Assembly: GCF_022808865.1 (NCBI RefSeq)
Contig: NZ_JAKZLB010000003.1
Coordinates: forward strand, 574,015 to 638,014
Direction of reading: 5' to 3'
Source of the DNA: Geothrix oryzisoli
GTDB lineage: Bacteria; Acidobacteriota; Holophagae; Holophagales; Holophagaceae
DNA: 64,000 bases
Part shown: positions 1-64,000 of the stretch, in pieces
Position numbering within the stretch: position 1 is the first letter of the stretch
How the letters are laid out: the number at the start of each line of letters is the position of its first letter
Program-made: the position numbers and the translations under genes
Notes under the pieces: generated by a model
Database searches by the model: none
What the model was told of the DNA's origin: nothing
Seen by the model: the letters and a program-made list of their open reading frames with translations, nothing else

Positions 1-112
1 CGCCGGCCGGGCCTGGCCCTCCCCGCCTACTCGGGCCCCGGCCCGCACCGGCCGGGGGGGCGGGGCGCCCCCCGCTTCGCGTTCGGCCGATGCCGCCTGT
101 CACACTGATCCC

Positions 113-814
113 ATGCTGCTTGCCCTCGACACCACGACGGAGATCCTGCACCTGGCGCTGATCCGGGGGGATCAGGTGTGGGCGCGGCGGGTGCTGTCGG
201 GCGTCGGGCGGGGGCACAGCGAGCGGCTGATCCCCACGCTGGATGAGCTCATGGCCGAGGCCGGGGCCGCCCCGACGGACCTGACGGGCGTGGCCGCCTG
301 CCTGGGTCCTGGCGGGTTCACCAGCCTGCGCATCGGCGTGGCCACGGCGGAGGGCTTCGGCCTCACGGGCCTGCCCACCTGGGGCTTCTCCGCCTTCGCC
401 TTGCGGGCCGAGGCCCTGCGCCAGACCGGCGTGGCCGGGCCCGTCTGGATCCTCCTGGACGGCCAGCGCAGCGAGGCCTTCCACCAGCGGTGGGTGGAGC
501 GCGGCCCCACGGAACCCGCCGCCAAGCACCCCCTGGCCACCCTGCCGGAGCGCCTGGGCGGAGAGCCCTGGTGGGCCCCGGAGGCCTTCGCCCCCAAGGT
601 GGAGCCCCTGCTGCCCGCAGCCCCCCGCCTCCCCCTGGCGGACGAGGGCGCCGCCACCCTGGCGGGTCTGGTGGCTCTGGCGCGGCGGGTCTCCCAGGGG
701 CCTTCCGAGGCTCCCCTGGTGCCCTTCTACCTGCGGGAGACCGATGCCGAGGTGAACTTCCCCCACGCCGCCGCCCACCTGCCCGAGGCCCTGCGGAAGG
801 GCGTGGCGCGATGA
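113..814 (+). CDS. tsaB: tRNA threonylcarbamoyladenosine biosynthesis protein TsaB
   Basis: 233-residue ASKHA-fold protein of the TsaB family, the partner that dimerises with TsaD in the cytoplasmic complex making N6-threonylcarbamoyladenosine at position 37 of ANN-decoding tRNAs. The start LALDTTT and the segment LGPGGFTSLRIGVATAEGFG are the family's conserved N-terminal blocks. The C-terminal part is the usual divergent region. Its stop overlaps the start of rimI (ATGA), so the two are probably translationally coupled, an arrangement common for this pair. The length is normal for TsaB. Family assignment is firm; the activity itself is inferred. Confidence 0.93.
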   Translation: MLLALDTTTEILHLALIRGDQVWARRVLSGVGRGHSERLIPTLDELMAEAGAAPTDLTGVAACLGPGGFTSLRIGVATAEGFGLTGLPTWGFSAFALRAEALRQTGVAGPVWILLDGQRSEAFHQRWVERGPTEPAAKHPLATLPERLGGEPWWAPEAFAPKVEPLLPAAPRLPLADEGAATLAGLVALARRVSQGPSEAPLVPFYLRETDAEVNFPHAAAHLPEALRKGVAR

Positions 815-1251
815 GCGGGGACCCGGAACCCGAGGTCCGGAGGCTGGCGGAGGGGGCGCCGCTGCCGGACTGGGTGACCCGACTGGATCGCCAGACCTTC
901 GGCGAGGCCTGGCGCGGACTGGCCGCCCATGAGGCCCTGTGGGTGATCCCCGAGCTGGCGTTCGCCCGCTGGTCGCGGGTGCCCGCGGCCGGGGAGGCGG
1001 AGCTGCTGCGCATCGCCGTGGCCTCCGAGGCGCGGGGCCAGGGCCTGGGCCGCGCGGTGCTGGAGGCCTGCCAGCGCGAACTGGCCGGGGAGGGACTGGT
1101 CCACCTGTTCCTGGAGGTGCGGCCCACCAACCTCGCGGCCATCCGCCTCTACGAACGCTGCGGCTGGGAACCCTGCGGGTGCCGGCCGCGGTACTACAGC
1201 GACGGTGAGGACGCCCTGCTGTTCCAGCGCGGGGGCGGAGCGCAGGGCTGA
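811..1251 (+). CDS. rimI: GNAT N-acetyltransferase, RimI-like
   Basis: 146-residue GCN5-related acetyltransferase. The acetyl-CoA loop is visible as ASEARGQGLGRAVLE, followed by LEVRPTNLAAIRLYERCGW and the RPRYYSDGEDALLF ending typical of RimI, which acetylates the N-terminal alanine of ribosomal protein S18. The start at ATG 811 overlaps the tsaB stop; a longer in-frame extension upstream runs only through tsaB and is not needed. Position next to tsaB supports RimI, but GNAT proteins differ in substrate, so the exact target is not certain. Confidence 0.85.
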   Translation: MSGDPEPEVRRLAEGAPLPDWVTRLDRQTFGEAWRGLAAHEALWVIPELAFARWSRVPAAGEAELLRIAVASEARGQGLGRAVLEACQRELAGEGLVHLFLEVRPTNLAAIRLYERCGWEPCGCRPRYYSDGEDALLFQRGGGAQG

Positions 1252-1294
1252 TTCAAGTGACCGATGGCTCTCTTAAATTGACGACCAAAGGGTA

Positions 1295-1322
1295 TTGACC
1301 AAGGTGACCAGTGGGGTAATGT
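1295..1322 (+). promoter_or_regulatory. Candidate sigma-70 promoter for rrf2-cydAB
   Basis: TTGACC at 1295-1300 and TAATGT at 1317-1322 with a 16-bp spacer, 28 bp ahead of the Rrf2 start. No other promoter-like sequence was found before cydA, so it would serve all three genes. Predicted from sequence only. Confidence 0.5.
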
Positions 1323-1336
1323 TATCTCCACGGTCA
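1305..1336. promoter_or_regulatory. Inverted repeat overlapping the rrf2-cydAB promoter (candidate operator)
   Basis: TGACCAGTGG (1305-1314) faces CCACGGTCA (1328-1336): nine paired positions with one unpaired A, centred on the -10 box. A site here would block RNA polymerase. The adjacent Rrf2 regulator is the obvious candidate ligand, which would make the circuit autoregulatory. Confidence 0.45.
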
Positions 1337-1349
1337 CATTCGAGGTCCC

Positions 1350-1826
1350 ATGGTCGGCATCTCCAGACAGACGGATTACGCGGCGCGGCTGGTGCTCCAT
1401 CTGGCTTCGCTGCCGGAGGGGACGCGGGCCTCCATCGCGGAGATCGCCGAGGCCCGCCTCCTGCCCGCGCCCTTCGTCCGCCGCCTCATCGGCGGCCTCG
1501 CCAAGGCGGGCATCCTGCAGACGACCCGGGGCACGGGCGGTGGCATCGCCCTGGCCCGCCCCGCGTCGGAGATCTCCCTCCTGGACGTGGTGACCGCCCT
1601 CGAAGGCCCCATCGTCCTCAACCAGTGCCTGGACGGACACCACCACTGCCCGCTGGCCCACGGCTGCCCCATCCAGGCGGCCTGGGCCGAGGCCGCCCGC
1701 ACCCTTGAGACCTACCTGGCCGGCGTGCGCTTCGAAGCGCTGGCCCGCTCCCCGGAGACCCACCTCGCCGCCCACCTGCGCTGCCACTCGGCACTCAGGA
1801 CCAAGGCGGCGTCCAGCTGTTCCTGA
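1350..1826 (+). CDS. Rrf2-family transcriptional regulator, probably iron-sulfur binding
   Basis: 158-residue winged-helix regulator of the Rrf2 family (IscR/NsrR/RsrR). The N-terminal helix-turn-helix begins ISRQTDYAARLVLHLA and the wing contains TTRGTGGGIALARP. Three cysteines, C93, C100 and C106, stand in C-x6-C-x5-C spacing, close to the cluster-ligating set of IscR (C-x5-C-x5-C), so an Fe-S cluster sensing oxygen, NO or redox state is likely. It lies 42 bp upstream of cydA in the same direction, so control of cytochrome bd by this protein is a reasonable inference. A GAGG ribosome-binding site sits 4 nt before the ATG. Confidence 0.88.
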   Translation: MVGISRQTDYAARLVLHLASLPEGTRASIAEIAEARLLPAPFVRRLIGGLAKAGILQTTRGTGGGIALARPASEISLLDVVTALEGPIVLNQCLDGHHHCPLAHGCPIQAAWAEAARTLETYLAGVRFEALARSPETHLAAHLRCHSALRTKAASSCS

Positions 1827-1868
1827 TCGCTTCACCCCGTTTCCAACCCAGACCTGAAGGAGGAGTCC

Positions 1869-3188
1869 GTGGACGCCTTGACCTTGTCGCGCCTGCAATT
1901 CGCAGTGGCGACCTACTTCCACTTCCTGTTCGTGCCCTTGACCCTGGGGCTGTCGATGCTCGTCGCCCTCATGGAGACGCAGTACGTGCGCAGCGGCGAC
2001 GAGGACTACAAACGCATGGCGAAGTTCTGGGGGAAGCTCTTCCTCATCAACTTCGCCGTGGGCGTGGTCACGGGCCTCACGCTGGAGTTCCAGTTCGGCA
2101 CGAACTGGTCGCGCTACTCCGCCTACGTGGGCGACATCTTCGGCTCGCTGCTGGCCATCGAGGCCACGGCGGCCTTCTTCCTGGAGTCCACCTTCATCGC
2201 CGTGTGGCACTTCGGGTGGAACAAGCTCTCGAAGAAGGCCCACGTCACCGCCATCTGGCTGGTGGCCATCGCCTCGAACCTGTCGGCCTTCTGGATCCTG
2301 GTGGCCAACGCCTGGATGCAGCACCCCACGGGCTTCGTGCTGCGGAACGGCCGCGCCGAGCTGGCGGACTTCTTCGCCGTCATCACCCAGCGCTTCGCCA
2401 TCCTGGAGTTCATCCACACCCTGGGCGGCGCCTACCTCACGGCGGGCTTCTTCGTGCTGGGCATCTCCGCCTGGCACCTGGTCCGCAAGCAGGAGACGGC
2501 CTTCTTCAAGAAGTCCTTCCGGCTGGCGGCGGCCTGGACGCTGATCTTCGCGCTGTTCGAGATCGCCCAGGGCCACATGAACGCCGAGATCCTCAGCACC
2601 GCCCAGCCCACCAAGCTGGCGGCCATGGAGGCCCACTGGGAGACTGGCCGGAGCGTGCCCATGCACCTGCTGGCCTGGCCCGACGCGGCCAACGAGCGCA
2701 ACACCGTCCAGTCGCTCTCCGTGCCCAGCGGGCTCAGCCTGCTGGCCACCTACTCGACCGGCGGCGAGGTGAAGGGCCTGAAGGACTACCCTGCTTCGGA
2801 GCGGCCCCCGGTGCTGCCCGTGTTCCTGAGCTTCCGCGCCATGGTGGGCCTGGGCGTGCTGTTCCTGGCCCTGGGCCTCTGGGCCTTCCTCAAGCGCCAC
2901 CAGATCACGGAGCAGCAGCGGTTCCTGCGGGTGCTGCCCTGGCTCATCCCGCTGCCCTACCTGGCCAACGAGCTGGGCTGGACCATCGCGGAGCTGGGCC
3001 GGCAGCCCTGGATCGTCTACGGCCTGATGAAGACCTCCGACGCGGCGTCGCCCCTGGCGGCCTCGCAGGTGGGCACCTCGCTAGCGGCCTTCTTCCTGGT
3101 CTACGCGCTGCTGGGCGCCGTGGACTTCTACCTGTTGTTCACGTTCGCCCGCAAGGGCCCTGACGCCGCGACCGCGGCCGCGAAGTGA
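1869..3188 (+). CDS. cydA: Cytochrome bd ubiquinol/menaquinol oxidase subunit I
   Basis: 439-residue polytopic membrane protein that carries the hemes of the bd quinol oxidase and oxidises quinol while reducing O2. The start LSRLQFAVATYFHFLFVPLT matches CydA closely. Expected heme-ligand and proton-path residues are present: H18, E98, E106 and H183. The GRQPW motif near the C-terminus is also conserved. The short length indicates the short Q-loop form rather than the long E. coli type. GTG start, preceded by a strong AAGGAGGAG ribosome-binding site. Cotranscribed with cydB 11 bp downstream. Probably used for microaerobic respiration or O2 detoxification. Confidence 0.96.
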   Translation: MDALTLSRLQFAVATYFHFLFVPLTLGLSMLVALMETQYVRSGDEDYKRMAKFWGKLFLINFAVGVVTGLTLEFQFGTNWSRYSAYVGDIFGSLLAIEATAAFFLESTFIAVWHFGWNKLSKKAHVTAIWLVAIASNLSAFWILVANAWMQHPTGFVLRNGRAELADFFAVITQRFAILEFIHTLGGAYLTAGFFVLGISAWHLVRKQETAFFKKSFRLAAAWTLIFALFEIAQGHMNAEILSTAQPTKLAAMEAHWETGRSVPMHLLAWPDAANERNTVQSLSVPSGLSLLATYSTGGEVKGLKDYPASERPPVLPVFLSFRAMVGLGVLFLALGLWAFLKRHQITEQQRFLRVLPWLIPLPYLANELGWTIAELGRQPWIVYGLMKTSDAASPLAASQVGTSLAAFFLVYALLGAVDFYLLFTFARKGPDAATAAAK

Positions 3189-3199
3189 GGGAGGCGACC

Positions 3200-4225
3200 A
3201 TGCTGGAATCCATCTGGTTCGTGATCTGGGGCGTGGCCTGGGCCGTGTACTTCATGCTCGACGGCTTCGACCTGGGCCTGGGCACGCTGTTCCCCTTCCT
3301 GGCGAAGGACGAGACCGACAAGCGCATCCTCGTGAACGCCATGGGCCCGTTCTGGGACGGCAACGAGGTGTGGCTCATCACGGCGGGCGGCGTGACCTTC
3401 GCGGCCTTCCCGCGGGCCTACGCCATCATGTTCTCGGGCCTCTACACGCCGCTGATGCTGCTGCTCTTCGCGCTCATCCTGCGCGGCGTGGCCTTCGAGT
3501 TCCGGGGCAAGGTGGATAGCGCCCGCTGGCGCGCCACCTGGGACGCCTGCCTGGTGGCGGGCTCCTTCCTGCCCGCGCTGCTGCTGGGCGTGGCCTTCGC
3601 CAACATCTTCAAGGGCCTGCCCCTGGACGCCGCGGGCCTCTTCCACGGCAACCTGCTCACGCTGCTGAACCCCTACGGCCTGCTGGGCGGCGTGCTCTTC
3701 GTGCTGATCTTCGCGGTGCACGGCGCCCTGTGGCTGACCACCCGCACCGAGGGCGAGCTGCAGGCCCGCGCGGGCCGCATGGCCACCTCGCTCTGGTGGG
3801 CCGAGGCCGCCGTGGCCGTGGCCTTCCTCGCCCTGACCTGGTTCAGCACGCGGCTCTGGCAGCACGTGCTGGCGAGGCCCGTCCTCCTCGCCCTGCCCCT
3901 GCTGGCCGTGGCGGGCCTGCTGCTGACGCGGGTCTTCGCGGCACGGGGCGCCTGGTGGAAGGCCTGGTTCGCCTCCTCGGCCCTCATCCTGGGCGCGGTG
4001 CTCTTCGGCGTGGCGGGCCTCTTCCCCGATCTGCTGCCATCGAGCCTCGATCCTGCGGCTTCGGTGACGGCCTTCAACGCCGCCTCCAGCCCGCTGACGC
4101 TGAAGATCATGCTGGGCGTGGTGCTCTGCTTCCTGCCCGTGGTGATCGGCTACCAGCTGTGGGTATACCTGGCGTTCCGGGACACGGTGACCGCCGAGAG
4201 CATCGAACGCGGACCTTCCTACTGA
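3200..4225 (+). CDS. cydB: Cytochrome bd oxidase subunit II
   Basis: 341-residue multi-helix membrane subunit that pairs with CydA. The N-terminus (IWFVIWGVAWAVYFMLDGFD) and the GPFWDGNEVWLITAGG segment are hallmarks of CydB. The ATG at 3200 is chosen because a GAGGGAGG ribosome-binding site ends 6 nt upstream; an alternative start at 3185 would overlap cydA and lacks such a site. A strong terminator follows the gene. No CydX-like small subunit was recognised between cydB and the terminator. Confidence 0.95.
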   Translation: MLESIWFVIWGVAWAVYFMLDGFDLGLGTLFPFLAKDETDKRILVNAMGPFWDGNEVWLITAGGVTFAAFPRAYAIMFSGLYTPLMLLLFALILRGVAFEFRGKVDSARWRATWDACLVAGSFLPALLLGVAFANIFKGLPLDAAGLFHGNLLTLLNPYGLLGGVLFVLIFAVHGALWLTTRTEGELQARAGRMATSLWWAEAAVAVAFLALTWFSTRLWQHVLARPVLLALPLLAVAGLLLTRVFAARGAWWKAWFASSALILGAVLFGVAGLFPDLLPSSLDPAASVTAFNAASSPLTLKIMLGVVLCFLPVVIGYQLWVYLAFRDTVTAESIERGPSY

Positions 4226-4247
4226 CCTGATCCCTCGCGCTTGAACC

Positions 4248-4283
4248 GGCTCCCCGTCCCATGGCGGGGCGGGGAGCCTTTGT
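4248..4283 (+). terminator. Rho-independent terminator of rrf2-cydAB
   Basis: GGCTCCCCGTCCC pairs with GGGGCGGGGAGCC around a short loop and is followed by TTTGTGT. It lies 22 bp after the cydB stop and 42 bp before the ompW-like gene. Confidence 0.75.
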
Positions 4284-4325
4284 GTCCCATGCCCCGCTTC
4301 CGGGGCGATGCCAAGGAGATGTCCC

Positions 4326-4937
4326 ATGAAGTCCCTCATCCTGCCGGTGGCCCTGGCCGCCGGGTTGCTGAGTTCTGCCCCGCTCCAGGCCCAGGAGGGC
4401 CCGTGGATGGTCCGCCTGCGCGCCGTCTCGCTCCAGCCCGCGAACCAGTCCGACGCGGCCTCCGGCCTCCCGGCAGATGCCATCCACGTCAGTTCGAAGA
4501 CCATCCCCGAGGTGGACTTCAGCTACTTCTTCACGAAGCATGTCGCGGCGGAGCTGGTGCTCACGGTGCCCCAGGAGCACGATGTCACCCTGTCTGGCAC
4601 GAAGATCGGCACCTTCAAGGAGCTGCCGCCCACCCTCACGGCCCAGTGGCACTTCCTCCCGGGCCAGACGGTGGATCCCTATGTCGGCGCGGGCCTGAAC
4701 CTCACCTTGATCTCCGACGTGAAGCTGGCGGACGGCGCGCTGGACCTGGACAAGCGCAGCGTCGGCCTGGCCGCCCAGGCGGGCGTGGACTTCAAGGTGG
4801 CCCGGAACTGCTACATCAACCTCGATGTGAAATACGTGCAGATCCGGAGCGATGTGAAGACCGCCGCCGGCGCCAAGGTCACGACCGTGAAGGTGGATCC
4901 CATGCTCTACGGCGTGGGCGTCGGGTACCGGTTCTGA
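4326..4937 (+). CDS. OmpW-family outer-membrane beta-barrel protein
   Basis: 203 residues with a signal peptide (MKSLILPVALAAGLLSSAPLQA, cleavage probably after AQA). The remainder has OmpW features: PWMVRLRAVSLQPAN at the start, the strand pair LTAQWHFLPG and VDPYVGAGLNLT, and the terminal aromatic YRF expected for BAM-inserted barrels. OmpW proteins form small eight-stranded barrels with a hydrophobic channel. The ATG at 4326 follows an AAGGAGAT ribosome-binding site; an upstream ATG at 4308 would spoil the signal peptide. Substrate unknown. Confidence 0.88.
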   Translation: MKSLILPVALAAGLLSSAPLQAQEGPWMVRLRAVSLQPANQSDAASGLPADAIHVSSKTIPEVDFSYFFTKHVAAELVLTVPQEHDVTLSGTKIGTFKELPPTLTAQWHFLPGQTVDPYVGAGLNLTLISDVKLADGALDLDKRSVGLAAQAGVDFKVARNCYINLDVKYVQIRSDVKTAAGAKVTTVKVDPMLYGVGVGYRF

Positions 4938-4995
4938 CCGCCTCCGGGCCTGCGGTGGCGATCGGCCTGACACGGGGGCGCTCTGCGCCTCCGTG

Positions 4996-5721
4996 TCAGT
5001 GGACGCCGGTGGGCTCCACCAGTGTCATCGAGAGGGCATTCAGCAGAGACGCGCCATCGCCGCGGAAGGAGCTGCCGTGCATGGTGGCGAGGGTGTGGGG
5101 GCGCAGCTCCGCCAGACGGGTCAGGGCGGTCTGGGCTTTGTCCCGACAGGCGTAGTAGTCCATGCCCGCGCGCATGGCCTCGCTGGGACCGAGGATGTCC
5201 CCTTCGGTGACCGGCGGGAGCTCCGCGCCGGGCTGGGTGAACAGGTCCCCGCAGAGGAGGGTGCGGGCCGTGGCGACCCAGATGAGGCCCGCATCCCACC
5301 CGTGGGGTACATGGGGCGTGTCCAGCCACTGGATCCGGTGGCGTCCCAGGGCCAGTTCCTCGCCGTCGCCCATGGCGCGGGGCGGCCGGTCGGCCATGTC
5401 CCCCATGGACACCAGGGCGCTCACCCGGCTGCATAGCGGGACGGCCGCAGGGGCCACGGCGAGGAAGTCATTCATGGCTCCGCACTCGTCGGCTTCGAAG
5501 TGGGAGTAGCCCAGGTAGCGCAGCGAGGACACCGGCAACACCCGCTCGATGGCGGTCCGGGTGGCCTCGAAGAGGCTGCGCAGGCCCGTATGGAACAGCA
5601 GGGGCGCCTCGTCCCGGATGAGGATCTGGTTGAAGGTGAAACCACCCGGGATGGCGGGGATGGCGACCGAGGTGCTGATGCGGAAAATGCCATCAGCGAT
5701 TTCATCAATGCGGGTAGTCAT
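4996..5721 (-). CDS. Metallo-beta-lactamase-fold protein of the flavodiiron/ODP type
   Basis: 241 residues with the metal-ligand order of flavodiiron beta-lactamase domains: H74-x-E76-x-D78, H140, D159 and H215, with the characteristic 18-residue H-to-D gap. The usual second histidine after the Asp is glutamate (E79), as in the oxygen-binding diiron (ODP) relatives. No flavodoxin domain is attached, so this is a stand-alone diiron-type protein, perhaps an O2 or NO sensor or reductase. It is transcribed leftward, convergent with the OmpW gene. Fold and ligand set are read from sequence; the ligand gas is inference. Confidence 0.8.
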   Translation of the reverse strand: MTTRIDEIADGIFRISTSVAIPAIPGGFTFNQILIRDEAPLLFHTGLRSLFEATRTAIERVLPVSSLRYLGYSHFEADECGAMNDFLAVAPAAVPLCSRVSALVSMGDMADRPPRAMGDGEELALGRHRIQWLDTPHVPHGWDAGLIWVATARTLLCGDLFTQPGAELPPVTEGDILGPSEAMRAGMDYYACRDKAQTALTRLAELRPHTLATMHGSSFRGDGASLLNALSMTLVEPTGVH

Positions 5722-5797
5722 GGCAGGCCTCGTGGGTCAGATGGAATCTAATCGGACTATCTGGTTATCGGCCTGACTCAGCAAAAAGAACAAGCCG

Positions 5798-5992
5798 CCG
5801 CGAATGACACGAAGGGACGCGAAACGCGGCGGAGATGGGCCGCCCGGGCCTTCGCCCCCCAGCCGCGCCATGCGCGGCTGGCCACACGCGGGGCGGGCAT
5901 GCCGGCTCCTGGAGGCCGCCAGGCCCGCCCCGCGCGTGGAGGCGGAAACAGGGTCGTTCGCGCGCCCGCAGGGCGATTCGCGTCATTCGCGG
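5798..5992. repeat. Composite palindromic intergenic element, 195 bp
   Basis: Fills most of the 313-bp gap between the cupin stop and the start of the metallo-beta-lactamase-fold gene. The outer arms are built from near-repeats of a nonamer (CGCGAATGA, CACGAAGGG) and their complement near 5976-5992. Inside is a perfect hairpin (AGCCGCGC/GCGCGGCT at 5861-5879). A longer 17-bp stem follows, with one mismatch, made of 5882-5898 and the GCCCGCCCCGCG segment near 5922-5938. On the minus strand it is followed by a T-rich run (near 5781-5793), so it may also terminate the cupin transcript. No coding potential seen. Confidence 0.65.
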
Positions 5993-6034
5993 TTCGATCA
6001 TTCCAGGCGGAGGCAAGCCGATAACCCGGTCGGA

Positions 6035-6499
6035 CTATTTCTTCGCCGCGGATTCGGCTTCTTCCGGCACCACGTCCCACTTCCCGCGGACATCCACGGA
6101 AAGCACGCAATCAGCGCCGGGCACGCACTTGGTGATGTGTTCCTTCTTCCCCTTGAATACGAAGAACGAGCCCGCCGGCAGCAGGGTCTCCTTGCCATCG
6201 ACGGTGAATGACATGGTTCCCGAGAGCACCGTGGCGAAGTGATCGGAGGTGTGGTGGTGCAGGGGTGCGACGAAACCATCCTTGAGCTTGATCAGGAAGT
6301 GGCCCGCCCCCTTGGCGGGATCCCCGTCGAGGACCGCCATCTGCACGCCCGGGAAATCAGGCACGTCGGTCCACTTGAGGTCATCGGCGGGCAACAGGAC
6401 GGCGGTGCCGGCCTTCTTGCCGTCCTTGGCGAGGGCGGGTGGCGCGAATGCGGCAAAGGCAAGCGTCAGGGCGGATACGGCCAGGATGTGTGTCTTCAT
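6035..6499 (-). CDS. Secreted cupin-domain protein
   Basis: 154 residues with a signal peptide (MKTHILAVSALTLAFAAFAPPALA). The mature part is a single cupin barrel: PLHHHTSDHFATVLSGTMSF holds the first metal-binding motif and LLPAGSFFVFKGKKEHITKC the second. Cupins of this type bind a divalent metal; the reaction cannot be told from sequence. The ATG at 6499 follows AAGGAGG and gives a clean signal peptide; a longer frame upstream does not. It lies 66 bp downstream of the DUF4242 gene and is likely cotranscribed with it. Confidence 0.82.
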   Translation of the reverse strand: MKTHILAVSALTLAFAAFAPPALAKDGKKAGTAVLLPADDLKWTDVPDFPGVQMAVLDGDPAKGAGHFLIKLKDGFVAPLHHHTSDHFATVLSGTMSFTVDGKETLLPAGSFFVFKGKKEHITKCVPGADCVLSVDVRGKWDVVPEEAESAAKK

Positions 6500-6565
6500 G
6501 GAACCCCTCCTTGCGGATGTTGTGGTTTGGATGGACGGCCCAGGGCATGCCACTATTCGGGGCTG

Positions 6566-6964
6566 CTACTGCGGCATCAGCACCACCGGAACTTCGATCA
6601 CGTCATCGGCAGGGATCTTGTTCGCGACCGCCGCGTCCCGGATCGCTTGTTCGCTGGGTGCCTCGTAGATGCAGAAGGTCTTCGTCCTGTCCGCATTGGC
6701 GTAGGAATAGACCCAGCGCACTCCGAACGTGGCGTTGCACTTGTTGACAGCCTTCTTGCCATCGGCGTCGAGGCCGGCCAAGGCCCCCGCCGGGAAGGTG
6801 CGCACGACGATGAAGCGGCGCAGGCCCGATTCGGGTGCGCGCACAGCCGGCGCCGGATCAGCGACCGCAGCGGGAGTGACCTTGGGAACTTCCCAGGCCC
6901 CCAAGGTGGAGGTCAGCAGAGCCAGCGCCGCGAGCACAGGCAAGGTGTTGGGTCGAAACGTCAT
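6566..6964 (-). CDS. Secreted DUF4242-domain protein
   Basis: 132 residues: signal peptide (MTFRPNTLPVLAALALLTSTLGA), a short Pro/Ala linker, then a DUF4242 ferredoxin-like domain (RRFIVVRTFPAG to DDVIEVPVVLMPQ). Relatives such as Streptomyces SCO4226 bind nickel, but this is not shown here. The ATG at 6964 is chosen for its AAGGAGGAG ribosome-binding site. It heads a probable two-gene unit with the cupin. Its upstream region carries a promoter/leader module that is shared with the small gene at 9927-10229. Confidence 0.78.
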   Translation of the reverse strand: MTFRPNTLPVLAALALLTSTLGAWEVPKVTPAAVADPAPAVRAPESGLRRFIVVRTFPAGALAGLDADGKKAVNKCNATFGVRWVYSYANADRTKTFCIYEAPSEQAIRDAAVANKIPADDVIEVPVVLMPQ

Positions 6965-7106
6965 GAACTCCTCCTTGTGGATGTGGTGATTCGATGGCTG
7001 GAGAGGCGAATTGCCTCCAGACACAAAATCTCGACCAGCCGCCCACTCGGGGAAGCTGCAACGCGGCGCCCTTCGAAGGTACGGCCCAGACGAACCTGAC
7101 CCCCCG

Positions 7107-7182
7107 GGAGGCGGTCCTCCAACATGGGTTGTTGCGACGGCGAGTCAATGCGTCGAAATAAAATTCAATGTCTGTTTTTTAC
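7107..7182 (-). promoter_or_regulatory. Promoter/leader module A, upstream of the DUF4242-cupin unit
   Basis: Read on the minus strand: an A-rich block starting GTAAAAA, then CATTGACTC (-35 TTGACT at 7143-7148), a 16-bp spacer, CATGTT (7121-7126), and a small hairpin GGAGG/CCTCC. The 76 bp align without gaps to 10344-10419. The leader to the DUF4242 start would be about 145 nt. Confidence 0.6.
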
Positions 7183-7258
7183 TTTGTCCATAGGGTTGCG
7201 TCGGGCCGACGCGATGCGGACCGCGGTGGCCAGAACCTGCGCAGGGGGATCAGGCGAG

Positions 7259-9007
7259 TCAGCCCTGGATCGGGACCTCAGGGGCGAAGCGCGAGAGGTT
7301 TTCCTCCAGGCTGGCCCGGAAGGCGGCCACAGCGTCGTCGGCGTAGGCGCGGAAATCCCTGGGCAGGCGCTGGTACCGGGCCTGCATCTGGCTCAGCGCC
7401 CGGTCGCGGAAGGCCTTCAGTTCGGCCAGCCGCTGCGGGAATTCCAGGGCCGTGACGGTCTGGAGCCGCGCCTCGAAGGCCTGCGCCAGATCCTGGAGGC
7501 CGGCCTTGAACCGCTCCAGTTCCAGCAGGCTGCGGGTGATCTTGAAGTAGTGGTGGCCCTTCACGGCCAGGGTGACGGTCTCGGGCACCATGAGGGGCCG
7601 GGCGAAGAAGCCCTGGACCAGGAAGCGCCAGTAGGACCAGCCGTAGCGCGAGAAGGTCTGGACGACGAGGGACCGGACGAAAGCGCGGAGCTCCATGATG
7701 TGGAGCTTCCGGCGAGAGGTCAGGGGCGGCTTCATGGTCTTCAGCAGCTGCAGGCAGCGCTCGAAGTAGCGGTCGGGGTGGTAGATCTCGGCGAGAATGC
7801 GCTTGTAGCCGTCGATGAGCTTCCGCGCGTCCATCCTCGGCAGGAAGTTGAGGCGCAGGTCGTGGGTGTTGTTGCCCCCGCCGGAATCGCCCGTGAGCCG
7901 GCCCTCGGCCTCGAGGCGGTGGTGCAGGCGGGTCTTGGGCAGGGCGGTGAGGAGGCCCACCATGGCGGTGGGGATGGCGGCCTCCTGGATGAAGCGCACC
8001 TGGCGGTCGAAGATGTCTCCGCCGTCGCTGTCGAAGCCCACGATGAAGCCGCCGGATACCTCCATGCCCTTGCGCTGGATCTTCCGGATGCTGGCGAGCA
8101 GGTCGGCCTTGAGGTTCTGCTGCTTGCCCGCGGCCTTCAGGGCGCAGAGGTCGGGCGTCTCGATGCCCAGGAACACCATGTTGAAGCCGGCCTGGACCAT
8201 CTGGTCCATCAGAGGCTCATCGGCCGCCAGGTCGAGGCTGGCCTCGGTGAAGAATGTGAAGGGATGGTGCCGCTGCTGCTGCCAGGGGATCAGTTCCGCC
8301 AGCAGGGCCTTCACCTCGCGGCGGTTCCCGATGAAGTTGTCGTCCACCAGGAAGAGCGGGCCGCGCCAGCCTTCCGCGTAGAGGAGCTCCAGCTCGTGGA
8401 GGAACTGCGCCGGGCTCTTGGTGCGGGGCCGGCGGCCGAACAGCTCGATGATGTCGCAGAACTCGCAGTCGTGCGGACAGCCGCGGGAGAACTGCAGGGC
8501 CATCTCCGCGTAGTCCTTCCGCCGCACCAGGTCGAAGCGCGGCGCAGGGGTGCGTGCGAGGTCCGGCTTTTCCGGGCTGGTGTACAGGGGCTTGGCCTGC
8601 CCCAGAGCGTAGTCGTGCAGGAACAGCGGCAGCGTGACCTCGGCCTCGTTCAGCACGAAATGGTCCACGCCCTGGATCTGGTCATGGCAGCTGGTGGGGT
8701 AGGGACCTCCGGCGACCACGGGCGTCCCGAGCCGGTTGCAGAGCCCGACGACCCGCGCCATGGACTCCTTCTGGACGATCATGGCGGAGACGAAGACGAG
8801 GTCGGCCTGCGCCACGGCGGCCTCCCGCAGCGGCGCCACGTTCAGGTCCACCAGGGAGACCTGGCAGTCCTCCGGCAGCATGGCCGCCACCGTGAGCAGG
8901 CCCAGGGGCGGGAACACCGCCTTCTTGCCGATGAAGGGCAGGGCGTAGCGCATGCTCCAGTACGTGGGGGGCATTTCCGGATAGACCAACAGGACTTTGA
9001 GTCCCAA
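7259..9007 (-). CDS. B12-binding radical SAM protein with DUF4070 C-terminus
   Basis: 582 residues. An N-terminal cobalamin-binding Rossmann domain (KVLLVYPEMPPTYW to about residue 135) is followed by a radical SAM core whose cluster ligands are C177, C181 and C184 (RGCPHDCEFC), then a DUF4070-like C-terminal region of about 200 residues. The CDII..FGRRPRTK segment is typical of the subfamily that includes hopanoid C-2 methylase HpnP and related enzymes acting on lipids or unknown substrates. TTG start, preceded by GGAAGGGGG on the minus strand. No hopanoid genes are visible nearby, so the substrate is left open. Confidence 0.85.
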   Translation of the reverse strand: MGLKVLLVYPEMPPTYWSMRYALPFIGKKAVFPPLGLLTVAAMLPEDCQVSLVDLNVAPLREAAVAQADLVFVSAMIVQKESMARVVGLCNRLGTPVVAGGPYPTSCHDQIQGVDHFVLNEAEVTLPLFLHDYALGQAKPLYTSPEKPDLARTPAPRFDLVRRKDYAEMALQFSRGCPHDCEFCDIIELFGRRPRTKSPAQFLHELELLYAEGWRGPLFLVDDNFIGNRREVKALLAELIPWQQQRHHPFTFFTEASLDLAADEPLMDQMVQAGFNMVFLGIETPDLCALKAAGKQQNLKADLLASIRKIQRKGMEVSGGFIVGFDSDGGDIFDRQVRFIQEAAIPTAMVGLLTALPKTRLHHRLEAEGRLTGDSGGGNNTHDLRLNFLPRMDARKLIDGYKRILAEIYHPDRYFERCLQLLKTMKPPLTSRRKLHIMELRAFVRSLVVQTFSRYGWSYWRFLVQGFFARPLMVPETVTLAVKGHHYFKITRSLLELERFKAGLQDLAQAFEARLQTVTALEFPQRLAELKAFRDRALSQMQARYQRLPRDFRAYADDAVAAFRASLEENLSRFAPEVPIQG

Positions 9008-9078
9008 TCCCGCCCCCTTCCTGGTTCAGACAGCAGGACAAGGGTCGGTTCTTCTCAGATGGGGACAAGGACCATTTG

Positions 9079-9912
9079 CTAGGCGCGGACCGCCACCACC
9101 TCGAGATATTCCGCCTCGACCTGCGTCGAGCCGTCCCGGGCCTGGTTGTGCTCGGACCAGAGCCGCTCCAGGTCCTGATGCAGCGCCTCCTGCCCGTCGG
9201 CCTCCAGGGAGGCGAAGGCCCGGTTGATGGGGCCGTAGTAGGCCTGGAAGAAGTCCACCACGTCCCCGGGCGGGAAGGGGTAGCGCATGGGGTACAGGTG
9301 CTTCCGGGTCTCCAGCCCGGCCACGCCGTCCCGGAAGCGGGCGCGGACCGTCGCCTCCTCGCCCCATTGCACGGGGGGCGCCATGAGCGGGGGTGGCGGC
9401 ACGTGCCGGCCGATGGCCTTGAACATCTCGCCGACGAAGCCTCCGGGGGTCCAGTTCGCCATGGCGATGCGGCCGCCGGGCCGGCACACGCGCACCAGCT
9501 CGGCGGCCACCCGCTCGGGGCGGGGCGCGAACATGGCGCCGATGAGGCTCACCACCAGGTCGAACTCGCCGTCTTCGTAGGCGATGGCCTCGGCATCGCC
9601 CTCCTCGAACCGTGCCTCCACGCCCTCGGCCCTGGCCCGGGACCGCGCCGCGGCAATGGAGTTGGTGGCGATGTCGATGCCCGTCACGCGCACCCCGGCC
9701 CGGGCGGCCGGGATCGCGATCTGGCCGGCCCCGCAGGCCACGTCCAGCATCCGCGTGCCGGGCTCGGGCCCGAGGCGGTCCAGGAACGCCAGGGCGCCCG
9801 GCTCCAGGTAGGTGGCGAAGTGCCCGTAGTTGCCGGCCATCCAGACGGCCTTGAGGCGGGCCTTGAGGGCGGCCATCTCGGGGGACGGCGGGGGGGACAG
9901 GGTCCGGGTCAT
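9079..9912 (-). CDS. Class I SAM-dependent methyltransferase
   Basis: 277-residue cytoplasmic methyltransferase. Motif I is [18 protein letters not shown], the acidic end of strand 2 is GIDIATNSI, and motif IV-like [16 protein letters not shown] follows. It resembles UbiE/ArsM-type small-molecule methyltransferases but lacks the cysteine pattern of ArsM, so no substrate is proposed. The ATG at 9912 has AGAGGAG just upstream. It lies 14 bp after the small ABM-like gene and is probably in its operon. Confidence 0.82.
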
Positions 9913-9926
9913 GGGAACTCCTCTCT

Positions 9927-10229
9927 TCAGGCCAGGGCGGGGGTTCGGGTGAACTGCAGGGATACCGCGCCCTCCACCACCTGCGGCGGATGGAGCTTCA
10001 GGTCCGGCAGGTTCCGGCCCAGCCACGCCGCCGCGCGCCGGGTGGACTCGTCGCAGCTGCGCGGATCCTCGCAGATGGTGATCGACAGGGCCCCGTCGTC
10101 GGTCTTGAGCAGGTAGTAGGCGATGAAGCCCGGCACGGAGCTCAGTTCGGCCTCGATGTCCTTGCCCCGCCGCTTCAATTCGTCGGCAAGCCCCTGATGA
10201 CCGGCATAGCCGCGGATCACCGTGTGCAT
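9927..10229 (-). CDS. Small alpha/beta-barrel (ABM-like) protein
   Basis: 100-residue protein without signal peptide. The pattern [38 protein letters not shown] and [13 protein letters not shown] fits the dimeric ferredoxin-fold superfamily of antibiotic-biosynthesis-monooxygenase-like proteins, many of which are stress-linked and of unknown activity. The ATG at 10229 has a GGGAGG ribosome-binding site. It is first in a unit with the methyltransferase. The promoter region is a near copy of that of the DUF4242 gene 3.2 kb away. Confidence 0.72.
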
Positions 10230-10343
10230 GGAACCTCCCTGGAGGAATGGCTTCCTCGTCTGATCCAGACCTTGCCTGCGCGTCCGCCGGACCGGGCGGC
10301 CACGGCACCCTTCCGGCAATGGACCAGGAACGCCTGGAATGCC

Positions 10344-10419
10344 AGGGGCAGACCCCCAAGATGGGATTTCCTGAATCTGAGTCAATGAATCAAATTCATT
10401 TTTTATGTCGACTTTTTAC
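10344..10419 (-). promoter_or_regulatory. Promoter/leader module B, upstream of the ABM-like gene
   Basis: Minus strand: A-rich block starting GTAAAAA, CATTGACTC (-35 TTGACT at 10380-10385), a 16-bp spacer, CATCTT (10358-10363), then the hairpin GGGG/CCCC. It aligns gap-free with 7107-7182. The A-T pair in that copy's hairpin is replaced by G-C here, so pairing is kept. The leader to the start codon would be about 120 nt. Confidence 0.6.
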
Positions 10420-10459
10420 CGCGACGGAAGCGGACTCCAGGCCGGGGCCAGGGCGGTCC

Positions 10460-11683
10460 TCAGGCCTTCTCGAACAGCACGATGCGGTTGCTGTTGGTGC
10501 CCTTGCCGTTGTTGTCCACGCCCCAGATGTGGGCGGTCTTGGTGAAGGTCTGGCGGTTCACCAGGACGCCGTGGGCGCGGAAGCCCGCAGCCAGGCCCAG
10601 GGGCAGGGCGATCTCATCGAGTTTGAGCCTGCCGCCGCGCACCTCGCCGACCTCGAAGGCCACGAAGCCGCCGGGGCGGGTCACGCGGAACAGCTCGGCG
10701 AAGACCTCGCCCATGGCCTGGGACCAGGCTTCCACCGTGCGGTGGGTGCTGAGGCCCCGGCCGATGGCCGCGGCATCCAGGCCGTTGAACCAGCAGCGCA
10801 GCCAGTTGTCGCCCACGTAGTCCACCACGTCGAGGAAGGGCGGCGAGGTCACGGTGAGGGCCACGGAACCGTCCTCCAGGTCGGGCGTGATGCGGGCGTC
10901 CCCGGTGAGGAACCGGGCGTCTTCGGCGGCCTCGGCCAGATTCCGCAGGGCCAGGGCATCCAGGCCCGTCAGCAGCTGCCGTGTCTTCTTCAGGATGAGG
11001 GCGCGGGTGTCCCGGTAGGTGGGCGTCTGGTTCCGCTGGGCATTGATCAGCCGCTGCTTGTCGGCGCTCACCGCCTGGTTGGGGGGCAGGGTGTAGACCG
11101 AGAAGAAGCCCGGGCTGTGCCCCGTGAGGCGGTTGGTGGCCACCATGCGGATCCAGGCGTCCAGGGCGTCGAGTTCGCCCGAGGCCTCGCGGTCGAGGCA
11201 CCACTGCCGGAGGCCGCGGATCTCCGCCTCCGTGTCGGGGTGGAAGAACATGGCGAGGTCCAGTCCGTCCGAGGGGGCCGTGCGCGGGATCTCCGCCAGG
11301 CGGCGGGCCACGGCGGCGGGATCGGGCGGCGTGAGCCGGGGTTCCGCCAGCAGCCGCGACAGGGGGTTCAGGTCGTTGGCGGCCACGCGGCGCCCCATGA
11401 GGGCCGCCTCCAGGGCGGTGGTGCCCCGGCCGCTGAAGGGGTCGTAGACCCGCTCGCCGGGCAGGGTGAGCCGCTCGATGAAATGCCGGGGCAGCTGGGG
11501 CTTGTAGCAGGCCCGGTAGGAGATCTCGTGGAGGTTGGCGGCCTGCCGCTGGCGGGAGGTCCAGAACTCCGCCGACAGGCGGGGGTGCCGCCCCGAGGCG
11601 GTCTCGACCTCGTCCCAGGCCGCGTCCTCCACCGGGGCGAGGTCGGCCAGGAAGGCCCGGCTCGCGGCTGTCTGGGCGTCCAT
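10460..11683 (-). CDS. Orphan DNA methyltransferase (N4/N6 amino-methyltransferase type)
   Basis: 407 residues. The cofactor motif is YDPFSGRGTTALEAALMGRR and the catalytic motif is TSPPFLDVVDY, the TSPP form most often seen in N4-cytosine enzymes. The order (FxGxG motif first in the chain, catalytic motif near residue 290) is unusual for the compact beta class. No restriction endonuclease or specificity subunit is adjacent, so it looks like an orphan. The ATG at 11683 is preferred because GAAAGG precedes it; an in-frame ATG at 11704 lacks a visible ribosome-binding site. The DNA target is unknown. Confidence 0.75.
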   Translation of the reverse strand: MDAQTAASRAFLADLAPVEDAAWDEVETASGRHPRLSAEFWTSRQRQAANLHEISYRACYKPQLPRHFIERLTLPGERVYDPFSGRGTTALEAALMGRRVAANDLNPLSRLLAEPRLTPPDPAAVARRLAEIPRTAPSDGLDLAMFFHPDTEAEIRGLRQWCLDREASGELDALDAWIRMVATNRLTGHSPGFFSVYTLPPNQAVSADKQRLINAQRNQTPTYRDTRALILKKTRQLLTGLDALALRNLAEAAEDARFLTGDARITPDLEDGSVALTVTSPPFLDVVDYVGDNWLRCWFNGLDAAAIGRGLSTHRTVEAWSQAMGEVFAELFRVTRPGGFVAFEVGEVRGGRLKLDEIALPLGLAAGFRAHGVLVNRQTFTKTAHIWGVDNNGKGTNSNRIVLFEKA

Positions 11684-11723
11684 GCTCTGCCTTTCGGGGA
11701 ACATCCAGGATAGCCTGCTGGGA

Positions 11724-13802
11724 ATGGTTCCCTCGCCCCCGAAACGGCATCCCGAACTGACCCGCCTCTACGTGGCGGTGGCCCTGGGCGTGGTGATCAT
11801 CATGATCATCCTGGCCTACAAGGCCGTGGGGAACCGCATCGCCGAGGGGGGGCTGGACGCGCCCACCCGCTGGGCCCTCATCGCCGTGGGAACGGCCAAC
11901 GTGCTGGCCATCGGCGCCCTGCTCTTCATCGTGGCCCGCAGCCTGGCCAAGCTCTACTTCGAACGCAAGAGCGGCATCCTGGGCTCGCGCCTGCGCACCC
12001 GCATGGTGCTCACACTGTTCATCGTGGGCATCGTCCCGAGCCTGATCCTCTTCCTGGTGGGCCGGAACTTCATCAACAAGAACGTGGAGCGCTGGTTCAG
12101 CCCCGAGACCGAAGTGACCATCCGGGACGGGCAGAAGGTGGCCGGGGACCTGCGGGCCGCCGCCAAGGCCCGCCTGGACTTCGGCGCGGGCCGTCTGCTG
12201 GCGTCGGCCTCGGCCGAGGCGCCGACCATCCGTGCCGCCTCCGACCTGGACCTGGTGGCCTTCCTGGGCGCCAAGGGCGGCGAAGGTCCGAAGGCCCTGG
12301 ACCTCCGCGCGGGCCTGGAGCCGCCGGACCTGTCCACCCTGGGGGCCGAGGGCACGCAGGAGACCCGGGAGGGCCTCTGGCTGCTCCGCCGGGTGCCGCG
12401 CGGGGACGGCGCCTGGGCCGTGGGCATCCTCATGCCGCGGGAGACCCTCGACCGCGTGGTGGCCCTGGAGCAGCGGTACCGGGAGAGCCAGCAGATCCGG
12501 TCCGCGCGGGAGACCCTCGAGACCCTGCCTCAGAGCACCTTCCTGTTCCTGACCATGCTGACGCTCTTCTTCGCCGTGTGGTCGGGGCTCGCCCTGGCGC
12601 GGTCCCTCAGCGAGCCCATCCGGGCCCTGGCCAAGGCGGCCCAGCGGGTGGGCAGCGGCGACCTGGAGGTGCAGCTGCCGGAGATGGGCGAGGACGAGCT
12701 GGCCTTCCTGGCCCGCACCTTCAATGCCATGATCCGCGACCTCAAGGCCAGCCGGGCCGCCATCGAAGCCCAGGCCAGCCGCATCGAGCAGCAGCGCGCC
12801 TACCTGGGCCAGATCCTGGCCGCCCTGCCTGTGGGCGTCATGAGCTGGCGGGCCGACGGCGAGCTGCGGACCTTCAACGCCGCGGCCCGGGGCTGGATGG
12901 GCCTGGAGTCCTTCGACCCCTCGGAGGACAGCTGGAGTTCCGTGGCCACCCTGCCGCGCCTGGGCCGCCTGCCGGAGCTGCTGGCCGCCGTGCGGGAATC
13001 CGGCCGGGGCGTGCAGGAGGAGCTGCGCCTGGGCGGCGAGGGCGAGGGCCGGCCCGTGCGGGCCATCCTCGAACCGGTCCAGGGGGGCGGTGTGCTGGCC
13101 GTGCTGGAGGACCTGTCCCTGCTGGCCCAGGCCGAGAAGCGCGCCGCCTGGCAGGAGGTGGCGCGGCGCATGGCCCACGAAGTGAAGAACCCCCTCACGC
13201 CCATCCAGCTCACGGCGCAGCGCCTGCTGCGGCGCACCCGCGAGGGGCGCCTGGACCTTGCGGCCGTGCAGGAGGGCGCCGAGACGATCCTCACCGAGGT
13301 GGCCAGCCTCTCGCGGCTGGTGGACAGCTTCAGCCGCTTCGCCCGGCTGCCCTCGCCCCAGTTCTCCCCCTGCGACCCCGCCGAGCTGCTGCGCCAGGTG
13401 CTGGCCCTCTACGAGCCCAACCAACCCGGCATCCAGTGGTCAATCCGCTTCCAGCTGGAGCCCCTGGGCGTCCTGTGGGACGGCGACATGGTGAAGCGGG
13501 CGCTCATCAACCTGGTGGACAATGCCGTGGCGGCCGTGGACGGCCAGGGGGCCGTGTCCCTCTCGCTCACGGGCGAGGACGGCAACCTGCGCTTCGACGT
13601 GGAGGACGACGGCACGGGCGTGCCCGAGGCGGACCGCGACCGGCTCTTCGAGCCCTACTTCTCCACGAAGTGGAAGGGCACGGGCCTGGGCCTCGCCATC
13701 GTCCGCCGCATCGCCCAGGACCACGGCGGCGATGCCCGCTACCAACCCCTGGCGCGCGGCAGCCGCTTCACCCTCACGCTGCCGAGGGCGCCGAAGGTGT
13801 GA
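11724..13802 (+). CDS. NtrY-like membrane sensor histidine kinase
   Basis: 692 residues. Two N-terminal membrane helices, a third near residue 95, a periplasmic stretch and a fourth helix near 275 lead into a HAMP domain (LARSLSEPIRALAKAAQRVGS). A PAS-like segment and a HisKA/HATPase core follow. The phosphoacceptor is H485 in AHEVKNPLTPIQL and the ATP site includes NLVDNAVAAV and KGTGLGLAIV. This order matches NtrY, which pairs with the sigma-54 activator NtrX. No NtrX is adjacent; a candidate lies at 32378-33757. Divergent from the DNA methyltransferase with only 40 bp between starts. Confidence 0.85.
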   Translation: MVPSPPKRHPELTRLYVAVALGVVIIMIILAYKAVGNRIAEGGLDAPTRWALIAVGTANVLAIGALLFIVARSLAKLYFERKSGILGSRLRTRMVLTLFIVGIVPSLILFLVGRNFINKNVERWFSPETEVTIRDGQKVAGDLRAAAKARLDFGAGRLLASASAEAPTIRAASDLDLVAFLGAKGGEGPKALDLRAGLEPPDLSTLGAEGTQETREGLWLLRRVPRGDGAWAVGILMPRETLDRVVALEQRYRESQQIRSARETLETLPQSTFLFLTMLTLFFAVWSGLALARSLSEPIRALAKAAQRVGSGDLEVQLPEMGEDELAFLARTFNAMIRDLKASRAAIEAQASRIEQQRAYLGQILAALPVGVMSWRADGELRTFNAAARGWMGLESFDPSEDSWSSVATLPRLGRLPELLAAVRESGRGVQEELRLGGEGEGRPVRAILEPVQGGGVLAVLEDLSLLAQAEKRAAWQEVARRMAHEVKNPLTPIQLTAQRLLRRTREGRLDLAAVQEGAETILTEVASLSRLVDSFSRFARLPSPQFSPCDPAELLRQVLALYEPNQPGIQWSIRFQLEPLGVLWDGDMVKRALINLVDNAVAAVDGQGAVSLSLTGEDGNLRFDVEDDGTGVPEADRDRLFEPYFSTKWKGTGLGLAIVRRIAQDHGGDARYQPLARGSRFTLTLPRAPKV

Positions 13803-13809
13803 GCCGCGA

Positions 13810-14670
13810 TCAGGCCCGGGCGGGAGCCTTCTCCTTGAAGGCCTTCGCGCAATCGGGGCAGATGCCGTGGGTGAACTCCACCGCCGAGTGCTGGCGGATG
13901 TAGGACTCCATCTGGTTCCAGGCGCCCCGGTCGTCCCGGATCTTCTTGCAGGTCGCGCAGATGGGGAGGATGCCCCGCAGCACCTGGCATTCCTCCACGG
14001 AGTTCTGGAGGTCCCGCTCCACCCGCTGGGCGTTCACCACCATCAGGCCCCCGTAGACGCAGGCCTCGCCAGTCAGGAAGAGGAGCAGGGCCACGACCTG
14101 GGACATCGAAGGCGCGAGAAAGTCTTCATGGGGAGGGGGCGCGGCGAGGCTGGCGACTCCGCGCAGCACATAGACGGTCCCCATCACGAACAGGGTGGCG
14201 GTCACCAGGACGTTGGCATCCGCCAGAACCACCGGCAGGCGGCGGCGGGCGATCTGCGCGGCGCGGAGGCAGAGCCCGCCGGCGGTGAAGGAGAAGACGA
14301 TCTGCCGGAACCGGAGGCTGGGGTGGACATAGGCGAAGACCACGATGAGCGCCATGACCAGGCCCACCAGGGCGGCGTACCTCGCCGCCCGCACCCGGGC
14401 GCCCGTGAAGGTGACGAGTCCGGTCAGCACCAGGGTGGTGGCGAGGTAGAGCGCCAGATTGGCGATCACGATGCTGAGGACATCCGGAAGGTGGCCCCGC
14501 TCGCCCAGCAGGATCGTGCCGAGGCACGCGCTCCAGGCGGAGAGGGTCCATTGCCCGAACCCGGCGTAGGTCCGCCGCTGCCGCCAGACGTAGGTCATGA
14601 CGAGGGCCAGGGAGAGGACCGCTGCGCCACTCGCAAAGCACAGGGTGCGCACATCGAGGGGCATGGGCAT
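13810..14670 (-). CDS. Membrane protein with C-terminal Cys4 (zinc-ribbon-like) module
   Basis: 286 residues. About seven predicted membrane helices occupy residues 8-210, then a cytoplasmic tail of 75 residues carries C238-x2-C241-x29-C271-x2-C274 (LPICATCKKIRDD and THGICPDC). The same module ends the PAS sensor at 54487-56103. In other bacteria this tail is often attached to PAS or receiver domains, and its spacing suggests zinc or Fe-S binding. The helices look like a 7TM sensing domain. Convergent with the NtrY-like gene, 7 bp apart. Function unknown; probably a signal-transduction protein. Confidence 0.72.
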   Translation of the reverse strand: MPMPLDVRTLCFASGAAVLSLALVMTYVWRQRRTYAGFGQWTLSAWSACLGTILLGERGHLPDVLSIVIANLALYLATTLVLTGLVTFTGARVRAARYAALVGLVMALIVVFAYVHPSLRFRQIVFSFTAGGLCLRAAQIARRRLPVVLADANVLVTATLFVMGTVYVLRGVASLAAPPPHEDFLAPSMSQVVALLLFLTGEACVYGGLMVVNAQRVERDLQNSVEECQVLRGILPICATCKKIRDDRGAWNQMESYIRQHSAVEFTHGICPDCAKAFKEKAPARA

Positions 14671-14820
14671 GGGTTGTGTACCCTCCGGTCAGCTTCGGTG
14701 GATCCAGTCTACCTGTGGACCGCGGCCCAACCAGGGCCTGGGTTTCAGGCCCCAGGCGCCGGGGCCGCCGCCGGCACGCGCCATCCCGCTTCCGACCGGG
14801 AGCCGCTCCACCTGATGGGA

Positions 14821-14913
14821 TCAGGCTGCCCGCCGTCTCCGGCGCCGCAGCCAGAGGCCCACGGGGCCCAGCACCAGCCAGGCCAGCAGGACGATCTTGA
14901 ACAGCGGGGACAC
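14821..14913 (-). CDS. Possible 30-residue single-helix membrane protein
   Basis: A GTG start preceded by GGAG opens a 30-codon frame: a short head (SPLFK), one hydrophobic helix (IVLLAWLVLGPVGLWL) and a tail of six arginines. This is the layout of small inner-membrane peptides. It lies in the 322-bp gap between the Cys4 membrane protein and the epimerase, which otherwise holds only GC-rich sequence with short hairpins. The evidence is composition and a plausible start only. Confidence 0.35.
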   Translation of the reverse strand: MSPLFKIVLLAWLVLGPVGLWLRRRRRRAA

Positions 14914-14992
14914 GGGAACTCCGGGCAGGCCTGGGCCTCGAACCAGCCTCTCACGCCCAGGCCCGGGAGCGACACGGCGGTATGCTGGCCCC

Positions 14993-15904
14993 ATGGCGAC
15001 GGGGGATACGGCTTCGATGGGCACCTGCCTTCTGGCGGGCTGCGGCTACACGGGGGTGCGGCTGGCCCGGCGCCTGATCCCCCGCCGGCCGGTGGTGGCC
15101 CTGGTGCGCTCGGCGGCGTCCGCCGCGGCGCTGGCGGCTGCCGGGATTCCGGCCCGCGCCGCGGACCTGGATGGACCGGGGGCCGTCGAGGTGCCGCCCG
15201 ACCTCGCCGCGGTGGTCTACCTGGCCCCTCCGCCGGCGACGGGAGAGGCGGATCCGCGGTTGCGGCGGTTCCTGGACAGCCTGGCCGAGGCCCGGCCCGA
15301 GGTCCTGGTCTACCTGAGCACCACGGGCGTCTACGGGGACACGGGCGGGCGCCCCGTGGATGAGGCTTCACCCACCCCGCCCGCCGAGGCGTCGTCCCGC
15401 CGCCGCCTCGCCGCCGAAGGCCTGGTCTCGGCCTGGTGCGGGGCGCGGGGCCTCCGCTGCGTGATCCTGCGCGTGGCGGGCATCTACGGCCCCCATCGGC
15501 TGCCGCTGGAGCGGCTGCGGGCGGGCGAGCCGGTGGTGAACCCGGAGGGATCAGGCCCCGGCAACCGCATCCACGTGGACGACTTGGTGGCGGTCTGTGA
15601 GGCGGCGCTGGACCGGGCCGTGTCGGGCGTGGTCAACGTGGCGGACGGGGACCACCGCAGCATCGGCGCCTTCCTGGAGCTGGTGGCGCGGCTGGCGGGA
15701 CTCCCCGCTCCCCGCCGGGTGACGCTGGAGGAAGCCCGCCACGAGTTGAGCCCCGGCATGCTGGCCTTCCTCCTGGCCTCCCGGGAGGTGCTCAACCGGC
15801 GCCTGGTGGAAGACCTGGGCGTGCGCCTGCGCTACGCGGACCCGGAGGCGGGCGTGCGCGAAAGCCTGCGGGAGATGGGCCTGATCAGTAGCGCAGCACG
15901 CTGA
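14993..15904 (+). CDS. NAD(P)-dependent epimerase/dehydratase family protein
   Basis: 303-residue Rossmann-fold extended SDR. The nucleotide motif is LLAGCGYTGVRLARRL near the N-terminus. An STTGVYGDTGG strand follows, then a segment RLPLERLRAG and IHVDDLVAVCEAAL, as in YeeZ/YbjT-type atypical SDRs. The catalytic YxxxK is not clear, so activity may be altered or absent. ATG 14993 gives a 14-residue lead; an internal ATG at 15017 is an alternative start. The gene's last 20 bp overlap the 3' end of apt on the other strand. Confidence 0.75.
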   Translation: MATGDTASMGTCLLAGCGYTGVRLARRLIPRRPVVALVRSAASAAALAAAGIPARAADLDGPGAVEVPPDLAAVVYLAPPPATGEADPRLRRFLDSLAEARPEVLVYLSTTGVYGDTGGRPVDEASPTPPAEASSRRRLAAEGLVSAWCGARGLRCVILRVAGIYGPHRLPLERLRAGEPVVNPEGSGPGNRIHVDDLVAVCEAALDRAVSGVVNVADGDHRSIGAFLELVARLAGLPAPRRVTLEEARHELSPGMLAFLLASREVLNRRLVEDLGVRLRYADPEAGVRESLREMGLISSAAR

Positions 15905-16409
15905 ACACGGGCAGCCCCTCGACCTTCTCGCGGCCGGGCAGGGAGGTGAGCTCGATGAAGACGGTGAGCGCCACCGGCTGGGCGCCGGTCTTCTGCACGA
16001 GGCGCTGGGCCGCCGCCGCGGTGCCGCCGGTGGCCATCACGTCATCCACGATGAGCACCCGGTCGCCGGGGCCGAAGGCATCCGTGTGGATCTCCAGGGC
16101 GTCGCTGCCGTACTCGAGGCCGTAGGCCTCCTTGTGGGTGGCCATGGGCAGCTTGCCGGGCTTGCGGGCGGGCACGAAGCCCACGCCCAGCTTCTGGGCC
16201 AGGGCGCTGCCGAAGATGAAGCCGCGGGATTCCAGGCCCAGCACGTGGGTGGGCTGGAGGGTGAGCACGGGCTGCGCCATGGCCTCCACGGCCTCGGCGA
16301 ACGCCTCGGCGTGGGACAGCAGCGGCGTGATGTCGCGGAAGAGGATCCCGGCTTTGGGGAAGTCCGGCACGTCACGGACGAAGGCGCTGAGGGGAGTCGT
16401 AAGAGTCAT
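15885..16409 (-). CDS. apt: Adenine phosphoribosyltransferase
   Basis: 174-residue purine-salvage enzyme that makes AMP from adenine and PRPP. The PRPP-binding motif RVLIVDDVMATGGT spans about residues 117-130. The N-terminal FVRDVPDFPKAGILFRDITP is diagnostic for Apt. It heads or belongs to a leftward cluster with acyP and surE upstream (2 bp from acyP). The 3' end overlaps the epimerase tail to tail by 20 bp. Confidence 0.95.
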   Translation of the reverse strand: MTLTTPLSAFVRDVPDFPKAGILFRDITPLLSHAEAFAEAVEAMAQPVLTLQPTHVLGLESRGFIFGSALAQKLGVGFVPARKPGKLPMATHKEAYGLEYGSDALEIHTDAFGPGDRVLIVDDVMATGGTAAAAQRLVQKTGAQPVALTVFIELTSLPGREKVEGLPVFSVLRY

Positions 16410-16411
16410 GG

Positions 16412-16684
16412 CTACCTGATGATCTGGAAAGGGAAGGGAAGCGAGGATCGCACATCCAGGGGCTCCCAGTCCAGCCGTCGTACGGCGGCGCAGGTCGGGC
16501 CCTCCGCCAGCCGGGCCCGGAAGGCTGCCAGGGCGGCCGCGGAACCCTCCACCTCGCCGCTCACGGAGCCGTCCGGCTCGTTGCGCACCCAGCCCGCCAG
16601 AGCCAGCGCCTCGGCCTCCCGGGCGGCGAAGCGGCGGTAGCCCACCCCCTGGACCTCGCCATGGACGTGGAACCGGGCGGGCAC
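16412..16684 (-). CDS. acyP: Acylphosphatase
   Basis: 90-residue acylphosphatase that hydrolyses carboxyl-phosphate bonds. The phosphate-cradle motif VQGVGYRRF supplies R17, and N35 in GWVRNEPDGS is the second catalytic residue. Length is standard. It sits between surE (4 bp upstream) and apt (2 bp downstream) in one leftward operon. Confidence 0.92.
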   Translation of the reverse strand: MPARFHVHGEVQGVGYRRFAAREAEALALAGWVRNEPDGSVSGEVEGSAAALAAFRARLAEGPTCAAVRRLDWEPLDVRSSLPFPFQIIR

Positions 16685-16688
16685 CGGG

Positions 16689-17450
16689 CTATCCCCGGGC
16701 CGGCCTGTTGAAGGCCGCGTCGAAATCGGCCTGCCGCGCCAGGGTCTCGGGGCAGCCGAGGTCGAGCCGGAGGGGCGTGACGCTGGCGAAGCCCTCGAAC
16801 ACGGCTCCGGCGTCGCTGCCGGGGGCCTTGGCGTAGGTGGGGCCTGCGTCGCCGCCGATCCAGAAGTAGGGGGTGTTCCGGGGATCGGTCCGGCGTTCCA
16901 CCAGGTCGTGGTAGGCCCGGCTGTCCTGACCCGTGAGCCGGAACCCCTTCGGCTCGCCCTTGGGGAAGTTCACGTTCCAGATGCGGTTGGCGGGCAGCTC
17001 CATGGCCTCCCAATGATCGAGGAAGCGCCCGATCCAGGGCTCCGCATCCTCCAGGCGGCCCTGGGGATGGATGGAGAAGGCCGCGGCCCGGGCGCCCTGG
17101 AGCCGGCCTTCGAAGGCGGCGCCCACGGTGCCGGAGTAGAACACGTCCTCGCCCAGGTTGAAGCCGTGGTTGATGCCGGAGAGCACCCAGTCCGGCCGGC
17201 GGTCCAGCACCTCGCAGACGCCCAGCAGCACGCAGTCCACCGGCGTGCCGTCGCAGGCGTGGCGGTCGGGTCCGATCTCGTGCAGGCGGAGGATGTTGTG
17301 CAGGCTCAGGGCCGAGGAGATGGCCGAGCGGTTGCGGTCGGGCGCCACGGTGACCACCCGGCCGAAGCGGGCGGCCACCCGGGCCAGGGCCGCCAGGCCC
17401 GGGGCCCAGAGACCATCGTCGTTGGTGAGCAGGATCAGGCGTTCGGGCAT
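16689..17450 (-). CDS. surE: 5'/3'-nucleotidase SurE
   Basis: 253-residue metal-dependent nucleotide phosphatase. The N-terminal LLTNDDGLWAPGL provides the paired aspartates for the metal, and APDRNRSAISSALSL and SGINHGFNLGEDVFYSGTVG are conserved SurE blocks. The ATG at 17450 is used; a longer frame to 17567 would run into the palindromic element. First gene of the surE-acyP-apt unit. Apt produces AMP and SurE can remove its phosphate, so the grouping has a nucleotide-salvage theme. Confidence 0.93.
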   Translation of the reverse strand: MPERLILLTNDDGLWAPGLAALARVAARFGRVVTVAPDRNRSAISSALSLHNILRLHEIGPDRHACDGTPVDCVLLGVCEVLDRRPDWVLSGINHGFNLGEDVFYSGTVGAAFEGRLQGARAAAFSIHPQGRLEDAEPWIGRFLDHWEAMELPANRIWNVNFPKGEPKGFRLTGQDSRAYHDLVERRTDPRNTPYFWIGGDAGPTYAKAPGSDAGAVFEGFASVTPLRLDLGCPETLARQADFDAAFNRPARG

Positions 17451-17480
17451 GGGGCCAGTGTACCCCGTGGGTCCGGCCTT

Positions 17481-17752
17481 AGAGTGCCTAACAGAACCCC
17501 GACGAGGTCGCGAGAAAGCCAGGTGGGATGCACCGCAAGGAAGGGCCCGCAGGGCGATGCGGGACATCGTTCAAGGGCCGTGACGCCGCGGGGCGCCCAC
17601 CTGGCTTTCTCCCTCCGGGCGAGGGCCGGCGGGCGTCACGATGCCGCGTCACGCTCGTCGCGCGTAGTACCCGCTACGCATCTCCTCGCGTTCCTCGCCT
17701 CGCTCGCCCGGCGGCCCTCGCGCGGCCCCGTGGGGGTTCTGTTAGGCACTCT
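17481..17752. repeat. 272-bp element with 20-bp terminal inverted repeats and nested palindromes
   Basis: Ends are perfect inverted repeats: AGAGTGCCTAACAGAACCCC at 17481-17500 and its complement at 17733-17752. Nested inside are a perfect 16-bp pair (GAGAAAGCCAGGTGGG, 17512-17527, with 17596-17611), a 17-bp imperfect pair (near 17618-17636 and 17705-17722), and a small hairpin GCGTAG/CTACGC near 17661-17680. It has no transposase and no convincing ORF, so it resembles a non-autonomous MITE-like or REP-type element. It fills the 338-bp gap between surE and the sigma-factor gene; the latter starts 37 bp beyond its right end. Confidence 0.75.
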
Positions 17753-17788
17753 TAATCGCTGTCAGGATGGAATTCACCTTCCCGTTCC

Positions 17789-18382
17789 ATGGATCCCGAC
17801 GCCCTGACCCCTCCCGCCCTGCCGCTCCCCCTGGGGGAGGCCTTCGTCGCGGAGGCCGGGATCGGCCGGACCGCCCTCCTCGCGCCCCTCCGTGAAAGGA
17901 TCGTGGCGTTCGCGGCATCCCGGGGTGCAGGCGCCCATGCGGAGGACCTGGCGCAGGAGGTGCTGGTGCTGCTCCACACGAAGTACGGCCATCTGGACAC
18001 GGCGGAGGACCTGGTCCCCCTGGCCTTCCAGATCCTGCGCTTCAAGCTGGCGGCCCTGCGGCGCAAGGCGGCCCGGCGGGGCGAGTATGACGCGGTGGAC
18101 GTGGACGCCTTCCCGCCGCCCTCGGACGCCCCGGATCCCGCCACGGTGCTGGAGCGCAAGGAACTGCTGGCCCGGCTCCTGGGCGGGATCGCCCGCATGG
18201 GGGAGCGCTGCCGGGAGCTGTTCCGGCTCAAACTCCAGGGCCGCACCTTCGCGGAGATCCAGGGCCTCATGGGCGCGGCCAGCCTCAACACCATCTACAC
18301 CTGGGACCACCGCTGCCGGAAGCAGCTGCTGGAAACGCTGGGCGGGCGCTGGGACGGAGCTTCCGGAAGGGGGGCGCCATGA
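17789..18382 (+). CDS. ECF-like RNA polymerase sigma factor
   Basis: 197 residues. Region 2 is seen around AEDLAQEVLVLLHTKYGHLDT, and region 4 as RCRELFRLKLQGRTFAEIQGLMGAASLNTIYTWDHRCRKQL, the helix-turn-helix that contacts the -35 element. Regions 1 and 3 are missing, as expected for ECF factors. It overlaps the next gene by ATGA, the usual coupling of an ECF factor to its anti-sigma protein. The start at 17789 has only a weak ribosome-binding site. The promoter must lie in or next to the palindromic element just upstream. Confidence 0.82.
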   Translation: MDPDALTPPALPLPLGEAFVAEAGIGRTALLAPLRERIVAFAASRGAGAHAEDLAQEVLVLLHTKYGHLDTAEDLVPLAFQILRFKLAALRRKAARRGEYDAVDVDAFPPPSDAPDPATVLERKELLARLLGGIARMGERCRELFRLKLQGRTFAEIQGLMGAASLNTIYTWDHRCRKQLLETLGGRWDGASGRGAP

Positions 18383-19398
18383 AGCGCGCCGAGGCCGAGA
18401 AGCTGCTGGGCGGCCATGCCACCGGGAACCTGACCGCCGAGGAGCGGCGGAGGCTGTTCGAGGCGGCCCTGGCGAGCCAGGACCTGTTCGACGCCCTGGC
18501 CGACGAAGAGGCCCTGCGGGAGCTGCTGGCGGATCCGGCCGCCCGGACCCAGGTGCTGGCCGCCCTCGCTGCTCCGGCTGGGCCGAAGGTCGTGCCCTTC
18601 TGGCGGCGGCCCGGCCTGATCGGGGCCGCCGCGGGGCTTATCGTGGCCACTACCGCCGGTCTGGCGATCCTGCGCAGCCCCGAGGCCCCACTGCCGGCCG
18701 CCAAGGTGGAGGCGGCTCCGGCGCCCGCGGCGGCGCCCGCAGCCGAGGCCAAGCCGGGCCCCGCGCCGGCCGCGAAGACGGCCCGGTTCCGGGAGGCGGC
18801 CGAGCCACGCCAAGCGCAGACCGCCCCCGCCTCGGGGAACCTGGCGGCGCCTGCCCCGACCCCAGTCCCATCGTCGGCCCCGCCGCCAGCCCCGGTCCAG
18901 GCCGCCGGGGCCGTGGCGCCTTCGGAAGCGGCCCGGCGCCAGCTGGAGGTCCGCGACCAGGTGGCCCGGAAGGAGGTCTCGGTGGGCCAGCGCCGGGCCG
19001 CCGCGGTGGCGGAGGTGCTGGGGTCCGTGTCGACCGCGCCCGGCCTGGCCGTGACGGCCGCGCCCGCCGGCGGGCCTCCGGCCTCCCTGACCGTGGCGCC
19101 GGTGTGGACCCTCGACCCGCTGCCGGATGGCTCCACCCGCGTGACCGTGCGGTCCGCTCCGACGCCCCATGTGGTCCTGCTCCGACGCGGGGAGGCCGGG
19201 GTCGAGGTGCTCGTACCCGCGCCCACGGGCGGCTCAGGCCCCTGGCGGTTCCAGGTCCGCCTGGCGCCCGGCGACGCCTTGGACCTCTACGTGATGAACG
19301 ATCCGGTGACCGACGCGGCGAAGCTGCCGGAAACGGGGCCTGTGAAGGGCTTCCGGGCCCGGATCCAGCCGCCCGCAAAAAAGGATCCGCCCCGCTGA
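18379..19398 (+). CDS. Probable membrane anti-sigma factor, single-pass with Ala/Pro-rich linker
   Basis: 339 residues. An N-terminal cytoplasmic helical domain of about 70 residues (AEKLLGGHATGNLTAEERRRLF) resembles anti-sigma domains and precedes a single helix (GLIGAAAGLIVATTAGLAIL). After the helix come about 130 residues rich in Ala and Pro, then a beta-rich C-terminal domain (TLDPLPDGSTRVTVRSAPTP onward). No HxxxCxxC zinc motif is present, so it is not a ZAS-type anti-sigma factor. Role inferred from its position and the ATGA overlap with the sigma gene. Confidence 0.65.
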   Translation: MKRAEAEKLLGGHATGNLTAEERRRLFEAALASQDLFDALADEEALRELLADPAARTQVLAALAAPAGPKVVPFWRRPGLIGAAAGLIVATTAGLAILRSPEAPLPAAKVEAAPAPAAAPAAEAKPGPAPAAKTARFREAAEPRQAQTAPASGNLAAPAPTPVPSSAPPPAPVQAAGAVAPSEAARRQLEVRDQVARKEVSVGQRRAAAVAEVLGSVSTAPGLAVTAAPAGGPPASLTVAPVWTLDPLPDGSTRVTVRSAPTPHVVLLRRGEAGVEVLVPAPTGGSGPWRFQVRLAPGDALDLYVMNDPVTDAAKLPETGPVKGFRARIQPPAKKDPPR

Positions 19399-19468
19399 AA
19401 GGGACGGGCCTCCCGCGGCATTCCCTCCTGAACCGCGCCCTCTGGCGCGACCCCTCCGGGAGGAACCC

Positions 19469-21856
19469 ATGCCGCTGCGCCGGTCCACCACTGCCCTGTT
19501 CGCCTGCTGCGCAGGTCTCGCTGTGTCCTTCCAGGGGGATGCGCAGGCCCGCAGCCGGCCGATCTTCCATCCCCCGACCCAGGCCGCCGGAGGCGAAGCG
19601 CCTGATGCCACCCTCTCGCCCTACTTCTTCGTGAAGAGCGAGGACGCCTCGGTGGACCAGCTCCCGCTGAAATCCACCTCCGCCAAGGTGGCCATCGCCG
19701 GCGTGATCGCCGACGTGACGGTGACGCAGGTGTACCGCAACACCGGTACGAAGGCGCTGGAGGCGGTGTATGTCTTCCCGGGCTCCACGCGCTCGGCGGT
19801 CTACGGCATGACCATGACCATCGGCGCGCGGGTGCTGAAGGCCCAGATCAAGGAGCGCGGCCAGGCCCGGGCCGACTACGAGCAGGCGAGGCAGCAGGGC
19901 CGCAGTGCCTCGCTGCTGGAGCAGCACCGGCCCAATGTCTTCCAGATGAACGTGGCGAACATCCTGCCCGGCGACGAGATCCGCGTGGAGCTGTGCTACA
20001 CCGAGCTGCTGGTGCCCACGGAAGGCACCTACAGCTTCGTCTATCCGACGGTGGTGGGCCCGCGCTACGCCGGCAAGGCGGGCACGGCGTCGAGCACCGG
20101 CGAGCCCTGGGTGGCCAACCCCTACACCCACGCCGGCGAGAAGCCCGCCACCACCTTCGACCTGGAGGTGAAGCTGGCCGCGGGCCTGCCCATCCAGCGC
20201 ATGGCCTGCGACACGCACAAGACCTCCATCGCCTATGACGGCAAGGCGGACGCCACGCTGCGCCTGGATCCCAGCGAAGCCCAAGGCGGCAACCGCGACG
20301 TCATCGTGAAGTACCAGCTGGCTGGGAATGCCGTGCAGTCGGGGCTGCTGCTGGACCAGCGCAAGGAGGGGAACACCTTCCTGCTCATGGCCCAGCCGCC
20401 CAAGCGCGTCACGCCCAAGGACCTGCCGCCCCGCGAGTTCGTCTTCATCATGGACGTCTCCGGCAGCCAGATGGGCTTCCCCATCGAGGTGTCCAAGGTG
20501 CTCATGAAGGAGATGATCCAGGGCCTGCGGCCCCAGGACCTCTTCAACGTGATGGTCTTTGAGGGCACCTCGGCATTCTGGTCGCCGAGCGGGTCGCAGC
20601 ACGCCACGCCCGAGGCCACGGCGCAGGCCCTGACCTTCGTGGGCTCCCAGCAGGGCGGTGGCGGCACGGAGCTGGGCGCGGCCCTGCGGAAGGCCCTGGG
20701 CCTGCCCCGGGTGCCCGGCATCTCGCGCACCTTCGTGGTCTCCACGGACGGCTACATCAGTGCCGACGGCCAGGTGTTTGACCTCATCCGCCAGAACCTG
20801 GGCTCGGCGAATCTCTTCGCCTTTGGCATCGGCAGCGCCGTGAACCGCCACCTCATCGAGGGCATGGCCCATGCGGGGCAGGGCGAGGCCTTCGTCATCA
20901 CGAAGCCCGAGCAGGCCGCTGCCGAAGCGGAGCGCTTCCGCGCCTACGTGTCCTCGCCGGTGCTCACGAATGTGAAGCTCACCACGATCGGCTTCCGCAT
21001 CCAGGACCTCGAGCCCCTGCAGCTGCCGGATGTGCTGGCGGACCGGCCGGTCATCTGCCTCGGCAAGTGGAGCGGCGAGGCCGCGGGTTCCGTCACGCTG
21101 TCCGGTGTGAGCGGCAGCGGACCCTGGAGCCAGACGTTCGAGGTGGGGAAGGTGAAAGACCGCGACCACGGCGCCCTGCGCCAGCTCTGGGCCCGCCAGC
21201 GCATCCAGGCCCTGTCGGACTACGACCAGTTCGGCCAGGACGAGGGCCGCAAGGCGGAGGTCACGCGCCTGGGCCTCGCCTACCACCTGCTGACGGCCCA
21301 CACCTCCTTCGTCGCGGTGGACACGGTGGTGCGCAACACGGGTGGCGCCAGCACCACCGTCACCCAGCCCCTGCCGCTGCCGGAAGGCGTCTCCGACGCG
21401 GCGGTGGGCGGCCTGAATGCGCAGTCCGTGGCCTATGCGCCGGCCCCGAGGATGAAGTACGCCTCGGCGCCTTCAGCCGGAATGGCCGTGGTGACCCAGG
21501 ACCGCGCGGCCCGGCGGGAATCCAGCCGCGGCGTCCCGGCCGAACCCAAGGCCCGGCTCTCCCTGCGCATCCTCGCCTTCTCGGGCTTCACGGGAAGCTC
21601 GGATCCGGCCTCCCTCCGGCGCGAGCTCGAGGCCCGGCTCAAGGACCCGGCCCTCCTCGCCGCCCTGGCCCACCTGCCGGCCGGCACCGAGCTGGAGCTC
21701 AAGGTGGATGCCTCCGGTCAGGTGGTGGCGGCGACCTTCAGCCAGGCCTTCCCCGGACTGGCGCAGGCCAAGGCTCTGATCCAGGTCTGGCGCCTGCGGA
21801 CCTGGACCGGTGGCCTGGGCGGGCAACTCGACCTCACGCTGAGCCTTCTGCCCTGA
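19469..21856 (+). CDS. Secreted VIT and von Willebrand factor A domain protein
   Basis: 795 residues. A signal peptide (residues 1-27) is followed by a VIT domain (about 45-180, including VTQVYRNTGTKALEAVYVFPG), then a VWA domain. The metal-ion site is DVSGSQ from about residue 329, with a later threonine/aspartate in the FVVSTDGY segment. The C-terminal 250 residues carry a further beta-rich region and a final SxA-rich domain. Related proteins act at the cell surface, some as sortase targets, but no LPxTG or sorting signal is visible here. It lies 70 bp after the anti-sigma gene, so it is probably part of that regulon. Function unknown. Confidence 0.82.
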   Translation: MPLRRSTTALFACCAGLAVSFQGDAQARSRPIFHPPTQAAGGEAPDATLSPYFFVKSEDASVDQLPLKSTSAKVAIAGVIADVTVTQVYRNTGTKALEAVYVFPGSTRSAVYGMTMTIGARVLKAQIKERGQARADYEQARQQGRSASLLEQHRPNVFQMNVANILPGDEIRVELCYTELLVPTEGTYSFVYPTVVGPRYAGKAGTASSTGEPWVANPYTHAGEKPATTFDLEVKLAAGLPIQRMACDTHKTSIAYDGKADATLRLDPSEAQGGNRDVIVKYQLAGNAVQSGLLLDQRKEGNTFLLMAQPPKRVTPKDLPPREFVFIMDVSGSQMGFPIEVSKVLMKEMIQGLRPQDLFNVMVFEGTSAFWSPSGSQHATPEATAQALTFVGSQQGGGGTELGAALRKALGLPRVPGISRTFVVSTDGYISADGQVFDLIRQNLGSANLFAFGIGSAVNRHLIEGMAHAGQGEAFVITKPEQAAAEAERFRAYVSSPVLTNVKLTTIGFRIQDLEPLQLPDVLADRPVICLGKWSGEAAGSVTLSGVSGSGPWSQTFEVGKVKDRDHGALRQLWARQRIQALSDYDQFGQDEGRKAEVTRLGLAYHLLTAHTSFVAVDTVVRNTGGASTTVTQPLPLPEGVSDAAVGGLNAQSVAYAPAPRMKYASAPSAGMAVVTQDRAARRESSRGVPAEPKARLSLRILAFSGFTGSSDPASLRRELEARLKDPALLAALAHLPAGTELELKVDASGQVVAATFSQAFPGLAQAKALIQVWRLRTWTGGLGGQLDLTLSLLP

Positions 21857-21940
21857 ATCCAAGATTTTACCCTACGCGGATCCCTGGCTTGCCGGGGATC
21901 CGCGCTGGCGTGGGGGTCGGTTTGGGGTACCTTCGTACCC

Positions 21941-22669
21941 ATGCGAAAGCATCTGGGAGTGACCTTGATGCTGACCCTCGGGGGCTGCCACCCGGATCCG
22001 GCCCAGCCCGCCTCCCCTCCCCCGGTGGCGGAGCCGGTCCTCGTCGAGGCCCGGCTCCGCATGGTGCGGGAACAGATCGTGGCCCGGGGCATCGCCGATC
22101 CCCGGGTGCTCGAGGTCATGGGCCGGGTGCCCCGGCATGAATTCGTCCCCGCCTCCCGCCGGGCGGAGGCCTACGAGGACTGCCCCCTGCCCATCGGCTA
22201 CGGGCAGACCATCTCCCAGCCGTACATCGTGGCCTTCATGACGGCGGTCCTGAACCCCAGGCCCGGGGACCGCGTGCTGGAAATCGGCACCGGCTCCGGC
22301 TACCAGGCCGCGGTGCTCGCGGACCTGGTGGCCGAGGTCTACACCATGGAGATCATCGAACCGCTGGCGAAGCGCGCCGAAGCGGACCTCAAGCGGCTGG
22401 GCTACGCCAACGTGAAGGTCCGAGCCGGGGATGGCTACCGGGGCTGGCCCGAGGCCGCGCCCTTCGATGCCATCATCGTCACCTGCGCCCCGGAGGACGT
22501 GCCGCCGGCCTTGGTGGATCAGCTCAAGGAAGGCGGCCGGATGATCCTCCCCGTGGGCTCCCAGTGGGGGGCCCAGGAACTGTACCTCCTCCGGAAGACG
22601 GCCACGGGGATGAAACGGCAGGGGATGCTGCCGGTGCGGTTCGTGCCGATGGTGAAGGGCCCTGGGTGA
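21941..22669 (+). CDS. pcm: Protein-L-isoaspartate O-methyltransferase, lipoprotein form
   Basis: 242 residues. The catalytic part is a clear PCMT: EFVPASRRAEAYEDCPLPIGYGQTISQPYIVA and VLEIGTGSGYQAAVLADL are family signatures. It repairs isoaspartyl residues using SAM. The N-terminus is a lipoprotein signal (MRKHLGVTLMLTLGGC, lipobox LGGC, Cys16), so the enzyme is predicted to be exported and lipid-anchored. That is unexpected for a SAM-dependent enzyme. A perfect 6-bp hairpin (21925-21940) directly abuts the start codon. Confidence 0.88.
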   Translation: MRKHLGVTLMLTLGGCHPDPAQPASPPPVAEPVLVEARLRMVREQIVARGIADPRVLEVMGRVPRHEFVPASRRAEAYEDCPLPIGYGQTISQPYIVAFMTAVLNPRPGDRVLEIGTGSGYQAAVLADLVAEVYTMEIIEPLAKRAEADLKRLGYANVKVRAGDGYRGWPEAAPFDAIIVTCAPEDVPPALVDQLKEGGRMILPVGSQWGAQELYLLRKTATGMKRQGMLPVRFVPMVKGPG

Positions 22670-22689
22670 GGCCGTCTGGCGCGGCCCGA

Positions 22690-24153
22690 TCAGGAACCGG
22701 GCGCGGCGGGGGCCTTGGCTGGTGCCGGGGACCGGTCCGTCGGCTGCCAGCCGCCGCCCAGGACTTTATAGAGGCTGACCAGGTTGCCGGCCTTGGCCTG
22801 GCGGAGGGCGATGAGGCCCTGCTGCGCGGCGTAGAGGGAGCGCTGGGCGTCGAGCACGCCGAGGTAGCCGTCCACGCCGGCCGAGTAGCGGGCCTGGGCG
22901 AGGCGGTAGGTCCCTTCCAGGGCTTGCGTGAGCGTGAGCTGGGCGGCCAGCTGGTCGTCCAGGGTGCCGCGCTGGGCCAGCGCGTCGGCCACCTCCCGGA
23001 ACGCCACCTGGATGGCCTTCTCATACTGGGCCAGGTAGATGTCGCGGTCGGCCTGGGCGGCCTTGAGGTTGGACCAGCGTGACCCCGCATCGAAGATCGG
23101 CAGGACGACCTGGGGCGAGAAGGCCCAGGCGTAGGAGCCGGACTTGAACAGCCCCGACAGCTGGTTGTCCATGGAGCCGAGGCTCGTCGAGAGCGAGATG
23201 CGCGGGAAGAAGGCGGCCCGGGCCGCGCCGATGTTGGCATTGGCGGCCTTGAGCTGGTTCTCGGCCATGAGGATGTCGGGGCGCCGCATCAATACCTCGG
23301 AGGGCAGGCCGGGGGCGATGTCCCGAAGCGCCTGGATGCCGCCGAGGGCCTCCGGAAGCAGGTCCGCCGGGACGGACGAACCGACCAGGAGGCGCAGGGC
23401 GTTCTCGTCCATGGCCACCGTGCGGGTGTAGCGGGCCACATCCCCCCGGGCCGTCTCCACGCTGACCTGCGCCCGGAAGGCGTCGATCTCGGAGGAGGCG
23501 CCCACCTCGAATCGGCGCTGGACGAGTTTGTAGGCGGCCTCCTGGTTCACCAGGGTGTCCTGGGCCAGCTTCAGCGCCTCCCGATCGGCCGCGAGGGCGA
23601 GGTACACGTTCGCGACTTCGGCCAGCAGGGAGACCTGCGCGCTGTTGCGCGCCTGCTCCGTGGCGAAGTACTGCTCCAGGGCCCGGTTCTTCAGGCTCCG
23701 GACCCGGCCGAAGAAATCCAGCTCCCAGGCGGTGATGCCCACGCTGGCGGCATCGGTCTCCGCCACGATCGACCGGCCGGTGCCCGAGACGCTGGCGGGC
23801 AGCCGCTGCTTGTTCCCGTAGGCGACTGCGTTGACCGTGGGCAGCAGCTCGGCCCGCTGGATGCGATAGTAGGCCCGCGCCTTCTCGGTGTTCAGCGCCG
23901 CGATCCGGAGATCCCGGTTGTGGCGCAGGGCGAGGTCGAGGACTTTCCTCAGGCGCTCATCGAGGTAGAACTCCTGCCAGGCGGTGTCGGCGGCGGCCTG
24001 CCCGGAGGCGCCGGCTGGGGCCTTGTACGAAGGTCCTTCAGGCCAGGCCTTGGGCACCGGCGGCTCAGGGGTGCGGTACCTCGGCGCCATGGAGACGCAG
24101 CCGGTCAGCGCCAGGGCGAGAGGAAGGATGGACCAGGCTTTGGGCGACATCAT
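22690..24153 (-). CDS. RND efflux outer-membrane factor, NodT/OprM family lipoprotein
   Basis: 487 residues. Lipoprotein signal MMSPKAWSILPLALALTGC (Cys19), then two outer-membrane efflux repeats. Markers include AWELDFFGRVRSLKNRALE, LMRRPDILMAENQLKAANANIG and a Cys-less barrel/coiled-coil pattern of OprM type. It forms the trimeric tunnel through the outer membrane for the pump. The start overlaps the RND permease stop (ATGA), so the two are translationally coupled. It is last in the operon tetR-MFP-RND-OMF. Confidence 0.93.
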   Translation of the reverse strand: MMSPKAWSILPLALALTGCVSMAPRYRTPEPPVPKAWPEGPSYKAPAGASGQAAADTAWQEFYLDERLRKVLDLALRHNRDLRIAALNTEKARAYYRIQRAELLPTVNAVAYGNKQRLPASVSGTGRSIVAETDAASVGITAWELDFFGRVRSLKNRALEQYFATEQARNSAQVSLLAEVANVYLALAADREALKLAQDTLVNQEAAYKLVQRRFEVGASSEIDAFRAQVSVETARGDVARYTRTVAMDENALRLLVGSSVPADLLPEALGGIQALRDIAPGLPSEVLMRRPDILMAENQLKAANANIGAARAAFFPRISLSTSLGSMDNQLSGLFKSGSYAWAFSPQVVLPIFDAGSRWSNLKAAQADRDIYLAQYEKAIQVAFREVADALAQRGTLDDQLAAQLTLTQALEGTYRLAQARYSAGVDGYLGVLDAQRSLYAAQQGLIALRQAKAGNLVSLYKVLGGGWQPTDRSPAPAKAPAAPGS

Positions 24154-27100
24154 GGCTGCCCCTCCTCGGAAACTGCAGCCTGCGCCGGGGCGGGCTCCTG
24201 GGCCTTCTTCTTGAACAGCTGACTCACCAGGACGAAGGACAGGGGGATGTAGAAGATGGCGATGAAGGTGGCCGTCAGCATCCCGCCAACCACCCCCGTT
24301 CCGATGGCGTTCTGGGCCGCGGCTCCGGCGCCGGTCGTCATGGCCATCGGCAGCACGCCGAAGGTGAAGGCAAGGGAGGTCATCAGGATGGGGCGCAATC
24401 GCATTCGGGAAGCCTCGATGGCCGCCTCGACGAGCCCGCTGCCCTGGGAGATGAGTTCCTGTGCGAACTGCACGATGAGGATGGCGTTCTTTGCGGCCAG
24501 GCCCAGGGTGGTCAGCAGGCCGATCTGGAAATAGACATCGCTGGACAACCCGCGGCCCCAGGTTGCGGCCACCGCGCCGAACACCCCGATGGGGAGGATC
24601 AGCAGGACGGAGAAGGGGATGGACCAGCTCTCGTAAAGGGCGGCAAGGCACAGGAAGATGACCAGGATCGAGAAGGCGTAGAGGGCCGGGGCCTGGGATC
24701 CCGCCTGGCGCTCCTGGTAGGAGAGCCCCGTCCACTCGAAGCCGATGCCGGCCGGCAGCTTCGCGGCGATGGCCTCCATGGCCAGCATGGCGTCCCCGGT
24801 GCTCTTGCCGAGGGCCGGCTCCCCATTGATGTTGATGGCCGGATAGCCGTTGTAGCGCTGAAGGTTCGGAGAACCCTGGGTCCATTCCCCCTTGGCGAAC
24901 GCCGAGAAAGGCACCATCCCGCCGGATTTGTTGGGGACGTAGATCCTGTTCAGGTCCTCCAGCTGCATCCGGAAGGGGGCATCGGCCTGCATGTAGACGC
25001 GCTTGACCCGGCCCTGGTTGATGAAGTCGTTCACGTAGGAGCCACCCCACGAACTGGACAGGCCGTCGGCGATGGCCGCGGCCGAAACCCCCAGGGCGCC
25101 TGCCCGGTCCTGGTCGATCTGGACGTTGTATTCCGGCTGGTCGTCCGCCCCGACGGGCCGCACGCTCTTCAGGTTGGGGTCCTTGGCGGCCATGCCGAGG
25201 AGCGTGTTGCGGGCCTCCATGAGCTTCGCGTGGCCGACGCCACCACGGTCCTCCAACTGGAAATCGAATCCGGTGGCGCTGCCCATCTCGAGGATCGCCG
25301 GGGGGGCGAACACGAAGGCCAGGGCATCCCGGCGGGCCATCAGCTTGCCCATGGCCCGCTTCACCACGGCGGCAACCCTGAGGTCCTGGCGATTGCGCTG
25401 CTTCCAGTCCTTCAGCTTGAGGAAGGCCATGCCATTGTTCTGTCCCACGCCGGCCATGCTGAAGCCGGACACGGACATGATGGAATCCACCGCATCCTTC
25501 TCGTTCTCCATGAAGTGCTTCTGGACCTCCTTCATGACCGCTTCGGTGCGCTCCAAGGGCGCTCCCGCTGGAAGCTGGACCATCGCCATGAGGATTCCCT
25601 GGTCCTCCTCCGGCAGGAAGGCTGTGGGGAGGCGAAGGAACAGCAGGCCCGTCACCAGGACGATCGCCGCATAGATGGCTAGATAACGAGCGCGCTTGCC
25701 AAGCACCCGCTCCAGCTGGCCGGTGAAGATGTCGCGGAATCGGTAGTAGGTCCGGTCGAACCAGATGAAGAAGGGCCGGGTGACCTTCCAGCCACTCTCC
25801 GCCGCCTCGTGGCCCTTGGGTACGGACTTCAGGAAGGTGACGCAGAGGGAAGGGGTCAGGATCAGGGCCACCACCACCGACAGCAGCATGGCGGTGATGA
25901 GGGTGAGGGAGAACTGCCGGTAGATGACGCCGGTGGACCCTTCGAAGAAGGCCATGGGGCCGAACACAGCCGACAGCACCAAGCCGATGCCGATCAGGGC
26001 GCCGGTGATCTGGGCCATGGATTTGCGGGTGGCCTCCTGCACCGGGAGGCCCTCGTCATGCATGATCCGTTCGACGTTCTCCACCACCACGATGGCATCG
26101 TCCACCAGCAGGCCGATGGCCAGCACCATGGCGAACATGGTGAGCATGTTGATGGACATGCCCGTGTACTGGATCACGGCGAAGGTGCCCAGCAGCACGA
26201 CCGGAACGGCGATGGTGGGGATCAGGGTGGCCCTGAAATTGCCAAGGAAGAGCAGCATCACCAGGAAGACCAAGACCACGGCCTCGATCAGGGTCTTCAC
26301 CACCTCCTCGATGGCCACGCTCACGAACGGGGTGGTTTCGTAGGGGTAGGCCACCGTCACGCCGGCCGGGAAGAACTTGGACATCTCGTCCATCTTGGCC
26401 TTGATGAGTTTGGAGGTATCCAGGGCGTTCGCTCCGGAGGCCAGGCGGATGATCATGCCCGCCACGGGCTTTCCGTTCAGGCTGGTCTCGGAACCGTAGT
26501 TCTCGGTGCCCAGCTCGATCCGGGCCACATCCCGGAGATGGACCGTGGAGCCATCCGGATTGATGCGCAGGGGGATGTCCCCGAATTGTTCCGGGGTCTG
26601 CATGAGTTCCTGGACGTTGACGGTCACGTTCAGCTGCTGGCCCTTCACTGCGGGCAGGCCGCCGGCCTGCCCCGCGGAGATCTGGGCGTTATAGGCCCTG
26701 ACGGCGGTCCGGACATCGTTGGGCGTGAGGCTATAGCTGGCCAGCTTGTCCTGGTCCAGCCAGAGCCGCATGGCGTACTGGGATCCGAAGGACATGACCT
26801 CCCCCACGCCTTCGACCCGGGCCAGCACCGCTTCGATGTTGGAGGACATGTAGTCGCGCAGATCGTCGGAGTTGAGGCTGCCGTCCTCGGAACGGATCGC
26901 GACGATCATGAAGAAGTTCCGGGTGGACTTGGTGACCTGGATGCCCATCTGCTGGACCGCTTGGGGCATGAGGGGCTTGGCCGTTTCCAGCTTGTTCTGG
27001 ACCTTGGCCCAGGCCACGTCCGGGTCGGTGCCCGGCTTGAAGGTCAGGGTGACGGTGCCCCGGCCCGAAGAGTCGCTGGTCGCGGAGAAATAGAGCAGGT

Positions 27101-27320
27101 TGTCGAGCCCGGTCATCTTCTGTTCGATGATCTGGGTGACGGTGTTCTCCACCGTCTTTGCCGAGGCTCCCGGGTAATAGGCGGCCACCGTGATCGAAGG
27201 CGGAGCCACAGGAGGGTACTGGGAAACGGGCAGGGCCCGGATGGCGAGGACTCCGGCCAGCATGATGATGATGGCCACCACCCAGGCGAAGATCGGCCGG
27301 TCGATGAAGAAATTGACCAT
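24150..27320 (-). CDS. RND multidrug efflux permease, HAE-1 (AcrB/MexB) family
   Basis: 1056 residues, the full length for AcrB-type trimeric inner-membrane proton antiporters. The N-terminus FIDRPIFAWVVAIIIMLAG is diagnostic. The proton-relay aspartate pair is in VDDAIVVVENVERIMHDEG, and the large periplasmic loops and the repeat of helices 7-12 are intact. Substrate is not predictable, but the closest style is hydrophobic and amphiphilic drugs rather than metals. It sits 12 bp after the adaptor gene and is regulated with it by the TetR gene upstream. Confidence 0.95.
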   Translation of the reverse strand: MVNFFIDRPIFAWVVAIIIMLAGVLAIRALPVSQYPPVAPPSITVAAYYPGASAKTVENTVTQIIEQKMTGLDNLLYFSATSDSSGRGTVTLTFKPGTDPDVAWAKVQNKLETAKPLMPQAVQQMGIQVTKSTRNFFMIVAIRSEDGSLNSDDLRDYMSSNIEAVLARVEGVGEVMSFGSQYAMRLWLDQDKLASYSLTPNDVRTAVRAYNAQISAGQAGGLPAVKGQQLNVTVNVQELMQTPEQFGDIPLRINPDGSTVHLRDVARIELGTENYGSETSLNGKPVAGMIIRLASGANALDTSKLIKAKMDEMSKFFPAGVTVAYPYETTPFVSVAIEEVVKTLIEAVVLVFLVMLLFLGNFRATLIPTIAVPVVLLGTFAVIQYTGMSINMLTMFAMVLAIGLLVDDAIVVVENVERIMHDEGLPVQEATRKSMAQITGALIGIGLVLSAVFGPMAFFEGSTGVIYRQFSLTLITAMLLSVVVALILTPSLCVTFLKSVPKGHEAAESGWKVTRPFFIWFDRTYYRFRDIFTGQLERVLGKRARYLAIYAAIVLVTGLLFLRLPTAFLPEEDQGILMAMVQLPAGAPLERTEAVMKEVQKHFMENEKDAVDSIMSVSGFSMAGVGQNNGMAFLKLKDWKQRNRQDLRVAAVVKRAMGKLMARRDALAFVFAPPAILEMGSATGFDFQLEDRGGVGHAKLMEARNTLLGMAAKDPNLKSVRPVGADDQPEYNVQIDQDRAGALGVSAAAIADGLSSSWGGSYVNDFINQGRVKRVYMQADAPFRMQLEDLNRIYVPNKSGGMVPFSAFAKGEWTQGSPNLQRYNGYPAININGEPALGKSTGDAMLAMEAIAAKLPAGIGFEWTGLSYQERQAGSQAPALYAFSILVIFLCLAALYESWSIPFSVLLILPIGVFGAVAATWGRGLSSDVYFQIGLLTTLGLAAKNAILIVQFAQELISQGSGLVEAAIEASRMRLRPILMTSLAFTFGVLPMAMTTGAGAAAQNAIGTGVVGGMLTATFIAIFYIPLSFVLVSQLFKKKAQEPAPAQAAVSEEGQP

Positions 27321-27332
27321 GGTGCGGCTCCT

Positions 27333-28487
27333 CTACTTCGCAGCCGCGGGGGCGGGGGCCGACGCGGGTACGACTTTCACGGCCACGCCCGGGCGGATCT
27401 TCTGCAGGCCTTCCACGACCACGCGGTCCCCGGCGTTGAGGCCTTCAAGGATCAGCCACTTCGAGCCGATGGCGCGGTCCACCTTGAGCGTCCGCTGCTC
27501 GATCTTGTCGGACGGGTCGACCACCATGGCGATGGCGTTGCCCTTGGGGTCGCGGGTGACACCTTGCTGCGGCACGAGGATGGCGTGCTCGGCCACGCCC
27601 TCTTCCACGATGGCGCGAACGTACATGCCCGGCAGCAGGATGTGGCGGGGATTCGGGAACACCATGCGGAGGATCTGCGAGCCCGTGCTCGGATCCACGG
27701 TGACATCGGAGAACTTCAGGACCCCCTGCTGGGCGTAGGGGGTGCCGTCCTCCAGGAGCAGCTTCACGCGGGCGGAATCCGCGCTGCCCTTGATGCGGTT
27801 GGCGGCCAGGTTCCGCTGGATGCCGAGCAGGATGGCGCTGGACTGGGGCGAATCCACATAGACCTGGTCCAGCTGCTGGATGGTGGTGAAGGCCGGGCCT
27901 TGGTAGGCCGCCGCCAGGGCGCCGGGGGTCACGTTGGACTTGCCGATGCGGCCCGAGATCGGCGCCGTGATGCGGGTGTAGCCGAGGTTGATCCGGGCGG
28001 ACTCGGCGCCGGCCTTCAGGGCCTGGACCTCGGCTTCGGCCTGCTTCTGGGCGGCGGCTGCGTCCTCATAGTCCTGCTGGCCCACGGCATTGATGGCGAC
28101 CAGTTCCTTGAACCGCTCGGCGCGCTTCCGGATGGCGGGCAGGTTGGCTTCGGCCCGGGCGAGGGCGGCGGCGGCCGTGTCGTAGGCGGCCTGGTAGGGC
28201 CTGGGGTCGATCTGGTAGAGCACGTCGCCCTGCTTCACGTCGGCTCCCTCGGTGAAGAGCCGCTGCTGGACAATGCCGTTCACCTGGGGATGGACCTCGG
28301 CCATGAGGAAGGCGGAGGTCCGTCCCGGAAGTTCGGAGGTGATCGCGACCTTTTCAGGCTGCAGGGTCACCACGGAGACCTCAGGCGCGGGCCGCGCCTG
28401 CTCCTTCTTGCCGCACCCGACAGTCAGCGCACCTGCCACCAGGGCGCCGGCGACGAAGATCATTCCACCTCGATAGGGGGTCTGCAT
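27333..28487 (-). CDS. RND efflux periplasmic adaptor (AcrA/MexA family)
   Basis: 384-residue lipoprotein. Signal with lipobox VGC (Cys25), then beta-barrel, lipoyl and alpha-hairpin elements. GRTSAFLMAEVHPQVNGIV and LYQIDPRPYQAAYDTAAAAL are AcrA hallmarks, and ITAPISGRIGKSNVTPGAL closes the lipoyl domain. It links the permease and the outer-membrane factor in the tripartite pump. First structural gene after the TetR regulator, 72 bp downstream. Confidence 0.94.
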   Translation of the reverse strand: MQTPYRGGMIFVAGALVAGALTVGCGKKEQARPAPEVSVVTLQPEKVAITSELPGRTSAFLMAEVHPQVNGIVQQRLFTEGADVKQGDVLYQIDPRPYQAAYDTAAAALARAEANLPAIRKRAERFKELVAINAVGQQDYEDAAAAQKQAEAEVQALKAGAESARINLGYTRITAPISGRIGKSNVTPGALAAAYQGPAFTTIQQLDQVYVDSPQSSAILLGIQRNLAANRIKGSADSARVKLLLEDGTPYAQQGVLKFSDVTVDPSTGSQILRMVFPNPRHILLPGMYVRAIVEEGVAEHAILVPQQGVTRDPKGNAIAMVVDPSDKIEQRTLKVDRAIGSKWLILEGLNAGDRVVVEGLQKIRPGVAVKVVPASAPAPAAAK

Positions 28488-28559
28488 GGGAGTGCTCCAG
28501 GAAGGGCTGAGAAAAATCTGGCGGCCTGAGGGGGGAATCGGGACGACGGACCGTCAGTA

Positions 28560-29219
28560 TCAACGCTGGCGGAGGCCCTGATAAGCGAAATCAGCCAGGC
28601 GGTCCGCCATGGCATCGAGGGACAGCGAAGGGTCGGCCGAGGTCCAGGCCAGGCCGTTGATTTCGCTCATCAGGGCGTGGTGGATGCAGCTGCCATGCAG
28701 GGTGATGCCCCAGAAGTCGACCTCTTCGGGGGATAGGTCAGGGCGAATGGCGCGGAGGCAGGCGCGGGCCTCCCGGACGAACGGCTCCATGCGCGTCTGC
28801 AGGAGATCCCTGACCTCGTGCCTGGGGGACTGAAGCTCGCTCAGCCACAGGCGCGAAGCCGGTTCCCGCAGAGGGTCCGAGCCGTCGAAGTGGGCGTCCA
28901 CCTCGCGGAGGACCCTGCGGATGTGCGCGCGGAGCCGCGCCCGCCCGTCCATGGGGCTCGCCGCGGCCTGGGGCGGTTCCTGAGCGTCCTCGCCCGCTGT
29001 CTTGGCCGAGAAGTGGGTCAGCAGGTAGCGGAAGACTTCCCGGTACAGCCCTTCCTTGCCCTTGAAGTAGTAGGAGATGAGCGAGGAGTTCTTCCCGGCC
29101 ATGGAGGCCACCAGGCGGATGGAGGTGGCGTCGTAGCCGTACTTGGCGAAGCAGGCCAGGGCCGCTTCGAGCAGTGCCTCGCGGGTATCAGGGGAGAGGG
29201 TGGTTTCGGAGGGGCACAC
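28560..29219 (-). CDS. TetR-family regulator of the RND efflux operon
   Basis: 219 residues. The N-terminal helix-turn-helix (TREALLEAALACFAKYGYDA to SLISYYFKGKEGLYREVF) is standard TetR. The C-terminal part resembles the CecR/CerR-type ligand domain. It lies directly upstream of the adaptor gene in the same direction, so it probably represses its own operon. GTG start; the ribosome-binding site is weak and far (AAGG about 15 nt away), so the exact start is uncertain. The 100-bp AT-rich block and GTTCG/CGAAC-type inverted repeats lie upstream. Confidence 0.88.
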   Translation of the reverse strand: MCPSETTLSPDTREALLEAALACFAKYGYDATSIRLVASMAGKNSSLISYYFKGKEGLYREVFRYLLTHFSAKTAGEDAQEPPQAAASPMDGRARLRAHIRRVLREVDAHFDGSDPLREPASRLWLSELQSPRHEVRDLLQTRMEPFVREARACLRAIRPDLSPEEVDFWGITLHGSCIHHALMSEINGLAWTSADPSLSLDAMADRLADFAYQGLRQR

Positions 29220-29280
29220 GGGATATCCACGCCTTAATCGTTCGACCGAACAATAGAATTGATCGATCGGATGATTCTGG

Positions 29281-29380
29281 CAATCAATTTTTTTAGATAA
29301 TATAAATAAAATAAAACATTTTTTATATTATATAAAATGAAATTAATGCAATTAAAAAAATAAACGAATTATAATAAATG
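29281..29380. other. AT-rich island (about 10% GC) upstream of the efflux regulator
   Basis: By hand count, 10 of these 100 bases are G or C in a genome segment of about 70% GC. It lies in the 306-bp gap between the two TetR genes. The flanks hold repeated CGACCGA-like motifs at 29249-29256 and near 29400, and GTTCG-AC-CGAAC, candidates for TetR operators. No ORF of note. It could be an UP element, a xenogeneic-silencer target or a recently acquired segment. Confidence 0.7.
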
Positions 29381-29525
29381 GCACTCATGATAGGTCACTC
29401 GACCGATGTATCCTGCTGCTTCGGGAGGGATACCCATGAAATCGAGCCTGGGTTTGGTCGAGCTTCCCCCGGCCGGTCCCCCGGTGATCCGGCGTCCACC
29501 CTCTGCGCGGCGGCAACCCGAGGCT

Positions 29526-30191
29526 CTACCCTTCGCGCGGGGGCGGCGTATCGGCCCGCAGTCCGTGCAGGCAGACGTCCACCAGCATCTCCGCCTCCTG
29601 GAAATGGCTGCCGAACGGGGGGTACTCGCCCCAGACCACCTTGTTGAGGCCCAGCATCGTACCGTGGCCCGCCACCTGGCCCATGATCGTGGCGCCGAGG
29701 AAGGCCACCTGGGCGGCGCTCAGCTCGGGGCGGATGATCTGGATGCACTCCCGGATCAGGTCCGCGGTCGGGCCGAGGTACTGGTGGATGATCGGGTGGA
29801 GGCTGGGGCGCGGGGCGCGGAACTCCCGGACCCAGAGGCGGGCCCGGTGATCCTGGAAGGGCCTGGCTTCCGACGCGTCCGGAGCCGCCTGCTGGTACAT
29901 GAAATGGATCTGCTCGCGCAGCAGGCGAATGGCTCCCAGCCGGTCCTTCGGATCCAGTCCCGAGGCGAGCGAGCGCTGGGCCGCGGGCGGCGTGGAGGTC
30001 TCGAAGATGTGCTTGAACACCTCCAGGTACAGCCCCTCCTTGTTCCTGAAGTAGTGGGACAGGAGCGAAAGGGGCCGTCCCGCCTTCTCCGCGATCATCC
30101 GCATGCTCGTGCCGTCGAATCCATGGTCGGCGAAGCACACCAGGGCGGCCTGGAGCAGGGAGGTGCGCGTGTCGGGGGTTTTGGCTTCCAT
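29526..30191 (-). CDS. TetR-family transcriptional regulator
   Basis: 221 residues, distantly similar to the TetR gene next door, with an N-terminal helix-turn-helix (TRTSLLQAALVCFADHGFDG to SLLSHYFRNKEGLYLEVF). The ligand domain shares the CerR-type layout. It is transcribed leftward toward the AT-rich island and the efflux operon. Target unknown: it could cooperate in efflux control or regulate the divergent DUF3187 gene, whose start is 110 bp away. Confidence 0.86.
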   Translation of the reverse strand: MEAKTPDTRTSLLQAALVCFADHGFDGTSMRMIAEKAGRPLSLLSHYFRNKEGLYLEVFKHIFETSTPPAAQRSLASGLDPKDRLGAIRLLREQIHFMYQQAAPDASEARPFQDHRARLWVREFRAPRPSLHPIIHQYLGPTADLIRECIQIIRPELSAAQVAFLGATIMGQVAGHGTMLGLNKVVWGEYPPFGSHFQEAEMLVDVCLHGLRADTPPPREG

Positions 30192-30301
30192 GGCGGAACC
30201 CAGGATATCCCTACTTGCCTCCGATCCGCGGAGCCGAATGGCGGTGTGCCATGCGGGTTCCCGCCGTCTGCGGGGGATCGCGCCTCCAACGGGGAAGGGG
30301 C

Positions 30302-31387
30302 ATGATCCGAAGGCGTGCGCTGTACCTCCTCCTTGCGTTGGCGCCGGCGCTCATCGCGGCCTCGGAGGAACCCTGGCCGGATCCCGGCCCGCCCGCCAGC
30401 CGGGATCTCTTCCCGTTGAACCTGGTCCCGCTGAGCTACCGGCCCCTGGGTGCCAAGACCGTGGGTGCAGGCCAGTGGCGCATCTCCCTCCAGGCCACCC
30501 GCTCCAACACCTTCGAGTTCTCGGATCTGATCAAGGAACGCCTGCCCAGGGATCCCTCCGGCCGGATCACGGTGGACCGGTCCGGTGCGACCCAGTTCGC
30601 CGCGTCCATGCCGAACGAGCCCCTGATCTATTTCTTCGATGCCGAGGTCCAGCGGACCGAGTTCGGCTTCCGGTATGGCCTCACCCGGGACACGGACCTG
30701 GCGTTGACGCTGGGCTGGCAGAGCCTCGAGGGCGGCTTCATGGACGGGCTGATCGAAGCGGTGCATCGCCTCGGCTTCGAGCAGGCTGGACGCAGCGCCA
30801 TCGCCCGGAACCAGCTGACCTTCGCCATCATCCAAAAAGGGCAGGTGATCTACTTCTCGCAGGAGCCGGTCCGGTTCCATGTCGTGGATCCCGTGGTGGC
30901 GGTCCTCCATCGCTGCTACGAGGATCCCCGGTTGACGGTCAGCTTCATCGGGGCGGTGCAGATTCCCGCCACCCGCTTCGCGGGGGAGTTCCGTTCGGAC
31001 TGGGATTCGAGCGCGGGCCTGACCTTCCAATGGGAGCCCTCGTCCGCCCAGGCCATCCATGGAGGCGGCGCCTACCTCCGCCGCAGCATCCGGGGAGGTG
31101 TGGGCGCGACCCCCTTCCTCATCAAGGATCAGATCGCCGGGCACCTGGGCTGGGAGTGGCGCGGCTGGTCCCGGGTGCGCCCGTTCCTCGTGCTCGTCTA
31201 CCACGATGCGCTCACCTCCCAGGGCCCGGGGGCGACCCTGGACAAACCCTCCGTGATCCACGACCTGGGGGTGCACGTCCGGCTGGGACCGCGCACGGCC
31301 CTGACCTTCAGCTACCTCAACAACCTCACGCACAACGAGAACACGGCCGACATGGGCCTGGCAGTGCGGCTGGCCGTGAGGCCGTAG
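30302..31387 (+). CDS. DUF3187-family outer-membrane protein
   Basis: 361 residues with a signal peptide ([20 protein letters not shown]). The rest is rich in alternating aromatic and polar beta strands: [43 protein letters not shown] and a final strand LAVRLAVRP. This matches DUF3187, uncharacterised outer-membrane proteins of Gram-negatives. The ATG at 30302 has GGGGAAGGGG upstream. Divergent from the second TetR gene. Function unknown. Confidence 0.7.
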
Positions 31388-31450
31388 GCGAAGGCCCGAT
31401 GGGCCATTCAGGTCATTCCGCCTCAGGATCGGGACCCGACCGATCAGGAG

Positions 31451-31664
31451 GATTCGAACTGCGTCTGGCTGCACCAGCCGCCAGTCTTGCTCCGGCCTGC
31501 CATCAAGGCACGCCTCGGGCGATCCCACTCGGAGGTTCGCCGTGCTCCGTATTTGGGGCCGACCCATCAGGGCGGGATCCGAACTGCGTCTGGCTGCGCC
31601 AGTCGCCGGTCTCGCTTCGGCGTGCCATCAAGGCACGCCTCGGGCGATCCCACTCGGAGGTTCG
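31451..31664. repeat. Two tandem 89-bp repeats, period 125, downstream of tRNA-Pro
   Basis: Copies at 31451-31539 and 31576-31664 match at 82 of 89 positions. Weaker similarity in the flanks suggests a 125-bp unit. Each begins with a T-arm-like GATTCGAA or GATCCGAA and ends GGAGGTTCG, and the last copy continues into GGAGGTTCGAATCCTCTCG (31656-31674). That 19-mer equals the T-arm/acceptor part of tRNA-Pro, in inverted orientation relative to the tRNA. The layout recalls the rtT repeats after E. coli tyrT. Confidence 0.7.
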
Positions 31665-31691
31665 AATCCTCTCGACCCGAAGGGTCGAAGC

Positions 31692-31729
31692 ACCAGAAAA
31701 AGGGGCCCGATTGGGCCCCGTTTTCTGGT
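31692..31729 (-). terminator. Strong rho-independent terminator after tRNA-Pro
   Basis: The stem ACCAGAAAA/TTTTCTGGT encloses GGGGCCC/GGGCCCC. On the minus strand it follows the tRNA 3' end by 4 bp and reads out through TTTTT. The A/T outer arms make it workable in both directions. Confidence 0.85.
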
Positions 31730-31733
31730 GATT

Positions 31734-31810
<77 letters not shown>

Positions 31811-31820
31811 TGAATCATTG

Positions 31821-31849
31821 ACTCTAGACCGGACGGGGCCTCAGGTCAA
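31821..31849 (-). promoter_or_regulatory. Promoter of tRNA-Pro
   Basis: On the minus strand TTGACC (31844-31849) and TAGAGT (31821-31826) with a 17-bp spacer; predicted start about 31814, four bases before the mature tRNA. The -35 box overlaps the stop codon of the MerR-like gene. Confidence 0.65.
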
Positions 31850-32247
31850 GGTTTGACTGGATGGGACAGGCGCTCGTACAGGGCCCGCACGGATTTGAGG
31901 ATGGGTTGGAGGTCGGAACTGGTGCGGAGAAGCCTTGGAATGGTGGGTTTGGGCTTCGCGGCCGGAGCGGCGGGAAGGTCGTCGGCGTCGAGACCCAGGT
32001 CCAGGCGCTGCACGAGGTGACCGTGGGCCAGCAGCTCCGCGCAGTCGGCCACGGTGAGGCCTTCGGCCAGCCAGGCCTTGATGCGCTTCAGGCGCGGCAG
32101 CTCGTCCACATGGTAGTAGCGGAGGTTGCCCTTGCTGCGCCGCGGCTTGATGTCCGGGATGACGTCTTCCCAGTAGCGCAGATCCTTGGGCCCCACGCCG
32201 ATGAGGGTGGCGGCTTCACCGATCTTGAACCACTTCTTGTCACTCAC
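31846..32247 (-). CDS. MerR-family transcriptional regulator
   Basis: 133 residues. The winged-helix DNA-binding domain is [29 protein letters not shown], followed by [24 protein letters not shown], the MerR two-helix connector. The C-terminal 55 residues are Ala/Pro-rich with no ligand cysteines, so the effector is unknown. GTG 32247 is chosen because GGAGG precedes it by 6 nt. A 41-codon leader ORF ends in the overlap with this start and repeats its first codons. Confidence 0.82.
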
Positions 32248-32365
32248 GGTCTGCCTCCGACCGTCGCGATTCGCTCCCTGTGGGGACCCCGCTCCGCAGG
32301 CTCCCCCGGAGCCTGCTCCGCGACCCACATGGCCGCGAGATCTTGAACCACTTCTTGTCCGCCAT
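32240..32365 (-). CDS. 41-residue leader ORF duplicating the MerR N-terminus
   Basis: Starts ATG 32365 (ribosome-binding site AGGCGGGG) with MADKKWFKI, the same residues that open the downstream MerR gene (SDKKWFKI). It then diverges into an Arg/Ser-rich tail and stops in the GTGAGTGAC start of that gene. The shared part is a 21-bp direct repeat (32221-32241 and 32339-32359). Between the copies is a perfect 9-bp hairpin with CCC loop (32296-32316). It lies 12 bp downstream of the NtrX-like gene. Either a leader peptide or the remnant of a duplicated gene start. Confidence 0.45.
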   Translation of the reverse strand: MADKKWFKISRPCGSRSRLRGSLRSGVPTGSESRRSEADRE

Positions 32366-32377
32366 CGGGGACCCCGC

Positions 32378-33757
32378 CTAGCTTTCCCTGGGCTCGATGC
32401 CCAGGGCCTTGAGGCGCTTGTAGAGGTTGGAGCGGTCGACGCCCACGCGCTCGGCCACGCGGGTCATGTTGCCGCTCTGGAGCTTCATCTCCCGCTGGAG
32501 GTACTGGGCCTCGAACCAGTCGCGGGCCTCCTTGAGGCTGGGGAACTCGGGGAAGGAGAAGGGGTCCTGGTCACCCAGGTGGCGGGCGGCCAGGGCGCCC
32601 AGGTCGCGGGGGCCGATCTCCGCGCCGCGGCCCAGGATGACGGCGCGTTCCATGAGGTTCTTCAGCTCGCGCACGTTGCCCGGCCAGTCGTGGCGCAGCA
32701 GGGTGTCCTTGGCCTCCGGGCCCAGGTGCTTGGGTGGCCGCCCGTACTGGTGGCCGATGCGGCTGATGAAGGCCTCGGCCAGGGGCAGGATGTCCTCGGG
32801 CCGCTCGCGCAGCGGTGGGATGCGCAGGGGCACCACGGCCAGGCGGAAGTACAGGTCCTCGCGGAACCGGCCCCGGGTGATCTCGCCGGCGAGATCCTTG
32901 TTGGTGGCGGCGATGACGCGCACGTCCACGCCCACGGCCCCGCCGCCGCCCACGGGCTCCACGCGGCCCTCCTGGAGGGCGCGCAGGACCTTGGCCTGGG
33001 TCTTGAGGGACATGTCGCCCACTTCGTCGAGGAACAGCGTGCCGCCGTCAGCCTCGCGGAACTTGCCCTTCTGGTCGCGCACGGCACCGGTGAAGGCGCC
33101 CTTCTGGTGGCCGAACAGCTCGCTCTCGATGAGTTCCTCGGGGATGGCGGCGCAGTTCACCTCGACGAAGGGGGCGTCCTTGCGGGGGCTCTGCAGGTGG
33201 ATGAGCCGGGCGACTTCCTCTTTGCCGCTGCCGTTCTCGCCCGTGAGGAGCACGCGGCCCTCGGTGGGCGCGACCAGGGCCACGTCGGCCATGAGGCGCT
33301 TCATGGCGGGGCTGTCCGCGAGGAAGAAGCGGCCGCCCTCGACCTCCGCGTGGAGGCGCTGGTTCTCGCGCTCCAGCTTCGACTGGCGCAGGGCGTTGCC
33401 CGTCACCAGCAGGAGGCGGTCCAGGTCGATGGGCTTCTCGAGGAAGTCGAAGGCGCCCAGCTTGGTCGCCTGCAGGGCGGTGTCGATGCTCGCGTGCCCG
33501 GAGATCATCACCACCGGCAGGTCGGGCCGGATCTGCTTGGCCTGCTTCAGGGTCTCCAGGCCGTCCTGGCCCGGCAGCCAGACATCGAGCAGCATGAGCT
33601 GGATGCCTTCGCCATCGGGGTTGTGGAGCAGGTCGATGGCCTGCTCGCCCCGCTCGGCCTTCACCACGTGGTAGCCCTCGTCCTTGAGGGCTTCGCCCAG
33701 GGACCGCCGGATGCCCGGCTCGTCATCCACCAGGAGGATGGTCGTAGGGACAGTCAT
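32378..33757 (-). CDS. Sigma-54-dependent response regulator, NtrX-like
   Basis: 459 residues in three domains. A receiver with phosphoacceptor D58 (MLLDVWLPG) is followed by an AAA+ activator: Walker A TGENGSGKEEVARLIH, GAFTGA loop in LFGHQKGAFTGA, Walker B TLFLDEVGDM. A Fis-type helix-turn-helix (RVAERVGVDRSNLYKRLKAL) closes it. This is the NtrX/NtrC architecture. The start is the ATG at 33757; a TTG at 33781 is an alternative. It has no adjacent kinase; the NtrY-like kinase at 11724-13802 is a candidate partner. The GAFTGA motif means it can activate sigma-54 promoters. Confidence 0.9.
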   Translation of the reverse strand: MTVPTTILLVDDEPGIRRSLGEALKDEGYHVVKAERGEQAIDLLHNPDGEGIQLMLLDVWLPGQDGLETLKQAKQIRPDLPVVMISGHASIDTALQATKLGAFDFLEKPIDLDRLLLVTGNALRQSKLERENQRLHAEVEGGRFFLADSPAMKRLMADVALVAPTEGRVLLTGENGSGKEEVARLIHLQSPRKDAPFVEVNCAAIPEELIESELFGHQKGAFTGAVRDQKGKFREADGGTLFLDEVGDMSLKTQAKVLRALQEGRVEPVGGGGAVGVDVRVIAATNKDLAGEITRGRFREDLYFRLAVVPLRIPPLRERPEDILPLAEAFISRIGHQYGRPPKHLGPEAKDTLLRHDWPGNVRELKNLMERAVILGRGAEIGPRDLGALAARHLGDQDPFSFPEFPSLKEARDWFEAQYLQREMKLQSGNMTRVAERVGVDRSNLYKRLKALGIEPRES

Positions 33758-33804
33758 GAGTCCATGCTGGGCATCAGCCAAGCCTTTGTCCAGCAGGTGG
33801 TTGC

Positions 33805-34392
33805 CTAGAATTCTGCGAGCGCCTTCTCGGTTTCGGGGAGCAGGGCGGCGGCCAACTCCGAGGCGGCCAGGTAGTACGGGTGCGCCTGGACCTGGGGCAG
33901 CTGCTCAGCCACCACCTGGAGGAACGGGCGCAGGTGCTCCCGGAGCAGGCGCCGGGCCAGCTCCACGAACCGGTCCCGCTCCGCCAGGTCGCCTTCGATG
34001 ACCTGGTCCAGGAGGTAGCTCAGGCAGGCGAACTCCAGCCCCAGATGGTCGGGCGGGATGCCCAGGTCCTCCTGGAGGCTGATGTCGGCCTCGTCATAGA
34101 TGGCTTTGAGGGGTTCCAGCACCTCGGGGGCCATGTGGTGGCCCCGGGCCTGGACGGATTCGAACAGGTGGACGATGTCGGTGTCCCGGGCCTGGAGGAA
34201 GAGGCGGGCGTACTCCACCGGCTGGTCCCCACCCGGGAGCGTGTGCTCGATCATCCGGCCCAGGGGCGCCGCGAGCGAAGGGCTGGTGCAGCCGTCCAGC
34301 AGCTGCCCCAGCCCCTCCTTGAGGTCGGCATCGGGCTCCAGGAAGGCTTCGGCGAGGATTTGGGCGAGGTCTGCCAGGAGCGCGAGCGACAT
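33805..34392 (-). CDS. TorD-family molybdoenzyme chaperone
   Basis: 195-residue all-helical protein. The pattern GGDQPVEYARLFLQARDT and GLEFACLSYLLDQVIEGD fits TorD/DmsD/NarJ-type chaperones, which bind the twin-arginine signal of a molybdoenzyme and hold it until the cofactor is loaded. It is last in the operon after the PsrA/B/C genes, where its client, the PsrA-like subunit with a RR signal, is encoded. The role is inferred from family and context. Confidence 0.8.
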   Translation of the reverse strand: MSLALLADLAQILAEAFLEPDADLKEGLGQLLDGCTSPSLAAPLGRMIEHTLPGGDQPVEYARLFLQARDTDIVHLFESVQARGHHMAPEVLEPLKAIYDEADISLQEDLGIPPDHLGLEFACLSYLLDQVIEGDLAERDRFVELARRLLREHLRPFLQVVAEQLPQVQAHPYYLAASELAAALLPETEKALAEF

Positions 34393-34403
34393 GTGTGGTC
34401 CCT

Positions 34404-35384
34404 TCAGTGGAGCATCCCCATCTGGTGGAAGCTGCTCACCTGGCCAGCGTAGACGAAGATGTAGCGCAGCAGGAAGCCGCCGATGAGGACCAGGCCGGCC
34501 GCGGTGAGGGCCAGGTTGCGGCTGCCGTGGAACTCATGCCCCTTGAAGATGTTGGGGGCGAGTTCGTAGACCTCGATGGCCAGCGGCACCAGGAGGCCCA
34601 TGACGAGGAAGGGGCCCCAGAAGACGAACGTGTACGGACCGCCCAGGATCAGGCCCAGGGCCTGCTTCACCGCCAGGGACGAGAGCTGCCCGTGGATCAG
34701 GTAGGGCAGGATGATGAACAGCTCCAGCGAGATGAACACCACGTCCAGGGTGACCAGGAACTTGATCTCGTGCTTCTCGGCGGGGCTCTTCTTGTTCAGG
34801 ACCATGGCCAGCATGAGGGCCGCGGCGCCGCTGGAGAGGGCGGAGAACAGGAACATCTGGGCCACCAGGTTGGTGTTCCAGAAGGGGCGCGCGGAGACGG
34901 CGCCCAGCAGCACGCCGGTGTAGATGCCCACCCCGATGGAGAAGGGGAAGCCCACCATGGCGATCTTCCCGCGCCAGGAGGAGAGGTCGACGTTCAGGCG
35001 GTGGACCTGCTTCCAGGTGGCGGGCACCTTGCTGAAGAGCCACTGCCGCTCGTCCGCGGTGAGCCAGGCGAAGAGGTAGAGGAAGGCGATCACCGTGAAG
35101 ATCGTGAGGAGGTACGACCCGATGGACATGGGGCTCTCCCACCGGAAGTGGATGAACAGCTTGTAGAAGCGGTACCAGTTCCCCAGGTCGAGGATGAGCA
35201 GGCCGGACCCGATGGCCACGGGCCACGGCGCCAGGAAGGCGCCCATGCGGGCCACGCGGGCGTAGACGGGCTTGTCGTCCACGGTCATGTAGTCCGCCAG
35301 GCCGGCGGCGAAGAAGAGCCCGGCGGAAAGCCCGCCCAGGAAGAGGTAGACGACGATGAGGAGGCCCCAATTGAACTCGTGCAT
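34404..35384 (-). CDS. NrfD/PsrC-family membrane quinol subunit
   Basis: 326 residues with eight or nine predicted membrane helices. The N-terminus (FNWGLLIVVYLFLGGLSAGLFFAAG) is characteristic of NrfD/PsrC proteins, which anchor molybdoenzymes to the membrane and exchange electrons with menaquinone. GFPFSIGVGIYTGVLLGAVSARPFWNTN is another conserved block. No heme ligands are expected. Gap to the PsrB gene 9 bp, so all three subunits are cotranscribed. Confidence 0.87.
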   Translation of the reverse strand: MHEFNWGLLIVVYLFLGGLSAGLFFAAGLADYMTVDDKPVYARVARMGAFLAPWPVAIGSGLLILDLGNWYRFYKLFIHFRWESPMSIGSYLLTIFTVIAFLYLFAWLTADERQWLFSKVPATWKQVHRLNVDLSSWRGKIAMVGFPFSIGVGIYTGVLLGAVSARPFWNTNLVAQMFLFSALSSGAAALMLAMVLNKKSPAEKHEIKFLVTLDVVFISLELFIILPYLIHGQLSSLAVKQALGLILGGPYTFVFWGPFLVMGLLVPLAIEVYELAPNIFKGHEFHGSRNLALTAAGLVLIGGFLLRYIFVYAGQVSSFHQMGMLH

Positions 35385-35393
35385 GTCTTCCTC

Positions 35394-35945
35394 CTAGAGC
35401 AGGTAGTAGAGTTGGGGGCCGTTGCCCGTCTGGGGTTCCTTCACGCGGTAGCGCCGCGTGGAGAGCAGTTCGTGGACCCGGCTGGTCGTGTCCTCCAGGT
35501 CGCCGAAGACGCGCACCTTGGAGGGGCAGGTCTCGACGCAGGCCGGAATGTCGCCCTTGTCCACCCGGTGGCGGCACAGGGTGCACTTGTCCACCACGCC
35601 CTCCGCCTCGTTGAAGTAGCGGGCGTCGTAGGGGCAGGCCACCATGCAGTACCGGCAGCCGATGCACTCGTCGTAGTTGACGAGGACGATCCCGTCCTTG
35701 CGCTGCCACGAGGCGCCGGTGGGGCACACGCGGACACAGGAGGGATCCGCGCAGTGATGGCACTGCTCGGGCTCGAAGTTGATGCTGAGCTTGGGGTATT
35801 CCCCCTTCCGCTCCTCATTGATCCGGTTCCTGAAGTTCCCGATGGGGACGTTGTTCTCGGCCTTGCACGCGACGACGCAGGCTTTGCAGTTGATGCATTT
35901 CCTGGAATCGATGACGAGGGCGTAGCGCTTCTTCTTCATGGCCAT
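35394..35945 (-). CDS. Four-cluster ferredoxin-type subunit, PsrB/DmsB-like
   Basis: 183 residues. Sixteen cysteines form four [4Fe-4S] sites: CINCKACVVACK, CHHCADPSCVRVCPTG, CIGCRYCMVACPYD and CTLCRHRVDKG with the closing CVETCPS. This is the electron-transfer subunit that connects the catalytic subunit to the membrane NrfD-type partner. It has no signal peptide and is likely exported bound to the PsrA-like subunit. The ATG start (35945) is followed by a Lys/Arg-rich N-terminus. Confidence 0.92.
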   Translation of the reverse strand: MAMKKKRYALVIDSRKCINCKACVVACKAENNVPIGNFRNRINEERKGEYPKLSINFEPEQCHHCADPSCVRVCPTGASWQRKDGIVLVNYDECIGCRYCMVACPYDARYFNEAEGVVDKCTLCRHRVDKGDIPACVETCPSKVRVFGDLEDTTSRVHELLSTRRYRVKEPQTGNGPQLYYLL

Positions 35946-35957
35946 GGTTCACCCCCC

Positions 35958-38144
35958 TCAGGCGTTCGCGACTTTGACGAAGGTTTCGTGGAAGGCGGCG
36001 TTGCCGGACACCTTGTCCCAGGCCGTCTCGAGGATCACCGCATCGCTGGCGCCCACGTTGTAGACCAGGCTCTGCATCTTCGACTTCTTGCCGAAGCCGT
36101 GGAGCATGAACACGCAGTCGGGGCGGATCTCCCCCGTGACGCGGGCCTTGAGCTTCACGCTGCCGACGCTGCTGCTGACGCTGACATAGGCCCCATCCCG
36201 GATGCCCAGGCGTTCCGCGGGCTTGGGATTGATCCAGAGGTCGTTCTCCTTCATGAACTCGTGCAGCCAGACGTTGTTCGACTGGTTGGCGTGGGTGAAG
36301 TAGCCCACGCGGCCGAGGATCAGGCGGAAGCGGTCACCGGGCGGCTGCACCGGCGCGGCGTAGACCGGCAGCGGGTCGTAGCCCGCCTCCTGCAGGCGCT
36401 CGGAGAAGATCTCGATCTTGCCGGTCTTGGTGACGAAGCGATGGTCGGGCGTCAGGGTCTTGCCATAGCTGGGCTGGCCGCTGGCGGCCCAGACCCCGTG
36501 CTTCTTCATGTGCTCGGAGGCCATGGGGATCGGCAGATCCTTGAACTCCGCCTCGACCCACTGCTCGATGGTGTAGTCGAAGTAGTCGCCGAGCCCCAGG
36601 CGCTTGGCGAGGCCCTGGACGATCTCGAGGTTCGGCTTGGTGTCGTGGATGGGCTTCACGACCTGTTGCCGGAAGACCACGGCGGGCCAGATGCCGGGCA
36701 TGACCTCGACCGGGTCGGTCCGCTCCAGGTAGGCGCTCTCGGGGAAGACCACGTCGGCATACCAGGCCATGTCGCTCATCTGGACGTCGATCACTCCGAT
36801 GAAGTCCATCTGCTCGATCATCTTCAGCGTCTTGGCCTGGTCGGGCAGGGAGTTCATGGGGTCCTGCTTGTAGACCATCCAGGCCTTGATCGGGTAGGGC
36901 TTCCCGCTGAGCACGTTCTCGCGCAGCTTCAGGTAGACGCCGTCGCCGGCGGCGGCCAGGGGGAACTCCTTCTGGACTTCGTCCACCCGGGGCGCCTTCG
37001 GCTCGTCCCAGGGCATGAACAGGAACTCGCCCTTGGGGAGCTTGGCGTTCGGCACCATGCCGCCCATCTGGTCCCAGTTGCCCACGATGGCGTTGAGGAT
37101 GGCCTGGGCGCGGCGCATCTGGAAGTCGTTCTGGTACCAGGAGGACCGGCGCCCGGCGTAGTAGAGGGCCCGGGCGCCGGCGTCGGCGAACTCGCGGGCG
37201 ATGCGGACGATGTCCTTCGCCGGGATCTCCGTCTCCTTCTCGGCCCACTCCGGCGTGTACTGCTTCACGTGCTCGGCCAGCTGCTCGAAGCCGGTGGTGT
37301 AGGTGGCGACGAAGTCCTTGCTGTGGCGGCCCTCCGCGATGATCACGTGGATCATGGCGAGGATGAACGCCAGGTCGGTGCCGGGCTTGATGGGGTACCA
37401 CTCGTCGGCCTTGGCGGCCGTGACGGTGAAGCGGGGATCGAGGTAGACCAGCTTGGCCTTGCGCTCCATCACGCCGCCGATGAGGTCCATGGTGTCGGGC
37501 GTGATGATGCTCTCGAAGCGGTTCGCGCCGGACATGATGACGAACTTGCTGTTCAGCAGGTCGAAGCTCGGCACGGTGCCGAAGGTGGCGCTGTAGGCCA
37601 GGTTCACGGAGGCCAGGCAGAGGGTCGGGTGGCGCACGAGGTTGGGCGAACCGAAGGAGAGCCCCAGGTTCTTGAAGAAGACTTCCTGGAAGCCTTCGGT
37701 GGAGGACCAGAGCGACGCCTGCGGGCCGTACTTGTCCTTCACTTCCGAGAGCTTCTTGGCGGCGAAGTCGAAGGCCTCGTCCCAGCTCACGGGCTTCCAC
37801 TTGCCCTCGCCGCGGGCGCCCACGCGGATCATGGGCTGCTTGAGGCGGTCGGGGTCGTAGACCTGCTTGATGGCCGCATTGCCGCGGGCGCAGAGCATGT
37901 CACGGGATTTCGGGTTCTCGGGGTTGGGGTTCAGCTTCTTGACGAAGCCGCCCTCGACTACGGCGATGGCGGAGCACTTGTTCGGGCAGAGCTCGCAGGT
38001 CGTGGGGATTTCCTTCGTGTCTCCGGCGGAGCTGCGCCCCTTCTTGAAGTATTTGAGGCAGCCCACCTGCAGTGCGGCGACGGCCCCTGCGGTGGCGCCC
38101 GCGCTTTTCAGGAACAGCCGGCGATCCATGCGAATCGTACCCAT
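35958..38144 (-). CDS. Molybdopterin oxidoreductase catalytic subunit, PsrA/PhsA-like, Tat exported
   Basis: 728 residues. A twin-arginine signal (MDRRLFLKSAGATAG) directs export. The [4Fe-4S] site is C50-x2-C53-x3-C57-x27-C85. C176 in RHPTLCLASVNLAYSA is the likely Mo ligand, placing it with polysulfide/thiosulfate reductases and related Cys-ligated enzymes rather than the Ser-ligated DMSO reductases. Arsenate and tetrathionate reductases share this layout, so the substrate stays open. Start ATG 38144 has AAGGGAGA upstream. Partners: PsrB and PsrC genes, a TorD chaperone, a cytochrome c and a DUF3373 porin in the same operon. Confidence 0.88.
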   Translation of the reverse strand: MGTIRMDRRLFLKSAGATAGAVAALQVGCLKYFKKGRSSAGDTKEIPTTCELCPNKCSAIAVVEGGFVKKLNPNPENPKSRDMLCARGNAAIKQVYDPDRLKQPMIRVGARGEGKWKPVSWDEAFDFAAKKLSEVKDKYGPQASLWSSTEGFQEVFFKNLGLSFGSPNLVRHPTLCLASVNLAYSATFGTVPSFDLLNSKFVIMSGANRFESIITPDTMDLIGGVMERKAKLVYLDPRFTVTAAKADEWYPIKPGTDLAFILAMIHVIIAEGRHSKDFVATYTTGFEQLAEHVKQYTPEWAEKETEIPAKDIVRIAREFADAGARALYYAGRRSSWYQNDFQMRRAQAILNAIVGNWDQMGGMVPNAKLPKGEFLFMPWDEPKAPRVDEVQKEFPLAAAGDGVYLKLRENVLSGKPYPIKAWMVYKQDPMNSLPDQAKTLKMIEQMDFIGVIDVQMSDMAWYADVVFPESAYLERTDPVEVMPGIWPAVVFRQQVVKPIHDTKPNLEIVQGLAKRLGLGDYFDYTIEQWVEAEFKDLPIPMASEHMKKHGVWAASGQPSYGKTLTPDHRFVTKTGKIEIFSERLQEAGYDPLPVYAAPVQPPGDRFRLILGRVGYFTHANQSNNVWLHEFMKENDLWINPKPAERLGIRDGAYVSVSSSVGSVKLKARVTGEIRPDCVFMLHGFGKKSKMQSLVYNVGASDAVILETAWDKVSGNAAFHETFVKVANA

Positions 38145-38183
38145 CGAGGTCTCCCTTGGTGATGCGAGGAAGGTTGTAAGAGC

Positions 38184-38211
38184 CGGGCCGGAGGGTTGCC
38201 CCCCCGGCCCG
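38184..38211 (-). promoter_or_regulatory. GC-rich hairpin between the porin and PsrA genes (possible attenuator)
   Basis: CGGGCCGG and CCGGCCCG (38184-38191, 38204-38211) pair around a short loop that can add a few more G-C pairs. There is no T-run, so it may only stall transcription or protect mRNA ends. It lies in the 80-bp gap between the porin stop and the PsrA start. Confidence 0.45.
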
Positions 38212-38224
38212 AGTGCTTCAGGAG

Positions 38225-39937
38225 CTAGAAACGCACTTCGAGGGAAGTGTAGAAATTCTTGACAGTGGCCGGGTAGGCGTACTGGAGCATGGGCGTGTTG
38301 GCCAGGTTCATGGCGGACTCCCAGTTCTGGCCAGGCTGCGCGGAGGGGCCGATCTGCCAGCCACTCATCGCGGTGGTGTACTTGTAGTCGATGTAGCCGA
38401 CCCGGATGGCTGCGTTGTGGGCGAACTTCCAGTGGATGTAGCCTTCCCACACATCGCCGCGGGCGCCGAGCTTGTCGGTGAACTCGCCGGTGGCGGGGGT
38501 GTAGGTCCACCAGCGCGGGGAGCCGTGGTTGAACTCCACGCCCATGCCGAAGGTCGAGGTGGGGTCATAGCGCATGCCGGCGTAGTAGGCCGTGGCCGTT
38601 TGGCTCTTGGTGGGATCACCCATCAGGCCGCCGAAGCCGGACACCTGGATCTGGTTTCCACCCAGGGCCGCAGGCATGGTCCAGTAGGCGCCATACTGCG
38701 AGACCTGGCCGTTCGGGTGGCTCTTGAGGTATCCGCCGCTCACGAAGTAGGTGAAGGCGTCGCCGATCTTGTGCTTCCAGGTGGCGGTGAACTGATCCAT
38801 GTCGCCGAGGTTGGCGGTGGCGGTGACGTACTGGGTCGAGGGCGTCTGGCCGGGGATCGGGAAGTTGATGGTGTTCCCGAAGGGGATGTCCGTCATGTTG
38901 CCCATGCGGTTGTAGCCCAGGTAGAGGTTCGCGCTCTGGACGGACTCGCCGATCTGGAAGAGCAGGGGCATGTCGAACATGGCGCCCAGCACGGTGGTGT
39001 CCTTCAGGGGACCGATGTTGCCCACGACCGGCGTGATGGCCGAGGGGTTCGTCCCGTTGAAGTTCGTGAAGTTCATGCCCACGATGGTCTGGTTGGACTT
39101 GACGCTGCCGCCGCCGCCGAAGCCGCTCTCGTAGCCCACGCCGTAGCAGAAGCCCAGCAGGGTGCCTTCGGGGAGGCCGAGCTTCTCGAGCTGGAACTTC
39201 CAGCCGATGCCGTCGATGGTGGCATTCACGGCCAGGGCCTGCGGGGTGGCCTGGCGCTCGCCGCCTTCGCGGACCTCGAATGGCGGGCCATCAGACGTGT
39301 TCTGGCGGCCGATGGACAGGATGCTGGCGACGGAGTTGAAGTGGTAGACCAGGCTGGCCCGCTCCACCAGCAGCGCGTCCGTGGCGGGCGTCTGGCCGGC
39401 CGTGAAGGAGGTGCTGATGGTGTTCGGGGTGCCGTTGAAGGTGGGCACGTCCGCCCCGCCATGGACCTTGTACATCACGAGCCGGCCCATGATCTTGGCG
39501 TTCTCGTTGATGGTGATGCCCATGTTCAGGCGAAGCCGGGTGGACCACTGGACGGAGTTGGTCCAGTCCTGGGCGCCGACCGACTGGAAGGCGGGCGCGA
39601 AGGGGTAGGTGTTGGGATTGGCAGGATTGAAGCCGGCCAGGGTGTAGCCAGGGTTCTGGTAGAACCCCATGAACTGCGTGTAGGGCTTGAAGTGCTCCTG
39701 GGTGCTGTCGAAGCGGGTGCGGAGATCGCCGCCCCACTGGATGTTGTCGCCGGCGACCTTGGTCTCGACCTTGGTCAGGCGCGTGTCGACTTCCTGGGCG
39801 GCGGCAGCCTTCTCTTCGACGGCCTTCAGCTGGATTTTCAGCTGCTCGATCTGCTTCTGCAGGTCCTGGTTCGACTGGGCGCTGAGGGCCGCGGGCGCCA
39901 GCATGGCGACGAGGGCAAGCGCGATTCGGGAGTTCAT
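38225..39937 (-). CDS. DUF3373-family outer-membrane protein (porin-like)
   Basis: 570 residues. The signal peptide (MNSRIALALVAMLAPAALSA) is followed by a short coiled coil (DLQKQIEQLKIQLKAVEEK), which may trimerise it, then a barrel of at least 14 strands. Family markers are GGDLRTRFDS, RLVMYKVHGG, and IGRQNTSDGPPFEVREGG. The C-terminal Phe (YTSLEVRF) fits insertion by the BAM complex. DUF3373 proteins are found in Geobacter-type genomes and have no known function. Here the gene lies between a cytochrome c and the molybdoenzyme, so a substrate or electron channel for that enzyme is a reasonable guess. ATG 39937. Confidence 0.83.
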   Translation of the reverse strand: MNSRIALALVAMLAPAALSAQSNQDLQKQIEQLKIQLKAVEEKAAAAQEVDTRLTKVETKVAGDNIQWGGDLRTRFDSTQEHFKPYTQFMGFYQNPGYTLAGFNPANPNTYPFAPAFQSVGAQDWTNSVQWSTRLRLNMGITINENAKIMGRLVMYKVHGGADVPTFNGTPNTISTSFTAGQTPATDALLVERASLVYHFNSVASILSIGRQNTSDGPPFEVREGGERQATPQALAVNATIDGIGWKFQLEKLGLPEGTLLGFCYGVGYESGFGGGGSVKSNQTIVGMNFTNFNGTNPSAITPVVGNIGPLKDTTVLGAMFDMPLLFQIGESVQSANLYLGYNRMGNMTDIPFGNTINFPIPGQTPSTQYVTATANLGDMDQFTATWKHKIGDAFTYFVSGGYLKSHPNGQVSQYGAYWTMPAALGGNQIQVSGFGGLMGDPTKSQTATAYYAGMRYDPTSTFGMGVEFNHGSPRWWTYTPATGEFTDKLGARGDVWEGYIHWKFAHNAAIRVGYIDYKYTTAMSGWQIGPSAQPGQNWESAMNLANTPMLQYAYPATVKNFYTSLEVRF

Positions 39938-40005
39938 GGTGTGAGTCTCCGGGGTGGGGGATGAGGGGTAGGGGGTTGAGGGGAGAGGAAAGATGTGGGG
40001 AAGGA

Positions 40006-40326
40006 TCAGCCGCCGCAGGTTTCGGGCTGCGGGGAGTCGGACGCGTGGTTCACCAGGAAGGTCTGCACATCCTTGACCTGCTCGGGCTTGATGACGGAGT
40101 CGATCTTCTCGGTGCCCTTCTTGTGCTTGCCGGCGGCGAAGTAGGCCTTCCACTGGGCCTGGGTCTTGGAGAGGGGCGTGATCTCCTTGGCGTTGCCGCC
40201 GGCCGAGTGGCAGGACTTGCAGGTCTTCTTGAAGAAGAATTTGCCCTTCGTGTCACTGCCGCCCTGGGCGGCCAGCGACGCCGACAGCGTGGCGATCACG
40301 GCGAGAAGCTTCAGGGTGTTCCGCAT
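40006..40326 (-). CDS. Small monoheme c-type cytochrome without a Met ligand
   Basis: 106 residues with a signal peptide (MRNTLKLLAVIATLSASLAA). One heme site CKSCH (C36, C39, H40) is present. After the motif there is no methionine at all, so the sixth ligand must be another residue, for example the His in GKHKKG, or the heme is five-coordinate. The protein ends with PETCGG. First gene of the porin-PsrABC operon and so a likely electron carrier for it. ATG 40326 is chosen over an upstream ATG that would extend into intergenic sequence. Confidence 0.83.
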   Translation of the reverse strand: MRNTLKLLAVIATLSASLAAQGGSDTKGKFFFKKTCKSCHSAGGNAKEITPLSKTQAQWKAYFAAGKHKKGTEKIDSVIKPEQVKDVQTFLVNHASDSPQPETCGG

Positions 40327-40483
40327 GGAGCACGTCCTTTCTGGGGTTGGGTGGGAGGGGCTGGCGCCGGGCCGGGCAGGCCGAAGGCACCGGATCTTGG
40401 GGATCCTGTCGTGGGTGGTACGGGCGCAGAACACGCGCCGCTGGATAGAGGATGAATGGGTGGTCAACGAGGTCAAGTCGTTC

Positions 40484-40497
40484 GTGACTATGGTCAC
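40484..40497. promoter_or_regulatory. GTGAC-N4-GTCAC palindrome, candidate CRP/FNR-family site
   Basis: Perfect dyad (GTGAC at 40484-40488, GTCAC at 40493-40497) in the divergent region between the respiratory operon (starting 40326) and the [2Fe-2S] ferredoxin gene (starting 40611). The spacing fits CRP/FNR/HcpR-type boxes. Nearby TTGACC-TCG-TTGACC direct repeats on the minus strand are also noted. The 284-bp gap shows no ORF. Confidence 0.4.
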
Positions 40498-40610
40498 CAA
40501 TAATTAAATAACCACTGAGTAATTTGATCTGAAACCCTCGATTGGCATGGATCTGGAACCTTCGAGGGGAGCCCTGAAGGGGCTGCTATCGTGGGGATGG
40601 GAGGCTATCC

Positions 40611-40988
40611 ATGGATTTCCCAACCCCCGTACCGACGCCAGAGGAAGACGCCGCGGTGACCCCCGTGATGGGGACCGCCATGAAGCGGCAGGTGCTGGTC
40701 TGCACCTCCAAGAGCTGTGCAGCCAATGGCTCCGAGGCCGTGCTGGAGGCCTTCAAGGCGCATCTGATCGACGAGAAGCTGCTCTTCTACAAAGGCAACC
40801 GGGAGGGCGAAGTGCAGTGCATCCACTGCGGCTCCGTGGGCTTCTGCGCCATCGGACCCGCCGTGCTCGTCTACCCCGATGGCATCTGGTACGCCCACGT
40901 CACCCCGGCTGACGTGCCCGAGATCATCGAGAGCCACCTCAAGGGCGGCGTGCCGGTGGAGCGGCTGGTGCGGAAGCGGCTGGGCTAG
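40611..40988 (+). CDS. Thioredoxin-like [2Fe-2S] ferredoxin
   Basis: 125 residues. The thioredoxin-fold Fe-S pattern is visible: CTSKSC in the first pair and CIHCGSVGFC in the second, followed by GPAVLVYPDGIWY, as in NuoE-type and Shethna-type ferredoxins. ATG 40611 has a GGGAGG ribosome-binding site; internal ATGs exist at 40668 and 40680. Divergent from the respiratory operon and sharing its control region. Its stop shares the CTAG sequence with the mobA stop on the other strand. Confidence 0.85.
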   Translation: MDFPTPVPTPEEDAAVTPVMGTAMKRQVLVCTSKSCAANGSEAVLEAFKAHLIDEKLLFYKGNREGEVQCIHCGSVGFCAIGPAVLVYPDGIWYAHVTPADVPEIIESHLKGGVPVERLVRKRLG

Positions 40989-41575
40989 CCTTCATCCTCA
41001 AACGCCCGCCGTTCCTCCGGCGTGTCCACGTCCCGCCACTCAGGGCCATCGCAGGGCAGGGCCAGATGGGGCAGGGACTCGGCCAAGGCTGTGAGAGCGT
41101 GCACGGTCGAGACGGCCAGCCCCGGCCGAAGGGCCGAGGGAAGCCACCCGCCGAGGGGTTGGAGGTGCCCGCCGTGCTGGGCCACGATCCAGCGGTCGGC
41201 TTGCGGATCCGCGGCTTCGGCGCGGATGGCCCAGGCCGCCAGGCCCGATGGCGTCCACCGAACCTGGTCGCAGGCGACCACCCACCAGCGGCGCACCGCG
41301 GGCGCCTCCAGCGCGGCCCAGGCGCGGAGCGCCTTGGCGGGGCCTTCGCGGGCATCCTCGAGCACGGCGAGGTCGGGGCGGTCCGGCAGTGGCTCCCCGA
41401 GCACCTGGATGGGCGCTCCCGGAAACACGGCCTCGAAGACCCGGACGAGGTGTCCGCCCCAGGTGCCACCCGCCGGGTGCGCCAGGGCGTGCTTGGCCGT
41501 CCCCATCCTGCGGCCCTGACCGCCGCTCAGGAGCAGCAGGCCGGCGCTGCCGGGGTTCACCCGCCCACCTGCCAC
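40985..41575 (-). CDS. mobA: Molybdenum cofactor guanylyltransferase MobA-like protein
   Basis: 196 residues. The nucleotide-binding signature LLLSGGQGRRMGTAKH lies near the N-terminus and DVDTPEE near the C-terminus. This cytoplasmic enzyme family attaches GMP (or CMP) to molybdopterin, making the bis-MGD form used by PsrA-type enzymes. It overlaps moaA by 19 bp, so the two are coupled. Some homologues (MocA) use CTP, so GMP specificity is not certain. Confidence 0.8.
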   Translation of the reverse strand: MAGGRVNPGSAGLLLLSGGQGRRMGTAKHALAHPAGGTWGGHLVRVFEAVFPGAPIQVLGEPLPDRPDLAVLEDAREGPAKALRAWAALEAPAVRRWWVVACDQVRWTPSGLAAWAIRAEAADPQADRWIVAQHGGHLQPLGGWLPSALRPGLAVSTVHALTALAESLPHLALPCDGPEWRDVDTPEERRAFEDEG

Positions 41576-42603
41576 ATGCCGTTGGCGAGGTCGGGGTTCT
41601 GGCCGCGGCGCATGGGATGGCAGTCCAGCTTCTCGGTGAGGGCCTGGCGGATGAGGCGGGCCAAGTCCTCATGGGAGGCGTGGTTCCGCAGGGGCTGCAG
41701 CAGGTCCACCGGCTGGTTCCCGAAGAGGCAGGCCTGCAGCTCGCCCCGGCTGGTGAGCCGGACGCGGTTGCAGCGATCGCAGAAATCGGCGCTGAGGGTC
41801 GAGATGACGCCGACCTTGCCCTCGCTGCCGGGCAGGCGGAAGATTCGCGCGGGACCTTCCTCCAGGCCGACCACGGGTTCCTCCTCCAGCGGGGCTCCGA
41901 GGCCTTCCTGGACGGCACCCAGGATCTCGGCGGCCGGCATGAACTGGTCCTTCCCCCAGCCGTTGCCCTGGTAGGGCATGAACTCGATGAAGCGGACCTG
42001 GATGCCCTCGGTCTGCGCGAGGCGGACCAGGGGGAGGATCTGGTCCTCGTTCCAGCCCCGCAGCACGACGGCATTCAGCTTGGTCTTGAGGCCGGCCGAG
42101 CGGGCCGCCTCGATCCCGGCCAGCACGCGGGAGAAGCCGTCCTTGCGGGTGAGGCGCTCGAAGGCGCCGCGCTCGGCAGCGTCCAGGCTCACGTTCACGC
42201 CGCAGAGGCCTGCGTCGCGCAGGCCCCGGGCGCGGCGGGCCAGGTGGATGCCATTGGTGGTGAGATGCACGCGGCCCTCCACCTCGGGGCTGATGCCGGC
42301 GACGATGGTCTCCAGGTCGCGCCGCATCAGGGGCTCGCCACCGGTGAGGCGCACCTTCCGGATGCCCAGGCTGGTGAACACCTGGACGGCCTGGACCAGC
42401 TCATTCCGGCTCATGGTCGGCGCCTCGGCGCGCGCCATGGCTCCGGTCCGCGGCTTGCAGTACACACAGGCCAGGTTGCACTGCTCCGTGACGGAGACCC
42501 GCAGGTAGGTGATGTTCCGGCCGAGCCCGTCCTTGAGCCCGTCCCGCAGCCTCAGCATGCGGGGCGGCTGGTTGTTGACGGGCATGGGAAAGGAGGAGGA
42601 CAC
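41557..42603 (-). CDS. moaA: GTP 3',8-cyclase MoaA
   Basis: 348 residues. Radical SAM cluster motif CNLACVYC; second cluster near the C-terminus with DFCDRCNRVRLTSRGELQAC; GG at the C-terminus. It performs the first step of molybdenum cofactor synthesis from GTP. I prefer GTG 42603, because TTGGAGATCCC precedes it with good spacing; ATG 42585 lacks a ribosome-binding site. Upstream of mobA and near the molybdoenzyme operon, so cofactor genes and client cluster together. Confidence 0.93.
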   Translation of the reverse strand: MSSSFPMPVNNQPPRMLRLRDGLKDGLGRNITYLRVSVTEQCNLACVYCKPRTGAMARAEAPTMSRNELVQAVQVFTSLGIRKVRLTGGEPLMRRDLETIVAGISPEVEGRVHLTTNGIHLARRARGLRDAGLCGVNVSLDAAERGAFERLTRKDGFSRVLAGIEAARSAGLKTKLNAVVLRGWNEDQILPLVRLAQTEGIQVRFIEFMPYQGNGWGKDQFMPAAEILGAVQEGLGAPLEEEPVVGLEEGPARIFRLPGSEGKVGVISTLSADFCDRCNRVRLTSRGELQACLFGNQPVDLLQPLRNHASHEDLARLIRQALTEKLDCHPMRRGQNPDLANGMWQVGG

Positions 42604-42680
42604 GGGATCTCCAAGTCCACCCAGGATGCGCGGAATGGCCCGGTCCCGCCCGGGGATTATGCCCTTGGTCACAGCGGCGG

Positions 42681-45600
42681 TCAGGGCTCCCGCAAGGGCA
42701 GTTCCACCCTGAACCGGGCTCCCCGGCCGGGTTCGCTGTCGATCTTCAGCTCGCCCCGATGGGCTTCGATGAGGCTCTGGCAGATGGAGAGCCCCAGCCC
42801 CCATCCGTGGGCGGCATCGCCGACCTGGGTCTGCCGGAAGGGCTGGAGCAGCTCCTGGATCTTGGATGCGTCCAGCCCCCGCCCCGTATCCCAGACTTCC
42901 AGGCACCATATCCCGGCAGCCCGGTCCACGGTGGACCTGATGCCGACCTCGCCGCCGGTCGGGGTGAACTTCAGCGCGTTCTCGAAGAGGTTCAGCATGA
43001 CCTGGTGCAGGGTGGCGGTGTCGGCCTGGATGTGCGCCCGCTCGGCGTCCGGTGAGACCTCCAGGTGGAAGGCGATGCCTTTCGCTTCCGCCTTGAGGCG
43101 CAGCACCTCCTCGAAACCCTCCGTGACCTCGGCGGGTACGGTGGATACCAGCTTGAGGCTCTGGAGCAGCGCTTCGGAGCGGCTCTGGTCCAGCAGGTTC
43201 CGCACGAGGATCTCGATGCGGTTGGCCTCCCGCTCCATCACGTCGAGGAGCTTGATGCTGGCGCTGGGAACCAGTTCGCGCAGCCGGTCGAGGGTGAGGA
43301 GGATGGTGGTGAGGGGGGACCGCAGGTCGTGGGTGACCATGTCCAGCAGCTTCAGCCGGCCTTCGAGGCTGCGCTTGATCTGCTGGTGGGCATGTTCCAG
43401 GGCGCGGTTCTGCCGGTCCAGCATGAGCGTCCGGCTTTCGATGGTCTCTTCGAGTTCGCGGGAGCGGAGGGCGAGGCTGTGGCCGCGCCACCAGAGCACC
43501 CAGGCGAGCAGGCCCACCAGAGCCAGGCTGAGCAGGCTCCGCACCAGCCAGCGTTCATGCCAGGCGGGCCTCACCTCGAGCAGCACGGGGGCCGCCTCGG
43601 CCCAGTTCACCCCATCGGTGGAGGCGCGCAAGCGGAAATCGTAGCGGCCGGCCTTGAGGTTCCGGTACTGGAGCGTGAGCCCCTGGCTCACGGGCCGCCA
43701 GTCCTCATCCACGCCCTGGAGATAGGCCTGGTAGTGGAGCTGGGAGGGCACCAGGGGGTCGCCCGTGTCGAAGCTGAGGTCGAGGAAATCGGGCCTGGGG
43801 GGTACTTCCACACTCTGGGAAAGGGCCTCGGATCCGCCCGGCCAGCGGGCATCCAGCAGCGTGGGGGGGCGCAGGGGCGGGTTGTGGAAGCCCTGGGCAT
43901 CCTGGAGGATGCAGACGCCGCCGATCATGCCGATCCAGAGACGCCCCTTGGAATCCAGCAGGAACCCGTCGTGGTTGGTCTCCTCCGAGATGAGCCCCTG
44001 GCTGCGGCTCAGGTGGTGGAGGTTCCTGCCCTCCAGCAGGGTCACGCCCTTGTTGTGGCCGAAGGCCATGCGCCCGCGCCCCACGTCGGCGATGAAATTG
44101 ATCCCCTCGTCCGGCAGTCCCTCGCTGAGGCCGAAGGTGGCCCACTGGCCGTCCCGCCAGAGATGGAGGCCCTTCATGGTGCCGACCCAGAGGTGCCCGC
44201 GGGCGTCGATGGCCATGGCGGTCACGGTGGAGGTGGCGAAGGGGCCATCCGGGTAGGCCTGCCGGAGCTTGCCGTCGGCGAGCTCCCACAGCCCGAAGCC
44301 CGTGGCGAGCAGCAGGCGGCCTTCGTAGCGGACGATGTCGGAAACGGCCTCGCTGCCCGATTCGGGGGGCAGGCGATGGTGGGCCAGGAGACGTCCGCGG
44401 GCGTCGAGTTCGAACAGACCCTGGTCGGTGCCCGCCAGGATGCCCGTTCCGTTCCGGACCAGGGTCAGCACCGCGGCCTTCGACATTTCGCGGGGACCGG
44501 CCGCGGAGACGCGGCCATCCTTCCACCGGGCGAGCCCGCGGTCCGTGCCCACCCAGACAGTGCCCGGGCCGTCCGCGAGCATGCCCCAGGTCTCGGTGGC
44601 CGGCAGGCCCTCGTGATGGGTCCAGCGGCCGACGATGTTGCGACCCTCCTCCACCAGGTACACCCCGGTGCTCGCGGCCAGCAGGTACCGGCCGGGGGCC
44701 AGCTCGAGGATGCCCGATACCGCGGCCAGGTCCCTGCCTCCGGTCGTATTGGAGCTGTCCAGGGTGAGCAGCTCCGGCAGGGCCTGGGCTGCGAGCCCGT
44801 CGCCGTCGGAACCGACCCACAGCACCCCCCGGCGATCTCGCAGGGCGATGAAGATCCGGTCACGCGGGAGTCCGGTCTCCACGGTGAGCACGCGGGTGCG
44901 CCCATCGGGCTCATGCACCAGCACCCCATCGCCACCCAGGGCGATCTGGAACCCCTCGCCCTGGGGATTGAACCGGAGGTTGACCATCCTCGGGATGCGC
45001 GGCAGCCCCTTCAGGGGCTCGTTCACCCACCTGCCTCGGTCCATGCGGAGCAGGGCCGCATCGAGCAGCACCCAGGGCAGCCCGTGGGCATCGACCTGGA
45101 GGTCGCGGGCGCGGCCGCCGGGGTGCTTCGTGGACAGGGAATACAGGCTGAGTCCGTTCGGGTCCCAGCGGGCCAGCAGGTTGTTCTGCCCGAGGATCCA
45201 GACCCCTTTGGCGTGGTCCCGGGCCAGGCGCAGGATGGGTCCTCCCGGCCAGGGCGCCGGCAGCCGGACGGGGACGAACCGCCCGGCCTCCTGCCGGAAC
45301 AGGCCCTGGCGATTGCCCACCAGCACGCGGTCCTGATCATCCAGGCCGAGGGTCTGGCCCTCGAAGGCGCCCCCATCCTGGTCGAGGCGGTAGTTCAGGA
45401 CCGTCTCGCCGCGGATCTCGGAGACCCCTTCCTGGCTGCCCACCCAGATGCTGCCGGAGGGGGACTCCATGAGCGCATGGACGAACAGCGCCTTGAGGCC
45501 CTGGGGGCCGGCGAAGGTGTGGAATCCGGAGGCTCCCAGGCGGGCGACGCCGCCGGTGGCGGTGCCCACCCACAGAAAGCCGCGCCGGTCCTCCAGGAGG

Positions 45601-45740
45601 GCCGTCACCTGGCTCTGGGGCAGGCCGTCCCTCAGGCCGAACCGCCGGAACGCAGGCTGCTGCCCCGCGAGCGGCGCAAGGGCGCTGGCCAGGCCCAGCC
45701 AGAGCCAGAGCCAGACGAGCATGGAGTGGAGTGGGCGCAT
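42681..45740 (-). CDS. Beta-propeller periplasmic sensor histidine kinase
   Basis: 1019 residues. After a signal (residues 1-27) come about a dozen propeller repeats (LLEDRRGFLWVGTATGGVARL and similar). A Y_Y_Y domain (YRNLKAGRYDFRLRASTDG) then a single membrane helix (SLLSLALVGLLAWVLWW) lead to a HisKA domain (MVTHDLRSPLTTILLTLDRLREL) and a HATPase (NLFENALKF, GLGLSICQSL). It resembles hybrid two-component propeller sensors but lacks a receiver or DNA-binding domain, so a separate regulator must receive the phosphate. No response regulator gene is adjacent. Ligand unknown, often a polysaccharide for this group. Confidence 0.88.
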   Translation of the reverse strand: MRPLHSMLVWLWLWLGLASALAPLAGQQPAFRRFGLRDGLPQSQVTALLEDRRGFLWVGTATGGVARLGASGFHTFAGPQGLKALFVHALMESPSGSIWVGSQEGVSEIRGETVLNYRLDQDGGAFEGQTLGLDDQDRVLVGNRQGLFRQEAGRFVPVRLPAPWPGGPILRLARDHAKGVWILGQNNLLARWDPNGLSLYSLSTKHPGGRARDLQVDAHGLPWVLLDAALLRMDRGRWVNEPLKGLPRIPRMVNLRFNPQGEGFQIALGGDGVLVHEPDGRTRVLTVETGLPRDRIFIALRDRRGVLWVGSDGDGLAAQALPELLTLDSSNTTGGRDLAAVSGILELAPGRYLLAASTGVYLVEEGRNIVGRWTHHEGLPATETWGMLADGPGTVWVGTDRGLARWKDGRVSAAGPREMSKAAVLTLVRNGTGILAGTDQGLFELDARGRLLAHHRLPPESGSEAVSDIVRYEGRLLLATGFGLWELADGKLRQAYPDGPFATSTVTAMAIDARGHLWVGTMKGLHLWRDGQWATFGLSEGLPDEGINFIADVGRGRMAFGHNKGVTLLEGRNLHHLSRSQGLISEETNHDGFLLDSKGRLWIGMIGGVCILQDAQGFHNPPLRPPTLLDARWPGGSEALSQSVEVPPRPDFLDLSFDTGDPLVPSQLHYQAYLQGVDEDWRPVSQGLTLQYRNLKAGRYDFRLRASTDGVNWAEAAPVLLEVRPAWHERWLVRSLLSLALVGLLAWVLWWRGHSLALRSRELEETIESRTLMLDRQNRALEHAHQQIKRSLEGRLKLLDMVTHDLRSPLTTILLTLDRLRELVPSASIKLLDVMEREANRIEILVRNLLDQSRSEALLQSLKLVSTVPAEVTEGFEEVLRLKAEAKGIAFHLEVSPDAERAHIQADTATLHQVMLNLFENALKFTPTGGEVGIRSTVDRAAGIWCLEVWDTGRGLDASKIQELLQPFRQTQVGDAAHGWGLGLSICQSLIEAHRGELKIDSEPGRGARFRVELPLREP

Positions 45741-45823
45741 AGAGGGCAGAATCCGTCGTCAAGAGAACCATCGGCGCGGTGGGCGCTTACCGTGATCCTT
45801 GGGAGGCATGGGACTATGAAAGC

Positions 45824-46603
45824 ATGCTTGTGGACGCGCATTGCCATCTCACGGGGACCTACCTGGCCGGAGACCAGGTCGAGGACACCCTTGCACGCGC
45901 CCGCGCCGAGGGCGTGACCGGCTTTATCGCCGTGGGTACCGACCTTGAAGATTCCCGCACCGTGCTCGACCTCGCGCGGCGCCTTCCCGGCGTCCAGGCC
46001 AGCCTCGGTGTGCATCCCCATGAGGCCAAGACCTGGTCTCAGGATACGGGCGCGGCCCTGGCGGCCCTGGCGGCCGACCCGGCGGTGCGCTTCGTGGGCG
46101 AGACGGGCCTGGACTGGCACTACGACCTCAGCCCCCGGAATGAGCAGGAGGCCGTGTTCCGGGCCCAGATCCGCCTGGCGAAGACCCTGGGCAAGCCGCT
46201 CATGATCCACACCAGGTCCGCGCCGGAGGCCACGCTGAGGATCCTGGAGGAGGAGGGCGCCGACGCCGTCCGTGGCATCATCCACTGCTTCAGCGAGGAC
46301 CAGGCCTTCGCGCAGAGGGCCCTGGACCTGGGTTTCTACCTGAGTTTCTCCGGCATCGCCACGTTCAAGAAGGCCGAGGCCGTGCGGGATGTGGCGGCCT
46401 GGGCTCCGGCGGACCGCATCCTGGTGGAGACGGATGCACCCTTCCTGGCGCCGGTCCCCTACCGGGGCAAGCCGAATGAGCCGGGCTTCGTGCGCTTCAC
46501 CGCCGAGGCCGTGGCCGGGCTGCGCGGGATCTCCTCCCTGAAGCTGGCTGAACTGACCACACGCAATCTGGAGGCCCTGTGCGGCTGGGCGCCCTCTTCC
46601 TGA
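45824..46603 (+). CDS. tatD: TatD-family metal-dependent DNase
   Basis: 259 residues. Metal ligands are seen in LVDAHCHL at the N-terminus, FVGETGLDWHYD, GKPLMIHTRSA, IIHCFSEDQ and VETDAPFLAPVP. Acts as a 3'-5' exonuclease or deoxyribonuclease in repair and quality control. ATG 45824 is used because it gives the family's N-terminus; the alternative GTG at 45779 adds 15 residues. It overlaps the following gene by 25 bp. Confidence 0.92.
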   Translation: MLVDAHCHLTGTYLAGDQVEDTLARARAEGVTGFIAVGTDLEDSRTVLDLARRLPGVQASLGVHPHEAKTWSQDTGAALAALAADPAVRFVGETGLDWHYDLSPRNEQEAVFRAQIRLAKTLGKPLMIHTRSAPEATLRILEEEGADAVRGIIHCFSEDQAFAQRALDLGFYLSFSGIATFKKAEAVRDVAAWAPADRILVETDAPFLAPVPYRGKPNEPGFVRFTAEAVAGLRGISSLKLAELTTRNLEALCGWAPSS

Positions 46604-47271
46604 CCGGCGCGGCCCTGGCCGCCGCCCCGCCCTTGCCGAGCCCTTCGGCGGCGGCTGCCCAGGGGCACCAGCCCCTGCCCTGGGAGCAGGTCTCTCCCCT
46701 TGCCTGGCAGGCGGAACCCTGGGTTCCCCCGGCCGAGGCAGCGGGACTGCCGGCTGCTTCCCAGGGGCCCATGACGGTGCTGCTGACCGGAGATGGCACG
46801 CTGCGGGTCAGCGATGCCCGGGGTCTGGTCCTCCTCCTGGCGGGCCTGCCGGGGCGGCCCCTCCGGGCCTGGCGGGATGGCGGGGTGCCGCTGGCCGTCC
46901 CCCGCGGCAGCTGGGGTTTCCCCACGGATTCCCCCTTGGCCCAGGGGCTGGGGGGACTCCGCTGGGGCGCGGAGGACTTCCGGCCCTTCCTGCGGGGTCT
47001 GCTCTGGGTGCTGGAGGATGGCGAGGGCTTCCTGACCGTGGTGCATCCCGCCACGGCCAGGCTGGTCCACCTGCCGCTGCCGCCGGGGCGCGATCTGCGG
47101 ATCCGGTTCCTGCCGGACCGCCTGGAAGTGGCCGCCGGGGATGTGGAGAAGGGCGCTCCGCGCCAGTGGTCCATCCCCTGGATGGGCCTGCTGCCGCGCC
47201 TGGCGGCCCTCGGCCCCCGGCCGAACCCCCCGAAGGTCGGGACCGCCCTGGCACCCTTTCCCAAGGACTGA
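46579..47271 (+). CDS. Secreted protein of unknown function
   Basis: 230 residues with a signal peptide (MRLGALFLTGAALAAAPPLP; cleavage after AAA). The rest is Pro/Gly/Leu-rich with several beta-strand-like segments and no cysteines or known motif. GTG start; it overlaps the 3' end of tatD by 25 bp, so it is likely translated as part of the same operon. I do not recognise the family. The overlap and the sustained codon bias suggest a real gene. Confidence 0.55.
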   Translation: MRLGALFLTGAALAAAPPLPSPSAAAAQGHQPLPWEQVSPLAWQAEPWVPPAEAAGLPAASQGPMTVLLTGDGTLRVSDARGLVLLLAGLPGRPLRAWRDGGVPLAVPRGSWGFPTDSPLAQGLGGLRWGAEDFRPFLRGLLWVLEDGEGFLTVVHPATARLVHLPLPPGRDLRIRFLPDRLEVAAGDVEKGAPRQWSIPWMGLLPRLAALGPRPNPPKVGTALAPFPKD

Positions 47272-47377
47272 AGGCAACCTTTGTCGACCCTGAACGGTCT
47301 TTTGGCATGACCCTGGCTGTCTACCCTTCCGGAACCGACCCTAGGGGCACCGGCATCCAATCCAGCGGAGGCCCACC

Positions 47378-49327
47378 ATGAACGCGACCTTCACCCATTC
47401 CCGACTGGCTGCGGTGCTCCTGCTGCCCGCGGCGCTCGTGAGTGCCGCACCCCAGGCTCCCGCCGACGATGAGACCTACCAGGGCGAGGCGCCGGAGCGC
47501 TACGCCATGGTGCGGGTCCTGGAGGGGGATGTCCGCATCCACAAGGGGGACCTTGACGAGAGCCTGAGCCGCGGCACGCCCATTGCCGAAGGCGATGTTG
47601 TGGAAAGCCGCGGTCGTGGCGTTCTGCAACTGGGGGATGGCACCCGCATTGCGTTCGGCGGCGCGACCCGCTTCACGGTGGCGGCCCTCTTCACGAATCA
47701 GAAGGGCGAGAAGCAGGTCCTGCTGCGCCTGGATTACGGCCGGCTGCGTGTGCTCCTGGGCGGCCAGTCCGAAGCCCGGTTCCGGGTGGATACCCCTTCG
47801 GGCACCGCCACCTGCCTTGACAAGGGCGCCTTCACCATCGAAGCGGAGCGGGACCGCGTGGTGCGCCTCAAGGTGCATAGCGGTCGCGTGACCTTCTCCA
47901 ACGAGCGCGATGAGAACCGCATCGTCGCCGGGGAGCGCCTGACGGTCTACAGCCCCCAGGACAACCTGGACCGGGTGCGCGGCTTCAACACCTACGAGGG
48001 CGATGACTTCGACCGATGGAGCGAGCAGGCCGTGGTGATCCGTCGCGGCGAGAGCTGGGACCGGGTGCCTGCCGAGATCCGCTACTACGCCGATGACCTC
48101 GATGGTCACGGACGGTGGGTCCAGTCCTCGGAGTTCGGCTGGGTCTGGCAGCCCGACGGCGTGGCCGAGGATTGGCGCCCCTATTGCGAGGGCCGCTGGG
48201 CCCCGTATTCGGGCGGCATGACCTGGATTTCCGACGAGCCCTGGGCCTACGTGGCCTACCACCACGGCCGCTGGCACTGGAGCCTCGGCGTGGGCTGGTT
48301 CTGGATCCCCGGCATCTACTACAGCCCCGCCTGGGTGGCCTGGAACTACACCCCCGGCTACTACGGCTGGGCGCCCCTGGGCTACTACAACACCCCCTGC
48401 CACTGGGGCTACGGCGCCTGGGGCGGCGGCTACGCCTGGAACGTGGTGTCGGTGAACTACATCAACGTGGGCAACGTCCGCCGGCACATCTATTCCGACG
48501 GCACCGTCATCCGCAGCTTCAACGGGGCCACCGGCGCCACCACCTGGACCGGTGGGGGTGGCCGCGACCTCAGGGCGCCCTGGCAGCGGTCCCCGCTGGT
48601 CGTCTCCCAGGCCGAGTTCCGCAACCCGGGTCAGATGCAGTCCGCCTTCCAGCGCGACGTGAATCGCCAGCGCCTGGCAGCCTACGAACGCCAGGCCCAG
48701 GCCACCACGGGCCGGACCATCATCCGCCGTGAGGCCGCGCCCGTCTCCGCCCCAACCGCCGCCCGCCCCGGCACCCCCGCCGCCGGCCCCGCCCGCATCC
48801 CCTTCGAGAACCGGGGCCGGGCCCAGGGTGCGGATCGTCCCGCCGCACCGGCGCCGGCCTCGCCCCGCGAGCGGGGCTTCGAGGATCGGCCGCGAGATCG
48901 CGCCCGCGAGCTGCCGTCGCCCCAGGACCGCAAGGCTGATCCGGCCCCCAGGACGCGGGGTGTGGAACCTCGCGGCCAGGTCGAGGATCGCCGTCCGGAT
49001 CCCGCTCCGCGGGAACGGCCCGTGGAACCCCGCCCCCGGGTGGATGAGCGGCGGGCGGACCCCGCGCCCCAGGAACGCCGCTACGAACCGGCCCCCCGGG
49101 AGCGCGCGCCTGAACCGCGGCCGCGGGTCGAACGGGAGGAGCGCCGCCCGGACCCTACGCCTCGGCCCGCGGAGCGGGAATCCCGTCCCGCGCCTCGGGT
49201 CGATCCGCCCCGCGAGGAGCGTCGAGAGGAGCGGCGCGAGTCAGCCCCCGAGTCCCGCCCCGCGCCAGCGCCCACCCGGCCGTCCGGCGGTGAGGGCCGG
49301 GGTGGAGGCCGCGAGATCCGGCGCTGA
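47378..49327 (+). CDS. FecR-domain protein with Trp/Tyr-rich region and Arg/Pro-rich tail
   Basis: 649 residues. Signal peptide (MNATFTHSRLAAVLLLPAALVSA) and a FecR domain (about 45-190, VLEGDVRIHKG to AGERLTVYSP) are followed by a Trp/Tyr-dense region (DUF6600-like: WVQSSEFGWVWQPDG, GWFWIPGIYYSPAWVAW, YAWNVVSVNY). The last 200 residues are a low-complexity tail of Arg, Pro and Glu with repeats of the type RPDPAPRERPVEPRPRVDER. FecR domains normally sense or transmit signals, but this form is free in the periplasm or surface-bound. ATG preceded by GGAGG. Function unknown. Confidence 0.75.
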   Translation: MNATFTHSRLAAVLLLPAALVSAAPQAPADDETYQGEAPERYAMVRVLEGDVRIHKGDLDESLSRGTPIAEGDVVESRGRGVLQLGDGTRIAFGGATRFTVAALFTNQKGEKQVLLRLDYGRLRVLLGGQSEARFRVDTPSGTATCLDKGAFTIEAERDRVVRLKVHSGRVTFSNERDENRIVAGERLTVYSPQDNLDRVRGFNTYEGDDFDRWSEQAVVIRRGESWDRVPAEIRYYADDLDGHGRWVQSSEFGWVWQPDGVAEDWRPYCEGRWAPYSGGMTWISDEPWAYVAYHHGRWHWSLGVGWFWIPGIYYSPAWVAWNYTPGYYGWAPLGYYNTPCHWGYGAWGGGYAWNVVSVNYINVGNVRRHIYSDGTVIRSFNGATGATTWTGGGGRDLRAPWQRSPLVVSQAEFRNPGQMQSAFQRDVNRQRLAAYERQAQATTGRTIIRREAAPVSAPTAARPGTPAAGPARIPFENRGRAQGADRPAAPAPASPRERGFEDRPRDRARELPSPQDRKADPAPRTRGVEPRGQVEDRRPDPAPRERPVEPRPRVDERRADPAPQERRYEPAPRERAPEPRPRVEREERRPDPTPRPAERESRPAPRVDPPREERREERRESAPESRPAPAPTRPSGGEGRGGGREIRR

Positions 49328-49344
49328 ATCCACACCCTGACATG

Positions 49345-49373
49345 CAGAATGGGCCCCAACGGGGCCCATTCTG
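49345..49373. terminator. Bidirectional terminator between the FecR and acyl-CoA dehydrogenase genes
   Basis: A perfect 13-bp stem CAGAATGGGCCCC and GGGGCCCATTCTG with AAC loop separates two convergent genes. On the plus strand it is followed by TGTTGG, on the minus by CATGTC; neither has a strong T-run. Confidence 0.7.
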
Positions 49374-49404
49374 TGTTGGCCGCCGCGCAGCGGCAGCGCA
49401 GGCG

Positions 49405-51189
49405 TCAGATCACTTCGACCGGGTAGCAGCCCTTCTGGATCAGCTCCGAGGCGATGCGGCCCCGCAGGCGGGCGCTGCTGGTGGGGTGGAACTCGGTGAA
49501 GGCCTTCACGCCGGCCAGGGCGTGGCGCAGGGCCTCGCCCTCGACTACGTCCGCGCAGAGCATGCGGGCGTCGCCGTGGACTTTGTGCCAGCTCTCGTTC
49601 ACGTAGAGCTCGGTCATGTCGCGGGCGATCTGGGCCCAGCGGTGGCCGGACTCCACCATGCGCTCGGCCCGCACGACGGCGCTCTCCATGGCGTAGATCT
49701 CCATGAGCATGTTGCTCATGCGGGCCATGACCTCCTGGTTGTCGATGAGCTTCTGGCCCAGCACCTGCACGGCCAGGCCCGCGGCCAGCATGCACTGGCG
49801 CTTGCTCAGCTCCACGCCGTGCTTGAGGCGGGCGAGGGGGCCCGTGAAGCTCTCGGCCTTGATCGGGTTGGAGATCTCCTTGGCCACCTGCTGGCCGAAC
49901 TGCATGAGGGGCAGCTCGCCCTTCATGGCGCGCTTGAGCAGCGTGCCGGCGATGAGGAGCCGGTTGATCTCGTTGGTGCCCTCGAAGATGCGGTTGATGC
50001 GGCAGTCGCGCTGGGCCTTCTCGGGCGGGTACTCGGCGCTGAAGCCGTAGCCGCCGAAGGCCTGGACGGCCTCGTCCGCCACCCAGAACAGGGCCTCGCT
50101 GGCCCACACCTTGGAGATGCTGCACTCGATGGCGTACTCGTCGATGGCGGCCATCTTGTCGGCGCCGGCCGTGGGGCTGTCCCAGCTGGTGGCGTGGAGG
50201 GCATCATCCAGGTAGCCGATGGTGCGGAAGTTGAGGGCCTCGGCCACGAAGATCTTGGTGGCCATGTCCGCCAGCTTCTGCTGGATGAGTCCGAAGGAGT
50301 TGATGGGCTTGCCGAACTGGAAGCGCTCACCGGTGTACTTGATCGTGTATTCGAGGATGCGCTTCATGCCGCCCTGGCTGCCCACGCCAAGCTTGAAGCG
50401 GCCGATGTTCAGGATGCCGAAGGCGATCTTGTGGCCCTTGCCGATCTCGCCCAGCAGGCGGTCCTTGGGGATGCGGCAGTTCTCCAGGATGACGGTGCGG
50501 GTGGAGCTGCCCTTGATGCCCATCTTCTTCTCTTCGGCGCCGGTGCTGAGGCCGGGGTCGGTCTTCTCGACGATGAAGGCGCTGAAATCCTTCCCGTCCA
50601 CCTTGGCGAAGATCACGAACACATCGGCGAAGCCGGCGTTGGTGATCCACATCTTGGTGCCGTTCAGCACCCAGTGGTCCCCGTCGAGCACGGCGGTGGC
50701 CTTGGCGCCCAGGGCGTCGGAGCCGCTGCCCGCCTCGGTGAGGGCGTAGGCCGCCAGCCACTCGCCAGTGGCCAGCTTGGGCAGGTAGGCCTTCTTCTGG
50801 GCCTCGGTGCCGAAGTAGACGATCGGCAGGGTGCCGATGCCGGTGTTGGCGCTGTAGCTCACGGCGAAGCTGCCCTGCTTGCTCATCTCCTCGAGCACGA
50901 GCATGGCCGTGCGCTTGTCCACGTCCATGCCCTCGAAGGCCTCGGGGATCTCCAGGCCCAGCAGGCCCAACTCGCCGGCCTTCTTCATGAGCTCGATGGT
51001 GAGGGGGAGGTCGAGCTTGTCGATCTCCTCGTCCCGGGGGATGACCTCGCCCTCGATGAAGTCCCGGGCGGCCCGGGCGAATTCCTTGGCGTCGTCGCCG
51101 AATTCCTCGGCGGTGAACTGGGGCATGGCCCCGATGGGAGTCAAAAGGAAACTGCCTCCCTTGACCTGCTCTGCAGCGGTGGTGCTCAT
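49405..51189 (-). CDS. Acyl-CoA dehydrogenase
   Basis: 594 residues, the longer bacterial ACAD form with a C-terminal extension. The N-domain contains EDEEIDKLD-like MPRDEEIDKLD, the FAD/substrate motif is YALTEAGSGSDALGAKATA, and RIFEGTNEINRLLIAG ends the core. It oxidises acyl-CoA thioesters to 2-enoyl-CoA with electrons going to ETF. The glutamate base is in the FGGYGFSAEYPPEK region or a neighbouring helix. ATG 51189 follows GGAGGACAG. A paralogue lies at 52040-53785, about half identical by eye, with menG between them. Chain-length preference is unknown. Confidence 0.92.
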   Translation of the reverse strand: MSTTAAEQVKGGSFLLTPIGAMPQFTAEEFGDDAKEFARAARDFIEGEVIPRDEEIDKLDLPLTIELMKKAGELGLLGLEIPEAFEGMDVDKRTAMLVLEEMSKQGSFAVSYSANTGIGTLPIVYFGTEAQKKAYLPKLATGEWLAAYALTEAGSGSDALGAKATAVLDGDHWVLNGTKMWITNAGFADVFVIFAKVDGKDFSAFIVEKTDPGLSTGAEEKKMGIKGSSTRTVILENCRIPKDRLLGEIGKGHKIAFGILNIGRFKLGVGSQGGMKRILEYTIKYTGERFQFGKPINSFGLIQQKLADMATKIFVAEALNFRTIGYLDDALHATSWDSPTAGADKMAAIDEYAIECSISKVWASEALFWVADEAVQAFGGYGFSAEYPPEKAQRDCRINRIFEGTNEINRLLIAGTLLKRAMKGELPLMQFGQQVAKEISNPIKAESFTGPLARLKHGVELSKRQCMLAAGLAVQVLGQKLIDNQEVMARMSNMLMEIYAMESAVVRAERMVESGHRWAQIARDMTELYVNESWHKVHGDARMLCADVVEGEALRHALAGVKAFTEFHPTSSARLRGRIASELIQKGCYPVEVI

Positions 51190-51342
51190 CTCTGTCCTCC
51201 AGATTGGGTAGGGATCACGATGGAGGCCCACGCGGCTCTTGCCTAGCCTCTACCTCCGGTCAATGCCGGGGATACCTCAGGTAGGCCTCCTCTCTGGTTC
51301 AATGGAGGCTCGGAGTGTGTCCGAGCCACGGATGGAGATTGG

Positions 51343-52035
51343 ATGCCGGAAGGCCGCCAAGTGCAGCAGATGTTCTCGGCCATCGCCGGGAGGTACGACG
51401 TCCTGAACCATGTGCTCTCCGGTGGGGTGGACTTCTGGTGGTGGTGGCGCATGGCCCGCCGGTCGGGCGCTGCGCCCGGGAAGCGTTTCCTGGATGTGGC
51501 GGCGGGCACGGGGGATTCGAGTCTGGCCCTGGCCCGGCGCGGGGCCGAGGTGGTCAGCACGGACTTCACCCACGCCATGCTGCGCCTGGGGCCGGAGAAG
51601 TTCCGGCGCAAGGGCCTGGCGGAGCGGATCTGGGCCTCCAGCGACGCGGACGCCCAGCGGCTGCCCTTCCGGGACGCCAGCTTCGACGGCATCACCATCT
51701 GCTACGGCATCCGGAACGTGGAAGCGCGGACCCGCGCCTACGCCGAGTTCCTGCGCGTGCTGAAGCCTGGGGGCCAGCTGACCATCCTGGAGTTCAGCGC
51801 CCCGGTCTTCCCATGGTTGAGGGCCTTCTACGACTGGTACAGCCACCGGGTGCTACCCCGCGTCGGCGCCTGGATCAGTGGCGACGCCTCCGCCTACACC
51901 TATCTGCCGGAGAGCATCCGGGCCTTTCCGGATCAGCAGGCCCTGGCCGCCGAGCTGGAAGCCGCGGGGTTCCGGAGCGTGGGCTGGACGAACCTCACGG
52001 GCGGCATCGTCGCCCTGCACACGGGCATCCGGTAG
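51343..52035 (+). CDS. ubiE: Demethylmenaquinone/ubiquinone methyltransferase
   Basis: 230 residues, MenG/UbiE family. The motifs MFSAIAGRYDVLNHVLSGGVDFWWWW, LDVAAGTGDSSLALA and GITICYGIRNVEARTRAYAEFLRVLKPGG are complete. It methylates demethylmenaquinone (or 2-polyprenyl-benzoquinol) with SAM. In an organism with cytochrome bd and PsrC-type subunits, the quinone is likely menaquinone. Transcribed against the two flanking dehydrogenase genes. A perfect 8-bp hairpin (51307-51327) lies upstream. Confidence 0.93.
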   Translation: MPEGRQVQQMFSAIAGRYDVLNHVLSGGVDFWWWWRMARRSGAAPGKRFLDVAAGTGDSSLALARRGAEVVSTDFTHAMLRLGPEKFRRKGLAERIWASSDADAQRLPFRDASFDGITICYGIRNVEARTRAYAEFLRVLKPGGQLTILEFSAPVFPWLRAFYDWYSHRVLPRVGAWISGDASAYTYLPESIRAFPDQQALAAELEAAGFRSVGWTNLTGGIVALHTGIR

Positions 52036-52039
52036 CTGA

Positions 52040-53785
52040 TCAGCCGATGGGGTACCGCCCCTGCTCCATGAGGGCGAGGGTGATGCGGTGGCGCAGGGTG
52101 GAGAGCGGTGCCGGTGCCGGGGCATGCATGGCGAGCAGCTCCGCCATGAGGGTGTCCAGGGCCTCCCCGCTGGCCAGCTCGCCGGCCAGCATGCGGGCCT
52201 CGGACTGCACGCGGTTCCAGGCCTCCTGGGCGTAGACCTCGGCCATGTCCCGTGCCAGCGCGGCCCAGCGGTGGCCGGAGGCCTGCATCTTGCCGGCGCG
52301 GACCGCGGCGGACTCCATGGCATAGAGCTCCAGCAGCAGGTTGCTGATGTGGGCCGCGGCCTCCTGGTTGTCCAGGATCTTCGGCCCGTGGTCCGTCTGG
52401 GCCCGGGCGATCACCTTCAGGGCGCGGGCCTTGGCCAGCGCCACGGTGGCCTGGAGGGAATCCGCTGGAACCTGTGGCGTGGCCGAGGCGGCTTCCGCCA
52501 GAGGCAGGCCCTCCGCACCGCTGCACCGCTTCAGGAAGGTCTGGGCGATGAGGAGGCGGTTGATCTCGTTGGTGCCCTCGAAGATGCGGTTGATGCGGCA
52601 GTCGCGGTAGATCTTCTCGGCGGGGTACTCGGTGCTGAAGCCGGCTCCGCCGAAGGTCTGCACGGAGTCGTCGGCCGTGGCGAAGAGGGCCTCGCTGCCC
52701 CACACCTTGGACATGGAGGCCTCCATCGCATACTCATCGATGGCCTTCATCTTGTCGGCGCCGCCGGTCTCGCTCTCCCAGCTGGTGTGGGCCAGGGCGT
52801 CGTCCAGGTAGCCGATGGTGCGGAAGCTCATGCTTTCGCCCACGAAGATCCGCACGGCCATGTTCGCCAGCTTCTGCTGGATGAGGCCGAAGGCGGTGAG
52901 AGGCTTGCCGAACTGGGTGCGCTCCCCGGCGTATCTCAGGGTGTATTCCAGCACCCTCTTGCCGGCCCCGACGGAGCTGGCGCCCAGCTTGAAACGGCCC
53001 ACGTTCAGGATGCCCAGGGCGATGCGGGCGCCCTTCCCCTTGCCGCCCAGCAGCCGGTCCTCGGGGATGCGGCAGTTGTCGAGGATGACGGTGCGGGTGG
53101 AGCTGCCCTTGATGCCCAGCTTCTTTTCCTCGGCCCCGGTGCTGATGCCGGGATCGGTCTTCTCGACGATGAAGGCGCTGAGGTGGCTGCCGTTGATCTT
53201 GGCGAAGATCACGAAGACATCGGCGAAGCCGGCGTTGGTGATCCAGGCCTTGGTGCCGTTCAGCACCCAGTGGCCGTCCTGCAGCACGGCGGTGGTCTTG
53301 GCCCCCAGGGCGTCGGAACCGCTGCCGGCTTCGGTCAGGGCGTAGGCCGCGCACCATTCGCCGCTGGCCAGCCTGGGCAGGTACTTGGCCTTCTGCGCGT
53401 GGCTCCCAAAGTAGACGATGGGCATGGTGCCGATGCTGGTGTGCGCGGTGTAGCTGGTGGAGAAGCTGGCGTGCCGGGCCATCTCCTCCAGCACCAGCAG
53501 GGCGGTCTTCTTGTCCAGGTCCAGGCCACCGTAGGCCTCGGGGACCTCCATGCCGAGGATGCCCAGGTCGCCGGCCTTGGCCAGCAGGTCGCGGGTGAGC
53601 TCCAGGTCGAGACGGTCGATCTCCTCGTCCCGGGGCATGATCTCGCCGTTCATGAAGTCGCGGGCGGCCTCGGCGATGGCGAGGGCCTCCTCGCTGCTCT
53701 CCTCGGCGGTGAACTGGGGCAGGGTGCCCGCGGGGTGGAACATGAAGCTGCCGCCGCGCACGGACAGGATGCTGGTCTCGGCCAT
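52040..53785 (-). CDS. Acyl-CoA dehydrogenase (paralogue)
   Basis: 581 residues. Same architecture as the gene at 49405: MPRDEEIDRLDLELTRDL, YALTEAGSGSDALGAKTTA and NRIFEGTNEINRLLIAQ. The C-terminal 150 residues differ most, with an Ala-rich insert around SATPQVPADSL. Both enzymes share many exact blocks, so this is a gene duplication. The stop lies 4 bp from the ubiE stop on the other strand. ATG 53785 has GGGAGG upstream. Both probably serve fatty-acid or aromatic acyl-CoA breakdown. Confidence 0.92.
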   Translation of the reverse strand: MAETSILSVRGGSFMFHPAGTLPQFTAEESSEEALAIAEAARDFMNGEIMPRDEEIDRLDLELTRDLLAKAGDLGILGMEVPEAYGGLDLDKKTALLVLEEMARHASFSTSYTAHTSIGTMPIVYFGSHAQKAKYLPRLASGEWCAAYALTEAGSGSDALGAKTTAVLQDGHWVLNGTKAWITNAGFADVFVIFAKINGSHLSAFIVEKTDPGISTGAEEKKLGIKGSSTRTVILDNCRIPEDRLLGGKGKGARIALGILNVGRFKLGASSVGAGKRVLEYTLRYAGERTQFGKPLTAFGLIQQKLANMAVRIFVGESMSFRTIGYLDDALAHTSWESETGGADKMKAIDEYAMEASMSKVWGSEALFATADDSVQTFGGAGFSTEYPAEKIYRDCRINRIFEGTNEINRLLIAQTFLKRCSGAEGLPLAEAASATPQVPADSLQATVALAKARALKVIARAQTDHGPKILDNQEAAAHISNLLLELYAMESAAVRAGKMQASGHRWAALARDMAEVYAQEAWNRVQSEARMLAGELASGEALDTLMAELLAMHAPAPAPLSTLRHRITLALMEQGRYPIG

Positions 53786-53867
53786 AACGGACCTCCCGAC
53801 CTCCTGATCATCTACCCGGAGTCAGGGCCCCTCCAGTGGGGAGTGGGGGATCTGGGTCACATTCTGC

Positions 53868-54416
53868 TTAAAGCAGCCGTTTCTGCCCCTTGGGATGGTT
53901 CAGGACGACCTCCTTGACCCGGTGGATCCAGTTCGGCCGATCCTTCGGATCCAGCCGCTCATGGGCCAGGTGCCGCTCCTCCAGCAGCTGGTCCACCAGC
54001 TGGTCGATGGATTCGGCGAAGAAGGTATCCGTATCCCGGACGCCATCCGCCGCTAGGTGGCCGGAAAAGGGCACCTTGAACAGCAGGTCGTAGCTTTTCA
54101 TCCAGTGGTGCATGAAGCGCTCGATGGGCAGCTGGCGGCCGAAGGCCAGCATCATGTAGGCGTAGTTGTCCAGCACGCTCCGGTCGCAGACCACCGCATC
54201 GTGCTGGCTGCCGGAGCGGATCTCCTCCGCCATCTGCGTGAAGAAGATCCAGGTCTGGGCCTCCAGGGAGGTCTTCTGGTTGATGGGCAGCGGGGAAAGC
54301 CGCGCCACCTCCTTCACGATGTCCACGTGGACACCCTCCCGTTTGAGGGCCGCGGCCAGTTCATAGCAGAGCGTGGTCTTGCCCACGCCGTGGGTGCCGA
54401 TGAAGGCGATCTTCAC
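53868..54416 (-). CDS. P-loop ATPase, thymidylate-kinase-like or NadR-like
   Basis: 182 residues. Walker A is IGTHGVGKTTLCYELAAAL at the N-terminus, followed by DAVVCDRSVLDNYAYMMLAFG, which looks like the Walker B/substrate strand of AAA_28-type kinases. No lid motif was identified. The family includes small kinases and uncharacterised ATP-binding proteins; the substrate is not predictable. GTG start preceded by GGAGG. Upstream gap of 70 bp to the PAS sensor shows only a small hairpin. Confidence 0.65.
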   Translation of the reverse strand: MKIAFIGTHGVGKTTLCYELAAALKREGVHVDIVKEVARLSPLPINQKTSLEAQTWIFFTQMAEEIRSGSQHDAVVCDRSVLDNYAYMMLAFGRQLPIERFMHHWMKSYDLLFKVPFSGHLAADGVRDTDTFFAESIDQLVDQLLEERHLAHERLDPKDRPNWIHRVKEVVLNHPKGQKRLL

Positions 54417-54486
54417 TCGGTACCTCCGGTGCCTCGCCCTTCGGGCTTCGCCTGCGGCAAAGTGGCCCTCTGCTTTCGTTGTGTGC

Positions 54487-56103
54487 TCACAAACCTTCCC
54501 CTTCAGACTTCTGGGTGCGCCGCGCCTGGATATCTTCCCGGAATGCCTGGGCGCACTCGGGACAGACGCCGTGGGTGAAGGTGGCCTCCGTGTGCTCGGA
54601 CAGATAGGTCTCGATCTGGCTCCAGTAGCCGTGGTCGTCGCGCACCTTCTTGCAGTTGCTGCAGATGGGCAACATGCCGCTGAGCTGCTTCACATCGGCC
54701 AGAGCCTGGGTGAGGTTCTGGATCAGGCGCTCTCGCTCCACCTCCAGGCGCCTCCGTTCCGTGATGTCCCGCGTGACGCCCTGGAAGCCGAGCAGGCGGC
54801 CGTCCTCGCCCCAGACGATCCGCCACTGGGCCTCCACCTGGATCTCCCGGCCATCCTTGCACTTCACGCTCGACTGGAGCAGGTCCTGCTCGAAGGGCTG
54901 GGAGCCGGGAGGCAGCTGGCGGGCCTTGACCATCCGTTCCCGGAAGGTTTCGCTGCCCTTTCGGGAGAGGGCCCGGCTCTCGGGGTTGAGCGTCATGAAC
55001 TCCTCGGGGGTCCAGCCGCGCTGGCGGAGGATCGAGGGGCTGACGTAGGTGAGGCGGCCATCCGGATCCATGGACCAGATGAGGTCGGTGGCGTTCTCGG
55101 CCAGCAGGCGGTACCGGGCCTCCTGGGCGGCCACGCGCTCCTGATCCGTCAGCTGGCGGATCCAGGAGGCCCGGGCCTGCCAGCCCAGGGCCAGGGTGAG
55201 CAGGGCCAGGGCCAGGACCGCGGCGATGGCGAAGGCGACCTGGTGACGCCAGACCTGGAGGTACTCCCGCTGGGCCAGGCCCACCAGGATGTAGAACGGG
55301 GGATGATCGGTCCTCCGCAGGCTGTAGGTGCGCCGGAGACCGTCCAGGACTGAATTCTCCGTGAACTGCATGGAAGGGCGGTTGGCCTGGACCGCCTGCA
55401 GGTAGGCGCCAGTGATGTGGGTGTCGCCGGTCATCTGCTGCTGACCGGTGAAATCGGGATAGCGTGCGAGCAGGCTGAGATCCACGCCCCGCAGGGAGAC
55501 CGAGCCCCACCGGCCCACGTTCACCTGGGACATGGTCCGGGCCAGCTGTTCCGTGGGAAGGAGGGCGAAGACCACGCCGGCGAACCCGCCCCCGGCGCGT
55601 TCGATCCGGCGGGCCAGGATGAGATCCCAGGTCCCATCTGGGCTGCGGGCGGGCCTGGAGATGAACAGATCCGGCGCCGGGCTGGCCTGCAGGTGGCGGA
55701 AGAAATCCCAATCAGCCACGCTCCGGGCGGTGGGGGCCGGGGCGGCGTGGAGGACCCTGCCCGTCGCGTCGGCGACCTGGAGGGAGTCGAGGATACCGGC
55801 CCGCTTGAACTGCAGCCGGACGAGGCTGCCGAGTCTGGGATTGCGGAGGTCGTGCTCGCCTTCATCCTGAAGCGCCTGGATGGCCAGGTCGATCCCCCGG
55901 ATCGTGTCCTCCACGTTGTTTTCCATGACCTGCGCCAGGTTCTGGGTGGCGGATTCCGCCCGCTCCACATAGTGGCGGCGGCTCAGGAGCAGCACCCAGA
56001 CGGCGGAGGCCACCAGCCCCAGGTTGAACAGGGCAAGCAGCGCCCCCATCGCCTTGATGAAGGTCGGGGCGGTGATGGGCGATGGTCGCGGGGTGTCGCT
56101 CAT
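54487..56103 (-). CDS. Membrane PAS sensor with C-terminal Cys4 module
   Basis: 538 residues. Two membrane helices (about 17-40 and 290-312) enclose a periplasmic dCache-like sensor domain. A PAS domain (ARYRLLAENATDLIWSMDPDG to WGEDGRLLGFQGVTRDITERRRLE) follows, then a short coiled coil and the tail C481-x2-C484-x29-C514-x2-C517 (LPICSNCKKVRDDHGYW, THGVCPEC). The same tail ends the 7TM protein at 13810-14670. No kinase or cyclase domain is seen, so output may go through the Cys4 module. It lies 8 bp after gpmI. Confidence 0.78.
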   Translation of the reverse strand: MSDTPRPSPITAPTFIKAMGALLALFNLGLVASAVWVLLLSRRHYVERAESATQNLAQVMENNVEDTIRGIDLAIQALQDEGEHDLRNPRLGSLVRLQFKRAGILDSLQVADATGRVLHAAPAPTARSVADWDFFRHLQASPAPDLFISRPARSPDGTWDLILARRIERAGGGFAGVVFALLPTEQLARTMSQVNVGRWGSVSLRGVDLSLLARYPDFTGQQQMTGDTHITGAYLQAVQANRPSMQFTENSVLDGLRRTYSLRRTDHPPFYILVGLAQREYLQVWRHQVAFAIAAVLALALLTLALGWQARASWIRQLTDQERVAAQEARYRLLAENATDLIWSMDPDGRLTYVSPSILRQRGWTPEEFMTLNPESRALSRKGSETFRERMVKARQLPPGSQPFEQDLLQSSVKCKDGREIQVEAQWRIVWGEDGRLLGFQGVTRDITERRRLEVERERLIQNLTQALADVKQLSGMLPICSNCKKVRDDHGYWSQIETYLSEHTEATFTHGVCPECAQAFREDIQARRTQKSEGEGL

Positions 56104-56111
56104 GGGGTCGC

Positions 56112-57647
56112 CTAGAAGAGGCTCTTCCCGTCCATGACCTCGGGCTGAGGCAGGCCGAACAGTTTCAGGAGGGTGGGCGCCACATCGTTGAGCGCGCCGC
56201 CGCTGCGGAGCTGCCGGGCTTCGAAGCCTCGGGCGACGAGGACCGCGGGGACCGGGTTCAGGGTATGGGAGGTGTGGGGATTGCCGCCCTCGTCCCGCAT
56301 GCACTCGCAGTTGCCGTGATCGGCGGTGATGAAGAGGGCGCCGCCCGCCGCCAGGGTGGCGTCCACGATGCGGCCCACGGCCGCGTCCACGGCCTCGCAG
56401 GCGGTGACGGCGGCCTTCAGGTCGCCCGTGTGGCCGATCATGTCGGGGTTCGCCAGGTTGCAGACCAGCAGGCGGTACTGGCCGGAGCGGATGGCGGCCT
56501 CCAGTCCCTGGCTCACGTCGGCCAGGCTCATCTCGGGCTGCAGGTCGTAGGTGGCCACCTTGGGGGAGGGCACCAGGCGGCGCTCCTCGCCCTCGAAGGG
56601 TGCTTCCCGGCCGCCATTGAAGAAATAGGTGACGTGGGCGTACTTCTCCGTCTCGGCAGTGCGGAGCTGCTTCCACCCCTGCCCACTGATGAGTTCGCCC
56701 AGGATGTGCTCCAGGCTCTGGGGCGGGTAGGCCACAGACACATAGGGGTCCAGGTCGATGTCGTAGGCCGTGAAGGTGACCAGCTCCACCTTGGGGCGAT
56801 GGTCCGGGGCGAAGCCCTTGAAGTCCGGGTGCACCAGGGCGTGGCACATCTGGCGGGCCCGGTCGGCGCGGAAGTTGAACCACAGCACCCCGTCGCCGTT
56901 GGCGATGGGGTGGAAGGCCTCCAGCCTCGTGGGGGCCACGAACTCATCCGTTTCCCCCCGGGCGTAGGCCGCGGCGATGGCGGCCAGGGCGTCCGGCGCG
57001 GCCTGGGGGGCGTTGCCGTCCACATAGAGCTTCCAGGCCTGTTCCGTGCGCTCCCAGCGCTTGTCGCGGTCCATGGCCGTGTAGCGTCCGCACACGGAGC
57101 CGATGGTCACCAGGGGGGTGTTCCGCAGCTGGAAGGTCAGCCACTGGAGGTAGCCGTCGGCGCTCTTCTGGCCCGTGTCGCGGCCATCGGTGATGGCGTG
57201 GATGGTGGTGGGCACGCCCTCGGCCTGGGCCCACTGGGCCAGGGCGACGAGGTGGCTCTGGTGGCTGTGGACGCCGCCATCGCTCACCAGGCCCATCAGG
57301 TGCAGGCGCCTGCCGGAGGCCTTCAGCTTGGCCAGCAGGGCGCCCATGGCGGCATTCTCGCGGAAGGTGCCCCGCCGGATGGCGGCGTCGATGCGGGTGA
57401 GCTCCTGCCAGACCACCCGGCCCGCGCCCAGGTTCATGTGGCCCACTTCCGAGTTGCCGAACTGGCCGTCCGGCAGCCCCACGGCTTCGCCGCTGGTCTG
57501 CAGCTGGGTGGTGGCGTAGGTCTTCCGGAGGGCATTGAAGCGCGGCATGGCCGCCACGAAGGTGGCATCGAAGGCATTCCGCGGCCCATCGCCGAAACCG
57601 TCGAGGATGAGGAGCGTGATGGGGCCAGGGATCATGGAGGGGGTCAT
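56112..57647 (-). CDS. gpmI: 2,3-bisphosphoglycerate-independent phosphoglycerate mutase
   Basis: 511 residues, alkaline-phosphatase superfamily. The N-terminal LLILDGFGDGP and metal-binding motifs FGNSEVGHMNLGAGRVVWQELTR (catalytic Ser in NSEVGH), ITDGRDTGQKS and FITADHGNCE are complete. It interconverts 3- and 2-phosphoglycerate in glycolysis, needing Mn2+. The start overlaps the ORF6N gene by ATGA, so its translation depends on that upstream gene. Length is normal. Confidence 0.95.
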   Translation of the reverse strand: MTPSMIPGPITLLILDGFGDGPRNAFDATFVAAMPRFNALRKTYATTQLQTSGEAVGLPDGQFGNSEVGHMNLGAGRVVWQELTRIDAAIRRGTFRENAAMGALLAKLKASGRRLHLMGLVSDGGVHSHQSHLVALAQWAQAEGVPTTIHAITDGRDTGQKSADGYLQWLTFQLRNTPLVTIGSVCGRYTAMDRDKRWERTEQAWKLYVDGNAPQAAPDALAAIAAAYARGETDEFVAPTRLEAFHPIANGDGVLWFNFRADRARQMCHALVHPDFKGFAPDHRPKVELVTFTAYDIDLDPYVSVAYPPQSLEHILGELISGQGWKQLRTAETEKYAHVTYFFNGGREAPFEGEERRLVPSPKVATYDLQPEMSLADVSQGLEAAIRSGQYRLLVCNLANPDMIGHTGDLKAAVTACEAVDAAVGRIVDATLAAGGALFITADHGNCECMRDEGGNPHTSHTLNPVPAVLVARGFEARQLRSGGALNDVAPTLLKLFGLPQPEVMDGKSLF

Positions 57648-58138
57648 CCCTTCTTCGCGTCCCGCTGGCCGGACTTCAGGCCATGCGGGAGGTTCTGGTC
57701 CGTGATGAAGCCGATGGGGCGCTGTTTGGGAACACCTTCGACCTCCTCGCCCTGGAGGAGCTTCAGGACCACTTCCAGCTTCTGCTCCAGGGCGGTCACC
57801 CGCAGGGACAGTTCCGCCTGGGCCGTGAGGACGTGCCGGGCTTCGGCGAAGGCGGGCAGGAGGGTCAGCAGAGCCGGCTCATGGCCGGGGACGAGGCCCG
57901 TCAGCAGGGCGGCCCCGGCCTCTGTGAAGGCGAGCACGGGGGCGTCCGGGATGTGCTGGCGCTCCTCGGCCGTCAGGTGGAAGACGAGGGTTTCGGGGAA
58001 CCGGTCGGGCTGGGCCGCCACCAGGGTGGTGAGCGCCTTGACCTCGAGCCCCAGCTGGTCGGCCAGGGCCTTGTCCGGCAGGGCCGCCGCGTCGCGGACC
58101 CAGAGCAGGCGGGAGAGGATTTCGACGGGGGCTGCCAT
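57644..58138 (-). CDS. ORF6N-domain DNA-binding-like protein
   Basis: 164 residues. The first half, KALADQLGLEVKALTTLVAAQPDRFPETLVFHLTAEE, fits the ORF6N domain of phage and phage-derived DNA-binding proteins (typical pattern: LY.VETK.LNEQVKRN..RFP.DF.FQLT). The second half is a helical Leu/Glu stretch (LSLRVTALEQKLEVVLKLLQ) that may form a coiled coil. It sits between pyrB and gpmI with ATGA overlaps on both sides. The role of such a domain in a housekeeping operon is unclear. Confidence 0.7.
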   Translation of the reverse strand: MAAPVEILSRLLWVRDAAALPDKALADQLGLEVKALTTLVAAQPDRFPETLVFHLTAEERQHIPDAPVLAFTEAGAALLTGLVPGHEPALLTLLPAFAEARHVLTAQAELSLRVTALEQKLEVVLKLLQGEEVEGVPKQRPIGFITDQNLPHGLKSGQRDAKKG

Positions 58139-59097
58139 CAGGGCACCTGCTCGCCATGCGGATGGGACAGCAGATAGAGCACGGCCATGCGGACGGGCAC
58201 GCCGTTGGTCACCTGGTCGAGGATCAGGTTGTTGGGGCCGTCGGCCACGTCGCTGGTGATCTCCAGGCCGCGGTTGATGGGGCCGGGGTGCAGCACGACC
58301 ACGTCACGCTTGGCCTGCTTCATGCGGGCGGGGTTCAGCTGGAAGAAGCGGCTGTACTCGCCCTGGCCGGGGATGTAGGCGCCGGTGCCACGCTCGAACT
58401 GGGCGCGCAGCATCATGATGGCGTCCTGCTCGGGGATCACGGCGTCGAAGTCGTGGCTGATGTCGATGGAGGGCCAGGTGGCCTTCATCTCCTGGGGCAC
58501 CAGGGTGGGCGGTCCCACCAGGGTGACCTTGGCGCCCATGCGGGTGAGCAGCCAGAGGTTGGACCGCACCACGCGGCTGTTGCGGATGTCGCCCACGATG
58601 GCCACCCGCAGGCCCTCCAGGCTGCCGAAGTGCTTGCGCAGGGTGTAGGCGTCCAGCAGGGCCTGGGTGGGGTGCTCATGAGCGCCGTCGCCCGCATTCA
58701 CGATGCTGGCCTTCATGTGGCGGGAGAGGAGGGCGTGGGCGCCGGGTGCGCTGTGGCGCATGACGATGAGGTCGGGGTGCATGGCCTCCAGGTTCATGGC
58801 CGTGTCGATGAGCGTCTCGCCCTTGTTCAGGCTGCTGGTGTCGGCGTCGAAGTTGATGATCTCGGCCGAGAGGCGCTTCTCGGCGATCTCGAAGCTGTTG
58901 CGGGTGCGGGTGCTGTTCTCGAAGAACAGGTTCACCACCAGCTTCTTGCGCAGGGCCGGCACGATCTTGATGCTGGGGCGCTCGCAGACCTCCTCGAAGG
59001 CCCGGGCCTGGTCCAGAATCGCCGTGATGTCCTGCGGGCTGAGGGGCTCGATGCCCAGCAGGTGCTTGTGGGGGAAGACGTAGCGTTCGGACGTCAT
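58138..59097 (-). CDS. pyrB: Aspartate carbamoyltransferase catalytic subunit
   Basis: 319 residues. The carbamoyl-phosphate motif FFENSTRTRNSFE and the substrate loop HPTQALLDAYTLRKHFG are complete, as are VVLHPGPINRGLEI and HRR-type C-terminal parts. It makes carbamoyl-aspartate in pyrimidine synthesis. No pyrI or pyrC is adjacent, so it likely works as the unregulated trimer or with a dihydroorotase gene elsewhere. The start overlaps the pyrR stop (ATGA) and the stop overlaps the next start (ATGA). Confidence 0.96.
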   Translation of the reverse strand: MTSERYVFPHKHLLGIEPLSPQDITAILDQARAFEEVCERPSIKIVPALRKKLVVNLFFENSTRTRNSFEIAEKRLSAEIINFDADTSSLNKGETLIDTAMNLEAMHPDLIVMRHSAPGAHALLSRHMKASIVNAGDGAHEHPTQALLDAYTLRKHFGSLEGLRVAIVGDIRNSRVVRSNLWLLTRMGAKVTLVGPPTLVPQEMKATWPSIDISHDFDAVIPEQDAIMMLRAQFERGTGAYIPGQGEYSRFFQLNPARMKQAKRDVVVLHPGPINRGLEITSDVADGPNNLILDQVTNGVPVRMAVLYLLSHPHGEQVP

Positions 59098-59639
59098 CAG
59101 CAGGCCTCCACGGTCACGCCGTCTTCACCATCGATTTCCTTCAGCCGCACCGCCACTCGGTGGCCCGGGGGCACCTCCACCCGCAGACCTGCGAGGTCCG
59201 CCTGGATGGGCAGCTCCCGGCCGCTGCGGTCCGCCAGCACCAGGAGCATCACCCGGCGGGGGCGGCCATGGTCCAGCAGGGCGTCCAGGGCCGCGCGGAC
59301 GGTGCGGCCCGTGTAGAGCACGTCATCCACCAGCACGACGGTCCGCTCCTTCAGCGTGAAGGGGATCTCCGTGGGCCGGACGATGGGGCTGCCCACCATC
59401 TCGGTGAGGTCGTCGCGGTAGAGGGTGATGTCCAGGGAGCCCACGGGCACCGCGGCCCCGGTGCTCGCGCGGAGGAGGGTGGCCAGCCGCTCGGCCAGGG
59501 GCAGGCCCCGGGAGCGGATGCCCAGGAGCACCACTTCCTCCTCCGGTTGCAGGCGGGCCACCAGGTCCGCAGCCAGGCGCCGGAGGGTGGCTTCCAACTG
59601 GCCGGGGTCCATGGGGCAGGGGCCTTGGGCTTCGGGCAT
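59097..59639 (-). CDS. pyrR: Bifunctional PyrR regulator/uracil phosphoribosyltransferase
   Basis: 180 residues, type I phosphoribosyltransferase. PRPP-binding loop RTVVLVDDVLYTGRTVRAALDAL, preceded by the PyrR signature ITLYRDDLTEM. PyrR proteins attenuate pyr mRNA in response to UMP; some also make UMP from uracil. No clear PyrR anti-antiterminator loop was seen in the 206-bp region upstream. ATG 59639 has CCGGAGG four bases before it. First of the pyrR-pyrB-ORF6N-gpmI chain. Confidence 0.9.
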   Translation of the reverse strand: MPEAQGPCPMDPGQLEATLRRLAADLVARLQPEEEVVLLGIRSRGLPLAERLATLLRASTGAAVPVGSLDITLYRDDLTEMVGSPIVRPTEIPFTLKERTVVLVDDVLYTGRTVRAALDALLDHGRPRRVMLLVLADRSGRELPIQADLAGLRVEVPPGHRVAVRLKEIDGEDGVTVEAC

Positions 59640-59845
59640 GGAACCTCCGGGGGGCGCCCCCGCGGAGCGCGCACACGGGTTCAAGTCTAGCCGAGGCCGG
59701 TCCTGGGCCGGGGCCTTCCCCGCGCCGATTTGAGGCCGTTCCCAACCCGCCGCGGCGCGGTGACAATGCCGGAGGGTTCCCCATCGCCAGCCCGGGGCGG
59801 GGCTGTCCGACCCGAGCCCATGACCTGCCCCTTCCAGGAGACCCC

Positions 59846-60202
59846 GTGAAGATCCTCGTGGTGGACGATTCCCCGACGATGCGGCGCATCATCATCGGCA
59901 ACCTCGTCCGCATGGGCCACGCCGAGGTCGTGGAGGGCGAGAATGGCCGGGCTGGCCTGGAACAGGTCACCCGGGGTGGCGTCGACCTGATCATCACGGA
60001 CTGGGACATGCCCGAGATGGATGGGCTCGACTTCGTCAAGGCGGTGCGGGCCGGGGGGGGCGCCATGCCCATCCTCATGGTGACCACCCGCGCGGCCACG
60101 GAGGACATCCTCCAGGCGCTCCAGGCCGGCGCGAACACCTACGTGGTGAAACCGTTCACCCAGGAGTCCCTCAAGGCTAAGATCGACTCCCTCATCGGGT
60201 AG
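59846..60202 (+). CDS. Single-domain response regulator (CheY-like)
   Basis: 118 residues, only a receiver domain. Acidic pocket D7-D8, phosphoacceptor D52 (IITDWDMPEMDG), conserved T80 and K102 (YVVKPF). The final helices match CheY. GTG start with CCAGGAG. No kinase or chemotaxis gene lies next to it; 108 bp downstream is asnS. It may serve an unlinked kinase, such as the propeller kinase at 42681 that lacks a partner. Confidence 0.9.
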   Translation: MKILVVDDSPTMRRIIIGNLVRMGHAEVVEGENGRAGLEQVTRGGVDLIITDWDMPEMDGLDFVKAVRAGGGAMPILMVTTRAATEDILQALQAGANTYVVKPFTQESLKAKIDSLIG

Positions 60203-60310
60203 GATCGGCCCGCGGGCCAGCGCAAAAGCGGCCAGGGCCTGTCCAGGCGCCCCGGCCCTGGAGCCGGCCCGCCGCTCCGGGCACAATAGAGGTTTGGCCC
60301 TGGAGTCCCC

Positions 60311-61612
60311 GTGAGCAGCCAGCCCTTCACCGAAGTCCGATTCCTCGCCGGCCAGGTCGGCGAGACCGTCCGGCTGCGGGGCTGGGTCCGCAATGCCCGC
60401 ACCAGCAAGACGCGCTTCATCGAGCTGCGCGACGGCTCCGGCTTCGTCCAGTGCGTGGTGGGGGCCGCCGAGGCCGACCCCGCCAGCTACGAGCTGGCCG
60501 GGAAGCTCACCCAGGAAGCTGCCATCACGGTGACGGGCGTGGTGCAGCAGCACCCCAAGACCGGCCAGCCCGAGCTGCTGGTGAAGTCGCTGGAGCTCGT
60601 CGGCGGCAGCGCGGACTTCCCCATCACGCCCAAGGAGCACGGCACCGAGTTCCTGATGGAGAACCGCCACCTCTGGCTGCGCAGCAAGCGCCAGTGGGCC
60701 ATCCTGCGCATCCGCCACACCCTGGTGAAGGCCATCCGCGACTTCTTCGACGGCGACGGCTTCACCCTGCTGGATGCGCCCATCCTCACGCCCAGCGCCT
60801 GCGAGGGCACCAGCACCCTGTTCGGCACCGAGTACTTCCACGAGGGCATGGCCTTCCTCAGCCAGTCGGGCCAGCTCTACCAGGAGCCGGGCATCGCGGC
60901 CTTCGGCAAGGTCTACTGCTTCGGCCCCACCTTCCGGGCCGAGAAGAGCAAGACCCGGCGGCACCTCACGGAGTTCTGGATGGTGGAGCCCGAAGTGGCC
61001 TTCGCCCACCTGGACGACGTGATGGCCCTGGGTGAGCGCATGACCAAGTTCCTGATCCAGCGCGTGCTGGAGGGCCGCCAGGAGGAGCTGAAGATCCTCG
61101 AGCGCGACCTCGCGCCCCTGGAGACGGCCCTCGCCACCACCTTCGACCGCATGACCTACACCGAGGCCGTGGACAAGCTCAAGACCCTGGGCAGCGACAT
61201 CCAGTGGGGCGAGGACTTCGGCAACGACGACGAGACCATCCTCATGAACGCCACGGACCGGCCCCTCTGGGTGCACCGCTTCCCCAAGGCGTTCAAGGCC
61301 TTCTACATGGAACCCGATCCCCAGGATCCCCGCCTGGCCCTGGGCGCCGACCTGCTGGCCCCCGAAGGCTACGGCGAGGTCATCGGCGGCGGCGAGCGCG
61401 CCTCCAGCCTCCAGTACCTCCTGGACCAGATCGAGCACGAAGGCCTGACCCGCGCCGACTACGAGTGGTATCTGGACGTGCGCAAGTACGGCAGCGTCCC
61501 CCACGCCGGCTTCGGCATGGGCCTGGAGCGCGCCGTGGCCTGGATCTGCAAGCTGCCGCACGTGCGGGAGACCATCCCGTACCCGCGGATGATGGGGACG
61601 CTGAGGCCGTAG
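60311..61612 (+). CDS. asnS: Asparaginyl-tRNA synthetase
   Basis: 433 residues, class II synthetase. N-terminal OB fold ([25 protein letters not shown]), then catalytic motifs: motif 2 [24 protein letters not shown], and motif 3 [16 protein letters not shown]. AsnRS-type spacing and the dipeptides PF/ITP regions distinguish it from AspRS. GTG start, TGGAG upstream. The palindromic element with a terminator-like inner hairpin follows directly. Confidence 0.95.
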
Positions 61613-61620
61613 AAAAGACC

Positions 61621-61705
61621 TCCACGAAGGACACGAAGAAAGAATCTAAGGGCACCAAGATCGTCTCTTGGTGCCCTTGCTTTTTCCCTTCGTGTCCTTC
61701 GTGGA
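61621..61705 (+). terminator. Palindromic element containing the asnS terminator
   Basis: Outer arms TCCACGAAGGACACGAAG (61621-61638) and its complement (61688-61705) are perfect over 18 bp, and similarity continues outward. The inner hairpin AAGGGCACCAAGA/TCTTGGTGCCCTT (61648-61660, 61666-61678) is followed by GCTTTTT, a good rho-independent terminator. The arms are made of near-nonamers (CACGAAGGA, CACGAAG) like those of the element at 5798-5992. Confidence 0.75.
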
Positions 61706-61725
61706 GATCCTTTTCCGGAGGGGAG

Positions 61726-62004
61726 CTACAGCTGCATCACCACGCCAGGGAGCTTCTGGATCGCCTCCCGCAGGGGCGTCTCGGCTTGGCCGTGAGGCAG
61801 GGTGACCCAGAAGGTGTAGCTGATGAAGGAGCCCTTGCAGTTGGTGGTGTGCTGCTCGTCGCCCTCGGCCTGGGGGCCCAGGTGGGCGAGGATCAGCTCC
61901 ATGACCATGTCGGGGCGCAGTTCCTCCTGGCGCCCGATGATCTTCATGGGGATGCGGGTGGGGTAGGTGATCTCGGGGCGGCGGCAGGCTTCCATGGCTT
62001 CCAT
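61726..62004 (-). CDS. DUF493 family protein (YbeD-like)
   Basis: 92 residues. YPTRIPMKIIGRQEELRPDMVMELILAHLG fits the DUF493 ferredoxin-like fold. These small cytoplasmic proteins have no known function; some have regulatory roles. Start ATG 62004; ATG 61995 is a second candidate with GGAAGCC upstream. It is transcribed convergent to asnS and divergent from the decarboxylase. Confidence 0.78.
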   Translation of the reverse strand: MEAMEACRRPEITYPTRIPMKIIGRQEELRPDMVMELILAHLGPQAEGDEQHTTNCKGSFISYTFWVTLPHGQAETPLREAIQKLPGVVMQL

Positions 62005-62041
62005 CTTACCGTTTGCTAGGCTGGAGGGTCGGAGGACCGCC

Positions 62042-63478
62042 GTGCTGGATCGTCTGAAGGACCTGGAAACGCAGTCCCGGAGGCTGGATCCCGGCGCGGA
62101 GGCGCGGGCGGCCCTGTGGGAGGCCTCCCGGGCCTACGGCGAGGCCTTCCTCGGCGCCTTGCCGGAGGCTCCTGCCTTCGTGCAGAAGGAGCGGCCCGGC
62201 GCGGGCCTGGCGGACTTCCCCATCCCCGAGGCGGGGCGGCCCTTCCCCAGCATCCTCGACACCCTGGCCGAACAGGTGGATGGCGTGGGGGCCAACGGGG
62301 CCTCGGGCCGCCACCTGGCCTTCATTCCGCCCTCGTCGCTCTTCGCGGGCGCCCTGGGCGACCTGCTGGCGGCGCTCACCAACCGCTACGCGGCCTACTT
62401 CTTCGCCGGGCCTGGGGCCGTGCGGATGGAGAACCAGGTGATCGCCTGGCTGGCCAAGGAGATGGGCCTGCCCGAGGGCAGCTCGGGCAACCTGGCGGCG
62501 GGGGGCAGCATGGCCCACCTGGTGGGCCTCTGCACGGCCCGGGAGGCCGCGGGGCTCAAGGCGGCGGACTACCCGAAGGCCTGCGTGTACCTGTCGGACC
62601 AGGCCCACCACTGCCTCGTGAAGGCCCTCCGCGTGGCGGGCATGGGCGAGGCGCCCGTCCGGGAGATTCCCACGGACGGGGACTTCCGCCTGCGGCCCGA
62701 GGCGCTGGAGACCGCCATCCAGGCGGACCTGCGCGCCGGGCTCCGCCCCTGGCTCCTGGTGCCCACGGCCGGCACCACCAACACCGGGGCGGTGGATCCC
62801 CTGGAGGCCTGCGCGGACCTCGCCGAGCGGCATGGCCTGTGGCTGCACACGGACGGGGCCTACGGGGCCGCCTTCGCCCTGACAGACCTGGGGAAGGCCG
62901 CCCTTCGGGGCCTGGATCGCAGCGACAGCCTGGTGCTGGACCCCCACAAGGGGCTCTTCGCACCCCTGGGGCTGGGGGCCCTGCTCACGCGCCACCTGGA
63001 CCCCCTGCGGAAGGCCCACGCCTTCCAGGCCGACTACCTGCCCTCGCCGCCGGAGGACCTGGAGGAGCTGAGCCCCTCGGAGACCACCCTGGAGTTCAGC
63101 AAGCACGCCCGGGCCCTGCGTCTGTGGCTGCCCCTGCAGCTCCACGGGGTGGCGGCCTTCCGGGCCGCGCTGGAGGAGAAGCTCCTTCTGGCCCGGTACG
63201 CCTACCAACGGCTCCAGGCGATGCCCGGCGTGGACCCCGGCCCCGCGCCCCAGCTGAGCGTCCTGGCCTTCCGATTCCAGCCCCGGGCCGGCGACGCGGA
63301 CGCCTTCAACCGGGCCCTGCTCCAGCGCCTCACGGCGGCAGGCCGGGTCTTCCTCAGCGGCACGAAGCTGAATGGCGTCTTCCATCTGCGCCTGGCCATC
63401 CTCGCCGCCCGCACCCACAAGGACCAGGTGGACGAAGCCCTGGACCTGCTCCAATCGGAAGCGGCCAGGTTGGCCTGA
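62042..63478 (+). CDS. Group II pyridoxal-phosphate-dependent decarboxylase
   Basis: 478 residues, aromatic-L-amino-acid/glutamate decarboxylase family. The PLP lysine is about K303 in VLDPHKGLFAPLG, with HTDGAYGAAF supplying the aspartate and TAGTTNTGAVDPLEACADLA the phosphate side. The substrate cannot be told: tyrosine, tryptophan, DOPA or a cysteine-type amino acid are possible. GTG 62042 is chosen for the GGAGG site seven bases upstream; the longer in-frame ATG at 61967 would overlap DUF493. The gene is alone, followed convergent by the HU gene. Confidence 0.85.
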   Translation: MLDRLKDLETQSRRLDPGAEARAALWEASRAYGEAFLGALPEAPAFVQKERPGAGLADFPIPEAGRPFPSILDTLAEQVDGVGANGASGRHLAFIPPSSLFAGALGDLLAALTNRYAAYFFAGPGAVRMENQVIAWLAKEMGLPEGSSGNLAAGGSMAHLVGLCTAREAAGLKAADYPKACVYLSDQAHHCLVKALRVAGMGEAPVREIPTDGDFRLRPEALETAIQADLRAGLRPWLLVPTAGTTNTGAVDPLEACADLAERHGLWLHTDGAYGAAFALTDLGKAALRGLDRSDSLVLDPHKGLFAPLGLGALLTRHLDPLRKAHAFQADYLPSPPEDLEELSPSETTLEFSKHARALRLWLPLQLHGVAAFRAALEEKLLLARYAYQRLQAMPGVDPGPAPQLSVLAFRFQPRAGDADAFNRALLQRLTAAGRVFLSGTKLNGVFHLRLAILAARTHKDQVDEALDLLQSEAARLA

Positions 63479-63522
63479 TCAAAGCCTCTTCCGCCGCGCC
63501 ACGCGCCGGCGTGGCGCGCGGG

Positions 63523-63798
63523 CTACCCGACCTCGATCTCCCGCAGGTCCTTCCCGGGCTTGAAGCGGATGCTCTTGCCCTTGGGGATCTGGACGCTGGC
63601 GCCGGTCTTGATGTTCCGGCCCATGCCGCGCTTGCGGGGGCGGGGCTCGAAGACGCCGAAACCGCGGATCTCGATGCGGTGGCCGTTCAGGAGGGCATCC
63701 TTGAGGCGCTCCGTGAGGAGGTCCACCACCTGGAGGGCGGTGGCGCGGGAGCAGGGGTGGACTTTCATCAACGAATTGGCGATGTCGATCTTGATCAT
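63523..63798 (-). CDS. HU-family DNA-binding protein
   Basis: 91 residues. HU/IHF fold: N-terminal helices (IANSLMKVHPCSRATALQVVDLLTERLKDALL) and the beta arm (RIEIRGFGVFEPRPRKRGMGRNIKTG) with the Pro-containing tip. HU dimers bend and compact DNA. It fits the HU/IHF superfamily, but alpha or beta type is not assigned. The short gap to the decarboxylase is only 44 bp. Confidence 0.92.
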   Translation of the reverse strand: MIKIDIANSLMKVHPCSRATALQVVDLLTERLKDALLNGHRIEIRGFGVFEPRPRKRGMGRNIKTGASVQIPKGKSIRFKPGKDLREIEVG

Positions 63799-63856
63799 CT
63801 GCGACCTCGGGCCATGGGAGTGGGAGAGCCAGGATAAGGGATAAGGGGAAGAGTAG

Positions 63857-64000
63857 CTAGCGGGCCAGCGTGATTTTTACGTCCGTGGACTGGGGCATGG
63901 CCATGGGCATGCCCGGCGCGGGCGGGTGGACCTGGGGGGGCTGCCCCCCGCCTTCCCGGCCGGTGCCCTGGGCGATGGACATGCTGCGCTCCATGTTGGC
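63857..64000 (-). CDS. C-terminal end of an unidentified protein (cut by the window edge)
   Basis: 47 codons and a stop are visible; the gene continues past position 64000. The visible tail is Pro/Met/Gly-rich (PPQVHPPAPGMPMAMPQ) and ends TDVKITLAR. I do not recognise it. Codon usage looks normal for the window. Confidence 0.5.
   Translation of the reverse strand, partial: ANMERSMSIAQGTGREGGGQPPQVHPPAPGMPMAMPQSTDVKITLAR

Follow-up and report, generated by a model that had tools for sequence, protein, structure and literature searches.

A folded, transposase-free DNA element of Geothrix with one core under several sets of insertion sequence-like ends

In Geothrix oryzisoli, a palindromic element without a transposase gene lies between the divergent surE gene and a gene for an ECF-type sigma factor, within the 64,000-nucleotide stretch of DNA analyzed here (the window). 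Does it serve its neighbors, for instance as a promoter or a regulatory RNA, or is it a mobile element? Our comparisons argue that it is probably (probability about 0.75) a MITE-like satellite of IS elements, composed of a non-coding folded DNA core of approximately 230 bp and of exchangeable inverted ends, which we call coats.

A sequence-only reading of this DNA had described a 272-bp transposase-free element with perfect 20-bp inverted ends and further internal repeats. All of these are real: the 20-bp repeats (17481-17500 / 17733-17752) form the outer part of a 40-nt pair, and the internal repeats are a perfect 16-bp pair (17512-17527 / 17596-17611) and a 21-bp pair matching at 90% (17615-17635 / 17705-17725). 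We trimmed the element to 270 bp with 19-bp perfect ends because the outermost A/T belongs to the TTA flanks (Table 1). This length, below about 500 bp and too short for a transposase, and the perfect terminal inverted repeats are both features of MITEs. The predicted fold of the window copy consists of a terminal stem plus a pair of long hairpins, with an energy of -103.4 kcal/mol as single-stranded DNA, compared with -67 ± 3.57 for 200 shuffled sequences (z = -10.2). The consensus fold of 39 elements, aligned like all others in the orientation of the + strand of the window copy, has an extra small stem of two pairs between the hairpins. The notion that hairpin 1 is an inverted copy of hairpin 2 was rejected, the overall signal being weak (mean z of 1.6, n = 39). 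The covariance model R2 described below also matches the opposite strand beside some of its matches, an observation that bears on the likeness of the two hairpins.

Table 1. Positions of the element, its parts and the neighboring genes in the window
Feature	Position	Strand	Remarks
Whole element, 270 bp, coat type A	17482..17751	+	Boundaries from comparison of ends and flanks of 60 A-coat copies
Left terminal inverted repeat, GAGTGCCTAACAGAACCCC	17482..17500	+	Similar ends on the IS5-family element L058:1118-1986
Right terminal inverted repeat	17733..17751	-	Perfect complement of the left repeat
TTA flank	17479..17481	.	Presumed target duplication (TNA)
TTA flank, second copy	17752..17754	.
Core hairpin 1	17512..17611	+	Perfect 16-bp base stem; helices 3-5 of the consensus fold
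Apical CGATG/CATCG of hairpin 1	17555-17559/17565-17569
Core hairpin 2	17615..17725	+	Helices 7-10 of the consensus fold
Apical GCGTAG/CTACGC of hairpin 2	17662-17667/17674-17679
surE	16689..17450	-	PF01975, E = 3.6e-50; assumed ATG at 17450, 31 bp from the element
ECF-type sigma factor gene	17789..18382	+	TIGR02937, 44.7 bits (cut-off 42.9); start 37 bp from the element

The position of the element, which fills the spacer to within 31 and 37 bp of the assumed start codons, invites the view that it acts there as a promoter or regulator of the sigma gene or of surE, and a longer ORF option for surE even runs into it. The same locus in relatives speaks against this. We fetched 30 sigma-gene loci from the 36 genomes with a match, and 19 of them have a short empty spacer, i.e., their aligned gene ends are 21-73 bp apart, with no end sequence in between; 10 of these 19 gaps measure 65-67 bp and look alike. 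The other 11 loci are the window's own, eight with approximately 1.26-1.36 kb and another ORF, and two without surE. Scanning positions 17400-17850 for sigma-70-like promoters and for terminators gave no match, and neither did Rfam up to E = 1 within 17300-17950. With no excess of G-U pairs either (see below), the earlier suggestion that the element supplies a promoter or a regulatory RNA to the sigma gene is unsupported, and we consider a regulatory role at this locus very unlikely. The empty spacers mark the element as an insertion, which split the surE/sigma spacer.

Two stretches outside the element look conserved and are perhaps parts of promoters or leaders: CAGTGTA near the surE start (within 17451-17481), present in 14 of the 19 spacers without the element, and a GCTGNCAGGATGG-like sequence ahead of the sigma gene (within 17755-17788). 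Eight Geothrix loci (L166, L168, L170, L177, L178, L180, L185 and L188) contain an ORF of gene size between surE and the sigma gene, the longest measuring 375-419 aa. In the window, the sigma gene, whose product matched nothing in Pfam at E ≤ 0.001, is followed by a gene for a 339-aa protein (18379-19398) that matched neither Pfam nor NCBIfam models at E ≤ 0.001; its position suggests a sigma-linked partner.

The element is repeated in its own genome, with seven full-length copies at 82-100%. Altered copies included, this genome harbors at least 15 elements, nine with coat A (two of altered length) and six with coat B, one of which (L015) was judged by one end. Within the genus, 33 of 37 genomes gave matches at the DNA level, compared with none of 23 genomes outside it, with up to 12 candidates scored per genome. 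A 25-base piece of the core occurs in 71 stretches of a genome collection, all labeled Geothrix, Holophagaceae or Acidobacteria except for one labeled Proteobacteria (L105, JACZSK010000022.1), possibly a misbinned contig. Plasmid and phage collections gave no match at E ≤ 0.001 in a search of distant-DNA sensitivity, and no viral contig contained an exact 23-mer. For more remote relatives we used alignment A1, which comprises 39 of 42 non-redundant elements picked from 66 complete ones. Thirty-one of its 39 rows served to build two covariance models, R1 and R2, the latter of which was used for the searches. Among 297 genomes of the phylum, R2 matched in 30, including 10 from beyond the genus and 8 from beyond the family, with best E-values of 9e-12 (same family) and 4e-10 (outside the family) and a weakest value of about 1e-5, all of them rough, per-genome values. 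The architecture of the core is thus recognizable in other Acidobacteriota families. The copies, the empty sites in relatives and the ends held in common with transposase-bearing elements (see below) support the sequence-only proposal of a non-autonomous mobile element.

We then compared the ends of these elements. The core search yielded 139 hits, of which 108 were kept after a 100-bit score cut and removal of duplicates. Both ends were recognizable, with at most five mismatches to a coat, in 77 of the 108 distinct hits: 60 carry coats of the A types, 13 coat B, two coat C, and one each coats D and E. The remaining 31, part of which were viewed individually, lacked a classification at one end or at both, in some cases because of contig ends or modules. 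An inverted end pair, with at least four overlapping seeds each, was found in 50 of 54 covariance-model loci, a set that overlaps the earlier loci, and the end pair was present at 7 of 10 loci outside the genus. As a control, the same finder reached at least four overlapping seeds at 1 of 101 places 800 bp away. The core itself carries modules. One is a 42-bp hairpin (GATATC...TCTCGYGTATCGCC..GGCGATACCGAG) that 14 distinct copies, with A and B coats, have at an identical point of hairpin 1; its carriers include L008, L095, L096, L102, L103, L107, L144 and L156. The other is longer, lies mostly in hairpin 2 and occurs in nine distinct copies with A and C coats, the coat being uncalled for some module-bearing copies; it replaces part of hairpin 2 in L008/L010, L104, L106, L116, L155 and L245.

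MITEs are usually taken as tied by their ends to one parent transposon. Here, the ends match an autonomous element for each of coats A, B and C. The putative helper of coat A is an 869-bp IS5-family element of another Geothrix species (L058:1118-1986), whose ends have one and three mismatches in 16, with TTA on both sides and a match to the IS5 model NF033580 in two frames; the resemblance is restricted to approximately the first 16 bp. By its ends, the helper of coat B would be an 867-bp element in L080, also with NF033580 in two frames (IS5). Coat C ends are found on L077 (one and three mismatches in 17) and on L064 (one and one); the protein of L077, the one of the two that was scanned, belongs to the IS1182 family (NF033551, 381.9 bits, cut-off 270). 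Reversed patterns searched in the same 38 transposase loci gave 0, 0 and 1 hits for A, B and C, respectively. By comparison of its ends with those of the 869-bp element, the window element is a MITE, and the same two-hairpin core occurs under ends matching those of another IS5-family element and of one from the IS1182 family. The transposase loci tested held no helpers for coats D to M.

An A-end-like sequence (at most two mismatches in 18) is present in 39 of 47 genomes of the genus, with one hit in total for the control pattern. The PF01609 transposase search was positive in 20 of 47 genomes. For coat B, genome G019 adds six near-identical transposase matches. PF13359 matched in 3 of the 47 genomes, and six of its eight matches were the G019 transposases already counted. 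The IS1182 model, run on 15 chosen genomes, gave weak matches in six, none over the cut-off; near them we found scattered single hits to coat patterns (coat E not included) with two to three mismatches and no inverted pair. The genome of the window element has no PF01609 match, and therefore movement there would be past or dependent on an incoming IS.

A tree of the cores (59 rows) gives some indication of when the coats changed. The cores that carry coats E, H, I, J and A7 group with A cores in a clade of 15 rows (support 100/100), and some coat changes are thus recent by the tree, though H, I and J may represent drift rather than exchange. Coat B cores form one clade of 17 with one stray, and the B and A cores are in separate clades. 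Coat C (L052 and L235, which are one element) joins an A core on a long branch with weak support (96/53), and several distant rows on long branches are placed without certainty. Given the separate A and B clades and the weakly placed coat C, the changes between A, B and C may be old; for A and B, the change is old as judged by the core tree.

The ends might not have been swapped at all, and instead have drifted quickly while tracking diverging relatives of a single transposase. This fits the graded series of coats A, A2, A3, A8, H, I and J, which keeps an outer GAG and an inner run of C. However, each of coats A, B and C matches a different transposon, from two named families in all, and the three coats are little alike by eye, and an informal look at the 77 two-ended elements revealed no apparent chain of intermediates from A to C. 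We regard drift as a possible explanation that has less than even odds.

Exchangeable coats are in keeping with how ends and core diverge. The ends are usually the best-conserved part of a MITE, whereas here they vary more than the core, diverging approximately twice as fast (25-31% vs 12%). Among 32 A-clade elements (496 pairs), the mean difference is 31% for the ends and 12% for the core, and the ends differ more in 463 of the 496 pairs; the two ends of any one element nevertheless pair at 95%. The same holds in alignment A1 for the 24 A/E rows (25% vs 12%; ends differ more in 243 of 276 pairs) and for the 13 B rows (25% vs 12.5%; 61 of 78 pairs). A core that appears stable while its ends change to match different mobile elements is the reverse of the usual arrangement in such elements.

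We also asked how the fold is maintained. Over the 39 elements with all coats, 95.5% of cells pair, and 57 of 86 pairs show paired change across coats, amounting to 480 cells vs 140 ± 8.6 after shuffling and 45-89 after sliding. Paired change is present within the A/E cores (61 vs 18.6) and within the B cores (49 vs 16.7). An RNA function was first favored on account of these paired changes and of the lower consensus energy of the + strand (-89.8 vs -81.0; lower in 31 of 39 elements), and was dropped after a strand-neutral count of G-U pairs. The two strand folds share 55 pairs, in which G-U cells number 24 and A-C cells 39, and therefore no RNA strand stands out; a rough control with nine tRNAs gave 12 and 0, although the tRNA finder itself favors G-U. 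The proposal that a functional structured RNA constitutes the core, is spread by transposition and is used by host genes could also draw on the optional stems at fixed places, as seen in large RNAs. Nevertheless, the elements have no clear orientation bias with respect to co-directional neighbors (15 vs 11), copies at fixed sites collect pair-breaking changes, and no Rfam match was obtained around the element, as noted above. We consider this proposal highly improbable.

The comparison of fixed and moving copies points elsewhere. Orthologous copies, i.e., seven pairs at the same site in different genomes representing five independent sites, show one double and 34 single changes, a count that leaves out two double changes that were not pair-to-pair. 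In paralogous pairs with 7-16 differences (114 pairs, 31 elements), there are 91 double and 405 single changes, and 1.2% of 5000 random sets of five disjoint paralogous pairs were as low as 1 in 27. Since doubles are few at fixed sites and co-variation is found between sites, pairing seems to be kept in the moving lineage and not by the host. Paired change thus seems to go with movement rather than with residence, in a small sample of five independent sites.

Palindromes are also subject to quasipalindrome repair, a templated correction of one arm by the other. The element could accordingly belong to an ordinary MITE family whose hairpins are by-products of such correction, with no selection on the fold. 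The symmetry of the pair changes between strands (24 G-U and 39 A-C cells in 55 pairs) is what a process at the DNA level would give, and the ends change in concert, being 95% paired within elements and 31% different between them. Yet correction should also act on fixed copies, which show one double and 34 single changes; between coats A and B, agreement is as frequent at unpaired core positions (64/89) as at paired ones (97/136), and the architecture is recognizable in other families of the phylum. We find this explanation unlikely.

The flanks of the copies indicate preferred targets. The consensus of 60 A copies is mostly C-T-N-A / element / T-N-A-G, and that of 16 B copies is C-T-A / T-A-G; the window copy has TTA on both sides. 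The presumed target duplications are imperfect: the flanking 3-mers are identical in 16 of the 60 A copies (6.9 expected by re-pairing), and both flanks are TNA in 27 of the 60, 15 of which have the same middle base. In B copies, TA is present on both sides in 8 of 13, and the 3-mer is identical in none. By a heuristic gene call, A elements face 57 gene 3' ends vs 31 gene 5' ends, and of the 57 corresponding stop codons, 35 are located between -10 and +12 bp from the element. The stop codons TAA, TGA and TAG are compatible with the target, and duplication of TNA or TA could therefore leave a stop codon whole. Among 42 A elements with both neighbors called, 14 lie between convergent, 26 between co-directional and 2 between divergent genes, and the divergent site of the window thus belongs to a rare class.

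We propose that a satellite of this kind would move as follows. Each coat would let whichever IS transposase recognizes it mobilize the element in trans, the helper types with matching ends being two of the IS5 family and one of the IS1182 family. Insertion would take place into CTNAG- or CTAG-like sites, often next to a stop codon that the duplication would keep intact. In the moving lineage, the ends and internal hairpins would stay paired while their letters change, and copies left behind would gather single changes. Folding itself may aid mobility, and some process would have to make both ends change together. A core outlasting its ends would be the DNA-transposon counterpart of a helper-switching satellite, and changing ends would explain why the repeat persists in genomes devoid of a helper IS. 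A bolder version, which we put forward tentatively as less probable than its opposite, holds that the folded core is itself a selfish DNA satellite across Acidobacteriota, selected for its shape in the moving lineage, that takes on new coats from unrelated IS families and thereby outlives any single helper transposon. If so, the fold would play a transposase-independent role in mobility, e.g., as a single-stranded or cruciform substrate. The family offers a natural test of whether selection on fold-back structure acts during movement or within the host.

Several known systems are similar in part. MITEs from bacteria and archaea, among them RUP, Correia/NEMIS and those of Haloquadratum (PMC2229807, PMC3119063, PMC10969869), are likewise short and transposase-free, with inverted ends common to IS elements, target duplication and a strong fold-back structure. 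As described there, they have one end set per family, tied to one transposon, whereas here one core has several end sets that vary more than the core. TIMEs, as presented in part of PMC4133298, are also transposase-free and take part in mosaic transposons, but they derive from Tn3, and that text makes no mention of a common folded core under the ends of other families. REP elements, some associated with tyrosine transposases, are palindromic and repeated as well, and their termini can provide neighboring ORFs with a stop codon; in the excerpts of PMC3733652, however, the units measure 20-40 bp, have GTAG or CGTC tags and lack long inverted ends matching IS5 or IS1182. The element differs in length and ends from this REP/REPIN class of short GTAG/CGTC palindromes with a RAYT gene. 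The CIR of Caulobacter and Brucella share the two long hairpin arms but are listed, in the part of PMC2229807 concerned, without a terminal inverted repeat. Titles and abstract openings of the open-licence PMC papers examined yielded no account of the element or of re-coated bacterial MITEs. We also observed very short elements that consist of little more than the two ends (G000:C1:801024-801105, G024:C1:27041-27090 and G011:C50:18407-18458).
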